The position numbers were made by a program, and so were the translations under genes. A stretch of DNA of 64,000 nt, from positions 52,886,001 through 52,950,000 of the forward strand of contig CM075101.1 of assembly GCA_037576195.1 (NCBI GenBank), read 5' to 3'. Within the stretch, counting starts at the first letter, position 1; every line of letters starts with the position of its first letter. Of the stretch, positions 1-64,000 are shown in pieces. This stretch comes from Phytoseiulus persimilis. Taxonomy: Eukaryota; Arthropoda; Arachnida; Mesostigmata; Phytoseiidae. The notes under the pieces are model-generated. The model worked only from the letters and a program-made list of their open reading frames with translations. It did not search any database and was not told where the DNA came from.

Positions 1-830
1 ACTATTCTTGAGCGTGAACTCATCCTACTCGTCAAGTGCTCCTCGGTTCGAGTTGCTACCCCGACATCGATGAAACGGATTCCCACGAGCGCAACGACGG
101 CGCGCCGATGCCATAGACATAACCAATGAGATGTGTTGTTCACGGCCCGGAAATCATCGACTCTCTCACTCAGGTCAACCTCTTACCAACCGAACACGCC
201 CTGCTTGTGGACGTTCCCGAAAATCATGACGACGGAGCACGTCGGTTCAGCAACTTCGAAGCCTCCCGCCTCGGCGTTTCAGTTTGAGATTTCTCAGAGG
301 ATCCACTGCCATTACGCTTTTTCCCGCTTCCATTCCCACAATTACTTCGCGCTGCAACGAGGCGTGACGATCCGTGAGAGAAACTTTCAAGGTGATCTCT
401 GAGTGAGGGGTGAAAAGCAGGGGAAACACGTCACCGGTGGCGCAAGTGACGGAGCGACTTAGCAACTTCCCTCCAGCGCTCTCGGGTGTTTTGATGAACA
501 ACCTCCAAATCTTATGTCCGACTCTTTCCCTCACCAAGAGATTCCATACAGTAGGCAAGCCTTTCGGAGGGCTGGATTGATGAGCTCAGCAATAAAACGG
601 CAAGTCTCAGTTTTCCTGATAGCCGGAAAAGCGAAAACGCTGTAGTCTGGAATAAGGTCCACTCATGAATTTTGATCGATACTTCTCGTGCACGGGAATA
701 CTTATTCCTTGTCGGAAAATGTCCGAAACTCCTCGTATTTGAGATGAGCGTCAGCGAGATGACGATGCGACGTTTCGTTTCTCGGAAACTGAGAGCCTCG
801 CATATTATGGAAAATCAGTGAGAGGTGGGC

Positions 831-842
831 GGGGGGGGGGGG
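831..842 (+). repeat. Poly-G run (G12)
   Basis: Twelve consecutive G residues lie between a GGTGGGC and a TAAGG. It is one of six G or C runs of ten or more bases in the window, whereas the longest A or T runs I see are nine bases. Confidence 0.95.
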
Positions 843-3231
843 TAAGGCATCAAGAAACCGATTCTTCAGCATAGCGGAGACGTGATTCATTCCATTCGAG
901 CGAGATGTGCTGGGACTTTTGAAAAAGTGAACGATATGCATGTCATGGAATCTCAGCAGTCTAGACATGCCGAACTGTCGCCCGGTCCAAAGTTGGCTAA
1001 TCCTTGAAGTCTTCTTCGCTATTCATTAGGTTGAACTTTCGTGAACGCTTCCATACTGAGCAGAACATTCGATGCTTCCTCGTCGTCCGCAACTTATGGA
1101 TTTGATTGCTAGAATTCGATTTCGGGGTACGATCTGAGAAAGAACCCCGCTGCGGCTTTTGAGCAGTGGATAGACACAGGATTCTCTTCCCGGGATTCGA
1201 AACTTGGCTGCCCTCTCGACTAAAGACATGCAGTTCTCTTGTGTGAGAGCACTGCCATGTTCTCTCAAGTATCTTTGAAGGCGCTCACCGGTCCGATCAC
1301 CTAGTAGCTGATTGTGGCTGGGTCACGGATAGCTCATATCAGCTCGTATGTGATTCGAATCTCACGAGAGAAGGCTGCTAGAACCGCGGGGATTACATAA
1401 TTGTAGTCCTGCGCTGCGCATCTGGGCAGTCACTGACGGTACAGCTTCCACGATTATTATCGCTGTTAGAGCAGAAAACATCGACGAGCGTACTGGAGGC
1501 CTCATCGGAACTCCTTTCAGGTTTCTATTCTGCCCATTTGTAGACAAAAGTCTTCTTCTTCGCCGGAAATCCTTTCCATGATGGCGGGCACGGATTGCCA
1601 CGTTAGGCGTGGTAGAACGTATCACCAACGGATAGTAGGGCAGAGGCCGGCTGTGCATGATGTCGATAGCGGAAACGACGGGAGCATCGACCATCAATAG
1701 GATATTCGAGCCCCCGCTCGTGTATCAGTAGTTTCATAGCTCATTCTCTCTCGTTCGCCGGGTCGCTGCATGTTCCAGGATTGACAGCGGGATCATCTGC
1801 TGTGCCATTTGCTCACATGTACTGCTGGTCAGAAGTGTTTCAGAATCAAGGTCTTTATTCGATTAGAACACAGTCTTGCGTTGCTCGCAGGCGTACCAGC
1901 TTCGACGATATCCAGCGGATGTTGTTTGCTGGAGCATTTTCCAGGTCGGTTGCATGGAAAGGAATGCTTAGAGTTTCATCCCTTGTGCATTGACTCGGAA
2001 CGAGACAAGGCACTTGAAACCAGATCCGATCTCGCGTGTCGGATTGCTGAATCATTTGCGTCACTTCTGCGGATGCAAGTTGATCGACCAGCGACCGCAG
2101 CGTCACTCACGGTGACTCATCCGAACTTGTCATTCGATGACAACGGAGATCGTGGAGAAATCTTGAGTTGAAATAACCATTGCAGTCGCAGCCGAGCTGC
2201 ATCGAGCAGATTCGAGTACGGATACAACGGATCTCGATCATAACGGACCGTTTCCAGCGGTTCATCGATGTCCGTTGAAACGGAACAATACTGCGGTCGA
2301 GTATTGACGCTCAAACGTCCCAGTTTTAGCAAGACGCGCTTGTATTGGTTGCATGTACATAAACCGAGTCATGTAGGCGCCCTGGAGAACTTTTGTCTCT
2401 GTTGTGTACAAGGCATTGTTATGCTTCCGGAGGAAGCTGCTCGCGACAAGGTCAGGATCCTGTACCAATGGTCGTCTCGACGGAAGGATACCGCGTTTAG
2501 ACTTGTCCCATTCCCGGCGATTCTCGGACTTTGTTCGGGAGCCAATGCACAATTTGCGGGTGAGCGGCTCGGTATTCTGCTTCGTCCGGGTGAGCTCGGG
2601 ACCCCGGGGAGGCGTCGACTCCAGCAGTAATTCTCAGCGCGATAGCAGGCCCTGCAGTAATTCCGAAGTAATGTCGCTGCATTTTGGCCAAGCTGTCGAC
2701 CGTTGGTTGAGAGCTGCTTTGTTTTTTCACGCGAATCCGAATTAACATCCGCTCATATTTGGCGGGAACTACTAGACAAGATTCCCCGAAAAAGAACAAA
2801 TCGTCAGTTTCGGACTTGTGCTCTTTTGCAGCTTGGCTCTTGAGCCCAGGGAACAACGTGCGCGGCCTTAAGGAATCGAGACTGTTTCGATCGACTTCGT
2901 CGAAGATACACGAGATGACACCCGAACGAGAATCTATCAGTCGGCTGACCCTTCGAGAATTCGAGCTTGTTCTCCATGACTCCCATCGACATCAGTCGAC
3001 GTTTACGTCGTCCCTTACTCCTGAGCCTATCGAGATCGACCCGCTGGCAAGCAGAAGAGTTTTGAAGCTGTAGCTTCCCTCGCATAGCCATCGAAGTTCA
3101 ACTCGGAAGTTCCAGTCCAGTAGCGGAGGGCTTGACTCAGAACGATGCTCCTCGAGGAGTTCTCATTCTTCACTCTCGCCTATGCGTCTCAATATTCGAC
3201 CATGAATATCAAGCCACATGGGTAGACAGCC

Positions 3232-3286
3232 TTGAGAGCATGAATAGGGCTTCTTCCAAGTGCTGTCGCTCGGCACTTGCTCTCAA
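3232..3286. repeat. Nested inverted repeat
   Basis: TTGAGAG at 3,232-3,238 is the complement of CTCTCAA at 3,280-3,286. Inside it, CAAGTGC (3,257-3,263) pairs with GCACTTG (3,273-3,279), leaving a 9-base loop. The two stems are separated by an 18-base bulge on the left side only, so a single RNA or DNA strand could fold into a two-tier hairpin. No surrounding gene gives it a role; it may be the remnant of a small foldback element. Confidence 0.5.
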
Positions 3287-6200
3287 TTGAGGTTATTCGA
3301 AAATTGAGCCTCACAATGATACGCGCAATATATCTTTAACCACCAACATTCCTCCGTACGCTGGAAAAACACGCACTTGAATGCTCTTCCTCCAGTGTAA
3401 TGACTGGAAATACTTCATGTGAGTCTGGAGCCTCAACTGTCACTTAAACTTAACTTTCTGTCAACATTTGTTGAGCCCCGCCTCAAGTGCAGAGAATGCG
3501 TCGGTGTCAACCCATGAGCTCCATCCTGGATCTTGAATGACGTCATCCTTGGAAATCACTAGAATCATCGGCAAGAGCTTCGAAGTCCCACGCCATGATT
3601 GTGGAGCTTCCGCGGCAGGATCTCCCAAAGGGAGCTCTGCAGTGGCGTCCGGATCATAGTTTCGACTCGTCTCTCGCTCTCTCGGTCGCATTGAGGCGTA
3701 CAGGAAGGAGGGACAGGTCAGCTGCGGTTCCAACATCGTTATTGCCGCCACCGCCGTCATCTTCTTCCCTTCCAACGGCATATGACTCGTATGCACATGC
3801 TAACGAAGCTGTATTTTCTTCTTCAGGGACGGTATGCTTCCCCAGCCCGACGGGTGGCTGACTGCGTAGCTGACGGACACGGTACACCATTACTAACACA
3901 GCTACACAAGGTCGTCATCATCATCACCACCGCGGTCGTTCAAGTGCTATCCGTTGAAAGGTGCTGCTGCTCCGAAAGCCCCAGAACCAGTCGGCGGTAC
4001 AAGGGGCGGTTGCGCCTGTACCCTGGCAGTCAGCATAAATTGATTATGCACAAATGGGCACTCTTCGTCCTTGATGCTCCCACGGCTCTGCGGACATTTC
4101 CCAGCCGACGCTTTGGATTCTGAGAGCATTCCGCCACCACTTCCGAATTCCCCACATACTCTCGACTCCCGCCGCCTGTGGTCTCTGACCAACCGCCACC
4201 CATGATCCCGCCCCACATCACACCCCTGCGAGGTTCATACACATCCCCGTGAAGAATACAGTCTGGTGTTCAAGGAACCCCTTCCCCTGAATCGTTTTGC
4301 GTGAAACAACATTATAGCTCCCTTCGTTCACGTCCTCCTCCGCTCATTCCTCGGATCTTACGTTCTTTGCGTTGTCGAACGCCCGCTCGCTACTTTCGCT
4401 TGTCCAGCGCGCGATTCTCGACCTCGCTGCTCAAGGTGACTGGATGTCCCCTCCCAGAGCGAACGTATCTCGCTGCCTGTCAGTCTCCTCAGTTGTCTTC
4501 TTTTCTCGTACGTTTCGACTGTGCTTGTGCTCGAGAGACGATGCCATTAGTTCCGCGGTCTGCATTCCGATCTCATGTCGTTTGGCGAGTTCCATGATCA
4601 GAAATTCTTTTCGTCACAACGAGGCAACGACACTCCCACCCCGATGGGATGCAAGGAAGGTCGCGAGGATGGAGTTTGCCGGGGTGTGCTCTAGAATCCA
4701 GTGTCAACGTCATCGTGTTATATCTTTAGTCTAATTATTTGTTCTTTGATCCAAGTTCTAGGCGTGACCCAGCGTGGTGCATATCTAGTATAGAGACGTG
4801 CTTGCTCGAGAAGTTTCCACGATATCGGTTGCAGAAGTTTCATGTCACTCGATGAATCGGTCTCGGAGTACCTCGCGGCCGGGTCCTGTTAGCACCCTGA
4901 TCCTTACGGGTCGTCGAGCAGGCGCATCGGATCGGAGACCAGCTATCTCTGAGTTCGGGAACTCGGGAATTTCAGAAGACTCGCGGGCCTTCTGAAGATT
5001 TGCTTTTCAAGGTGCCCAACTATCAGTGACCTTAAACCCCCTTCACCAGGGGAACGGAATTGAGGAATGACAACACATGAACAAGTTCCGAGGGACGCTA
5101 TGCAAACTGTTTGCTAGCCTATCGCGTCGAGCTGTAGTAGACCAACACCTGTTCCTACAGGATCGCGAAACCAGCTACCTTTCGGTGTACACCTTTCGAG
5201 TTTGACTCCTTCTTTGTCGCTGTCGTCTCTCTTGTACGTCGAGCTTGTCGCTTTCGAGCGCAGTCGAGGCGTCTGCTCTGCTGCCTGAAAACCTGCCCGC
5301 ATGTCCGCCTTCGAGCACATCAAGCGACGCTGTTTACTCCCAGAAGTGAAAACGAAAAGTAAACGTTGAACGCTGCCGAGCCCTAGCCCGATCCGAGTTT
5401 CGGCGAGGAGTTCAGCTTTTTCGAGGGAGGGGGTTGGGATGAGGCATGATACAATGAAACATAACTTTTAATCAAAAATCTCGGTTTCCGATGAAATTTG
5501 ACTCTGAATCCCAGCGGTCCACACAGAAAGCCGATTCCGGATACCAACTTCTGTCGGCGAGGAAAGGAAACAAGGCTACGTCACCGCTGGCGTAATTGTG
5601 AACGCGGAGCCTCGCTACAAAACGAGCTTGAGCTCACGCCGCCGTCCGCAGCTGCGTGAGATCATTGGGCTCGCGGTGCTAGTTTCCCAAAAGTCAAACT
5701 CGATAGACTCGCCAGCAGGCTAATTTGCACCTAGATCGACATCGTTCATACAATCGCATGTCCGCGCTTATTCCCGCGGAACCTTGTTAGCGATTCCGTG
5801 CAGAGGGATCTCTGTAGTGGTTCGTTTTGTATTCAGGTCTAACGAGGGTACTGGATCTATGAATGAACTGCGGGCGGGGGGTTTCCGGGCTCGGGTCGGG
5901 TGAGAGTTTCAGCGAGTGTCGCTAGGGATGTCACTGTTTCACGACAATTCAGTTCATTCCAAAGTCCATATGTTCTCACAACTGGGGAAACCAGAGCCTT
6001 GTGGAGCAACTTTGGAGTGCCTCGGAGAGCTCACATAGCTAGTTTTAGTGTTTCGGTTCTTGAATGTGGCCCGGTCGGAAAAAGATCCAGCACTCGATTT
6101 TGTTCGCGGGAAGTCATTCCGTAACCGCCTTCTTCGACTTCACTCAAAGAGACCGGAAGCAGTGCTTGGCCTTGCATCGCTCCGCGAACCTCTGCACGTG

Positions 6201-9200
6201 CTTCCGAGAAAGCGGGCTGCTTCCAGTCTCAGACTTGTCTTCTGGAAATTGTGAGCACGCCGTAGCAATGCATCCTTTACCTCTACGCGGAATTGGGAAC
6301 AGTCCCAGGAGTCGGCGACTGCTGAAACGGGAAATCGCCGATTCTCATCGAGTCTCCGTCGTCTCGAACGGCGGATAGACTCGACATAAGGGATCCGATC
6401 ACTCGATCAAGTGAAACACGGGTAGCGAATGACTGCATTGAACGATCGCATCTCCGTCTTCTCAACTGTTCTGGGAGTTGTTGACGCTCTATTCTGCCAG
6501 GTTGTTCTTCGGAATCACGTTCGCACACTCGATCGAGGTGGCTTGTATAACTCGGGGAAGCTGACAGAAGGGAACGAGGGAACAGCACACGGAACGGGGA
6601 CGGAAACGTCGTGGCAGCATGAAAAAAAGGAAAACCAGCAGAGGAAAACGGGAAGGACAATAATGGCCGAGCCAGCAGGGCTGTTTCTGTGTCGTTAGGT
6701 CGGCAGAGTTGACTTTTGCAAAGCTGTGGCGAATCTGCGACGGCAGCGTTTCGCTACGCCGTCGACGCCGACAGTAAAAACGCATTGAAAAATCACCGCC
6801 ATTTTTCGCTCTTTTAAGAGACTTAACGTCTCGCTACTAGAAAGAATGGGCGCGGGAATCGGGGACAGGAAAACGTTGATGTTGGGGGGTTCGGATCGGC
6901 TTGACGCCACTGCCTCAGTGGGGTCTTCAGCGGCGATGTCGAGGGGCGGTCCCGGGGGTTGTCGCACAGTGGGAGCGGAGCCGAGGGTGTTGAGACAGCG
7001 CTCATGGGTGTACAGCAAAGTTGGAGTGATGGCGACTCGCGGAACGGAGAGGAGCTTCGTTGCAAAGTCTCTCGTTGGGTCCCAGTTTCACTCGGCGGGA
7101 GGACACAACAACTTTCTCAGAGTTCATGCCCAGAGGTCGCCGGGCCGAGTAAACACAAATTCTGTCAGCCCTCTCTCATTTCTGGCGCTCCATCGCATCG
7201 TAAATTCTATTCAGTGAGGTCGTGCTTCGTAAGAGTCGCAAAATAATCATTCTTCCCTCATTTCCCTGGCGCTGTTGCCTGAGCGCACACCGTGAACAGT
7301 CTTGCAGTCGATATTTCTCCTCAGTCTTGAGATTCGGTTCCTTCTCGAGGGTCGAGCTCGAGAAACCCTCCGACCCGCATTCCAGATAAGACATCTCATG
7401 ATGATGAGCCGAGAGTAGTCAACGAACGCAATTTTCGGGAAGCAACGCGGGTTTCAGAATATCGTTATCTCGTACACGGCTATTCGGCGCAGCAGTTCAA
7501 CAATCGACGGTTGTTATTTCCGCAAACGAACTGAATCCGCTATTCGAACGAGATTGCATCCGACGATATTCTCTGATAAAGAAGAATCGGGCCCTGGCAG
7601 TCAACGTTCAGAAGACGACAGGGAATGAGCTTGCATTTCAATTCGCATGTTTCGAAGAACGATGGAAACCAGTAGATTTCTTTTGATGAAATACCATTTA
7701 TACAACGATTCGGGGCGGCCAAGAACGACGATGATGAACGGAGATGTAGCGATTCGTATTTGTTTTCGAAATTTTAAATTTACCGGGTTAAGAGAACAAA
7801 TAGTCTCTGGAACGATCTCGATCTGCTGTGAAAAACTCAAATCTCTGATGATGGTCATCGTGATCGATAGCTAGTCATCGAACAAGCCTTCAGCCGTTTG
7901 GTGCTCACCGATTTTCAGCGAAACTGGCACGAATCGAACGGGCTTCGAGAGCGCTTCCTCGATTGAGGTGTAAAGTTCTTCGACCGAATTCCAAATATAG
8001 GATTCCAACTCGACCGAGAAAACTCTGAAGTGTACAATGAGAAAAGAGCCTCGTTTCAGAAGGGCTCACAAGCCTCAATCGATCATCCCCGAGCGAACGA
8101 AAATTCCGAGTTCAGAATTCCAAGCCGCTCTGCCGCTGCCCGAAGTCGTTCAGTTTGTCCACTTTACGCAACTGAAGCTGTTGACAAAGAGACGGAAGCG
8201 CCGAACCGAGCATTGGAGGTCTTCCTCGATCGTTGTGAAACATAGCCGAGTGGACTCCGGTCCTGTTAGAACCACCAAATTCGATTCTCACTGTCTTGCA
8301 GAGAGGTGCAGAAGCTGAGGAGGAGCTGACTCCAAAACCGATTTCGGTGACACGCGGTGGAAGGTGCTCGAAACAATATTATATGTCGACGGTTTCGGAA
8401 AAGTTTCCCGCAAGTCCACCAGGTAGAGGCTGCCTATGACTTGTCGATCGGGCATCTGGCAGCGTCGGAACGAATGAGTCCGTTCCGGGAAAATTCGAGC
8501 TCGGTGCCAAGAAAGGCGCCCAGATCAAAAGCAGAGCATGGTATCGCGATCCAGAGGTCGAGAAAGGTTCCTGAGGATCGATAAGCGAACAGAGGGTGAC
8601 CGTTTCCCGTGACGAAGGCACGTATCGTAACAAAGTGGAGAGCAACATCCGGAATACGATCAAATACAATAGGTCAGAAATCTTCGCAATGATCGCGATT
8701 CCAGGAGCGGGAGGGGGGGGAGCGAAACGCATCGAAGACGAACTAGAGAAGGTCTCCTTGCGAAGGAAGGATTGGAATGCGGAAAGGACCCGATTGATTG
8801 GCTGACGTAAACCAGTGTGTCGATGCTTGCCTGAACGGACGAAAGACAGATCGACACGGGAAACGCTCATAGGCTTTGCTCCGAAAAGATCCGGAGCCCC
8901 TGCTTGAGTTTGTTTCATTTCCGTCCGTCGTAATCGTTCGAGCCACGGACATGGAGTGCGAGGAGGAACATTTCGTTTGATGGTCCGTGAGGCTGCATGC
9001 GTATATGTTGTTCATATTTCTTCATTGAGAATTTCTTCTTCGCGAACGAGCCAACGAGAGCGCGAGGAACAGAGAGGCGGAAAACGCCGCCCGCTCCAAA
9101 AGCGCGTCTTTCTTTGTCAGTGAACGAGCAGAAGAGGATAGTGACCGAGAGACAGAGAGTACACGAGGAGAGATAGAGTATGTGTGCATGTCGATTTCTG

Positions 9201-10762
9201 CTAGCATATAAGAGCAGAGCAATGCTGGCTTCTCTTGCCGGTTCGTGACATCGCAAACCGATTTATCATCCAAGTGCTTCTATCCTTTTCTCGTTCTTCT
9301 GCAGTGCGGCCTCCAGCAGCTGCCGGGATGCAGCCGTTAAGGGACGGGCGGCAACTTTGGAAGACAGCACAGGAGGGAATGAAGGACCGCGGAAGTGGGA
9401 GAAGCAAATGCGACCACGTGTAGACGTGAGGCTCCGGATTACGAAAGCTTGGAACTCGGAAGGAACAGGAGATGTGCGGGAGGGGTTGGCCGGACGATTC
9501 ATCTGGTCAGGAGTTCGGGGGCAGCAAGTTAGGTAGCCGCAAGCAGCGAAATCCAGTGGGTGAGCGAGAGGGGCCGGATGGGACTCGGAGAGAGGACGGA
9601 GGAAATCGTTCAGAATATAGACGAGAGAAGAGGACGGGACAAATGGCGACAAATATATCAGGGTACTCCAATTCCTCTCAGAACTCATCAGTGCCTGCGA
9701 CACGAAAAGCGAATCGCTCGCTACAGATGATCCGGAGACGGATCGGTCGTCGATTGGTGTTGCTTCGCCGTCAGGACCGTCTCGGTTGTTGTCCTCGATG
9801 AGGTCGCTGGCGCTGCCTCTCCAGTTGCAACCGTCACGGCAGCCACGGCATCGACCACAGCGAGCTGCTTGCTTTTAGGACTCTTGGGGCCTCATTATTT
9901 CCGCGCTGGCATTTAGCAAAGCTAGCGTTGCCAGCTCCGTCGTCGTCACAGTCGCACAATTAGGACTCTGGTGGAAGTGGCAGGCGGCGGTGTGAACGAG
10001 CGAACGAACGAGCGGTCGAGCGAGGGACTCCCGCTCGTGCCGGAAACCAGAGACTCTGTTTGAGGACGCGGCGGACGCTGGACGCAATCAGTCGGACAGG
10101 GTGAAGAACATAACACGGGAACCACTGAAGGGAAGTGGCAGATGTAACAGAAAGGAAGGACGAGGAAGGCGACCGCAACGACGACGAAAACGCAGCTATC
10201 CACTAGACGGCCTCCATCAGCGCAATGTACAGAGCCACAAAGCCTCAACGAACGAGATTCAGCTGCGCTGTGACGCCTAATGTGCCGCGGCACATTACGT
10301 ATTTGGTGCTCTCGGCATCTCTCGGGATAAAAACCAGGAGTGAAGCGAGCATCCATCGTGTGCTTGGAGTCTTCATTTCGAGGCTCTTCCGAAGGACGAT
10401 GGAACTGCATCTCACGAACATTATGTGGCCCGGAACAAAACGAAAAATGGAGTTTCGGGCTCCCTCAATCGGTCCTACTGGAATTCGTTCCTCTGGCGGC
10501 TACAGACCTCTGCACCGAGTTTCGCAAATCCTGATTCGCAGCTTCTATTCATATTCCTTAACAGAGTACCATTCACGACCTTTTCATCGTTTCGTTTGGA
10601 AAATATTCCATCGCATCTCATCTTCTTGACCTCCGTTCTGGATTTGCTCCCCAAGCCGTCTAGCTAGCAGCCGAGTGTCGGCCTCGCCGTTGAGCTGCAT
10701 TTCGAACTCGGCGACAGGCATTCATCGCGAAGACGACACAACTGGGGTCCGGGCCGGTGGGA

Positions 10763-10799
10763 CAACAGTCACCTGGGACAAGACCCAGGTGACTTTTTT
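10763..10799 (+). repeat. Perfect 11-bp hairpin followed by a T run
   Basis: AGTCACCTGGG (10,767-10,777) and CCCAGGTGACT (10,784-10,794) form a perfect 11-bp stem around the loop ACAAGA, followed at once by five further T residues. CAAC at 10,763-10,766 can also pair with GTTG just beyond the T run. The shape imitates an intrinsic terminator, but the context is eukaryotic and no RNA gene is recognisable upstream. The stem is too short for a microRNA precursor. An RNA polymerase III transcript end or a foldback remnant are alternatives. The structure is certain; the function is unknown. Confidence 0.6.
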
Positions 10800-10940
10800 G
10801 TTGCTGGAATCGAGTCCAGTCAGGAACTGAGCTCCAAGTGCGGGAGAACTACAGGGATGGGTCCAAAAGTTCGCAATCGAGTTGTAGCTATTCGAACCAG
10901 AAGCCTACGTGCTAGGGCCGCTCTATTTGGTTAGGATCCG

Positions 10941-11013
10941 TTTCACCGAAACTCAGTGGATCGAAACCCACTTCATCGAAGCCCACTCCACCGAAACCCT
11001 CATCATCGAGAAG
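10941..11013 (+). repeat. Left 15-bp tandem array of element A
   Basis: Four full units and one partial unit of 15 bp start at 10,941, 10,956, 10,971, 10,986 and 11,001. Each has the pattern (5 bases)(A/C)(C/T)CGAA(A/G)C(C/T)C with small changes; the first reads TTTCACCGAAACTCA. A 15-bp period keeps the frame, so the array translates as a five-residue repeat, but no longer protein surrounds it. Confidence 0.85.
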
Positions 11014-11450
11014 TCTCCTCTCCCAGTCGCGAAGCGTGGTTCGCGGAGTTAGCGGGAATCAGCGCGGCACAGAGTTCGCGTTTCATGCCGTTGCTCGCCT
11101 CGGATCGCCCACTGCCACAGCCGCGAGGCGAACTCAATCACTGCCCTCTCCACCATCCACCTCCTCACCCCAGACAGCCACCTGATTGATTAATTGATAT
11201 TTTGTCCACTTCTGAGAATATGAATGAATTACTGATGGGGCATCCACAGCTTCATCTTTCACGTGTTCCAGTGTTCCACGGGCGCACAACGAGGGTGAAT
11301 TCAAAGAACCCTGTTCTACAAAGTATACATTTGGGACAGCATCAGTGGATGGCGGGAGTCTCCTGTGGCATTTTGACTCTCTCTCTCCTCTTTGCCTCTT
11401 TCCAGCCCGTCAAATAAGTGTGAATAGCTTTGCAAAAGGGTGAGGAATTA

Positions 11451-11525
11451 ATCGGTGAACTGGGCTTCGGCAAACTGAGTTTCGGTAAAGTGGGTCTCGG
11501 TGAAATGGATTTCGGTGAACTCGGT
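11451..11525 (-). repeat. Right 15-bp tandem array of element A (inverted)
   Basis: Five 15-bp units start at 11,451, 11,466, 11,481, 11,496 and 11,511, with consensus TTCGGTGAACTGGGT on the plus strand. This is the reverse complement of the left-arm unit. The units differ from one another by a few bases, so the array is not recently expanded. Confidence 0.85.
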
Positions 11526-11533
11526 ATACGCCC

Positions 11534-14500
11534 GCTATTTACCAGAGGATCGGGCTCTCAGATGGAGGGAGGAAAAGTGTCGGACTGACTCGAATTTTCG
11601 AGGTACCCTACACACGCTCTTTTCGCTGCAGAGAGGAGTTGTCGACCGCGGGCCCGGGTAGGGGTTTCCGCGGTCAGTATGGCCAGCCAGCCCTTATGGC
11701 GTCTCTTTAGTATTCCTACCGCATTTTCATCATCGAGAGAGCGGCGGGCAGTATCAACATCGAGTTCATCGTGATCACAACCTTCATCAGCGATTCAGGG
11801 CTTGAACAACGGAGTCGTTCGCCTCCACCTTTGGCAACAGACGTTCGGGCGAAGAAAACCCGATCGAAGTGTACGGCCAAAGTTATTATTGCGTGCGTGC
11901 AATTCATCGTGCGATTGATATCACTCAGCCTCGTTCTCTGAATCTCAACGCTCGAATCGAATGGGAGGGCTTCGTGCGCATGACAGACTACGCGACCTCC
12001 TGAGACGCGCTCTCTGTCCTTTTCCTAGACTCTGTAGAAATTCAGACTCGACCCCCGGATGACCTCGTCGGTCGGTCGGATCACTCTTCTCGAGTGAATA
12101 ACAAAGTTGGCAACTTCTTGCAAAGATGATTTGATTGATTCATATCCTCGCCCCAGTGTCTCGTCGTCAGTCTCGAGAAGGGTAGACGGTTCGGCGTCGC
12201 TTTGTGTGTATAACACAATGGTGCGGAAACCGAATATAGGTCATGGCCGCTATGAGAACGCCATGAGACATTTCTGCCATCTGACGCCGATATATTCCTC
12301 AGATTTTATATTTCAGACGTCATTCTTGTTTCAATTCGGAAACAGAGGAATCCATCGCTCTATTTCCCTCCCTCCATCTGTCATCTCGTTCCGACTCGAC
12401 TCGGGAATGGATAGGACTCGTGAGCAGATCCGCCTCTTCTCCGCCGTCTCGGGGGAGGCTGACGTCCGTTCCCCCCTCTCTTGACCTCGAATACTGCGCT
12501 CTGGTGATGACTCAATGATTGGACTTCTCAGCTCCTTGTTACCACGGGGAAATTCAAAATGAGCGGCAGAGTGCGGGAAGGATGTGCGGTGCTCGCAGCC
12601 GACTCGGATCCGGTCGGCGTTGCTGTTGTCGACGTCGGGGAGCGCGTCACACCATCCTCGTTATCTCTAGACTAGACGAGAGTTCCGCGGTCGGCGGGCC
12701 GCTGCTAGATATCCGTGATTCGAAAATCGATATCGTGTTGGAAGAGCGAGGGCTGCACAATGGTCTCCCCATTGGTGTGAACACGGCGACAGTAACAACG
12801 GCATGGACTCGAAGCAGCGCTGAGCGAGCGAGCGGGCGCGCGGGCGTGCGGGGCGGAGGGACAGGAGGGAATAGAGCGACGACGGAGAACGAAACCGTCG
12901 AGAGCTACAGCGAACACTAAGGATCACAGCGGCTACGAAACATCGACTGCGTTTGCCGGCAGGATCGAAAGATCCACGGGCCCACCGAGATGAACAAAAG
13001 CCAGGGGAGGACGGCAGCCACGGAAAAGTATTCTCCAACGCGATAATCAATATCTGGTCTCGAACTTACTTCCCTCGAGACCCACTGTCTTTCTTTCTCC
13101 GCAGCGGGACGGCTATGGCGGACAAACACATCATACACCCAACGAGTCATCATAAGACATCACTTCATGGGCCGGTTGGGAGAGAGGAGGAATTTACGAG
13201 CGGGGAGCGACGGTTATTGGGAAACGCTGGAGAGAGCATATTCGCTTTCGGTGAGCTAGGGTCGAATTCAAGACCGAGCGATCCGGGGGCGGTCTCCTGA
13301 GGAGAATGCTGTAGGGATTCTCAAGAAGATAATCCTTTTTCAATAAGTAATCAACCGGAAGCCGCATCAAGTGACGAAATCGATCGATGACGGCTGTTCA
13401 TCCCCGCAAATGTTTGTCACTCGTCAGATAGTTTCCGCAACAGGCCCACAAACGAGCTCTGAGAGCGGCGGAGCTTATCCTGCGCACAATCGAGGTCATC
13501 AACGGAGAATTCTGAATTGTATCGGATGTGGCCCTGGGATCTTCTTCGCGCGAACGCGACTCTCTGTCGGCTCGGTGATACAATCTTTCTCTATCTATCC
13601 AATCCCATCACTTTTATAGGGACATTGCTCATGTCAGGGACCAACTCAGCCTTTTCGGGGGAGGGGGTATTCCTCTCTACACCTTCCCTGGGGGCCATGA
13701 TCGATGGTCATGACCATTAACATGATGCCCACAGGTATGGACGAAAGTTTCGCAGAGGGACCGGCGCCGTCAATTTCGGTCCATTCAGACCTCCCATTTT
13801 CTTCTAGGGCGCTCTGACACCTAGGGATCCAACCTGTTTGCCAGATATGAGTTCCGCGAATCGGAAGCTCCTCGCTCAACACAGACTCCGATCGAGGACG
13901 GCGCCGATCCACAAGAGCTAAACCGATCATCAATTCGTTCGGCTGGTGCTTTCCCACGACCCCGCAAGGAGACTCGCCCCCCTCGGTTGTCCTTTGGCCC
14001 CTGACACGAGGGAGGTATATCTCGGCTAGAATGGGGACAATGGAATCAGGTACTCTGCCGAGAATCCTTGCTGAGCTTGAAGTTTTCAATAGGTAGTTCC
14101 CAGAAGGCCCAACGAGTCTGACTCCGGCCGAGCGAAACTGGAAGCTTATAACGAGCAGCTGAGAAACCCGGAACGACAACCCTGAAAGAGATCCGAGGAA
14201 AGGTTCGGATCTTTTCGGGGCACCGCTTCTCGAAATTCTCTTCGCAGATAGAGAACAGTGAAATTTCTCCGACGGTGTGCGCATCTCCATACGTCTCGGC
14301 CCGCCGGCCCGCGGCTGCGTGCCCCCCTCCACCGTCGAAGACAACCTGACAACGTGCAGAATTTCATCCCGGAACGGAACTCTCCGAACAACGAATCTCT
14401 CGCCAAGCGGAGAACATTTCTCGCCGCCGAAGCAAAATTTGAGCCTTACGCTTCTAGCGGATCGTTCAGATGATAACGCCTCGGAGAAAAGGTTGTTGTC

Positions 14501-15172
14501 TCATGTGTACTGGGAGAGAGAGGGAGCTCCAATGTCTAGAGGGGGAGCGACGGGATTGCCTATTATCCGACTCCGAACACCAAGTTTCAAGTCGCCGGAC
14601 GAGCTTAGGCCGCCTCACAGCGACCGGAGCGTCCCACGTCAACTACGGAATGTTCCGACGAGACTTATTCCCGAAGGAGTTCCAGTAGCCTGTCGGGACA
14701 CGCGCGAATGGATCCCATTCTACATCGAGTCTAATAAGACTGTCGGTAGAGAAATTCAGGAGAGTGTGCCCGTCGCGAAGCGTTCACATTGACCGCAATC
14801 TGCAGGAATTTTCCAGTCCGGCGACTTCGATTCTTCCCGGCTCTGGGCCGCGATGGCGATCTAGAATCGGGAAGCGTCTTGTAATCGTCTGATCCTGCCT
14901 CTCGGATCCGGGAGGGCGATAACTGGAGTCTATTAGCCTCGAAGTTCAGTCGGGAGCAACGTGTCTGCCTACCTGCTGGGCTCTCTGTCTGGCCACATCC
15001 GTTTGTCCTCCGAGGCGGACGAAGCGTTGCTCAAGATTGGCGGCCCGCAGACTCAGCAGAATTTTGTTTCCCCTCGCTCTGCGCTCATCGTCCGCTTCCC
15101 CTCCGGGTCCTTGTCGGTGAACGCGTCCGGTGGCCCGAGTTTGCGTCCCTCTGTTGGTCAGCTCTACTACAG
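11534..15172. other. Stretch with no recognised gene
   Basis: No gene is recognised. The largest frame in the window outside the retrotransposon lies here: a 232-codon minus frame at 13,646-14,344. Its N-terminal part overlaps a 171-codon plus frame at 14,277-14,792, and neither has a domain, signal peptide or repeat I know. A minus-strand ATG frame at 13,070-13,153 ends exactly at a strong donor-like GAA/GTAAGT, so it could be a 28-codon first exon, but nothing confirms it. A plus frame at 14,961-15,233 ends in a hydrophobic stretch that could be a membrane segment. CCGCGG-containing inverted 8-mers occur at 11,644-11,651 and 11,668-11,675. Confidence 0.5.
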
Positions 15173-15797
15173 CTATGCCGCTTGCTTTCTCGCTCTCTCA
15201 TTCGCTTTGATCGTCGTTTGTCGACCTTGGTGACCCGACCTTGTATTGGGCTTGTTTCTGTTGTAGCTCTTAGCCGTTCTTCCGTCTCCCAAGACTTCCT
15301 CCGTCTCAGCCTGCACTCGCTGCCGTCCCGCTGACTCGCTTGTTCGCAGCAGTTTATTCGAGCTGGCTGCAAGCCGTGTTGGTTTGCTGCGGTCGCTCGT
15401 TGTTAAGCACTTTGCATACGTGACGCATGTTTTCTGCATTCGTTTCAAAAGATCGGCTTTCACCCTCAGGATGGAAGCATCGACCGACGGATAAACCTCC
15501 TTCAGAAGAATCTCAAGAGATGTTTGCGATCCTCTGGGAGCTGGGCTATCCATGACGACATCGTACAGGAAAGAAGAAACCTTCTCCGCTCCGCCGGAAC
15601 GGGTGAAATGCGATATGAGTATCTCGGGAACGTGCAAGCAGAATTGGCAACGATACCTGGACTTATCGGCCTAACCACCACGCGCAGGTTCAAGGTCGAC
15701 CCGCCGGAGCCCACGTTGAATTCGGTCAGCGGAAGCTCGGGCACGAGAAGAATCGTGAAAACTGGAAAGCCGCTACGCGTATAACGAGCTTTCTGTG
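15173..15797 (-). pseudogene. Coding-like island, unrecognised, with a frame change near 15,660
   Basis: Two adjacent minus-strand frames read like one protein. The upstream part (15,797 to about 15,662) follows an acceptor-like CCACAG, encodes about 44 residues ending LRVVVRPISP, and has about 30 percent G-first codons. In the next frame, from about 15,662, the peptide continues as RYRCQFC...LISHF and then an amphipathic stretch including SLEILLKEVYPSVDASILRV, before an Arg/Lys-rich tail to the stop at 15,173. The CxxC...H spacing hints at a zinc finger but is incomplete. Joining the parts needs a one-base shift. The CAG/GTATCG at the joint could instead be a splice donor, in which case only the first part is an exon. 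I recognise no family. It could be a decayed gene, a real exon plus chance frame, or chance altogether. Confidence 0.22.
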
Positions 15798-18654
15798 GAC
15801 AGATCGCCACATCCGGAGAGCTGCCTCACTTAACGCGGAGCTCTCCGTACGCACTGTTCTTGTCAAGAGGCGTCTTCGTACGCAAAGGACATTTTAGCGC
15901 AGACGTTGCGGCGCATCTGCGTAAGGAATAACCAAGGTCTCATGAGAGATTTGAGGACACAGCGCAGAGAAATCTTCATTCGAATCAAATTATGTGAAAC
16001 CTTGGATCATGGATGTTTCATGAAGGGGAGCAGAACGATCTCGTGAGGAGTGGATTGCCGAGTCCAGAGAACGATCGAGGAGGGTTGCGGCTGCGTTTCC
16101 AACTGTTGTGGGAGAAAATGCGAAACTTGAATCGACTTGAGAATTCCCGCGATATTCCCTTGGCACCCCGAAAATTCTCGACGATCCCGAGGAGGGCCGT
16201 GCGAATCCCGTTTGGAACCACTACCCTCCACGCTTCGTCCTGAAGAGCTCGGGAAAAGTGCAAAGTTCCACTCGGCGGGCTTGCGGGGCGTTTGCGGATG
16301 TATTCCGATCTGAGAGCTCTCCGAGTTCTTCAACTAGCGAGAATCGTTCGCCAAATGGTCAGCATAGCGGCTGCAGTAATAGAAGGTGGGGGGTCTGCGA
16401 GTTCGACGCCCGGAAGTAGTGAAAAAAAAACTGAGATCCGCTCATCTCTCGGGGTGATGTCGCAAGAGAACTATCTGGAATCTATCACGTTCCTTCGAGT
16501 CGGGGTTGGAAGAACATCTCTGTCCACGTGACGAATCACAGGGAAGAAGCTCAAAGCGCGGTTCGGCTTTTTCAAACCGATTTCGGAACCCATAGCATGA
16601 GGGGACGGGATGTATTCCGGAATTCCGATTCGCTCGTGGGGTAGCGCCGAAAAATCAGTGGGAGAATATACAATGATCAAAATGACTCCAGACCACAGAT
16701 GAGCCAAATAGTTATCATGATGGCAGTCACGCTGATTTGCATACAATCATGTTGATAAAATTATGCTGGCTGCCGGCATGCTCTAATCTCCAGACCTTCT
16801 TCGAGTTCGCCGCCCCGCGTTCTGTTCGGCAGGTGATGCCATGGGCCGTCTGACGCCGTGGCCCAGGTGACGCACTCCCTGATTTTTCCGCGATCGAGGA
16901 AAAAAATCTCGATCTTTCGGTACGAATTCGCAATTTTCGAGCCCGACTTTGGCGCGATATTGCTAGAGGAGCACCATCAGCCAGTTCGTCTCAAACTCGT
17001 TCAGTTATGCAGCCCTTATTGGAGCAGTTCGTTAATGAAATGCATCGTCAAGGAGGCGCTTATACGCTCTGCCCCTTGCTAGCCATTTCCTCGAAAAGAT
17101 AAGTCACATGCCAAGAATCTTGTTGGGAGTGATACTATGAGAGACTGTCCCGAAAAGAAGTAGAGCCGGAGAACCCGAAACAGAGAACGATGATGTTCAA
17201 TCCCCTCCTTCGCCCTGTTCCTATGTTCGACGTGTTCCATCAACGTGAAGCGTCCGGTCAGGATGCACAGAAGGGGGAAGCTTGGGGGACGCGGGGACAA
17301 ATCCGGACTCAGATTGATCGGAGCTCAAACCGTGTCGCGAACCCGGGGCTTGCTGTGTCGCAGATCATGTGCGGCGAGTGGTTGACGGTCTTGCTGGTCG
17401 CGTGGCGTTCCCTCGTTCGTCAAATGTCATATCTCTCATCTTCTCCGAGGCTCCGGAATCCGGCGCGCGGCTGCCGCCTCAACCCTATAATTGTTATTAG
17501 CGAAGCCAAATGCACGCAGAATTCAATGGGAACGACACGCGATTCGAGTGAAAGGGCAACAGCAAGTGCGCGGATGTTATGGATGTTACATCCAGCTGAG
17601 CGAACGCAGCCGAGGCGGATCTAGGCCTCTGACACAAACTTCCGCAGCGCTTCTGTCATTTTCAAATCAGGTGGGCCGATGAAGTGAATTCGCCTTGAAT
17701 CGAGCAACGGGAATCACTGGTCTGTGTGAGTCGAATTATCTTGACAACATTGTTACAAAGGGCGGCCATCTCCATATGAATGTCCCCGAACGACAGACAC
17801 AAGCGAAGAACAGAGAAGTCTGATCTCGGAGAGAAGCCTTCCGTAAAAAGGCCGTCAGCGAGCGATGAACGGTAGGGAATAGTTTCCTGTATGCGGCCGA
17901 TCCGCTTGATTGGAACAAAGGATTTCGTCAGTCAACTGAGTTCCCCTCCGGCGGTTCGGTGAATCGGAACGACTGAACCAGCCCAGCTTTGTCGAGTCGT
18001 TGGAGCCTCCCCCGCATACTACAGATCATCGAGCTTTTCCCACGGAGAGGCTCCACGTACCTTTTTCCATCGAATCCGAATCAAATGAGTGGTTTCCATG
18101 ATTTCAGTGGAGCAAGCTTCCGGTCGACGCACGTAGCCGCTGCAGGAGTCGCGAAAAAACCGCAGACGTAGGCTCCTGCCAGACATAACAAACCAGCACC
18201 CAGACAGATGGACTTATGCGCAGTTGACATAGGGAAGGTGTTCGGCTGAAGAGGACGAAACGGAACGATGCGGGCGATCCTCATGCGAGAATCGCAACAT
18301 CCATAGCTGGTTTCCACCCCGGAGGCCCCGACCCAAACTCATTCCCACCCGAAAAAATGGCCGAGCCTGGATCTTCAGCCTCTGTTTCCGGCGAAGTGAG
18401 CGTTGCAACGGGGAAATCAACAGAAACGAGAGAGTTGAAAGCGGAGAGTGTTGACGGCGCGTCGTGACGTCCATCGCTTCGAATATCGAACACATGCTCT
18501 CTGCACGCACTCACGTTGGGCGCTACACAGTCTCACACAACAGTGTTTTCAAACAATGGGCCAATGATCAGAAAGGATTCGCAAGGTCTCGAGGACTGAT
18601 GAGACCAATCTATCACGCTGGAAGCAGGATGAAGAACATCTGGTGGATGTGAAG

Positions 18655-18860
18655 CGTGGGACCACAAAAGGAAAATGAAGAGCGCAAAAGGAAAACAAAA
18701 CCCGGGAAAAAAAGAGGACTGGATGGAGATTGAGAAGGCAGGAAAGGAGCGGGCGACTCGGATGCTTGAATGAGAATATCGAGAAGGAGAACGAAGAGAA
18801 AGGGGAACAGGCACAAGTAGAACGGAGAGAGGGAATTGACGACCTACGAAGGAGGATCAA
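18655..18860 (+). repeat. Purine-rich low-complexity tract
   Basis: About 200 bases in which the plus strand is dominated by A and G, with words such as GGAAAA, GAAGGAG and GAGAGGG. Short frames through it give Glu/Lys/Arg-rich peptides that look coiled-coil-like, but they switch frame and stop, so I treat them as a by-product of composition. Long purine tracts can adopt unusual DNA structures; no mirror repeat is obvious. Confidence 0.6.
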
Positions 18861-20641
18861 GTACGAGTAAAAGGTGGCAAAGCCACCAGAGAGCCGGCGT
18901 TAATTAGCAATGTCATCGAACCGTCCAACTGACGCCCTTCAGCCCATTCTCTCTCCCATCCCCTTCAGGCCCCGTCCTCGCGTTGTATTTCCCTTTCGCC
19001 ACTTGTTTCTTCGATCAAAGCACCGGTCCAACTACTCTCTATCTTTCGCCCCTCGACAAAGGTGGCGGCGAGATCTATATTCCAGCTGGGATCCTCTCAC
19101 CAACTGAAGTTTTCCGTTCCTCCCTCATGGAACGAAAAGAGCGATACTGGCTCCGCGTTGAGTTCAGGCGCTCAGATGACCACATGCCTCCTTGTCGTTG
19201 ACCAGCTCTCGCAAAATGAATCATGGAAACGGGCTCCGTTTCAACGGCTCCGTCCGAAGTTTCTTGCGGTTCGTGTTCTCCATGCACCTTCCGCTCCATG
19301 CGGATGGAAAGATTTCAATCCAAGTCATCTGGAAGGGAATTAGGTAGTTTTCCAACTTCCCTCGGTTTTCGTAAAATTCGAGTCAAGAATGAGCACGCAG
19401 CAGGGTTCACTCCAGGAGACAGCTGCTCCGGAAACACATAATTAAGGGAACAATCCTCTGCCGCCCCATGGAAGAAGTTTCATGCTGGCAGCGTTGACAG
19501 AATTCTGATCCGTTAGCTTCTGAATACTATAGCTGATAGTTAGTTTGGAACGCTTACGTTAAACTTCCGGCGCACAAGTGACTCAACATGATCTTCTGTC
19601 GGACCAAGACTGAAGTTCAGTGATGACATATCGGCAGCTCTGATTGGTGTGATCGAGAACCAACAGTCATAGCGATGAATCGGCGGAAATTTCTGCGCGC
19701 AACACTATTTCAGGAAAAAATAACTGGTTTCCTGTCTTGACAATCTGCCGCAAAGACTTCAATGCCGAGCACTGATCTTATGTCGCGTCAACGTCGGTCA
19801 TGAGCCGAAGAGATTTGTGCAACAGTACATCGTTATTCGATGGCGAACAGCAGTCAAACAAGTTTATTCTGAACGTATAACCACTCCAGTATGAGCCCCT
19901 CAAGGAGGCCCTGAAGGAATCGAATACTTCGGATCCTCTTTCCACGGCTCAGCGAAGCCATTTTGAGTGGAGCTGTAATGTTCGATGTCCTCCATAAAGG
20001 AAGAATCAGACCAAGCCTCTCGAGAGACCCTTCTCTGAGCCGAGTCAGTGCGGGTGACGAATAAAATGAATAATTCGATTTGAGTCGATCCCTATGGAAT
20101 ATTGTGTGCCCTGAGAACACAGCGCAAGCTTCCATTCCATGATCGATGTTCTCTGGCAATGTGAGAACCCGAGGAGAAAACTTGCGCGTCAGAAAGAGTT
20201 GAGTCGGCCACCTTGAATCAGCTCAGCCGTCAAGATAGCGTCCGCAGCAGCTACGATCAAAGACGACAGGCAACAATCGATCTCTGAATCAATCATCGAA
20301 TCTGATCCGGACTCTGCTCGATTCCTACTCCCCTCTCGCTCCCCGAAGAACTGAAGCTGTTTTTCAAGCCCGAGTATGTCCTGTCTTCACAGGCAGGAAG
20401 ACGACAGCGGCGTTGACACGGAAAATCCGTGAATTCCACAGAGACAGCTCTTCGCACACTGTCTTCCGACACCCTCAGTACACCTTCAACTAGAAGATCT
20501 AACACTGTTTGACCAACTCTGAACAAACTCCGTCAATGAAAGTCTGGAAATCTCAAGGAATCGTTCATTGACCCCAGCTCTAGAGATAAGGGAATGATTC
20601 CCTCTCCCAATCCCGGAGAACATTTATGAGCCACACCGGGT

Positions 20642-20660
20642 CCCCCCCCTCCCCCCCCCC
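20642..20660 (+). repeat. Poly-C run interrupted once
   Basis: Eight C residues, one T, then ten C residues. It belongs to the same class of G/C homopolymers seen at five other sites in the window. Confidence 0.95.
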
Positions 20661-22400
20661 GGATTATGGGAGTCTGACAAGTGGAATCAGAGACACATGG
20701 GTCCCATCAACTCGAAGTTTGCGTGTTGCGAATCCATGAAATGAGCCAGCACGGTAGGCATCATCTGCTCGAAACAACAATCTTGCGAGATCTCGAACGT
20801 TCGGTCAAGGAGTTCCAGCGAGAACTATCTCCGGGTGACAACCAACGATGAAGAGAAGCGCTCGTATCCGAGGCAGACCCGTTCTCTCCGCTAGAAAATA
20901 TCAAGCAGGGAAATGAGCTTGTTGAGTATCCAGGCACGCGCGGAACAAAAAACCACACAAGCCTTCAGAGACCAGGAACGAGATGAATGATGGAAGCCCA
21001 TTTAGGTCTACGAGCGAGCCTGTGGGAATTCCTTCCTCTTGTTCTGCTCAATAAACGGCCTGTGTGCCGTAATTCCACGCAAACGACATATGTGCTACCA
21101 CTGCAGCCGACTGCTACCCGACAGCCGTGATAAAACGCAAACATCTCCAAGTGCCTCGATTGCGTGCTATCGCGTTATGCACGAAGATTACTCCGTCCGT
21201 CTGAAAACCCCTCTTGAGAGCGAGTTCATGGATTTTATCATCTAATCACCACTAGATGAATCTTTCTGCCCTCCCTGGTCACTTCTCCATCTTGCCAACA
21301 GTACCCAGCTACACATACGCACGAGCATAACCGTTATCCGGGGCGCGATTTCAGGGCTTCCTCGGTCTTTTCGGGACGACCAGGTGAAGAATAGATCTCT
21401 CCAAATAGTTTGTGCTTCCGGGGCGGTAACGAATCGATTTGTGGTCGAATGTAGACGCGTCCTTTGGTCCATTGGTCGCAGTCAGGCCGCGCGCAAGAGG
21501 CGATGCCTGATGGTCGACGGCTGATTGCTGAAACATGATTCACACAGTCTCGAATCGAGCGGAGAAGTCCTTGTACGGTCCTTTTATCCGTTTTTCGCCA
21601 ATTCGGGGGAAAACGTCCGGGTTTACGCTGATTGCGAGAAAACATCCCGTTTCTGCGAATTTTGTAGGGCGCATCCGATTGCGCCGTTGAGACTGTGGCT
21701 GGAATTGAACAAGAACTCGAAATATCGGAGCGTCTATGAGCCCATGAAGCGCCTACGCACCTGTAAGCGCATCATGGCGGAAGTTCGATGCAGCGACGAG
21801 AGGAACTGACACTGCAGAATGGCTCGAAGTTAATACATCAATCGTTCGGCTCACTCTTCTGTGGGAGATTCGCGTCCCCACGGAAGCTACGATGAGTCGC
21901 CATTATTCTTTGAACGACCGTGGGGTATCGCAAGGGGCAAGGAACGATTCTTCACAGGCAAACTACCTTGGGCTCGACGCCAATAATTGAGGCGAGATCA
22001 GGATATTCTCAGAGAATATCGGGGGGACTTCAAGCGAATAATCGAACTCGAATGTGAGGGAAGACTTCTTTACAATATCGTGTCGCTCTTCTTCTCTTCC
22101 ATCCGGAAACCATCGAGATGCTGCTCTCGCAGGCCGAGCCAGGGTGCGGGATTCTCTATTACTTCCTCGCCTTGCCATGCTCGCGGTTTTGGCGATAACC
22201 AAAATATTCCGTAGCTGTGTCATCCGATTTTGACAGGTATCCCGATGTGAGACACGATCCAAACAATAAAATCGCATGGTACGGGGCATCTGAAATCAAG
22301 AGCTAAAAGGACGACTCATCTTTACAGCTCAAGAAGGAGCTTGACAGGTAGCATGCAAATGCGCTGCACGGGAACTCTTCCTTAAACATCTCTCTTGCAG

Positions 22401-22700
22401 ACGAATGGTCATGTCCGCTATTGGAGGTGGGTTGTGTCAATTCAAACCAATTCGGTCTCTGCTTTCGACGAGACTGCGTCGAATCCCGGAAATCAACCTG
22501 CTGATCACCGATCTGATGTCAGCATCGATCTCTCTCAGACAGTTGATTGTGGTCATGAATCGGGGTTCGACTCCGGAGTGAGATTGAATGAGCTGGACAC
22601 ATCGATTCTAACATCTGATCCTTTATGGGTTGAATGGAAGGCTCGACGACCTTGCGTCGGAAACACAAGGTTTCGATTGCGAGGCTTTGACGAAGTCTAG
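22401..22700 (+). CDS. Possible terminal exon, unrecognised product
   Basis: A canonical acceptor-like sequence (CATCTCTCTTGCAG, ending at 22,400) is followed by 99 open codons to a TAG at 22,698-22,700. About 35 percent of the codons start with G, more than expected by chance, and the peptide is acidic (many Asp), without the Ser/Arg excess typical of random frames here. A donor-like GACAG/GTAGCA lies 53 bp before the exon, so a 53-bp intron is possible. However, the frame entering across that intron would be a different one, which stays open for only about 57 codons. No family is recognised and no polyadenylation signal is evident downstream. It may be a real last exon, an exon of another gene model, or chance. 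Confidence 0.22.
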   Translation, partial: TNGHVRYWRWVVSIQTNSVSAFDETASNPGNQPADHRSDVSIDLSQTVDCGHESGFDSGVRLNELDTSILTSDPLWVEWKARRPCVGNTRFRLRGFDEV

Positions 22701-23037
22701 TCGAAAACAGAGACCAATATGTTTTTTGACAACACATTCGACCGGGCTCAGCCCAGATTGTGAAAATGTCGAGCCCTGATTGCGATCTACTCGGCCCATT
22801 CCGGCAAGATGAAACGTTTCGGATATCGATATCACGCGGAGAGCGAATTCCCAATCGACGGCCCCCAACCGGTCAGTTGTGGTCGGTGTCTTTCGATCGC
22901 CACATTGCGATTTCAGGAAAAAAAAATCAGTTTTGTCGCGCAGGAATCTTTGTTTCTGTCCTCCGTCCGGACGTCTATCACAGCTGGGTTCTCGTTTAGA
23001 CAGCTGCACGTCAAAGGAGCCGTTCGGAGCTAATCAT
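22701..23037. other. Spacer beside the retrotransposon, nothing recognised
   Basis: This interval lies just beyond the 3' end of the retrotransposon coding region (which reads leftwards) and may contain its 3' untranslated region. I find no A-rich tail on the transposon sense strand. The A9 run at 22,918-22,926 is on the plus strand, the wrong strand for a tail. The element's 3' boundary is therefore undefined. Confidence 0.4.
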
Positions 23038-24180
23038 TCAATGGAGATCAACGTTGCCGCCTAGCCTGCTCCACCAATACTGCAGCATTTTCATTAATTA
23101 TCGATTCGTGCTGCAAGCGGCCATCGTTGTGGAGACATCGAGTGCTCTGACGGCGATTCAGGCAACTCTTATGAGTGTTGAGTCGGGGTGAAGTCCGATT
23201 CGGAACGGGAATTCTCGTGGGGGATACCTCCCTTCTTCGAATTCCATCACGACGTGTGTGTCGCAGTTCAAGTCGATGGAAGGATCGCGGTTATGTCGTT
23301 GGGTTCTGGTGTTGAGCATTCCTGCTCTTGTTAACGCCAGAAGCCGACTGCCCGCGAGTCATCGTACATATCCTGTTGGAGACCTCTTGTCTCTTTGAAT
23401 TGTCGATAAATGCACAGTGTGGATTTGGATTCAATGTTCTGTTCCCATGTATTGTCCAGTTTATTCTGCACCCTCATTTTGAGTTCTTTGCGGAATAGAG
23501 TCCACATTGCTGTGCCCGATGTATTTCTGGTCAGCCCGAGGTTTTCCAGGTCGAATTGCAATCTCAATTTCTTGAGTCTCTCTGTTGCTGTGACCGTGGT
23601 GTTTGTTATCTCGGTCGCCGTGAGGACAAGCTTGGGCCATCTCGTTGGGTCCATAGATCTTATCCTTTCGAAGTACATCGTTTTGCTCGTGGTTTCCCGG
23701 GCGTCGAAGGAGCTCCAGCCTAGTTCTCCCTCGATGAACTCCTTGGATATGGTGGAGTTGGGTATCCCGAGAGCCCATTTCCCCGCATCTCTTTGCCTGA
23801 CTTCGATGAGGTTTCTCAGTCTTTTGGGCATTGTAGTTGCCGCGCTGCAGTATGTGAGTTGCGGGACAGCGGTGGCTTTCCAGAGAATTTCGGATACTTC
23901 GAAACGGTTGAAGCTCCAGAAGGTTCTCGCGTTGAGTCTTTGGGTCGCCTTATTCGCCGTTTCGGTCAACTTTACCCAATGTTGGGCCAAGAAGTCTTTT
24001 TCGGCTGATAATTCGATTCCAAGATACTTATATGATGCTTCCTCTGGTATTCGCATCCCTTGTATACTCAGGTTTCGATTTTGGATATGTGTCTTTGGTG
24101 GTCGAGAGAAAACCAATGTGCCGCTCTTTTGAGGATTGAATTTGATGGACCGGGCGTCTCCAAATTCTGTTGTTACCTTC
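23038..24180 (-). pseudogene. LINE C-terminal region (degraded)
   Basis: Downstream of the RT core the frame stays open for about 280 codons, with SYKYLGIEL (thumb region), PQLTYCSA, a KWALG segment and GELGWSSF, before a stop at 23,331. The homologous reading continues in another frame from about 23,350 (GSRLLALTRAGMLNTR), crosses stops at 23,158 and 23,098, and ends with QYWWSRL and a stop at 23,038-23,040. The last conserved piece indicates that the ancestral protein ended near here. A Cys/His knuckle is expected in related proteins at this place, but only a CDTH remnant is visible. On the plus strand this region has a 240-codon hydrophobic frame that is an antisense shadow. Confidence 0.85.
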
Positions 24181-25627
24181 AAAAGCGTTTCCATATCCTT
24201 CCATTCGTGTGCCATCAGAACGATGTCGTCGGCAAACATCAGGCCAGGGATCGTGAAGTATTTTTTCTCTTTCACGTCCCAGAAATTGCCTTTTTTCGCG
24301 AATCTAGAGCCAATCTCTTCTGAGAGTAGTTGCCGCTCGAGATCTGCGATATACAGGCTGAAGAGGATCGCAGATAGAGGATATCCTCAACGAATTCCGG
24401 TGGGTATGGACATTTCGTTCGGGGTGTGGTCACTGTATTGAATGAAGGTGTAGGTGTCTTCATACAGGTGTTTAATGAGCTCAATCAGTGTTGGGTTCAT
24501 TCCTCTCTCCTCAAGGGTTTGCCACAGGTTCCGTCGATCGATGCGATCGAAGGCTCTCGTAGCATCCAAGAACACGCAAATCAGACCCGTTTGTTGGGCT
24601 CTAGCGGTCTCAATTGCCGTTGTTAGAACAAAAATGTTGTCTCGCCCCGGCGGTCTTTCCTGAACCCATTTTGCATCTCCGATAGTTGTTTTGTCTCCTT
24701 TGTCCATTTGTGTACGTGTTTCCCCAGTATTTTGGTGAATACTCGATACATGACATCGGATACAGTGATGGGTCTGTATGTGGTAAGGTTTCGCTCCGTT
24801 GAGTTTGGTTTTTTCCATTTTCCAGAAGGGAGACCCTGCCTATCCTCCATTTCATCGGCAGCTCGTGAGTGCCTTCCAGAATCTCATCGAATACATCGGA
24901 CACGTATTCGTAGCCGATATCGGTCAACGCTTTCGAGGATTTTCGTCGGCATCTTGTCGGGTCCAGTGGCTGAATTCACGGAGATTCCCGCCAAGGTGGT
25001 TTTCACCTCCGAACCTGTTGTGACAAGATCGACTCGTGGCCTCGAGAGGAAGCGTCGATCCTCATGGTTAGGATTGTCTTCAGCTTCCAGCAGGTGGTTT
25101 TCTACTCTAGTGAGGCAGGCTGTCATATATACAGCTTCATTTACTATTCGTATCCTGTCTGGTGCCTTTCTCCCGTTCTTCCTGATGTACTCCCAGAATG
25201 CTTGGGTTTTTGCTCGTCTGGGGGCTCTCATTTTTTGGTCGTACATTTTACGATACCTGATATGGAGTTGGTTCGCGATTTCGGTTCGGACAGCGTCTCG
25301 TGCTATTCGATACTTCCTTTTCGCTTCTTCCACGCCAATTCCAGTGTGTCTGGCTCTCCTCCATGCACGATTCTGTTCCCTTCTGTATCTCGAAAGTCGT
25401 GCTATTTCGGGAGAGAGTATTCTCTTTCTCGAGTCTTCATTGATGAGTTTAGTATTTTGGGTCATTGCAGTTTGGAGGGTAGTCAGCAGATCCCTGTAGT
25501 TGGCCGACCTTGGTGATCTGAGCAAAACTTCCAGTTCACTTGTGGCTGTTTCCGCTGCTTTTTGTACCCGTAATACTTTCACTCGTGCCTTTTGGAATTT
25601 TCCATTTCTCTTGCCCTTACCGACGTG
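24180..25627 (-). pseudogene. LINE linker and reverse transcriptase domain (degraded)
   Basis: The linker (about 25,627-25,000) is an Arg/Lys-rich helical-looking segment, open in one frame. RT follows: TGPDKMPTKIL, then a frame change at about 24,935 into a segment ending in MKWRIG, another at about 24,830 into NLTTYRPITVSDVMYR, another at about 24,665 into RDNIFVL. After motif A the frame runs to PTGIR, where a TGA at 24,387-24,389 interrupts the conserved site that normally reads (R)QGxPLS. The same frame then resumes as GYPLSAILFSLYIADL and reaches FADDIVLMA. A TGA here is one step from CGA, so a CpG transition is a simple explanation. The active-site DD pair is intact. Confidence 0.88.
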
Positions 25628-26260
25628 TGGGGTAATGAGGTTATGGTAGCTCCAGTTAAGGACTTCTTTGTTCTCGTCTATGTGCATGGACATAACCTCT
25701 CGGTGTGCTGCAGCGTTGCAGAGTACATAGTCGGTTGAGGACGAATGACCACCCCGTCAAGCTGTTGGATATGGGCGTTCATGTAACCCGCAATCACTAG
25801 CTTGGTGTCCTTCTCAACTCTAGCTCGGATAACATCTCCTATATGTCGAGATTGTTCCTTATCCGAGTTCTGGTCGGTGATGGCGGCGTAGACTGAGATG
25901 AAGTCCCATTGTCGGTTTCCTATCTCAGCGCCTATTGCAATGAAATCAGCCCCTTTTTCGGTCCAGAGTATCTCGTCCATGGTAGATCGGATAAGTATTC
26001 CAGTTCCACCGGATGATTTACTGCCAGAGGGTCCTTCTCGATTGTTCCCGTAAAATGTGAACCCTTCGATCCGAGGTGGATTTTCTGGATTCATCAGGTG
26101 GGTTTCTGAGAGGGGGAGGATATCATAGTAGTCTGATAGCCTCCCAGTTTCAATTTTGAGTAGGTCTTGGTAGAGACTTTCCCACTTGGCTGGGTTTTCC
26201 CCCCTCGCATGTTGAAAACACCAATTTTGATGCGGAAAATAATTTTTATTTTGTCATCGT
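25628..26260 (-). pseudogene. LINE endonuclease domain (degraded)
   Basis: This is the N-terminal endonuclease of the element. It starts with IKIGVFNMRGG, then changes frame at a run of six C (plus strand, 26,199-26,204) next to four T, continues through ILPLSETHL and a GGTGILIR segment, and ends with a motif reading WSYHNLI. Two positions where this family normally has catalytic aspartate are tyrosine: GYMNAHI (codon 25,783-25,785, family pattern GDFNAH) and WSYH (codon 25,646-25,648, family pattern SDH). Both are TAC where GAC is expected, so the nuclease would probably be inactive even without the frame changes. A second frame change lies near 25,745. Confidence 0.85.
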
Positions 26261-26760
26261 AGATAGTGTCTTCGGGGGGAGCGGACCGCAGATGGAGGCT
26301 CAGATGGAGAATTCAGCCGAAACAGGATCTCGCTGATGGTATATTCCAGCGGAATACCGTGCTCATGGAAGTCTGGGGAACCCATGGTTGGGCGGGGGCA
26401 GTTTATAAGGTCAACCGGAGCGCGAACCATTCGGTCATTTTGTGACCTAGCTCAAAGTGTGCTCGAGTGTTGCTAACCGAGAAGTCATGTTGGCAGATCC
26501 GTGCAGGGGGAGGGTCGGGAGTTCGGAGGCAGTAAGCCAGCCATGCCAGGTGAAACTTCTCAAGAGGTCACTTTCACCTCCGCGAGTCTTTCTTCGTTGT
26601 TGCCCCGGATGGTCTCGGGGAGGGCGGTCCCTTCCGGGAATCGCTGACTGTTCTGTCCCGGGCGTCGCTTGGTACTTGGACCTGCAGGTTTAGTTCGGAG
26701 CCGTTCTCTCCATCCGCAAACTCACCCTCGACTTCCTGAATGGCACGTTCGAGAGAATGA

Positions 26761-26772
26761 GGGGGGGGGGGG
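26761..26772 (+). repeat. Poly-G run (G12)
   Basis: Twelve consecutive G residues preceded by GAGAATGA and followed by AGATGGG. Confidence 0.95.
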
Positions 26773-27097
26773 AGATGGGTGCTGTCTTAGATGCGGCTTA
26801 TCCGTTTTAGGTTGTTACCGCCTCGTTGTGAAAGAAACACGCGATGAATGCACGGTGCAACTGATTCTGTACTAATCCTCCGTTCCGACTCTCAGCTTCA
26901 TCGCCGCACAAGTCTCGCTTCTAGGGAAGCTCAGACTAGCTACGGATATCGAGTTCGCTAGTTCTCGAGTGAAGATGAACTCACTCTGGCTCGGACGGAC
27001 GGGATCAACGGGCGGAAGGCTGAGTGACACGTTGGTTGAGACCGGACGGCTTGGGCTATCGGAATGAGCACAAAGAAGAGACAGGCAGCGTAAGATC

Positions 27098-27230
27098 ACA
27101 CAATTTGGCTCGGAGATTGCTCTGGACTTTGGACAAATGATTTGCGGGGGCACCCGGAACAGAAGTCAAGATCCAAACCGAGTCGAGATCGATGAACCCA
27201 TACCGATACACAGTTCGGCTCGGAGATTGC
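27098..27230 (+). repeat. 23-bp direct repeat, copies 110 bp apart
   Basis: ACACAATTTGGCTCGGAGAT (27,098-27,117) plus TGC recurs at 27,208-27,230 with two substitutions (ACACAGTTCGGCT...). The sequence between and beside the copies is not duplicated. The second copy follows a GAGATCGATGAA word that resembles the 17-bp units found at 43.5 and 62.0 kb, so the pair may be the remnant of an old short-unit array. Confidence 0.7.
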
Positions 27231-28237
27231 GCCTGTCTGGGCATCGTTGTATCTCTTCCCTCAGGCGGCATTTCCCTCTCTGCGTGAAGTGTTCTAAGTA
27301 AGCGTTGGACGAGCGGCTCACGCTCCTCCTGTACAGATCTTGCACACAGAACCGCTATCACAGGAGATACATGTGGTCTTTTCTGGCTACCAATGACAAT
27401 TCAAGAATGCATTCAAATATGGTCGTCTCTGGTGTGTACCGTTTGCATTCGGCTTCCTTCCGCTCCATGATGATGTGCGCATCATTGAAATTCTCGAGGT
27501 CATTCTGCGGTCGGAGTACAGAACCCCACGTTCGTGGACTTTTTGTTGACGCACTTACGAGAGATGTCGAAACTCCCACGTGACCCTTTCATAGTGCGCG
27601 ATGCAGCTCTCCAACAAAAGCTCTTGTCAGATCGACCGAAGGCGAGGTTATGCGGGCGCTCACGTACCTCATGATGTCCCGTGAGGGGATACGACTGATC
27701 CCGAGTTCTGGAGTCTCAGGTATTCCGAGCATTCAAAGTCAGACGGCCCTGCACTCTCAGGTTGTCCGACCCCTCCACGATGGCGACGGAACTCACTCTG
27801 CTCAGCTGTAACTTAGTCCTCTTGTCTGGGAGAAACGCTGAACCTTGAATCGGTTCAGAATTTGTTCCGGAAGTTCAGAAGATCGGTGATCTCCGTCGGA
27901 TGCCCATGCGATCAGAGCGCCAATGGTCCAATCCACCCCATTGTTGCTTTTCGGTCTGAGCTGGAAGCTGGCGAAAATCACTTCTTTAATCTTATTATTA
28001 TGGAGGGGAAATCCCTCCGGACACCGCCGGTAAGATTGGGGAGTCCTTTACCATGGTAGTGAGGTGTGAAACCTCCCCTGCAGCAACCCGGGGATCGGGA
28101 ACTCGAGTTTTGTAGCTCGTTTGGTATTGCGTCCGTCCCACCGGGAGCCCTCCGACTAGCTGCGCAATTTCTGGTTCAATCCTGCGTATTCATTTCGCTA
28201 GGCATCTTGTTCACGTTGGCTGGGCAGGCGTTGAGCT

Positions 28238-28246
28238 GTCTGCCTG
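28238..28246 (+). repeat. Left copy of 9-bp target-site duplication
   Basis: GTCTGCCTG immediately precedes the left end of element B and is identical to the 9 bp that follow its right end. Nine bases is the length typical of Mutator-like and foldback transposons. Confidence 0.8.
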
Positions 28247-28256
28247 GGTGCTACTC

Positions 28257-28378
28257 GATTTGAGCGCGGATCGATTTGAGCGCAGGATCGATTTGAGCGC
28301 AGTTGATTTGAGCGAGGTCGATTTGAGCGCAGTTGATTTGAGCGAGGTCGATTTGAGCGCAGTTGATTTGAGCGCAAC
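28257..28378 (+). repeat. Left array of element B, eight units of 15-17 bp
   Basis: GATTTGAGCG starts at 28,257, 28,273, 28,290, 28,305, 28,320, 28,335, 28,350 and 28,365. The spacers alternate between CAGTT and AGGTC in the inner six units, so a 30-bp dimer has been amplified. The outer two units end in CGGATC and CAGGATC. Because most units are 15 bp, every frame gives a five-residue repeat such as LRSNQ on the complementary strand; there is no sign that this is a real protein. Confidence 0.92.
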
Positions 28379-28764
28379 GAATTCACTCGCGCTGCTGTGA
28401 GTGTGGAGTATGAGATAGAGGGAGAGGAAAATCCCTCTTATCCTATCCGCCTGTTGCAGACTACTCGACAAACAAAGAGAGTACGGTTGCTCGGGGAATA
28501 TGGAGAGGAGAATCCAAACCTAACCTAACCTCATCGAAAATATTTCTCCTTCTCGAGCTGAGGCTACGTTCCTTTGTCTGATTCATCGAGGGAATGTAGT
28601 CACCGAAGTATCTCATGCCGTTGTCCAAATTCTCATCTCCATATTCCCCCGAGCAACCGTACTTTCCCTATTCGTCGAGTAGTCTACAATCGGCGGATAG
28701 GTTGGGGATTTTCCTCTTCCTTTATCTCATACTCCACACACACAGCAGCGCAAGTGAATTCGTT

Positions 28765-28839
28765 GCGCTCAAATCGACCTCGCTCAAATCAACTGCGCTC
28801 AAATCAATCCTGCGCTCAAATCGATCCGCGCTCAAATCG
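28765..28839 (-). repeat. Right array of element B, five units, inverted
   Basis: Five copies of CGCTCAAATC, the complement of the left unit, with spacers in the same order counted from the outside (CGGATC, CAGGATT, CAGTT, AGGTC, CAACG). The agreement of the variant units shows the arms were identical once, and that the left arm later gained (or the right lost) three units. Confidence 0.92.
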
Positions 28840-28848
28840 ACTGACACG

Positions 28849-28857
28849 GTCTGCCTG
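28849..28857 (+). repeat. Right copy of 9-bp target-site duplication
   Basis: GTCTGCCTG directly follows the right end of element B and matches 28,238-28,246 exactly. Confidence 0.8.
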
Positions 28858-31800
28858 TGATGCGTCGAAACGCCGTCGTCTAACTTTTTCCAGCTCAGTT
28901 CCCCTGCTGAGAATTTCGCCAACTGTTCTGCTCATCGACCTCCTTTCGTCCTCGCTCTGCAACATTTTTTGCATTAGGGTGGGCACATCAGACAGGCGAA
29001 AAGCGACATATCGTAACGTAAATCTACTTAAATGCTTGAACGACCTAGAAAATACATCTGAACACTCCGTAGTCGAATTCTAAGCCATTCGTATGTCAAC
29101 CGATCAGCTGTGAAATCCGATCGGGGTCTGAGCCGCGGTTCGTTTAGGAATTCCGTTCTAGAGAAGGCTGTACGAGTCGAAGATGCAAAGAGCCAGGGTA
29201 TCCTGTGCGAGGCAACTAGCCTGCCGCGGATAACTGACATGCGTATTTGACAAGATGGAGAATCTCTTTCCCCATTGCTCTCGGGCTCTCAGGTAAGATG
29301 GTTGCTCCGTCCGTGTGAGATGGTTGCACCACTGGGCGGGAAACAGGATACATGAACGTTGTTCGTCGGGAGCCGATCCCATCCAGGCGGACAGCATTGG
29401 TCCACGGGAATGCGCGGTTGTTATGACAGTCATGCATCTTTGCCTTGTAGAGTTCCGCGAATCTCCGCTGTCCACGACACGGATCGGCTCCTGAGGGAAA
29501 GGCGATGTTCACGTGAGGGGGAAGCCACGTGCTCTCGATTTAGAACAACGATTCGGAAGGAAAATCGAAGTGACCAGGAGCGTCTCGTAGCCCGCGCACA
29601 AAATATTGCGGGTCCGTTCCCCAGAGATGGAGCGAGAATTTCAACCGGCCTGCGTAAACAAACTCTACACGATGTCACTTGCTGATGGATTCTGTCTCAT
29701 AAAAAACCTCTCCCGCGAGCTCCGAGACGCTCGAGCGGAGGAGTTAACGAACACCTGTTCAAACGAGATTCGAGCTCTCTGGTTCGAGCGCTCCCGGGAG
29801 ATAGATACCGCGTATTCGTCGCATGCTCTGGAAGCTTGACTCTCCAGGTTTTCGTACCTCGCTCCAGTCGGCAGACCCCGGGAACGTTTTGTTGTCGGAT
29901 AGGCATTGCAAGAATAACTAAAGTGCCGAAATAGATGAGCGGATCTCGCTCTCGAGAGTTTAGAGAGTTCTCTCTGAGTGAGATCCACACCAGTGTTGAC
30001 TGTCTGGTCTTCTCGTATTTTGTATTCGGAACAACCGACTCTTCGCTTCCTGGATTCAGTGTCGAAGCGTGCCCGAGTTCTTTGGATCATCGGAATTCGT
30101 GAGAGTGCTATCGCTTTCGGGGAGAATGCAAGTCACTGGAGTCCCAGTTTGTAGTGGAAGGCGATCCGATCTCGAACTGATCCTTGGACCCCTACCCCCC
30201 TCTATGAGTCGTGCGGTGGTTTGGGAATAATCCGGCCCCAGAGCAAGACAGAGATAGAGAAACAACCCAGGATCAGGGGATACAACGAGAGAGGGATTCG
30301 CGAGTTCTTCCCAACTCCCTGCCATGCGAGAGGTATACCGGCGGAAATCGAACAACGTAACGTTATTGCGTCTAGACCTCATGAAAAATCGTTTCCCAGT
30401 TAGGCCACGTCTAACGTAGTCCTTGCATTCGGATTTGAGGCCAACAGCTTCCCCGACTGAGACGGTGGCTCGCTCAAGTTTCACAATCCCGATCTGGACC
30501 GCTGTTCCTCCCAACCTTCCCTACGTTACATCATCGATGTATCGAAATCGGAGGATGCTGAACCCGAAAGTCGGGTCATCGTGCGACGAAAGAGCAATAT
30601 TCCTTCCCGAGAGCCTGCGGCATATGTTGAATTGCTCTGAGCACGGTGATTGCTGGGGCTGATATCACCATCTCTCTCGTCTAGACACTCCAATGGCTTT
30701 CTTGGATCGAGGTATCTCAGAGGCGTGTATGGGATTCCCTTTGCGGCGCTCAATCAATGGAGTCCCAAAATTCAGAGAAAAATGTTGAGACGTTAACCGA
30801 CGCTCTGAAACGGGCCTGGCAGAGAATCAGGAACCAAATCTGAAGACCCCTTTGTTATTCGTGGAATGGATTTTCAGAGTCAGTGTTATGGAGGATTTTC
30901 GGAATATCCTCTCAACCTGGTCGAACAAGCTCAGCTGATTGATGGGAACCGTGGGAAGCAGAGACTCGCACGAAGAGTCGCTCGAACAACTGCGGACTTG
31001 GCAAGGAACCCAACCACCTCGCCTGGCTCTCGATCGCTGTTCTGTGGTCCCCTTTAGGAGGGACGTCTTCGGAGGGATACGGCTTCAAGCGCACTAGAAG
31101 AAAGGAAAGATTCGGGTGTGTTCTGAGAACCTGGAATGGACACAGGGACGTGAGTATTATCACCAGGCAGTGTTATTCAGACACTCATCCTAGTAGCTCG
31201 GAATCCCCGCGCTTCTGGGAGAGTTGGTGACAGTTCCAGGTCCCGAGGCAAAATTCATATCCAGAACCTATACGCGAGGGGAGCACCCATGACGGAAAGC
31301 TTGCAATATTCAGAGCCCTTCTGACTGCAATAAAGAACAGTGATGTCAGCTCTACTTTATGAGCAACTTCGAATCCTCTCGCAGACAATAGAGCAGGGTC
31401 TTCAACGATAGACAGCGGTCGTTTCTCGCGGAGCATCCGACTGTCACCTGCTCCTCTCCGCGCCTCTCTTTCTCTCGAATTCTTTTCCACCAATATCTCT
31501 GGCCTGCGAATGTTTTCCTTTCCACCGCGTTTCTTCCCTTTTTCCGATAGAGCTTCAGGGCCCCGGATTTGTGTTTTCGCGATGCTCAGAATCCCGAACC
31601 CCCAGAAGGATATTCCCTCCGGGACAGTCGACAGAGGCAGGAGGCTGTTGGAAGGCTTTTCAGAGAACTGCAGCCCACCTGAATGAATTGAGCTTTAGGA
31701 GATTTCCAATATACCGCATTGATATTTGGCCACCGCGATTGCTCATGACGTTCTGAAGCAGTGATGACCAACCGGCGCTTTGTACTCACACAAGCGGCTC

Positions 31801-34800
31801 GTGGATCTTGGGCAGGGCTTTGAAGCTGATAGAAATGCGGCAGCGACGTTCCACGGCTCTCGTGTATATAACACGATATCTTGGAGGCGGTTTTATGAGC
31901 GCCGTGGTCGAAATTCTCCGTGGAAACCGGACATTAGCACCGAAAACAGAGTTACAGTCCGAACCGTGATCATCTCGCGATGCCAGCCGCGAGCGAGAGA
32001 ATCGAGCTCGAGAGCGGGTATTGGGAGCTTGTTCGATCCATGAGTCTGCACATAGAACCTAACAGCTCCATAGAAAGTGCCCGAGTGAGACCATTCTTCC
32101 CTCGGAACACCTTTCATTTTCTCACCTTTCATTCTCTCCGTCTGAGTGAGTTCGCTCTGTTGCTTCTTTTGTTCGTCCACCAGAAGGAAGTGGGTAATGG
32201 CGTATTTCCGCCAGAAAAACTTCCAGGAAGGAAACGAACCGGAGCAGTATCAGGCACGGGTGCAGAGGGAAGCGGTGTACCGTTCCCCCATATCCTGGCT
32301 GCTGTGATCTGTGATTTTCATCGCTGATGAGCAGAGCGGTGAACGACCGTGATGGGCGCCACGGACTCCGAAGATTTCCAGCTTCTTTGAGCTGGAGCGC
32401 GTTTTGCATAACGCCACATGCTGCCCCGAGCTCCTCGCGCCGGGGCGCATCACGCGAACGGAACTTGCGGAGCTCGGAAACTCGATTGATGCTCGGGGAG
32501 TTCTGGAAACTCCTATGCTCATCCAAGCATCCCTGCACGTGAGACCGAGCCATTCGCGGGGAAATGAGGACCTGCTCCAGGCACTGCGCTCGATCCTTTG
32601 ATCAGAATTCGAGCCGCATCTCCATCATCCCCGAGTGGAAACACATTGATCAACTCTGGAATCAATTATTGTTCAGCGTTCCGTACATGGAGCCTTGGGG
32701 AGAAGCAGCGTAGGGACCTGCTATTGAAGTCGCAGGCGGGGAGCCGCAACCAGTTGCGTGAGCGGGGCGAGGTTCAGGGGTCTCCAGTTACATGGGGCCC
32801 GATTGCAACGATCATCATCGTGCTCACCCCCACCCCCCTTACCCCGAATGAGTGCCTTATACCCAACTAGCTGCTACACGATTCTTGGTGACTGCGGTCT
32901 CAATCGAAAACCGATCGACTCACGAAGCTCGATTGTTCGCTCTGATTCATAAACAATCCACCGTTACATTGATGCTGACCTCGATCTCTCGCAGAAGCTG
33001 ACGAGCTAGTGAGCTGACTGGAACCCGATCCTTCTTGGATCAGGTGCCGCTCTGTACAGAAAGAAAGCCGTATGCTGCCCTGTTGTTGGGCGCGCCAATT
33101 GATAAAAACGTAGCGAGTAATCCATCGGGATATTCTGATCGATCGATACTTTCGTGCGTCCGGCAGCTTGTTCTCCGATCGCGGAGTTGAATCGCCCATC
33201 CGACGGAATCAAACTGAGTGACAGATTATTATTCCTCCCACGAAAACCCGCGGTATTCAAATCTTCATACTGATGAACATCTTGGTTGTTAACATCGGGA
33301 ATCCAGTCACAGAATTTTCAAGAGGCGTTTTTTCTAATCGAGGAAAAGAAGAATCGATGGAGTAGTTTCATGAGTGGTGGATGGGAAGTCTAGCAGACGG
33401 GTCATGGACAGGGCTGTGCGAGGTCCTTGCAGAACGCCGCTGCGCCGCCGCCGCATTGTTTGTCACGGCGGCGCTTCAAAGATTCGACCCAAATCCCAGC
33501 GTTGCTCAAGCAGATCACGGCAGGAGCGAGATTCACTGCTACTTATTTTCTCTTTTCCCTCATTCTTGATTTCATCGATACTTCGGAGCGTGAAGTCCGG
33601 CGTCGGGCGCCAAGTACAGCGATTCAGTTCTCAGTGATCGCCCAACGAACGGTGGAATGATAGATATATCCATGAATCCGAACTGCCGCAAGCACCCGAC
33701 GCTTTCGACGTAAGTTCACCTTCTACCGGCGCAGCCAGGGTTTTGCCGGAAGCTGGCCGTAACGGAACTGAAATTACCGAGAGTTGTGCTTTGCGGCACT
33801 GTCGAATAACACACATAACTTGCTCTGCCGCTTCCCGTCCGTGGCTCGTTTCTATGATACTGTTCGGTATCAAGATCGATGGAGATCGTGAGCCTACGGA
33901 ACCACTAGATCAACTACTGAGCTTGACCCCGATTTTTTTTCTTGATTGCCTCCCCGGAATCGGAACAAAATGTGGTAGGTTCTAGTTCCGCCAGGCTCTC
34001 AGCTGAAGGTTTGAGCGATGTGTTGATGAGGACGGGGTCTCATGATTAGCTGCTCCGACCAGGGATGCATTCAGTTCACCTCTTCGAGAAGGAGCTCCTC
34101 AGGCATGACCCAATGTGTACGGTAATGAATTGGCCGAGAAGCAATCTCGAGGAATGGCTAACGATCGATTCCGAGGAGTTTACCGACTTCTGGTCATGGA
34201 TATCAGCAGCGCACCGCTGGAATGATTGATCGGCAGAACGCGATGGACCGGTTCGTAGGTGCCATTGTTTCCTGAGCTTCAACATTGACTCCGAGCATAG
34301 AAACAGGGAGCTTCTAGCGAAATTATCAACCATTGTCTTCATGATATGAAGTTTTTTTGAATGAGAGCGACGAAAACCCCGAAGGAAAACTTTTTATTTC
34401 CACGTCAAGTTGTCTGTTCGCTACCCCGAGAGGGTCGAGCGAGGGTGTTGGCTGATTGGCTGGATGGTTCGCTGGTAGTTCTTGGAATATTGGCCGATGG
34501 CCGGCGCATATGTTTTGCGCCGAAGGCCTTCACGTAGTATCCACATCCGATAGAATGCTGTCTTGCAGCCTGGCTCTCACGAATGCATAAGTTAGCAGTG
34601 ACATCCAACACCTTCTGGCGCTCGTGGTGCTCAATCTCTTACGCCGCTGTTCCAGGTCTGCTTCCCTTAACTAATATCCTCAACTCTGCAGGCTCGGAAT
34701 CGAGGATGAGGGTTCGAGGCTGGTACGGGATCGCAGAGGAGATCCATGGAACCGGAATGGGCCCAGGCGATTTCCTCCTCGAATATCGTGGCTTCCTCGA

Positions 34801-36800
34801 TAGATTCTCGATCCAAGAAATCGATTGAAGACACACCGTCGAACTCCCTCTCTCTCGTCAAACCAGCCGTGAGAGGCCGTCTGCTCCGAGAGTTCGTTAT
34901 CCGACTCTACAGACCATATCACCTTTCGGATTAAATTCGCTGCTCTCACAGTCGACTCCCTAATTAATGCAGCTCGACTTTGCTGCGCTCGAGTCGCCAG
35001 AAGAGACTCGGTGAGGGGGGAAAATCAACGAAGAGAAAAATAAGTCGAATCAGGGTAGGACGACTCAATCGGGAGTTAAGCACATGGAGGCCCGCGCAGA
35101 AGTGTTAAGGAACCGCTCTCTGAACTAATCAACCGGAACATGGCTGCAGTCAATAAAACCCTCGTTATAGCAACTACTCTTTTGTCCACCCACAGACCTT
35201 TTCCCATTTCTTTCCCGGCTGTTTCTTATTCCGCATGCTGACCCCGCTCGACGTCCCTTGACTGTAGCCCAGCGTTGGAGAAGCTTGGGGCTGCTCGCTC
35301 CGAGCATCGAGACCCTAGAGACGTCAACATGCTCCCCCAACAAGACCTCGGAGGAGCTCGAGTTTTTTTCTCCACGACACATTTCGGAGCATCAATCACC
35401 ATCGGGATGAACAACAGCATTCAGAACAAAGATCTGGGGTTCCTCTCTTTGTCTGGTGTTTCTCGAATTCTCCCGCGAAAGCTTTCTTTTCTCCGAAACG
35501 AGGAGGGGGCATCACTTCCGCAGTTATTCGGGGTGTCAAAGCGAAGATCCGCCCCGGGGATCAAAGTGGTTCGATAAACCACTGCCTCTAGACTTCAAAG
35601 TCCCCATGTGAGCGAATGATCTTGACTTGAGTACGTGAGTTCCGCGTTGCGTCCCAATTGATAGATGTCTAAAATGACGAAGGGAGGCTTCGACCGGTGC
35701 TGTACCTGACGGTTTGATAAATCCTTGTTGTTTCTCTCCGCTCGAATTCCCCCTCATGAGATCTTGGGCATCGTTGCCAGATTGAGGAAGGAGAATGCAC
35801 GACCATCGTGGTTCGCAATGCAACGTCTCTCCAGGCGTGATTGCGGAACTGTTTGATACCGATGGCATCCAACACAAGCTGCCGCGATTCCCATGGCCCT
35901 CTGTTGCTCCACTTTATTAGCCTGTTGGAATCGTAGTAAGGCGCAGACTGGGATCCCGGAAGTGATGAGCGGCCTTTCGAGACTTTCTCTCTGCACTCCC
36001 TTCTCTGGGTCTCGGTTCTCAGAGATCATCGATGCTAGGGGCCCGCCGAGTCCGGGCGAATCAAGGTCTTATTCCCCCGGTATTACCCCCATTCACAGGC
36101 CAAACCGATGAAATGTACAGCTCAACCCGTATCGTTCCCAATCAGGTCCCTAAAAATGAAGGAGGAGTTTGGGCATAATGGCACTGGAGTGCAGGGTTGC
36201 CTCGTCGACACCGAGGCGAAGGTTCCTCGCATGTGGAGTGGGCGGCTGAACTCAGACAACAAATCTCGATTGAAACATGTATCGAGCCTGTTTGCATGGA
36301 AGCTAATCAGGAAGCATTTTGGCACTGAACTGTCACAGTGGAGATACCCATGGATTGGTTCATTTCAGCTTCGGTTGGGTTGGACCTGTTTGAAGACCTG
36401 GTTGCAAGGCGCCGCCATGAACAGTTCCATACTCTCATTGTGGAGCGGGATTCTGTAGATCTGCTTCTAAAAAGTACGGCGTGCGTGCACTGTTCTCTCA
36501 AAACTCAAATGAATTTTCCTGAACCGTGAGACCCCTGACGTGCACCCCCGCAATTTCTTCCGGTCTGTTGGACACCCTAATGAACGTCGAGGGCCTAGAA
36601 CGAGCCGCAGGCTCGGTTTTCTCGCTATTCCCGAGCTAAGCCGAGATACGAGAAAAAATGCAGCTTCGACACTGCGGGGATCTCGTTCACCCGACGCGGA
36701 GTTCGCGACCGTTTGAACAAAATTGGTGGAGTGAAATCGTGTCCTCCTCGATCGAGCTGGAGTCTCCGCGAGGAAGCACAACAAAAAGTTCCATCCCAGA
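28858..36800. other. Long stretch with no recognised gene
   Basis: No gene is recognised in nearly 8 kb. The longest frames are about 152 codons (30,056-30,514, minus) and 143 codons (32,122-32,553, minus), without known motifs. A small ATG frame at 29,255-29,292 ends at a donor-like CTCAG/GTAAGA and can be joined in frame to 29,347-29,494 across a 54-bp gap to give 61 codons. The acceptor there is purine-rich, so I do not call a gene. No repeats of note were seen. Confidence 0.5.
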
Positions 36801-37689
36801 ATGACTACAGAGAATCGTTCGCATTCGGGTGCGGCGAAGGTAAGTGAGAAAACTCTGCGTCCCATGCACGCGAAGCGACTCGGCAGAACCGAGTGGGCAA
36901 GGAACAACATCGGCGTCATGTGGAAAGCCTTCCGGAACGCTCTGTCCGCGAAAAAATGCTGCTTTAGCTCCGTCTCTCTCTGAGTTGTTTCCTCCGTCCG
37001 CTGAAACATTCCATGGAACATTCCAGAACTGCCGAACGTTGGAGAGAATCTCGTTGTAGCGGTGCTGGCGCCAGCGCCAACAGCAGCCGAAACTATGGCA
37101 GGCTCGGAGGCAGCAGTCTCCACAGCCGCTTACCCAATCCAATATCGAAGTGATGAGCTTGTTTCCGAGCTGTTCGATATGCCGCGCTGCATAGCAGGAC
37201 GACGAATCAACTTTCTCCATGATGAAAAGTGCTCCGCGTCATTGCGAAAACGTGTCGGAAGTGGTCCGGACGGAGCTGGTCCCCAGCTCTCCTCTAATCG
37301 AGCTCGCGCCCATCATGGCTGAAGCTTGGTGTCGCAATCCTGACGGGGTCCGGAATTACCAGAGTGAGTCGGGTTGGTTCGTATGCCTCTCCGATGGTTC
37401 CACTCCCGTTATTCTTCTTGAGCTTTGTTCGGGCCGCGGAGCATCCAGACCTCCACCTAGGGAGAGTCATCAGGAGCCCTGTGGGTGCGGTGGTTTTACC
37501 GTTCCACTGTACCCTGACGACGACGCTCTGGGGAACAGAAAACAAGCGGATTGCCGGATCGAGCGGAAGAGCAACGCTATTGCATGTTGCGAGATCTTAT
37601 ATTCCAAGGTTTCGCTTCTGTGGATAGAGCCGTCTCGGCTACAGAGGTCAGCTGCTCTTGGCTCGCGGACCGGCAACTTCAGCATCTGA
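36801..37689 (+). CDS. Possible two-exon gene, unrecognised product
   Basis: An ATG at 36,801 opens a 13-codon exon (MTTENRSHSGAAK) that ends at a near-ideal donor, GCGAAG/GTAAGTGAG (intron from 36,840). In phase with it, an acceptor-like GCATAGCAG at about 37,200 is followed by a frame that stays open to a TGA at 37,687-37,689, about 162 codons. This begins DDESTFSMMKSAPRHCENV and has about 32 percent G-first codons. Together they would give about 175 residues. A complication is that another frame, ending at 37,322, is also strikingly coding-like (about 39 percent G-first codons, Ala/Val-rich), and long minus-strand frames of 218 and 177 codons cover 36,467-37,220. I recognise no domain. It may be a real gene with a different exon layout, or a GC-rich open region by chance. 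Confidence 0.25.
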
Positions 37690-40600
37690 AAATGAGCTGC
37701 TTCAAGTCTCCGTTCACGGTTCATCTCGACTTTTCTAATGATCTGGCTGACGATTCGCCCTTCGCTGAACGTTTCGAAAATCGCTCCGCATCGGGACCTC
37801 CAGCAGGAATTTGAACACACTGAATGTCACACTGAATCTTATTTATAACAGATCCTTTCCATTCTCGATCAGGTACTGGCGGCTAGAACTTCATTTCCGA
37901 TGAGTTCTTTTCATAGATGACCCTGATATTTCTGGGGGCAGAGCGCCTGGAAAACTGCATCGATGATTCTGATCACCATCGACCGATAACGGCCTCGAAC
38001 TCTGACTGTGATGGATCGTACACTCTCAGACTGGAAGCACCTCGACCGAGTTAGCAGCATTCCGAGAGTCCTCGTCTGCCCGAGAACAGCATGGAGCGTT
38101 GACGGCCGTATTGGCATGTGAGCGTCCGGATGTATGCTGGACTCGCAATATACCACTAATTATTTCGTTGATGACATCGTAGGACGACGACTGGAGCAGG
38201 TCTCCTTCCGCGCGCGGATTAGCTTCGAACTGTTGGCGTGCCGCTCTTTGCATGCTTCGACATTACTAAGCTGCGGTAAATAGCGAGAGATCGGCAAACG
38301 AATAGCCACAGCCTCGGAATAGGTTCTCATTTCCAGGAACATCGAGATTGAGGTCACCGTCTGCTTTGGACAACGTCAGCGGTCGACAGATCCGTTATCA
38401 GCATAAATTCGACGGGCTTGTTGTCGCAGCAGCTCTCCCTGCGCCCGGCTGAACGAAAAATTCGAGTACAAGGAGATAGAAGAGCAGTGAGAACGCATCG
38501 GACGAAGAGCTCCCTCATTCTGGCGAACTGAGATTTGGGAACGGGCGGAGCGAGACACGGGGAATTGGCACAGCGAAACGTCGCGGAGTCGCTCGGAAAA
38601 GCGAAGATCCTTCGGCAGTGTCTGAAGCGGGGAAATATATGGTTTTGGATGAATCCTATCAACTGTTTCTAGGGAGGCGCCAGTCAGCCGGGCAGAACAT
38701 TCCTCATCGAACGATGCCTGAAAGGATTCCATGGTAGACCAGGGAGAGTGGAAGGAAAGCCTCACTCAAATTGGCTCGGTAAGCCGGTCTCGCCGGGCCA
38801 AGCCAGGGTTGGCGACCGCGAATGCTGCTGGCAGCAAGGAGCTTGCGGCGGGGCTACGACCACTGGCGGCGGTCCCTTTTCCGGTCGAGACTGAGGTCCT
38901 GACTTCGGAATTAGATTACATGCCTCCCACAAGGAATTGCGGAGTTCGATTTTCGTTCACAAAGAAGGGGAAAGATCGGTGGTGAGAGAAAAAAAGTGAA
39001 ATAAACCAACATCTCTTCGCTTGCGCCTGGTTCCTGTCGGAGAAACGGCGTCTCAGGAAGACTTTTTGTCGCAATCCTATTTCGGCCGTGCTCGACAACA
39101 ACGGGGCGTTTTGCACTCACGGCTCGGCGAGCGACGGCGCACGTTAACACTACGCCTCAGTCGTTTCGATTTCTGTGTTGACAGGGAACCGATGCCAAGC
39201 CTGTCGGAATGTCATCTGACCCAACTATCAGAACCATTTGCTGGGCTATCTGTGCACATGTTGCGTCCTCGCTTCGAGAGAAGATATCTCTTGTACTAAT
39301 CATCTCATCGACATCCAATTTCGAGATTGAAGAAAAACAGGTTGCGCAGAGCTTACAGACGAAGAGATCAGATAGAGTTTGAATGTGGGCAATAGCACCG
39401 AGAAGAGAAGATTCCAGTAGTTTTCTTGGAAATTCGGATATGGAATCACGTCGACTTCTATTTTCCGAGCTCTTCTATTTACCGATAACGAACTTAAGTC
39501 CGCGATCGATATTTGCGCCGACTATGCTCATGAATCATTCCTGCGCAATCCTCCGGGCTTTGCCGTTCGAAACGATCCTCTCGATTCCTCGTCGCCGCTC
39601 GCCTCAGCGGACCAGTTAATCGGTGGAACCAAGTCGAATCAGGTACTCTGAGATCCGAGCGATCAAATTCAGCTGCAGTTTTCGTGATCTCACGGCTCAG
39701 TGAACGCATCGCAGAGCCGAACGATTCTCCACACCCTCTCACTGTTCTCCGCAGAGCTCGGGGCTCTCGATTCTGTTGACCGCTCACGATAGTGAACAAG
39801 TTTTTTCCCGTTTCGCTGTCTCCAGAGCATGCTGAGCCATACCCGGGTTTGGCTCCTCTCCATGATTTTTCACCAGCGCCTCCGGTTTCCTTGCCGAAAG
39901 ACGAGGAGCTCCGAACGCCAATCAGGTAGGTTTGCACCGCCGATGAGCCTGCACGGTCACCTGCCTCAATCAGTGTTAGGCCTCATTCGCAACATGCCTA
40001 TCAATCGGTCTGTGAGTTGCTTTCATGCCTCCTCCGAGACCCCACCAACGAATAAAAGTGAGAACCGGTGGAAGGAAGTCCAAAACAAGTTCGTCATGTC
40101 TTGCTTGAGAGATTTCATCCTCCGTTAAGAGATCCTGTGATGTGCAGAATGGCACAGTCGATATTTTGAGCGATGTTCCGAGCCCTTCTCCTCAAAAGTA
40201 CTCCTATTGTAGAATTCCTATCGCTGATTGTTCCATTTAGGGCTCGGAAACGTCGTCATTGTCGACGATTCAAGGCGAAACACCATCAAAGCCCTTACCC
40301 GCGGCCTCTCATTGAATTTTAGAAGCGACTCGGGGAAACCCGAGCAAGGCAGCGGATCGACCCTGAGGAGCAGTCAAGGGTCAGAGTTACCGTACAAGAA
40401 GATGCGACACGTGCGCGCTAGTGCGCGGTAGGATCTTTTGTTTCTTCGGGCTGGACCGCAAAGATGAACGGAAACCCAGATTTCGGTTCAGCTTGACCTG
40501 GGAAACGCCTCATGTGATCCCGCCGACATGGAATCGCGGCATCAGCTCGCGACGCAGTGAAGGCAGCTGTGAGTTCAACGAACGCGCTGGAATTTCTTCC

Positions 40601-41994
40601 TGTCGTACCGTCCAACGAGGAATCCCAGGATCGAGGAATCTGGCCATAGAAAACCTTACGCGCGAAGCAGCACCACGCGCTGTTTCTTCCTTCGTTGTGA
40701 TCGGCACCACAGAGTAATCATCAATTTTGATGTCGGACCCTCCTTTGTGTGGCCTAGACTTGGAGACAGCTGATCGCAACGGAATATTGACGAGCTGTGA
40801 AAGAACTCAGGATTCATGATACGCCCACTTTCGGAGAAGGAGTCACCGACCGCCTCGAGTTGAGTTTTGGATGTGCACCGAAAATGGTTCGTTGCAACAA
40901 GTCAATTCCAGAATCTGACATGAAATCCGGCGTAGAAGCGCGAAAATCTCGATCACGTTATAGCATAGATTTCGGAGGAACGAGGGCCGACCCTAGAAGT
41001 TGAGCTCCGCGAGCTGTGAAAATGGCCATCAAACTATGTTGATTCGTTCTGATCATCGATTTAAGAGAGGTGCCCCCCAATCGACAACGGCTTGATCGGA
41101 GTTCTATGAGCGCGCTAGAGAGTTTCGCGACGGTCCTTTGGAAAACAACGTTAAGAAACGGTTCGTCTCGGTACGTCTCATGGACCGTGCATCATAATGG
41201 GCATTCAGAAATGTTCTTCATCAACACGATGAAGATCTCTCTCGCTACCCGTACCGTCCTCGCACGTATAACATCCCTCCCAAGTTGGAGTCGGTACTCC
41301 TGGTGAGGAGTTCATCTGTTCACGATTGCTGCCAGCTCTGCGCTTTCCCTAGGGCGGGCCCCATCCACCAAAGCGGTGACGTGAATTGGCGAAGCGCTGC
41401 CCGGGACAGAGCCCGGAGATTCGTTCACCTTAAATCTTCGCCTACCCGACGCGGCTCCAAAACAAGGTATGGCAGTAGACATCCTGCAAGCCCACAGAAC
41501 GCTGAATGTCTGTCCCAAAAGAATGGCGCACGCAGCGGGCCTCATCCTCTCCCCATCTCCTATTAGCGTTACCGTGGCAGATATGGAGAGGCTGCTGGGA
41601 TGACTCAGACGAATAGCGGGCACCACCAGCACGCGTAGCGTGATCATGTTTTCTGTTCTGAGGGTCGGCCGCACGTTTCCTAGTTCTCTCGCTGTTCCAC
41701 CAGCGCTGTCCGCTGTCTTGCCTGCTCGCTTCGAATGACCGGGGCAACTACCCTCGCGGGTGCAGTGAGCGGCGATCGTCATAGAGCAGGTCTCCGACTC
41801 TGATTCCTTATGTATGTAAAGTATCCACTTAGCATACGGAACCATGGCCACCGGCCCGCGGTCGACTGGTTGGTCTATGAGTCGGTCGACCGCTTCTTCG
41901 AGAACACCGCAAAATCCGCAGCCATCGTCTGTGCCTCATCTCCAGTATTTCAGATCTCGCCGGACCTCCCTCATCGAGGACCGGATGGGGCTTT

Positions 41995-42005
41995 CCCCCC
42001 CCCCC
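41995..42005 (+). repeat. Poly-C run (C11)
   Basis: Eleven consecutive C residues between GGGGCTTT and TAGGAAC. Confidence 0.95.
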
Positions 42006-42062
42006 TAGGAACTCTTCTCTGGCAGCCTGATGTCAGAAACGCTTGAGCTCGGCATTGAGTGA

Positions 42063-42119
42063 TAATTAAAACAAATTCATGAAAGCCCTCAATTAATTTC
42101 GGCTCCTGCTCGTTAATTG
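42063..42119. promoter_or_regulatory. Cluster of homeodomain-type words, with a TATA-like motif 190 bp further on
   Basis: TAATTA (42,063-42,068), AATTAAT (42,091-42,097) and TTAATTG (42,113-42,119) fall within 57 bp of otherwise mixed sequence. These are core binding words of many homeodomain factors. CTATAAAA follows at 42,308-42,315. No initiator or clear coding exon is visible downstream, and AT-rich words of this kind arise by chance, so a regulatory role is only a suggestion. Confidence 0.15.
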
Positions 42120-43484
42120 CACGATGATAGCCGTTTTCATGAATGGACGCCGTACCTCCATTACGAGACCCCAGCGGACAAGCGGGCGCACGGCCGCTTG
42201 ACATCATATGTGACCCATCGTTTGTGTCGCTGGGGCTCGTCATCGTATTGTGCGATGGTAAAGCCGCCGTCGTTGTCGCCGTGGCCCAACCACTAAAGTG
42301 ATCCGCTCTATAAAATTAGCTCGTAGCGACCTCGAAACGTGACTCGGAATGAGAGGCGGGCTTTAATTTCCAACTTTACGGCCTCCTTCGATGTCGCTCC
42401 TAAGGGTTCGATATCCGCTGGCTGGCTGGCCGGTCGGGCTGACCCCGTTTCGGCCTCTGGTGTTCCTGTGGGTGTTCGATTCGCCCAGTCGAGCGGCAGG
42501 ATTCAAATTCGGAATTTCATCCAAGGAGGACAGTCTCGGCCTTCGATGCACGTTCCGCTACCTGAGGAGCCCTAAGCGAACTCAGCACTCCCTTTGAACA
42601 GTGCAGACAAACAGGATCTATGGCGGTCGAAGACCTCCATGATGTCCGATAGGAAGAACAGTATACAAGCCCCCACCGACTCCACTTGTGTGTCCTGTCA
42701 AAGCATCCCCATAAGAGCTAGCTTTCCAGAGAGCTTCCGACTCGTGAGGTGGAAACGACGCAGACTGTACGAAATCTTGTTCTACATGAAATAGGGACGA
42801 GAAACGCGTCTGGCACGAAGTTTTCAAAAGTACGGCGCGCAGCCGAATCATTGGGGTCAGTTGTTCTCATTCGAGGTCACCGGAGGAGTACCCAAGAGAT
42901 CGTTCAGTACGATAGTAACGATCTTCACAGCCGAGATCGCGTCAAAGAGACGAGAGGCTTGGCATCGGTGAATTCGTTTCGCAAAGGCTGCGAAAAGTAG
43001 AAGGTAGTCACTTCGCTCGCTGTTGACGGTATCCTCCCAGTGAATTTTCAGAATTTGCTCTTTTGCACCCCAAAGCTTTCTAAACGTCAACGTTGAAGCT
43101 TATCTGTCCATTAGATCCGAGTCCTCAGGCAATCCCGGTGCAGGTTTCGGGAAGTCCGGAAGGCTGCTGCCCCTCTAGCTCGGAGGGAAATTCGCAGCTC
43201 CGCTCCATTCGTTACCCGTGTCCGCCCCCCTCCCCCAACATATTCCGTTTGTCCTGGAGACTGCATGAGCGGCTGTCGATCTTGGACGTCTCAAACTCAG
43301 GAGCTCAGGATGTTCCAGGAGAACACCTCGGGCTACTCGGAAAAGATAACCTTTTAAGTCGCCCTTAATGTTCCAAAGAAAGGCTTTGTCCACTGTTTGC
43401 CTAGCGAACGGCTTAGTTGGAATGTGCTAAAGCATATTTGTGCAACCACGACCTCGAGACCCCTCGTATGGTTACCGTGGAACT

Positions 43485-43586
43485 GAGTGGAGGCCGGTTT
43501 CGAGCTGCGGGCCATTTTGAGCGAAAGGTTGATTTGAGCGACAGCTCGATTAGATCGATGAATAGATCACAGCGGAGATCCAACAT
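43485..43586 (+). repeat. 17-bp tandem array (six degenerate units)
   Basis: Units start at 43,485, 43,502, 43,519, 43,536, 43,553 and 43,570. The first four begin GAG and carry G about eight bases later and ATT or TTT near the end (for example GAGCGAAAGGTTGATTT). The last two are more diverged (GATCGATGAATAGATCA, CAGCGGAGATCCAACAT). A 17-bp period rotates the reading frame, so this is not a protein repeat. It resembles the array at 55.9-56.1 kb and the units of element B. No inverted partner was found nearby. Confidence 0.7.
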
Positions 43587-46500
43587 GTGCGAACAACCGC
43601 TCTCGGCGAAGGCCGGATTCAAGCGGAAGGAATAGTTGAACGGGTAGCCAAGCATTCCGAATCAACGTTCTCTCCCATTGCGTCACTTGTGCTGCGCTTT
43701 GTAACGGCGCTCAAAGCTGGCCAGAATCGCTCTCGGGCGGGAGCCGATGATGCTGACGTTTGCCAAGGAGGTTAGAGAGCCTCCACACTCGCAGGTCGAA
43801 GTTTTCCACGGAGTTCGTCAGCAGGGTTCGCTCCGGGCGCGGAAGAGCTCGGCGGTCTTCCCTATCGCCGAACGACACAACCATCAAGTCTCCGCGAGCT
43901 TTGCGATGCGCGCCAGCCCCATCCGTCCCGCACAGCCCAACAGCGTGCCACGAGCCGCTGAGAAGAGATCGGATGAGAAGATATCCCGCCGAAGTTACGT
44001 TCTCTCAGTCGGATCGCCTCCTCACGAGATGATCGAGAACGAGATTCTTCACGTTCGTCCGATCGACTCGACACGGCGCGGTCACTCGTATTCAGGAGCT
44101 CCCAAGATTCAGAGCGATCGTTTTCGCCGGAAGAGAGGTCATGTTTTCTGTGTCCTCCGCAAGCTCCGAGGTAACGGATCTCGTGTCGAGCAAACTCCCA
44201 TGAGTCAAGGTGTAAGGAGGAGGAAACCAATACCGGGGTAAATAACCGAAAGATATTGCGTCGGGAACACGATTCAGCGCTTCCTCGGGAAGACTGCTCT
44301 CTCGCGGAGCGATCAAAGCACCGAGCAAGGGCAACGTTCGCCCAACGGCCAGCAGAGCTTCTTTGCAGCCGATTTCATTGATATGGCTCCCCCCGCACCC
44401 TTCAATGGCCTTGGGCTCCGTTGTGAAGGTCGCGAGAATGTCAGAACCCACTGATTCCTGCCTTTGTCCGTCCCACGATTTCCGCTCCATTGTTTTGAAT
44501 ATGAGCCTTCGGGACCGCGAGTCCCGAGTAGGCTTCGGGAGAGACGAGCATCCACTGGTCGCGGCACCAGGTGGGCATGCTCCCCTGCGTCGAGGAGGGA
44601 TGCCGCCCGTCAATGGTTCGATCTTCCATCGTCTGGCTCTGATCGTCTTGATATGTTGGGGGACAACGAGCCGCTTGGTTGATAGCTGATTCGGGCCTGT
44701 CGGCGTTGCTTAGCAAGCGGCCGAATCCTGTGCAATTAGCTTGGCTGAAACAAGAACGCTGGGAGCATCGAAATGAGAGATCAACAACCGGGAACAAGAG
44801 GCAACAGACCAAAAGTCGGAAAGACTTGAGAACACATAAGACACTCGCTGAAACAGACGTTCGGTGGTGACTTCGTTGCCATGGCCGAAATCTGGAATCA
44901 GACAGATTCGGAGTCGTCGACACAATCATCGAGATAAGTTCATGATAATCCGATCAGGGGCTGAGACGGGCAGTGAGTGAGGGAGCTCCCTTCCCATGAA
45001 TATCAGAAAAGAACGACGACAGTAATCGCTGAATACTCGTCTAGATCTCTCTCCGCCTCAGCTCTCGCTGCTGAAGATTCCGACTGCTGGCGGGAAAACA
45101 CCGACAGCGATGGACTCGCAGACTGGAAGAAAACGCGTTTGCTATGATTTCATCCTCTGACCACCGCCAAATTGACTCTCGGTTGTGTTGAAACATTTAT
45201 GTTCGTCAGCCCGGGAGCTGTCTGAGTTGGCGCGCTGTTTCCCTGGCGCGTTTGTTGTCAGCCGCGACGTCGAGCTCTAGCTGTCTGTGCTAGCAAATGA
45301 GCCTGAATTCCGCAGAGTGCGTTTTTCTCTCGCGGCACACTAATGAATGCTCGCAGTAATGAATTGAAATACACAAAGAGTTGCCGTTTTTCGCTTTATT
45401 TTTGCCTTCGCCGCTACGGGCGATCTAGACGCGAGCCGGAAGAGTCGGTAGAGTTCTGTTCTAGCTCGTGTGGGATGTTACCCCGCTTGTTTGTTGTGAG
45501 TTTCTGTCGGGCCGCTCTTCCCCGAGACGCGTTTGGCAACTTGGTCCGGGCTCAAGGTCGCAGTTGACAGTTTTCGTAGAGCAGCCTCGCGAACAACGTT
45601 TCCAGACAATCAGGCTTGAGCTCCGGGGGGGAGTCTCAGTAGGCGGTAATAAAATGCTCCCGGAAAGCGATGGTTCCCAATTGAGCTTATCATTTCGGCA
45701 GCTCGAGAAAACGCAGGTGTTCCGTCGGTACTGTTCTTGTCCGTTCACAGACGACTCTGGCAGTGTAACCTTAGCACCGAAGGTCTCACCTGGAGACGTT
45801 CCTGGTCCCATACAGCCGCCCGAGTGAAAGGAGGACCGGAAGCGAATCTTTGAACCTCCTGAAGCTCCTTGGCTGTCTCTGGATCAACATTTTCCCGCTA
45901 CGATTGAAAAAGCGAGATCAGACAGGTAGGTAACGGCGTCGAGGAGAAGAACTGAGCTCGTTACGCGCACGCGGTAGCGCGCCAGATAGGGAGGCTGAAC
46001 TTCGAACACGCTGCTTTCCCGTTCGCTCTCTTGATGAGACGAAATTTCCGAGCGTTCTCGACTCCTGCTTTGTCCAGTGGAAGAATCAAGCTTTTCAATC
46101 GGGAGAACTTACTTTCCGGGAGGTTGAAAGTGGGCTCCCATTTCGCCGTATTCTCAAATTTTGAGGACCTCAAAGGTGTCGTTTGGCCTTTCCAGAACCC
46201 GCGCTGAGAATTTCAAGGAAGAATAGTGCTCGAGCATTCCAAGATCCAGAGGTGTGGGCTGATGGAACCAGTATAGACGACCTGGAAACAGCTGTGGATT
46301 GAAGACATTTCGCCGAACCTCTATTTTCCCTCGTTGATGGTATTTCGCCCGTTCCTTCAAAGAATGAGGGTGTTTGAGAAGAGGCTCCACCGGTAACGAT
46401 AGTAGCATGGAATGAATAACGAGGCCATTCTCGCTGTTGCCCAGTTTCTTCTCGCGTCGCGAGATTCATAACACGGGGAGCTCGTGGGCGGAGTCCTGTA

Positions 46501-49500
46501 CAACGCGCAATGGCACTTCATTGGCAGGATGGAGTCTAGACATGGCACAATCCCATCTTGAGGGCAAGCGGTGCCAGAGACGGAACGACAGCAAGGCACT
46601 CGGTCGCGCGAGCGAACGGAGCGATCGAGGGATAGAGGGAGGTGCTGAGCGCTGTGCGAGCTTTTAATCACCCGAACTGTCGCGATGATCAATTAGGCGA
46701 AATCCTTAGGAAGCTGGGCCTGCCAAGTTCACCCTGGGGAGAAAAGGCTCGTGGGCGCCGCCAGCTCGGCTCACAAGCGACCGTGCGGAAATTCACGAAT
46801 CGGAAAAGTTACTCGAAGTCCTCGAGGTTGTCGACAGACGGGTCAGGCGAATCCTGACCAACATCGTCGAATGGGAGAGGAGAAACGGAATTAATCCAAC
46901 ATCGCGAAACATCAAATACAATCTTCATGATAAGCGGACCGATATTCATTGCTCGATGGAGAAGCGTTCTGCGACTCAGGACTCTGGCCTCCTACGCTGC
47001 ACCCCTGATTTGCCTGTCAACACACGAGCGGCTAATTGAGTTGTTCTGCCGTTGTGAACTCTTTTTTTGCGGCAACGTCGTCGGGCAAATTCAGCGAACT
47101 CGCCAAATGAGCTCTAATGATCGATGTTTTTCAGGACAGCGCTCGACTTGAGGTCACACGATCATTAGCACTCAGATGAATCATATTGGAGCGAAGCGGG
47201 CCCTGTGGCCCTCGAATCAGGCGCCACGGTCCCTGTGCAGGCCAACGAGTGAGGTCTAGTGGAGTGAGCGGTCTTGCCGCACCACCGATGGAGATTTGCG
47301 AGGCGCCGCGCTTTGCCAAACCTCCTCCTGCACCAAAACACCGAGCCACAGAATCGGAGAGCCTCGTGCGGTGCCAGCAATGATTCTTACCGGGCTGATC
47401 GGCAGTTTCTGATTCTTCATCTGATTTCCGAACCGCGTCGCCCATGATGCCAGCGAGCGCCGTTTCCAAACTACTCTGGGATGAGAGGCGGCTTCTAAAT
47501 TCCACCGGCGCCAGTGAGAACTCGAGTTAACCTCAGCAGTGATAGCAGCCATACGGACCGGAAATGGAGCTCTTTCAAGTCATACCTAGAGCACGGGAAC
47601 AACGCGCACTGCACAGGCTTTATTACAACTCCGGGCTCTGTTCCAACGCCGACCGGCAAGGAGGGTTCCGTCCTGGGCTTTTGTGGCCTGTTTCGAATTG
47701 TCACAGAAGCTGCGTTACAACTCTCCCTCCCATTCTTCCACACATAGCTATGTTGCTCCCGCCTCTGACCCCACGGTAGCGTTCCCAGTTGAGCGCGGCT
47801 CTGCGGCTTCGGGTACTGAGCTTGGTATGTGTTACTGCTCGGGTGCAGCGTAGCGAGAAGGTAGACCTCGCACTTTACTGCCTCCACGAGGGTGATCTGG
47901 TATGCTGCCTCGCAACCCCCACGCCGCCTGCTCTGGCTCATTGGCTGAACACCAAACCACACTACTCATAAAAGGGGAAAACAGCGCTTGGCAGCCTCAG
48001 TCGGCGCCGGCTGAGCAGCTGAACATTGCGGGTCGGGGTCAGGAGGGTGCCAGCGTCAACAGAATCATGCAGCGTACGATAAGAAGGTCCATGGTCGTCT
48101 CCAGGGACGTCTGTGCAGCGGAAATACGACCACCGGAGAGCAGACTCTGAGCCCAGTGACATTGTCCACGACCACTTGGGCTTTGTCTGGAACTTGGGGC
48201 CACCTGCCCATACATTCAAGTACCGTTACGTCGGACAGCATGTTGAAGGATCGCAGAATCCGCGCTCGACGGTCAGAATCGTGACGAGGGCTCACCAACT
48301 GCTGCCCCCCTTCCAACGCCCGGGGAAACTTTCGTTTCTGACTATTTTAGACGACATCGGCGAGCTTGGGATGCAAGTCCGGATACCCGTATCTGCGGGA
48401 ATTCGCTCCATGTGCGTCGGAGCGAGAGTTTGCTGTTGAACCAAAGGTTTTAGGATCTGATTCTTCTCGGCACTACAGGAGGTCAGGGCGCGTCGTCTCG
48501 CGGGACAGCATCGCGACAGGCTCGAATTTCAAACTCCGATTCTCCAAAGCGGAAAGAGAAGGTGGAAGTACGTTCTTTCTTGCTGTAGGAATTCAACGAA
48601 AGTTGAAGGAGGAGCCTCTCCGGAAAAGCTCCTATATCACGGTCCGAAAGGGTTTTCAAGAGAATCGTTGAAGGTTCGTCAAACTCCGTGAATGTTGAGA
48701 TGATGTTTCAAGTATACTCTGTCGTCGGTGTCTGTTCTATCGGAGGCGGAAGCTGAGGAATGCATTCAATGGGAAACTTTTCGGATTAGGACCCGCCAAG
48801 AATTCACACACGTTTTTCATCTCCTCGTCGGTTTCGAGAGGATTCTCAGCTGGAGAAAACGGTGTCTCTTTACCATCGTTCTTTTGTTCCCGCGATGCGG
48901 CTCAGGAAACGCCGAGAGGGATCAGGAATAGACTCGTTTTCCCGTCACTATATCTGTCCTTTGACGCCTGGTTTCAAAATTCGCAGTCTCCGTTCCCTTC
49001 CTCCGAGCGGAGCTGCTCGTTCAGTCGGTGATCACTGCGAGGCTCCAGTGGAGCTTCTTTTTGGACATGCGCGGTCGCTGTTGCCGTTGTCGCCACGACG
49101 AGGGCGTGCTTGCGGTCGCGGCTGTGTTACACGGCATACTTGCGAGTATGCAAAACGTATGATAAGGAACGCTGACGGGTTTTCACCGTAATTGTATTTT
49201 CGCTCGCAGCGGCAGCAGGAGCAACAGCGGAAGGGGAGGTTTTTTCCGAGTTTGTGGCAGCGAAAGGACGAACAGGCGTTGCGCTCGTAGGCTGTCCGGG
49301 TGGCAAGTTCGACCGCGGCGCTGTTACTGCCGCTATGTTGCCGCTTGCGTTTTTTCGTCCCTCCTTTTCTCTCGTAGATAGATAAGCAACGACACCGGCA
49401 ACATCAGAGGCGGTGACCCTTTCCCCGGCTACTGCTACACCAGCAAAAAGAGAGATTGCGAGAGAGATATCAGCGCAAGATTTCCCCGCGCTCTCTCAAC

Positions 49501-49705
49501 CTTTGTATGAGTCGGCAACAAAACCGAATGTGCTATCACTTCAAGACTTTCGGTGCACTTCGGGCTCCGCCCCCGGGATAGTTACCTACTCCTCTTGTCG
49601 CTTCATCTGAAACAATGAGTTCCCTCTATGTGACTTTGTATCTTTTGCGGGGTGTTCGAATCAACCTTCCGATGACGAATTCGAGTTGGCCCGCATCGGA
49701 ATACT

Positions 49706-49720
49706 GGGGGGGGGGGGGGG
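49706..49720 (+). repeat. Poly-G run (G15)
   Basis: Fifteen consecutive G residues, the longest homopolymer I see in the window, followed by AGGGAATGAG. Confidence 0.95.
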
Positions 49721-50826
49721 AGGGAATGAGAAGCTTCATCAGAACCAGCCAGGAACATACATTTTCTAGCTCAATTGTGTAGCATTGAGCATTTTCAGAG
49801 CTCTCCTCTCTTTCCCCGAATGCTCAATCCAGGAACCATTCTATCGCTCATGGATCAACATTTTTACCAATCCCCTTTCGATCTTAATTCCAACGCGTGG
49901 AAACGCATTCGATCTGATGGCTTCAATGGTCCGGAGCTTACAAGTCGGTCTTCGTTTGCGTGCTGAAGGGCGGAGATCAGTTTGTGTTCGTTTGCGTCCG
50001 AAGTGGCACGAACGATGTTAACGGTGTTTTGAAACCGTTGACCTTGGGCAAACCATCGTTGTAGGTAAACTCATGACGATAATCTGTCGGAACCATGAAC
50101 TTCAGGAAACCAGGGGTTCGTTGAGATCTCTGAGTCGGGAAAGGGGGTCCGTGCGGTGGAAGAGGTTGGGATTCCCTTGCCCTGGAGTCCAGAGGGATCA
50201 CCCAGGCTGTTTTCCTGGGATTCCGATGAGAAATTTCACCAAAGATCCTTTGCAGCATACATTAGTGTTGTTCGGGTTTGGAGGTGGACAGATCTCACGG
50301 CACAGCTTTTGGGTCATCTCGCGTGAGCGAAGATGTCAACGACTCTGATGAGAGAAACATCAAGTGCCCCTGATCGTCATTCCCATTATTTAACAATGTT
50401 CCCATCCGGACTACGCGCCGCATTCGAGCGAGAACCCCTGTCCGGATGAGCGAGCCTCCGCAACCGAAACGAAGGGTTTGGTGACAATCACATCCAAGTT
50501 GTCTCCTCGTCCTCCCACCAAGGAGTCAGTCGGTCTGTGCGTGCGACGAACATCTCTGGATCCAGGGCCTTGTGCACGATTGAAACCATATTGTGGTGAC
50601 AGCAACAGCTGATCGCGACGTCGTCTACGACAACATCAGCAGCCAGTACCGCAACAACCACAACCGCGGGAAAGCAACAAGTACATATGTATGTTCGTAG
50701 CTGGTTGACAGGCGACAGCTGATATTAGCCATAGTCCACAGAGCATCTGATTGGCGGCCTGAGAGGCGGGTCGAACGCGCACTGATCCTCTACACAGTTG
50801 CTTGTAATCCAGGCCCTCTCTTCATG

Positions 50827-50907
50827 CGTCTCTCTCCCTCCATCCATCTCCATCCCCTCTCTCTCCATCTCCCTCTCTCATTCTATCTCTATCTCTCTCT
50901 CTCTCGC
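50827..50907 (+). repeat. CT-rich microsatellite-like tract
   Basis: About 80 bases of almost pure pyrimidine with CTCT, CCATCC and ATCTCT words, ending in a (CT)8-like run before CGCG. It looks like a decayed (CT)n / (CATC)n microsatellite. Confidence 0.8.
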
Positions 50908-53749
50908 GTTTCCAAACCATCCCTATCCAAACATCGGTGGGCTTGGGTTTAACTTGGAAGCGCTCGCTGATAAGCCCTATTGCAGTTTGCAAGCTGTTGG
51001 TAAATGCACTGGACCGAGTCTTGTTTATGACTTTCGGAGCCAACCAGCCACTCCGGATAGAAACATTCCCCTCATCGGAGAACGAGCGGGGTCAGAACCC
51101 GCCGTCAGGAGCGAACCTGCGAGAGGACAGTAGTCGACAAGCTCTGTGAACGAGTCCAGGGAAACCTCCGTCCGTATGGACGGAGATTCTGCTCCGTTGA
51201 GCTTGACACGTCATTCTGATAATGAGTGAGATACAGGCGTATGCATCAACGATGTTCAGAGGCTTTCTGACGGTATCAGCAGCGTTTCCATGCCTCCAGC
51301 AGCGACAGCTCGCTTGATCGGCAGATCCAAGGCGCCGTCGAAGGAAAAAATGAATGGTCCAAAGCTGATCACGTTAGAGAGAAGTGCGTATCCGAAACAC
51401 GGTAAAGTGTCATCTGCGTTCATATTCGACGGAAATGAGAATGACATCCTCAGCCCCGGTGCAGGAATCCGAATTAGGCCGCGAAGAACGAACATTAACT
51501 TTGTCCTCCGTGGTTCCCGGGCAGCTGCGGAGAAACTTCCCAATGATGACTGCGCACCGTATAATTCGCTTTTTGTGTGGCCGACTTGATCTCATACGAC
51601 CGTCTTGAAATCAACTCCGCCTCGAGCTATCTCTGGAGACGAGAACCTTCCGAGGCGACGACCCGTGTGGGATCTCGGAGAGCCCACAGCTTACAAGATG
51701 CTCTGAATCAACTCTCAGGAGTTCCTTGTCATCGCACCTCATGAGAGAAGGCTCTGTAGGTAACTGCGTTCTGGTTGTTTTTCAACGCTTCATATCTGCT
51801 CCGAGTTCACTGCCTCGAATAAAAAACGCGAATGATGGCCGTGCATGGATTGCTGCTCGTTCGAGCCCCGATCGAGGAGCTTCAGGGGAACCTCGATTCG
51901 ATCAACATAGACGAGTGCAGCTCGCCCGTGAGTCTGGTCCGCTCGGGAGCAACTGCTGTGCCTGGGGGTGGCCCGCGCGGGAAGGTTTCCGGGATGAATG
52001 TGAGTTATCCGGGATCCTCCGGCCGCGAGAAAATAGGTGCGTTCCCACGGACCAAGGAAACATGTCATTTTGTTTTTATGGTGGGTCGTCCGCAGGACAC
52101 TGTCAATCAAGAAATTCATTAAAAGTTCATTCAGACCAGTGATACTCACAATTCCCCCCAGGTATTCATGAGAGCTGGTCCCTGGGTCGGCGAACTCTGC
52201 TCCCCACCCTGTCTCTCTAGTTGCGTATTCACAATTCGTACTCAAGCCAACCGTCCGAGGAAGCAGCTCGCCAGCCGCAAACTCGCAGGCCATTTCACGA
52301 ATGCACCATCTCGGCTCGTATGTGCCCTGGGACGGGGCTCGATGACTGGCCGAGGGAATGCAAATCGGCTTCGGGGGTGGCTTGACTGGCGGGTCGGTGG
52401 GTTTCTAGGGTCTACCCTAACTGTCGGCCTGACGGCCCGCTTGCCGTGTTGGTTGAGGCAGCATCCAGGATCGCAGACTCCGTGTCCTCCGGGAGTCGGA
52501 ACCTCTTGGCTGGTGGGCGGACAATTCAGCTCGCTGATCGTTGATGACGACGATTGCCAAGTACCGCTCTGTCTGGTGTGCATTCCGCGGAACTCATAGC
52601 GAACTCGAGCACCTGAGGAGTCGAGTGGGAATTCAGAATATTCCCACTGACCGGTGGGCAGCTGGAGCTCGAACTGTAGAACAGCCCGAACTATAGGTTA
52701 GACCAGCGACGATTCTCACGGGAGATGTAGGTGTTCAGAAAACAGAGGTGGAGTGTCCGCTGCGAGCGAAAGATTGAGCCCGACAGCAAGTTTTCCATCG
52801 AGTATTGATCACTTTCCCCCCAATCCGAACGTGTGGCCGGTTCCTGTGAGTCTCCCGCCCGGAAACGGCGCGACGAAGCACTCTCGTAGTTGGACGCAGG
52901 CGGTGAGCTCCAGAGAGTTTGACATAAAAAATGTCGAGTGACCCTCATTATCGCAGAACGCCCTCCAGTCCGTCTTCACTGCGAGAACTCCCTCCCGATT
53001 CAGTTCCCGAGAAACTTTGGTTCGTAGAGATCGCTGCAACGAATCACTCACGTTTGAACTCCCCACCGGAGTGCGTGGAGCCAGGACGTCGATTCTTCGA
53101 GAGTGCAGGAGTCCCACGTCCTCCAGGATTGCAGCTCACGGCTGTTAGATTCAAGCTCAATGGTTTCTCTTCCGAAATTCCAGGTTGTGATATTCAGCGT
53201 CCACTCGAACGTAGGTGTAGGAGGTTCGCAGAATACGGAATCACTCCCTTCCCTCCCCGTTTCATTGTCGGGAGTCCCCATCCCGCCCCCCTTTCTTCGC
53301 GGCAGACCGAGCGCCAGTCTTGTTTCATTTTCGCTAATAATGGTGTCATTACTTTCCCAGAGTGGGAATAATGAATATTCAACGACAGAAATATCTTTCA
53401 AATATTTCGGCTCCTTCGTTTCGTGGGCTGCGATCTCATGAGTTGCATCGGGTCGATGTGCTGTATCCAGAGATATGACGGCTCTCTCAGAAGTAGGGAG
53501 AGCTATCTACTGCTGAACGTCTCAGTCTCTCATTCACGCAACTCCTCAGAATCCCGTTATTTGGCACACCCGCTGTTTCCCCAATTTTCGGGGTTCTATG
53601 GATCACTCACTCGAACTCGCCGGCATAGTTCTCAAAGATGAACCCACAGCAGGATGTTTCCGAGCGCATTCGGCAAATGGCGAGGCAATGCGTTCCGAGG
53701 AATATCACGGTTTTCCATTCCGTCCAGGGGAGCCCTGATTCTGGAGGAA

Positions 53750-53760
53750 GGGGGGGGGGG
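53750..53760 (+). repeat. Poly-G run (G11)
   Basis: Eleven consecutive G residues after GGAGGAA and before TTGGAG. Confidence 0.95.
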
Positions 53761-55941
53761 TTGGAGACGACTGAATGGATGCGGGAGAATTCTCATCTGG
53801 GCTTGTTCCTTCTGCTTATAGAAATGTGTCGGCCCGAGCCGCTTTCGGAGTCCGACCATGAGCACACGTTTGGAATCTCCCCGCCATCAACGTTGAGATT
53901 CCGACGCGTTCTGGGAATGGCTCCGCGTCGAGCGAGCCGTCTTTCCGCAAGAGTCCGAAGGGAAATTCCCGGACGACGAGATCCCGGCAGCTTCTACGTT
54001 GACAAACTGCTCGCCGAAGTCTGAAGCAGCGTGGGCGTCGCCGAAGCACCGAAGTTTTGCTCAGGACTCAATTACCTTTATTACCGTACACGACCAGACT
54101 GATCTTGAAGCCCCGACGAACAATCTTCCCTTGGCACTGGCTTGCAGGCGTCCACCCGGCCGGTCGGTGGCTGTCGGGTTCTGCAGATGTTGAAAAATTG
54201 TCTATTTGAAGGAAGTGCTTCTTCCCTCCCAGCTGAATGAACCGATACAAATTGTACCTGGCTGGCCAGCGATCGAAAGGGGAGTGGGCCGGTCTTGCTT
54301 TTCACTCAAAAAGTGTGTGCCTTCAACAACCGCTGCGTTGTTCAAAACAGGAAGGAGCGCAATATTTCAATCGAGGAAGTACTCACAGCTTCCGAAAGAA
54401 GCCCCGAACCTTCGCGGGAGGAACCCGTTCAAACCCAGAGGAGGGACGAAGGAACTCAGGCACGCTGCTTCGACGGTCGATGATTATCTAACGCGTCGAT
54501 TACAAAACCAACATGCTCGTCCATGAAGGGAACTGTTGAGTCGGAGGAAAGTCCTTGGAAACTGCTGATCGATTCCGTGTTTCTAGGAGATGCCCAGCGA
54601 CGAGTTCCAGCGTTCCGTTCCCCCTTTTTCGATGTTCGGATTCAATGATCGACATGCTGGCTCGGAACGGTTCTGGATTCTGGGCTCCATCGAACAGAGG
54701 AGCCCGATGCTACCCGCAAGCAGCCCGCGTGTCGGAGTCGAAAACCAGAATTCGCGAAACCACACTTTGACCCTTCGCCGGGTCAAGACGCTCGTCCCGT
54801 CACAGAAGATTTGTGGCGTTTTTGTGGCTGTCCGTCGTTGAGCATATGGACGGATGTGTCGGAGAAACCGCGTCCGTGTTTATGTTCGTGAATGTGCTCG
54901 AACGACAACTGCAACGGATGCTGAACGCAAGCACAGATGGGCGGTTTGGATGCGTGGCGCCACGTTTTTTCCTCAGAGCACTCTTTGCCGCTATCGTCAA
55001 ACCCAAATGATGTTGATTTCCATTGGAGTTCTGCGTTCTGGCGCAACGCCGCGTGACGGGGGCTTTCTTCGAAGCGCTCCGTGGTAATTCGGACCGAGGT
55101 CCTCGTTCTCATGATCCGCCCATTCCGCCGCGAGTTGCCGAAATAAAAATGATCTCTGTGCCGCAGTCGACCAACAGGGTACGACATTTCGCGACACGTG
55201 TTACGCGGCGCCCACCAGCCCCAGACTACATAGAATGTATTGCGCTCCTAGAAAAAACACTGGGAAAGTGGAATTGTGTCGCTGCCCTGGAGGATATCCC
55301 AGGATCCGGTCATGCTGCTTGGATCGGGAGTGTTTTACCAGGACAAAAACTCTGCCTTCATATACAAGAATGAGGGTCCTTCCAGCACAGGATTCAGAGA
55401 CCCTGTTATTCGGATCAGCCAAAGGCAGTGATCCTACAGTGCCCAGTGAAGCTTGTGTGTGAATCGAGACCAACTCATCCGAGTTTTCATGTAGCCGTGC
55501 TTCGTGAAGCTCATGAGCCGAAACCGACGTTCTCCTCTGACGAGAAGTCGGGGATTAAAATTCCTGGTGTTGGCGAATTTCCTTGGCCGTCTGACTGGAT
55601 CCATCCTCATGTGAGCTCCACCCTTTCCTCCGACATCTGATATAGCTTCCTGAAAACGGCAACAGATGTATCGGGAGAACACGATCCCGGGTCCTCGATG
55701 CGGGGAATGGGTTTAGACTTGCATCCGTCGTCTGCGTGTTCAGGGTGATGAGACTCAGTGCTAGGTGCGGTTTCTGGAACTCGGGAACTTGACAAGTAGA
55801 GCTTCGTATGTACCCACCGAGGGAATTGGCAGGATTCCGCGGGCGAAGTTCATAATTCATTGGAGCCAATAGATCGTGGCTGTGAAGAGTAGACGCACTC
55901 TGCTCTCGAAGGAGGCCCCGCGTTCGGACTTGCGTCTCGTC

Positions 55942-56127
55942 CACCCCTCGGAGCCCTCTATCCAGTCCTGAGCTCTACTTAGATCGCCGCTGTGCTTCAA
56001 CAAGGCTCTATTCGGCTCAGCGCTCTTCTTCGATCTGCACCGTAATCAGATTCGCGCTCGATTCACACCGCACTCTCATCTGATCGGAGCTCGATATAGA
56101 CCTGAGCTCCATTTGAACCTGCGCTCC
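55942..56127 (-). repeat. 17-bp tandem array (eleven degenerate units)
   Basis: The whole interval divides into ten units of 17 bp and one of 16 bp, starting at 55,942, 55,959, 55,976, 55,993, 56,010, 56,027, 56,044, 56,061, 56,078 (16 bp), 56,094 and 56,111. On the plus strand most units begin with an A/T-rich triplet and end in CTC plus a base, for example ATTTGAACCTGCGCTCC. On the minus strand the consensus is near GAGCGCAGGTCTGAATT. Units are 50-75 percent similar, so the array is old. A 17-bp period rules out a translated repeat. The core GAGCGCAG is also the core of the element B unit. It may be one arm of a decayed foldback element; no opposite arm was found. Confidence 0.8.
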
Positions 56128-56909
56128 AGCCAGCAACCAGCGGTCTATACCTTGGAGAATCTTGGAGCTCTGTACGACACGTGCAAATTCACGCAGCTAT
56201 GTTGACGCTATTTCGGGGGGAAGGTCAGAGCGTAGCAGCAGCTTCGATACCCACCACCGCCTCCCACAAACTCCCTTCACGGACGGTTCCCATCCATCCG
56301 GAGCTTCTCACCTCCTCAACCCCCACGTTTCCACTCCGTCACCCACTCACTGGGTGAGACTACGTCCTACGTCACAATAAAGCGCTGCAAAAAGAGTCAT
56401 CGCGAAAAGAGATGCGAAGCCAGACTGGTTGAGAGGAAATTTTTGTAGACACCAAATTCTCGTGTACAAGTGTACGAACGGAGCTCAGAAGCCTCATGCG
56501 GTCTGGAATCCCGGAAGAACTCAGGATCGATGACCAGCGACGATGTTTTAGTCGACATCAAAGTCAAAAGCTGCTGGAACAATGCTGAGAGAGGAGGATG
56601 TGAGCCAGCTCCACTCCGAACAGATCTCAACCGACGAGCCCATCGATAAGAACTTTATCGGCACAATCAATCATGGGAAACGCTCGACCTGTCACGCCTG
56701 GAAAAAAACTTGGATGAATGAATCATTCGTTCGTCCTCCACAGAGCGTTCTCCGCATCCAGCGGAGAATCTCGAGCGGAGGAAGAAGCTTGCTAAATGTT
56801 TGGAATGGGGAAGTGATAATGATAGAGATGCAACCGACCAGACATCTCAAGGAATCAGCTGCTGTCGTGCCCACGCTCCGCGACTCCTCCATGCAAAGGG
56901 GAGCGAATT

Positions 56910-56950
<41 letters not shown>
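56910..56950 (+). repeat. C8 followed by (CT)17 microsatellite
   Basis: Eight C residues run directly into seventeen perfect CT dinucleotides (56,917-56,950). The lack of interruptions suggests a young, length-variable locus. Confidence 0.95.
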
Positions 56951-56954
<4 letters not shown>

Positions 56955-57429
56955 ATTGAGACGGTCTCCGTTCAGGACCAGTTGATCTCAGTGAGTCACG
57001 TTCGAGGGGCGAGCACTGCCGCCTTTTCCGCCTCTGTTAAAGTACGTAGCGAAATCTGGAGAGTGCCGAAGTTTTATCTGTGATGGACTTTCGAAGCGTG
57101 TTTGACATTTGAGAACATGACTCCGATGAAGCCGAACGAGATGAGACCCGGGAAGATTCCTGACTCACATAAAAGGAAAAGCTGAAACGGTTGCACGTAA
57201 ACTGAGCTCCGGAGATGAGGGCAGTTCATGAAATGTGACGAGGAATGAGAGTTTCCATTGGGAACGACTTCTCGCATCCGATTATATCTGCTCTCCGATC
57301 CATCGTTCCAGATCGTGCTCAAAGTCTCCGCCCGCCTTAACGTTCATTTCCGTCAGGGGATAATCGAGCTCGGGACGTTTATAATGGTGAAAAATGGTGA
57401 AAGAGGGAAATTATGCAAACCGCTGCGGC

Positions 57430-57477
57430 GAAAAAACAGCCTTGAGAGCTATCTCAAGGCTCGACCACCGTTTTTTC
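57430..57477. repeat. Two-tier hairpin with perfect inner and outer stems
   Basis: AGCCTTGAGA (57,438-57,447) and TCTCAAGGCT (57,452-57,461) pair perfectly around the loop GCTA. GAAAAAAC (57,430-57,437) directly abuts the inner stem and pairs perfectly with GTTTTTTC (57,470-57,477), separated on the right by the 8-base bulge CGACCACC. That is 18 bp of perfect pairing in 48 bases. No RNA family is recognised and the stem is short for a microRNA precursor. Confidence 0.65.
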
Positions 57478-60400
57478 AGTGTCGCATTTTTTTGTCCGCT
57501 CCGATCGTTCTCTCCTATCCCCACGGAACTTCTCGGACCATGCATTCACGGACCATCACGGAAACAAGATGGAAGCGGAGAATATAACTTCTACGAGAGC
57601 AGACGACTACCAGAGCATGTAACCATGTGTTGCCTGAAGTGTCTTCTGCCTCCATCTTGTGCTTTAACGACTCGTTCGATTGGAGCTTGACGACGTACAT
57701 ACAACGGACACAAAGGAGCTCATCAGGTGGAAAACGCCAGTGATGAATGACGGAAACCTGAATAGAAAATAGTTCCTACGTCGCGTCGGTCGTCTTCCCG
57801 CCGCTCCCGCTGTCGACGTCGATGGGTAGCCAGGCGGCAGCTCGTGCAAAAATTAAACTCACCTCATTAAGTCTGGTTAGTTCGAACGCCAGCGCGAACC
57901 CCCACCCGGGTCCACCGTTTCCCTTCTCAACCCGCCTTTTCACCGGCTTATTCCTGCTCGAAACTTATTCTCAGCGCTCGACGTCGATTCCTGGTGAGGG
58001 CTCGGTTGGGGACAATCTTGGAGCTCAGATTCTGTCTCGAAAACGATGCTCCCAGTGTGTGCCAACCGCACTATTGCGGAGTCCTCGCGTGATTCGATCT
58101 CGGATCCGTAACTCGGGCGAGGCAGACAGGCTTTAACCGGAAATGGAGAGCGGACCTTAACTCATGACAACTTGATAGAAAACGTGATTACTCGGAGAGC
58201 CCCGCAGAGCTTGGAGGCAAGAAGAACGAACAATATCAAAACCTCGAAACATAAAAAAACCCGAGCGCAATTTCGTCCGTATCTGAACCCGAGAGAACGA
58301 AAAGGGTGGAACCTGGATGCGTACTCCCACGGCGCTCCGCGCTGGTGCATTCTGGAACGCGGCGCCGGAACCAGAGTGAGATTCGAAATCGTGCTCCCAC
58401 GACCGCGCACGTGATGTCGTCCCATCCTGCCTCTGAAATAAATTTTCTGTGGGAGCTCTTTCCGCCAAGCGGGAGGACTCTCCCATCATGGACGAAATGA
58501 CGGGTGAATTCGAAACTCTTCGGAGCTCTCCTCGTCGATTTCTCAGGCTCTCCGGTCAAGAGGCGAAGTTCTACGAGGATGAGAATTTCTCCTCAGCGCC
58601 TCTAGGAGACCGTGACCCCAAAGAATGGGCCACAAGCCTCCCACTTTCTATCGGCTCTCGGAATCGTCGCTGAGTTCGTATTGGAACGCTAAAGGGATAC
58701 CGCTGGACCATATTCGACCCCTGTGCGTTGAACCTCCGACCAAGTTTCCTTCTCATATGACGCTCCTTCCGGCGTTTTCCGTCTCTCTAGGTCTTCGGGC
58801 TCTCTCTTCAATGTCGCGCTCGAAGAAAGTGGAATCGGTCTCAAGGATATCTCCTCGACGTAGAAGGCGAGCAGCAGCCGACGAGTACGGCTGGGAGGAC
58901 ACAATATCGCAGGAAAGAAATCCTATCGCGGGAGGTTGATGCATGAATTCTTTTCATCGAGCCGGAAAGTCAGGCGAGGCAGCAGAGGCTCCACCTGTTT
59001 GATCATCTGAACTCTCGAGACTGACAAGGAGGATTCCCCCAGCTCCCTTCGCCACATCGTGCCCTTCCGCCGGCCTTTGGGGTAGTTTTTTCGCAGATCG
59101 AAACGCCAATTTCTTCATTTCCGAGCGATTCAATCCGCCGTCGAGTTCGATTTCCAAGAAATATCGATGGAGATACCTGAAATTCAAACGAGTCGAGGAA
59201 TCGAAGAACGATGAAGGAACACGTTGTTCTATTAAGCGGAATAGATGTAGGTGTGCGTGAGTCCCGAAAATTACAAGTAACACGGAAAAACGCAAAAGCA
59301 ACAGAAGGGCGGGATTGAGTTAGATCCGCGCCTCGAGGAATGGGCGAGGTTCGGGAATTCCCAATCAAAAGCAGCGATCCCGTATGTTTTGGAGTGGATG
59401 GATTCATCTCAGGGGTCAGGATTCCGGATTCGGTCCAGACGTGTTCGCTCCCGATTCTGTCAAGGTATTCTGGACGCAAAACGAGTTCCCCCAGAAGGCC
59501 GGCGGCGGAGCGACCAACGTTGCAAGAACGTGCTCAGCCTCGCCGGGAAGTGAATCCTGTGCTTGAAAGGATTCACGAGCGCACAGCCGGGAAGCATGGG
59601 TTCAGAGAACGCGTTGCCTTACATCCCCTCTAGAGCGCGGGGTATGCAGATGAGGAAAAGGTATCGACAATTCATCAAAGTTCCGAGCTGTAGAACACAA
59701 TGCCTGCCAATCATGGGACCTAACGTCCGCGGCTGGCTCTTCCGTTCGCAGCGAAAGCGCCGCGCTAACTATTGCTTGCCCAGGTGCTCCATCGACACCT
59801 GGTCTCACTTGCGTTGCATTATCCGGCGGGCCTCTCTCGTTCCTCGCCGTCCTCTGTGGGCCGTCTTTTGTTCGAACTTGCTTAGTGTTGCCCGGTCAAG
59901 CGACGTATAGGAGAAATAAATGGACGCTGCGTGCGAACTAGGTGCATTGATGTCGGAAGATTGAGGATCGGGACCCTGGCGGTATCAAGCTTTCGAGGAT
60001 AGCCTGTAGAGCTGGGAAACTCAGGAAGCCAGGTTCCGGCCACCCCGCCTGGGTCTGCTCGAAGATTACTGTTTCGATGGCAGTCTCGCTCGCGATCCCT
60101 CGGATATTCACTCCGCGATATGGTCCAAGATGTTCCATGTTCGAAGTCGGCACTCCATCATCGTGAGCGACTGAAGCCGCTCCCCTGCGCTCTCGGAACA
60201 TCAAACGCAGATTCAATACGCATCCTTTCATCGTTCGGAGAAAACGATCGCAGACGGTTGCTTTTGTGCCGGATCATGGGAATTCAGCATTTTCCCAGAG
60301 TAGGATCTTCGGAGCGTTTGGAGTCGAAATTCGTAGGCTGGTCTCTTGAGTAGTCGAGACTCAACGCGATTGGCATCGAGCCAGCCTCGCAATCTTCGTC

Positions 60401-61953
60401 TCGTCTGGTTGTTGTTCTCATTTCTCTTCTCCTTTTTTTCGATCTCCTGCATTCTTCCAATCCATTCCCTCGACCTTCCTCTTAGCCCGGCAGCTCCGCA
60501 TCGAGCGCTCCACCTCTTCTTCAGCGCGAAGTTTCTACCCCGGTTACGTCGAGGCCGAACCCTCGCAACATTGTTCAACTTCGACCTCACGCGACGATTA
60601 CCTGGAGCCAATGGGATGCGAAAAGCCACCGGACATATGCCCCTCTTCCCCGAAATTTATTCACATGTTCCCGCATTTCTCTGAAGGCTCGGACCCCGAA
60701 AGTTTCGGGTGTCGCGGCATACAGCTCGAGCGTTCCCGATCGAGGGGAATGTTTACGGCGGTTCGATCTCCGGAAGCCCAGGAAGTGGATACGACTCGAT
60801 GATTCGGAACGTCTGATCACTGAAAACCCCTCGGCGCAGTTCTCGGAATATTCATGATCCAGTTCTAAAGGAACACTTTCGTTGAAGTTTCTCTGAGTTC
60901 GGAGATGACAAAGAGGAGGGACGACAACAATCATTGACACCGCAGGCTTCTCATCAGCCTGTTCGAGCTGCGGAGTGCGTCCCACAGAGCCGGTTGGAGC
61001 GCACTCTTAAAGGCAGGGTTTTTACACCGCGTGTTCCTTCCGCGAGTTTCCGCTGACTGTTCGAAACGTTTTTGCTGTCCTCCACTCGCACGGTGACTGC
61101 ATTCCTCCGGTGTACATCATCTGAGTTATTGTGTTCCAACGAGCCACGTCAGGGAGAAACGAACGAACGGACAGTATGCGGAAGTGTATGAGAGCTATTG
61201 ATCACCACTGGAGACAAAGAAGGCAAACCATATGTTGTTTTAGTAGCGGAGCCAAATGCATCTGTGTGAGCGTGCCAAGATTCCGCGGCTGCCGGTTAGA
61301 TCTCGTCCCGCTCCTCCTCCTCCCAGAAGCGATGCTCAGTGTTGGCGGTGGTGCACTTAGCAAACAAGGGAAAAATGCCCAGAGACCTAAGGATGGACAG
61401 GACCGAGCGGGGAAAGACAAGAAGCTTCGTTAGGAAAACGCAAGGAGACGAGCGGGCGGACAATCCTGAGCAAACAGACTACGGCTGAAGGGTGCGTGGG
61501 GAACGAGGGTTCGCTCCAACGTCGGCTGCTGCTCGCATCGTTCGTGATGGCGCAGCTCCCGCAAAACGGGAATCATGCACACGGCCGGGGCTTTTTGTTT
61601 GAACTTAATGCGAGCGAGTGGTCGGCTGAACAATGTTATTAACGACTGCTGCCGTTGCTGGTCCCGTCTCAACTCGTTTACTGTGAGGGGAATACAAACA
61701 TAACAATGAGAAACCAATATCTATCGAGCGACCATCTCATCGAGCCATGTGTCGTTTGTTTGTCCGTCTGCGCTAATGTATGCGCCCACCATCGAGGCCC
61801 TAGCGGATGAATTCGACCGAGTGGGTTCGGGTCACTCGGATCTCGAGCGGCAGGCTGTCAAGGTTTGCGGACGAACGGGATCGTGCATCGTTCGCAATAT
61901 CGCTGGGAGTCGTTCGAAGACTGACCTCGGGGAGGGGGACGCGCTGTAAATCT

Positions 61954-62021
61954 TGAGCTTATTCTCCGCTCTCAGACAGTTCCGTCAGATCGATGAACAA
62001 GTCACAAACCGAGCCATTGTC
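61954..62021 (+). repeat. Remnant of the 17-bp array (about four units)
   Basis: GATCGATGAACAAGTCA at 61,988-62,004 matches the unit at 43,553-43,569 (GATCGATGAATAGATCA) at 14 of 17 positions. The preceding unit shares a GACAG core with the preceding unit at 43.5 kb, so the two loci align over several units in the same order. On the minus strand both give CDLFIDL in translation, which explains an apparent protein match between two unrelated frames. The array ends are indistinct. Confidence 0.5.
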
Positions 62022-64000
62022 CCGTCTGAGCGATCTCTCCTCGCTGGGAGCTCGACACGCGACATCGTCCGCAGTGGTAGAGCCAGACGCGGGGCTTCCG
62101 AGCGAAGCACGCAAGCGTTCAACAAAGCAACGCCGTGGATCGAATCGAGATTGGCGCACAACGCAGTTGTCGGGAAACGGGGAGAAGAGAAGCGACCGAC
62201 GCCGGTCATCCGCCTGCGCGGTCTTCGATCATTCTATCGCGGAACGGGTATTGTATCGACCGACGTTTATTAATGTGCGGCCAGCGAGGAAAATAGTCCT
62301 GTCACCCTTAAAAATCGAGTCCGCTGCCGACGGTTTCAATCGAAAGGGCCATTGAGAGAGCTGCGAATCTGAAAGATTCATTCAGGGAGATTCCATCGGA
62401 GCTCGAAAGAACGGCGGTGGGATCCTTGCCTCCGACACTCAGCTCAGCTCGGCTGTCGGAAATAGGTGGACTGCGAAGCCATCAACAGTTCGGAGAGCTT
62501 GAACTTCCGGATGATATTCGTAACTCACGGGGCTTCATCCGGTTTCCGGGTCGCTCGCGAAACTCTTGCAATCAGAGCCGACTCTCTTTCGCGAGCCTGC
62601 GGAACCGAACCAGGACATGCCGGGTGTTCCTGCGCGCGATAGGATCCCCGGATGGATCCGATCAGATGGATAGTGCGCGGGAGAGAAGCGACTGATAATT
62701 GAAACCGGCCGGGATCTCACGCGGATGCTGTTGTTCGATGCAGTTTCCTCCGATATCGCCAATCACGATCCCGATAATGTTCTGTGTAGGTCTGCTATTA
62801 ACCTCCGGTGATGATCTTCCGCCCGAGCGCGCCGATAGAAGAAGTTGCTCCCACAAAGGGAAAGAAGCCAAGATTGATGAACTCCGCGAACTCGAATCGA
62901 GCGTCCCTACCGTCGCTTTCACTTCGTCTCCTCGGCGTTGTTCTTTCGCTCGACCGTAAACGTCCAGTCAACCCCCTAATGTTCATCCAAGGGCCGCGGG
63001 GGTCCCTCTGAAGCACACGACGAGGAAATTCGGGGAGAAACCTCGAACTAGAGAGACGAGCCAGAGCGCATCGCACGGCGATTGATCTCCGACTCCCTTG
63101 GTCGCTTGAAGCAGCAACTCCTCCGGTGTCGCGACGATTCCTCTTTCCAGCCTTCGGGCTCGCGGAAACTTTTCCCCACCAGAACGGCACGACTAACGAG
63201 CGCTACGCGAAGCACACATCGCCGCCGCGTCCTGAATCTCAACTCGTCGAGTGAGCAATAAATGCGTTGCTGATACCCAAGGTCATATTTCCGGTTGCGG
63301 TGTGAGCCTTCCGCAGTTCCTGCAATAAAAACATCGGCGCGTAACCGGCTCCGGCAGAATGTTCGATGTGGCGCCTCGTTGAACTAGGCCCCTGGGCAGG
63401 TCTCGGCCTCAGTTATTTGATTGGATTCCGCGCAAACTCTTTGCTGACCGCGTTGCCGACCGGGGAAAGTACCGAAAACACTGATGAGTGTCAGAATGTG
63501 TGGACGCTTTGAACCATGAAAGACAATCGGAACCGAGATTGCTGCTCTCGATGATCCCATGCCTGTGGTGAGATTCCATCCAACTGTGGGTTAACGCGGA
63601 CTCCAGTGAGCTCCCGCGGTAGGAAATGATTCTCCACGCATTTCCTCGGAGCTGCCGACGTCCCCTCAACAGACCGCTACTGAATTGGAATATTGTTGAC
63701 GCCAAATCCATGTTTACTAGAATCGAGAATAGATCTGTGTTTCCTCTAGGTCCGCGCGGGCCCCCAAGAGCATCCAAGTCCAACTCGAAATGAGAAACTC
63801 CTCAAATATTTGTCTCTATAGTCAGCTCAATCTCTGTCTGCTCGGAAAACCATGCAAGCGAACCAGACCCTGGGGCGGACCTGAGTTGGCAATCAGAAGC
63901 AACTCGGATCCAATCAGGCCACGACGATGTCACAAAGGAATGCTACCGACCCGAAAGCATGTTGAAAGTTGTTTTCTCAGTGCTTTTATCCCCTTTATCA
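62022..64000. other. Stretch with no recognised gene
   Basis: No gene is recognised. Frames of 130 codons (62,798-63,190, minus), 124 codons (63,409-63,783, minus) and 120 codons (61,993-62,355, plus) carry no known motif. No repeats beyond the array remnant at the left edge were found. Confidence 0.5.

Follow-up and report, generated by a model that had tools for sequence, protein, structure and literature searches.

At 28247-28848 of the window, by which is meant the whole 64-kb stretch of DNA that was analysed (C1:52886001-52950000 in a 181-Mb assembly of 127 contigs), lies an element of 602 bp bounded by perfect 9-bp duplications, GTCTGCCTG, at 28238-28246 and 28849-28857 (both plus strand). 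The element begins with GGTGCTACTCGATTTGAGCG and finishes with CGCTCAAATCGACTGACACG, and the two GTCTGCCTG copies stand directly outside GGTGCTAC on the left and CTGACACG on the right. On the plus strand it comprises a left terminal motif GGTGCTAC (28247-28254), unmatched by the opposite end, a left array of eight units of about 15 bp (28257-28375; spacing 16, 17, then 15), a left inner arm (28376-28513) and a loop or spacer (28514-28628); these are followed on the minus strand by a right inner arm (28629-28764), a right array of five units (28765-28838) and a right terminal motif that reads CGTGTCAG inwards (28841-28848). The inverted arms run from about 28248 to 28513 and from about 28629 to 28847, i.e. 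over about 266 and 219 bp, in agreement with the 215-270 bp given in the preliminary description, and their outermost 8 bp are not mirrored (GGTGCTAC on the left versus CGTGTCAG, read inwards, on the right). When the window was searched for inverted repeats (minimum length 25 nt, maximum separation 6 kb), the three longest all fell within the 602-bp element, and Tandem Repeats Finder placed the 15-bp arrays at 28255-28376 and 28765-28841. Decoding of the units gave the order A-B-C-D-C-D-C-E (8) on the left and A-Q-C-D-E (5) on the right, with B and Q one base apart; for this copy the unit order had been read correctly as equal in both arms with three extra units on the left. Folded as single-stranded DNA, the element reached −234.3 kcal/mol, compared with −82.8 (s.d. 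5.5) for 20 shuffled sequences (z −27.5). The element thus has long inverted arms in which short tandem units, variable in number, take up most of the length, as is characteristic of the foldback type. Searches with Rfam (gathering threshold), a tRNA scan and NCBIfam gave no matches.

The insertion site was analysed by searching the joined flanks of 14 copies together and scoring the best 40 of 391 candidates. The joined flank of the window element was matched contiguously across the junction, at 82-87% identity, in at least 30 places, and in five of these, which were aligned, the sequence was continuous without the element and contained the 9-mer once, with 8 of 9 bases alike. The element therefore sits in an older interspersed repeat (28002-28988, no strand assigned; homology over 28002-28246 and 28851-28988) and the 9-mer is the duplicated target, which places the 9-bp match at the insertion boundary, as had been assumed. 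The flank of L013 matched one place across the junction (82%) among the scored candidates, and the left flank of L011 had one ambiguous match reaching 14 bases beyond the junction; for the remaining 11 flanks only their own halves were matched among the scored candidates (best 40 of 391). Nine same-strand copies of the host repeat were located in the last 140 kb of C1 (C1:54598516-54732607), with gaps of 12-15 kb in five of eight cases and of 19-23 kb in three of eight, possibly a subtelomeric array; no tandem repeats were found in the last 7 kb of C1, and a search of the assembly for (TTAGG)5 gave no match.

Elsewhere in the window, 10929-11532 is occupied by another element of foldback-like build, whose inverted 15-bp arrays consist of units close to TCGAAACCCACTTCA; it has four further near full-length and several partial copies in the genome. 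Two diverged tandem TTTGAGCG units at 43516-43551 are possibly the relic of a related array. A reverse-transcriptase fragment (RVT_1, 23.2 bits, below the cut-off of 29.6) was detected on the minus strand at 23331-24275, and a neighbouring minus-strand frame (24884-25693) had no Pfam match; the region 23331-25693 on this strand is probably a non-LTR retrotransposon.

Short copies and their arrays

A genome search with the element returned at least 149 matching pieces (best 40 of 152 candidates scored), and the 30 best copies (L001-L030) were taken with about 1.5 kb of flanking sequence. Both ends were present in 28 of these 30 copies (all except L023 and L026), and the orientation of the loop relative to the ends, judged by comparing strands by eye, was constant in 28/28. 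Perfect 9-bp duplications flanked 12 of the 28. A looser rule was passed by 21/28, namely the 12 perfect 9-mers, four with one mismatch in nine and five perfect 8-mers; the seven others had either no duplication at all (L006, L007, L012) or a degraded one (L017, L022, L029, L030). When left and right flanks of different copies were combined as a control, 2/756 combinations passed, and both paired L013 with L016, which have a common insertion site. A chance origin of the hairpin and its duplications was rejected on the basis of this control and the fold statistic (z −27.5). L013 (C2:2561149-2561758) and L016 (C2:2584372-2585013) represent one insertion in two duplicated segments that lie 23 kb apart in opposite orientation.

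The genome was also searched with the end motifs, tolerating up to two mismatches, which yielded 85 left and 111 right ends; reversed control patterns yielded 4 and 4. With the 85 left ends and 100 of the 111 right ends, at least 59 elements could be paired (four of 3.9-4.1 kb, two of about 1.6 kb and 53 of 430-766 bp), and duplications were checked for about half of them. Further copies with the same ends, as anticipated in the preliminary description, are therefore numerous. One left and one right end were combined in 58 of the 59 pairs, the exception being C2:21270253, where an ambiguous hybrid end fits both patterns, and right/right pairs were absent among the 59. Because the ends are unlike in 58/59 pairs, the data suggest that the left and right types are not interchangeable. 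A 1,616-bp member (L045, 1001-2616) has short-element sequence at both ends; its interior of about 1 kb has no match in either the short or the long element and is probably a nested insertion.

Units were decoded in 10 of the 28 short copies and six variant units were sought in all 28. Nine copies, L001-L009, among them the window copy, differ on average by 0.86% over the 389 bp between the arrays; this near-identity, together with the perfect 9-bp duplication, bears out the view that the insertion was fairly recent. L004, L005, L006 and L008 are identical over the inner 389 bp and have left/right unit numbers of 10/10, 10/12, 12/11 and 11/8, and L002 and L007, identical with each other over the same 389 bp, have 8/9 and 10/12. 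In the duplicated insertion L013/L016, 3 of 378 bases differ and the right arrays differ by 30 bp, equal to two units. Positions 209-2162 of L011 contain a local tandem duplication, with one mismatch, of the flank and the right arm up to the hairpin loop, and the lengths of the two parts differ by 45 bp, consistent with three units. Since copies that are identical inside differ in their unit counts, unit numbers in the arrays change much faster than bases.

The left array of the window copy, with 8 units, lies within the 6-12 units of the other eight young copies, and its right array, with 5 units, is shorter than all eight (7-13 units) and hence the shortest of the nine. For these two reasons the imbalance between the arms is attributed mainly to loss on the right. 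Unequal exchange or slippage in the left arm, as first proposed, is not supported by these counts, and an expansion of the left arm was rejected, the left arrays of the sister copies spanning the eight units of the window copy. In five of the eight sister copies, whose right arrays end in C-D-E, A-Q-C-D-R precedes K on the right, and in seven of the eight (L002-L008) the right-array units R or K are absent from the left array. A matching unit order in both arms is thus not a rule of the family, seven of eight sister copies deviating from it.

Long copies and proposed mobilisation of the family

A profile search of the genome with PF10551 (MULE) gave 150 scored matches, 147 of them above the cut-off. 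One match lay inside each of four elements bounded by the same two ends, with 15-bp arrays like those of the short elements: L041 (4,077 bp, perfect 8-bp duplication), L042 (4,047 bp, perfect 9-bp duplication), L043 (4,107 bp, perfect 9-bp duplication) and L044 (3,873 bp, perfect 8-bp duplication). In all four the match is on the opposite strand, at a distance of about 1.1-1.4 kb from the left end. Longer copies with a transposase domain, the expected counterpart of a non-autonomous, Mutator-like element as the window copy had been called, are therefore present, and both ends are common to short and long copies. These long copies are recent, given that L041 shares 99.2% identity with L043 and 99.0% with L042. 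About 35 of the 147 matches, counted by eye, lie in open frames of at least 400 amino acids, and the assembly is rich in MULE transposases.

L043 was the one long copy scanned for further domains. On its minus strand, PF10551 was matched with an E value of 8.8e-9 (36.1 bits; cut-off 27.6), and a FLYWCH finger (PF04500, E 1.1e-9) was found in a separate open frame on the same strand, upstream in the direction of the gene; a PHD finger had no Pfam match in the eight open frames of L043 (E up to 0.01). The FLYWCH and MULE frames are joined by a gene model, which posits two GT-AG introns, into a predicted protein of 466 amino acids that is free of stops in L042 and L043. The predicted introns measure 120 and 200 bp; a first intron of 57 bp is also possible. 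With the 120-bp intron the model continues into an H-x-H, which we take as the putative close of the FLYWCH finger. The predicted protein contains DGTFK, HVD and NEMEGWH, presumably the catalytic D-D-E triad. In L041 the last exon contains a frame break and exon 1 starts differently; L044, to which the model of L042 and L043 is not applicable, is interrupted by one stop in the transposase frame. When viral contigs were scanned for the transposase, no relative was detected.

More distant relatives were also found. L053 contains an element of about 3.4 kb whose MULE gene shows 51% protein identity; its arrays consist of a 17-bp unit, GACATTTTGAGCCCGAG, its ends are apparently unlike, and it has a 9-10-bp duplication. 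Two further right ends, those in L061 and L062, lie near transposase remnants (C2:17105881, 68% protein identity; C2:4794106, 60%); both are decayed, with no left end seen. The L053 relative and the decayed remnants indicate for the long lineage a greater age and diversity than the four good copies would show by themselves. Beside the remnant and right end of L062, positions 4135-4300 match the loop and inner right part of the short element at 74%; this stretch is perhaps a remnant of the lineage that gave the short bodies.

Very probably, then, the window element belongs to the Mutator (MULE) superfamily as a Phantom-like foldback transposon of the non-autonomous kind. In this reading, transposase from long copies would bind the repeated TCGATTTGAGCGC units through its FLYWCH finger, pair the two unlike ends, excise the element and insert it at cuts staggered by 9 (or 8) bp. 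The TTTGAGC core common to the 15-bp units and the 17-bp unit of the L053 sister family would be expected if the units were transposase-binding sites that change with the transposase, and is not proof of it. The seven of 28 copies that fail the looser duplication rule count against the reading as a whole, L006 and L007 being young and yet having no duplication.

The mobilising copy may be another than the four described, because identity between the long left arms and the short inner arms is no higher than about 76-89%. It is rather unlikely that the mobiliser is a different, more closely related autonomous element, one that has decayed, has been lost or is missing from the assembly. Besides the divergence of the arms, this would suit the fact that the nine short copies are nearly identical and hence recent, whereas in the tree of inner arms the long left arms group as a separate clade, and that decayed relatives exist at C2:17105881 and C2:4794106, where there is no left end for comparison. 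Opposed to it are the ends, and the left array of L011, which match the long copies almost exactly, and the roughly 99% identity among L041, L043 and L042, by which the long copies are recent too. The long copies described may not include the helper that acted directly on the young short copies.

In L011, 189 of 189 aligned bases of the left array equal those of the left array of the long elements, with one L unit repeated, and the variant units H, I, J, K and L follow in the order of the long elements; the inner arms of this copy share 79.7% and 84.5% identity with the long left arm. In the remaining 27 copies the left array is 85.1-98.4% identical to the long left array over 69-189 aligned bases. 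H, I, J or K occurs on the left in L011 alone among the 28 short copies, and L once each in L022 and L024. The right array of L011 agrees with the best of the four long copies in 171/174 bases, a weaker comparison in which most units are the common one. As a single case, L011 suggests that ends may have been exchanged between long and short copies.

Origin of the hairpin and related elements

The left end of the long elements is the homologue of both inner arms of the short element, of the right one in reversed orientation: bases 9-266 of the element match bases 72-319 of the long element, and bases 284-597 match 418-114 reversed, so that the loop, too, from about 28530 onward, matches the long left end in reverse. 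The long element's own right end contains the array and no inner-arm sequence, and the short elements have kept the right terminal motif despite their left-derived right arm. A tree was computed from 170 bases per inner arm, without the right arms of L028 and L030, which were dropped for a poorly matched boundary. The 28 short left arms fell on one side of a branch with 100/100 support, and the 26 short right arms and the four long left arms, the latter as their own clade, on the other. Because the short left arms all fall on one side of this fully supported branch, the tree is consistent with a palindrome that arose once, before the young copies spread, and whose arms have diverged since.

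Such a hairpin could have formed if the left end served as template for the repair of a broken right end, with a switch within the shared 15-bp arrays; a switch at this place would have retained the right terminal motif. Repair of one end from the other has been proposed for the arms of Galileo (PMC3573991, in the part of the text available), and we infer that repair of the right end from the left is the simplest account of the present hairpin. Afterwards the arrays would drift by slippage or unequal exchange and may occasionally be swapped with those of long copies. That the arms instead stem from repeated independent inverted duplications, or from conversion of one arm by the other, and not from one old duplication of the left end, is very unlikely: the array parts of both arms are alike and hairpins can convert each other, but outside the arrays the 28 left and 26 right arms are unmixed in the tree. 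Conversion within the arrays is possible.

Elements of the Mutator superfamily generate target duplications of about 8-11 bp, often 9. The 21 of 28 short copies that pass the looser rule (12 with perfect 9 bp) and the long copies (9, 9, 8 and 8 bp) fall within this range, and the long copies contain the PF10551 domain. In Drosophila, Foldback (FB) elements have arms of short tandem units and 9-bp duplications; going by this general description, the window element resembles FB in both the build of its arms and the length of its duplications. It is best read as a foldback Mutator-like element of the non-autonomous kind, and among known elements its design comes nearest to that of Tm1.

Tm1, of Meloidogyne root-knot nematodes, is described in the available text of PMC3169594 as a Mutator/foldback element of the Phantom subclass. 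According to this source it shares with the window family 9-bp duplications, unlike end motifs (7 bp in Tm1) outside the inverted repeat with one of each in most copies, arrays of short units (13-15 bp in Tm1) that differ in number between the arms, and a form with FLYWCH and MULE domains (in Tm1 a single autonomous one, of 496 amino acids) next to many short forms. The unit of Tm1 is CGATTCAGTATCCGC, with other end motifs, compared with TCGATTTGAGCGCAG and the ends GGTGCTAC/CGTGTCAG here, and Tm1 is presented in the same text as low in copy number and inactive, with no two copies identical (PMC3169594), whereas some young copies of the present family share identical inner regions. Unlike in Tm1, both arms here go back to the long element's left end. 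Phantom MULEs are listed, in the sections accessible of PMC6446971, as group 20, present in several animal groups including arthropods, with 8-10-bp duplications, FLYWCH in some and a minisatellite noted in aphid members; the likeness of the window family to them lies in these described features, and its filing under Phantom is putative. Rehavkus, as far as it is covered there, resembles the family in its 9-bp duplications and a minisatellite near one end and differs in its PHD finger, for which the open frames of L043 gave no match (PMC6446971).

Foldback-like arms are known from unrelated superfamilies, Galileo being a P element (PMC3573991, available part), and the family might accordingly be a foldback of another superfamily (P/Galileo, hAT or similar) whose arms merely resemble those of Mutator-type elements. 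In the parts of PMC3573991 and PMC3688188 that are accessible, Galileo is similar in its long, internally repetitive arms with unequal unit numbers and in the extension of the arms by recruitment of internal sequence, attributed to repair of one end from the other; it differs in its P-type transposase with a THAP domain instead of FLYWCH-MULE. Such an origin is highly improbable, since four long copies with the same ends have the MULE domain, with FLYWCH in the one scanned, and the duplications are of 8-9 bp. The dispersed copies with distinct flanks, the duplications and the empty sites show, as the preliminary description held, that a transposon is involved, and leave a practically negligible chance that a satellite or hairpin-forming repeat was spread by recombination without transposition, for which the local tandem duplication of flank and half an element in L011 might speak.

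The main text of a 2026 survey of arthropod MULEs (PMC13359780) does not mention foldback, FLYWCH or Phantom. No title or abstract describing the window's family was found in the open-licence literature, to which the search was confined, so that this result carries little weight.

With the Mutator-type foldback reading, the genome holds a young foldback family of multiple copies along with the long elements that are its likely autonomous partner, and the design of Tm1 (unlike ends, arrays of short units, FLYWCH and MULE) occurs here with motifs and units unlike those of Tm1. Arm formation, array variation and the role of the arrays can thereby be tested on one set of sequences, in which the inner arms order the events and the arrays show rapid turnover of units. 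It is tentatively proposed, as a possibility rather than the expectation, that the arrays are exchange zones, in which short copies occasionally take up the current array of autonomous copies, and with it the ends that the transposase presently binds, by recombination in the units while their bodies drift on. If this is true, exchange of arrays combined with an enforced difference between left and right ends would enable an element that parasitises the transposase to keep up with its helper over the long term.
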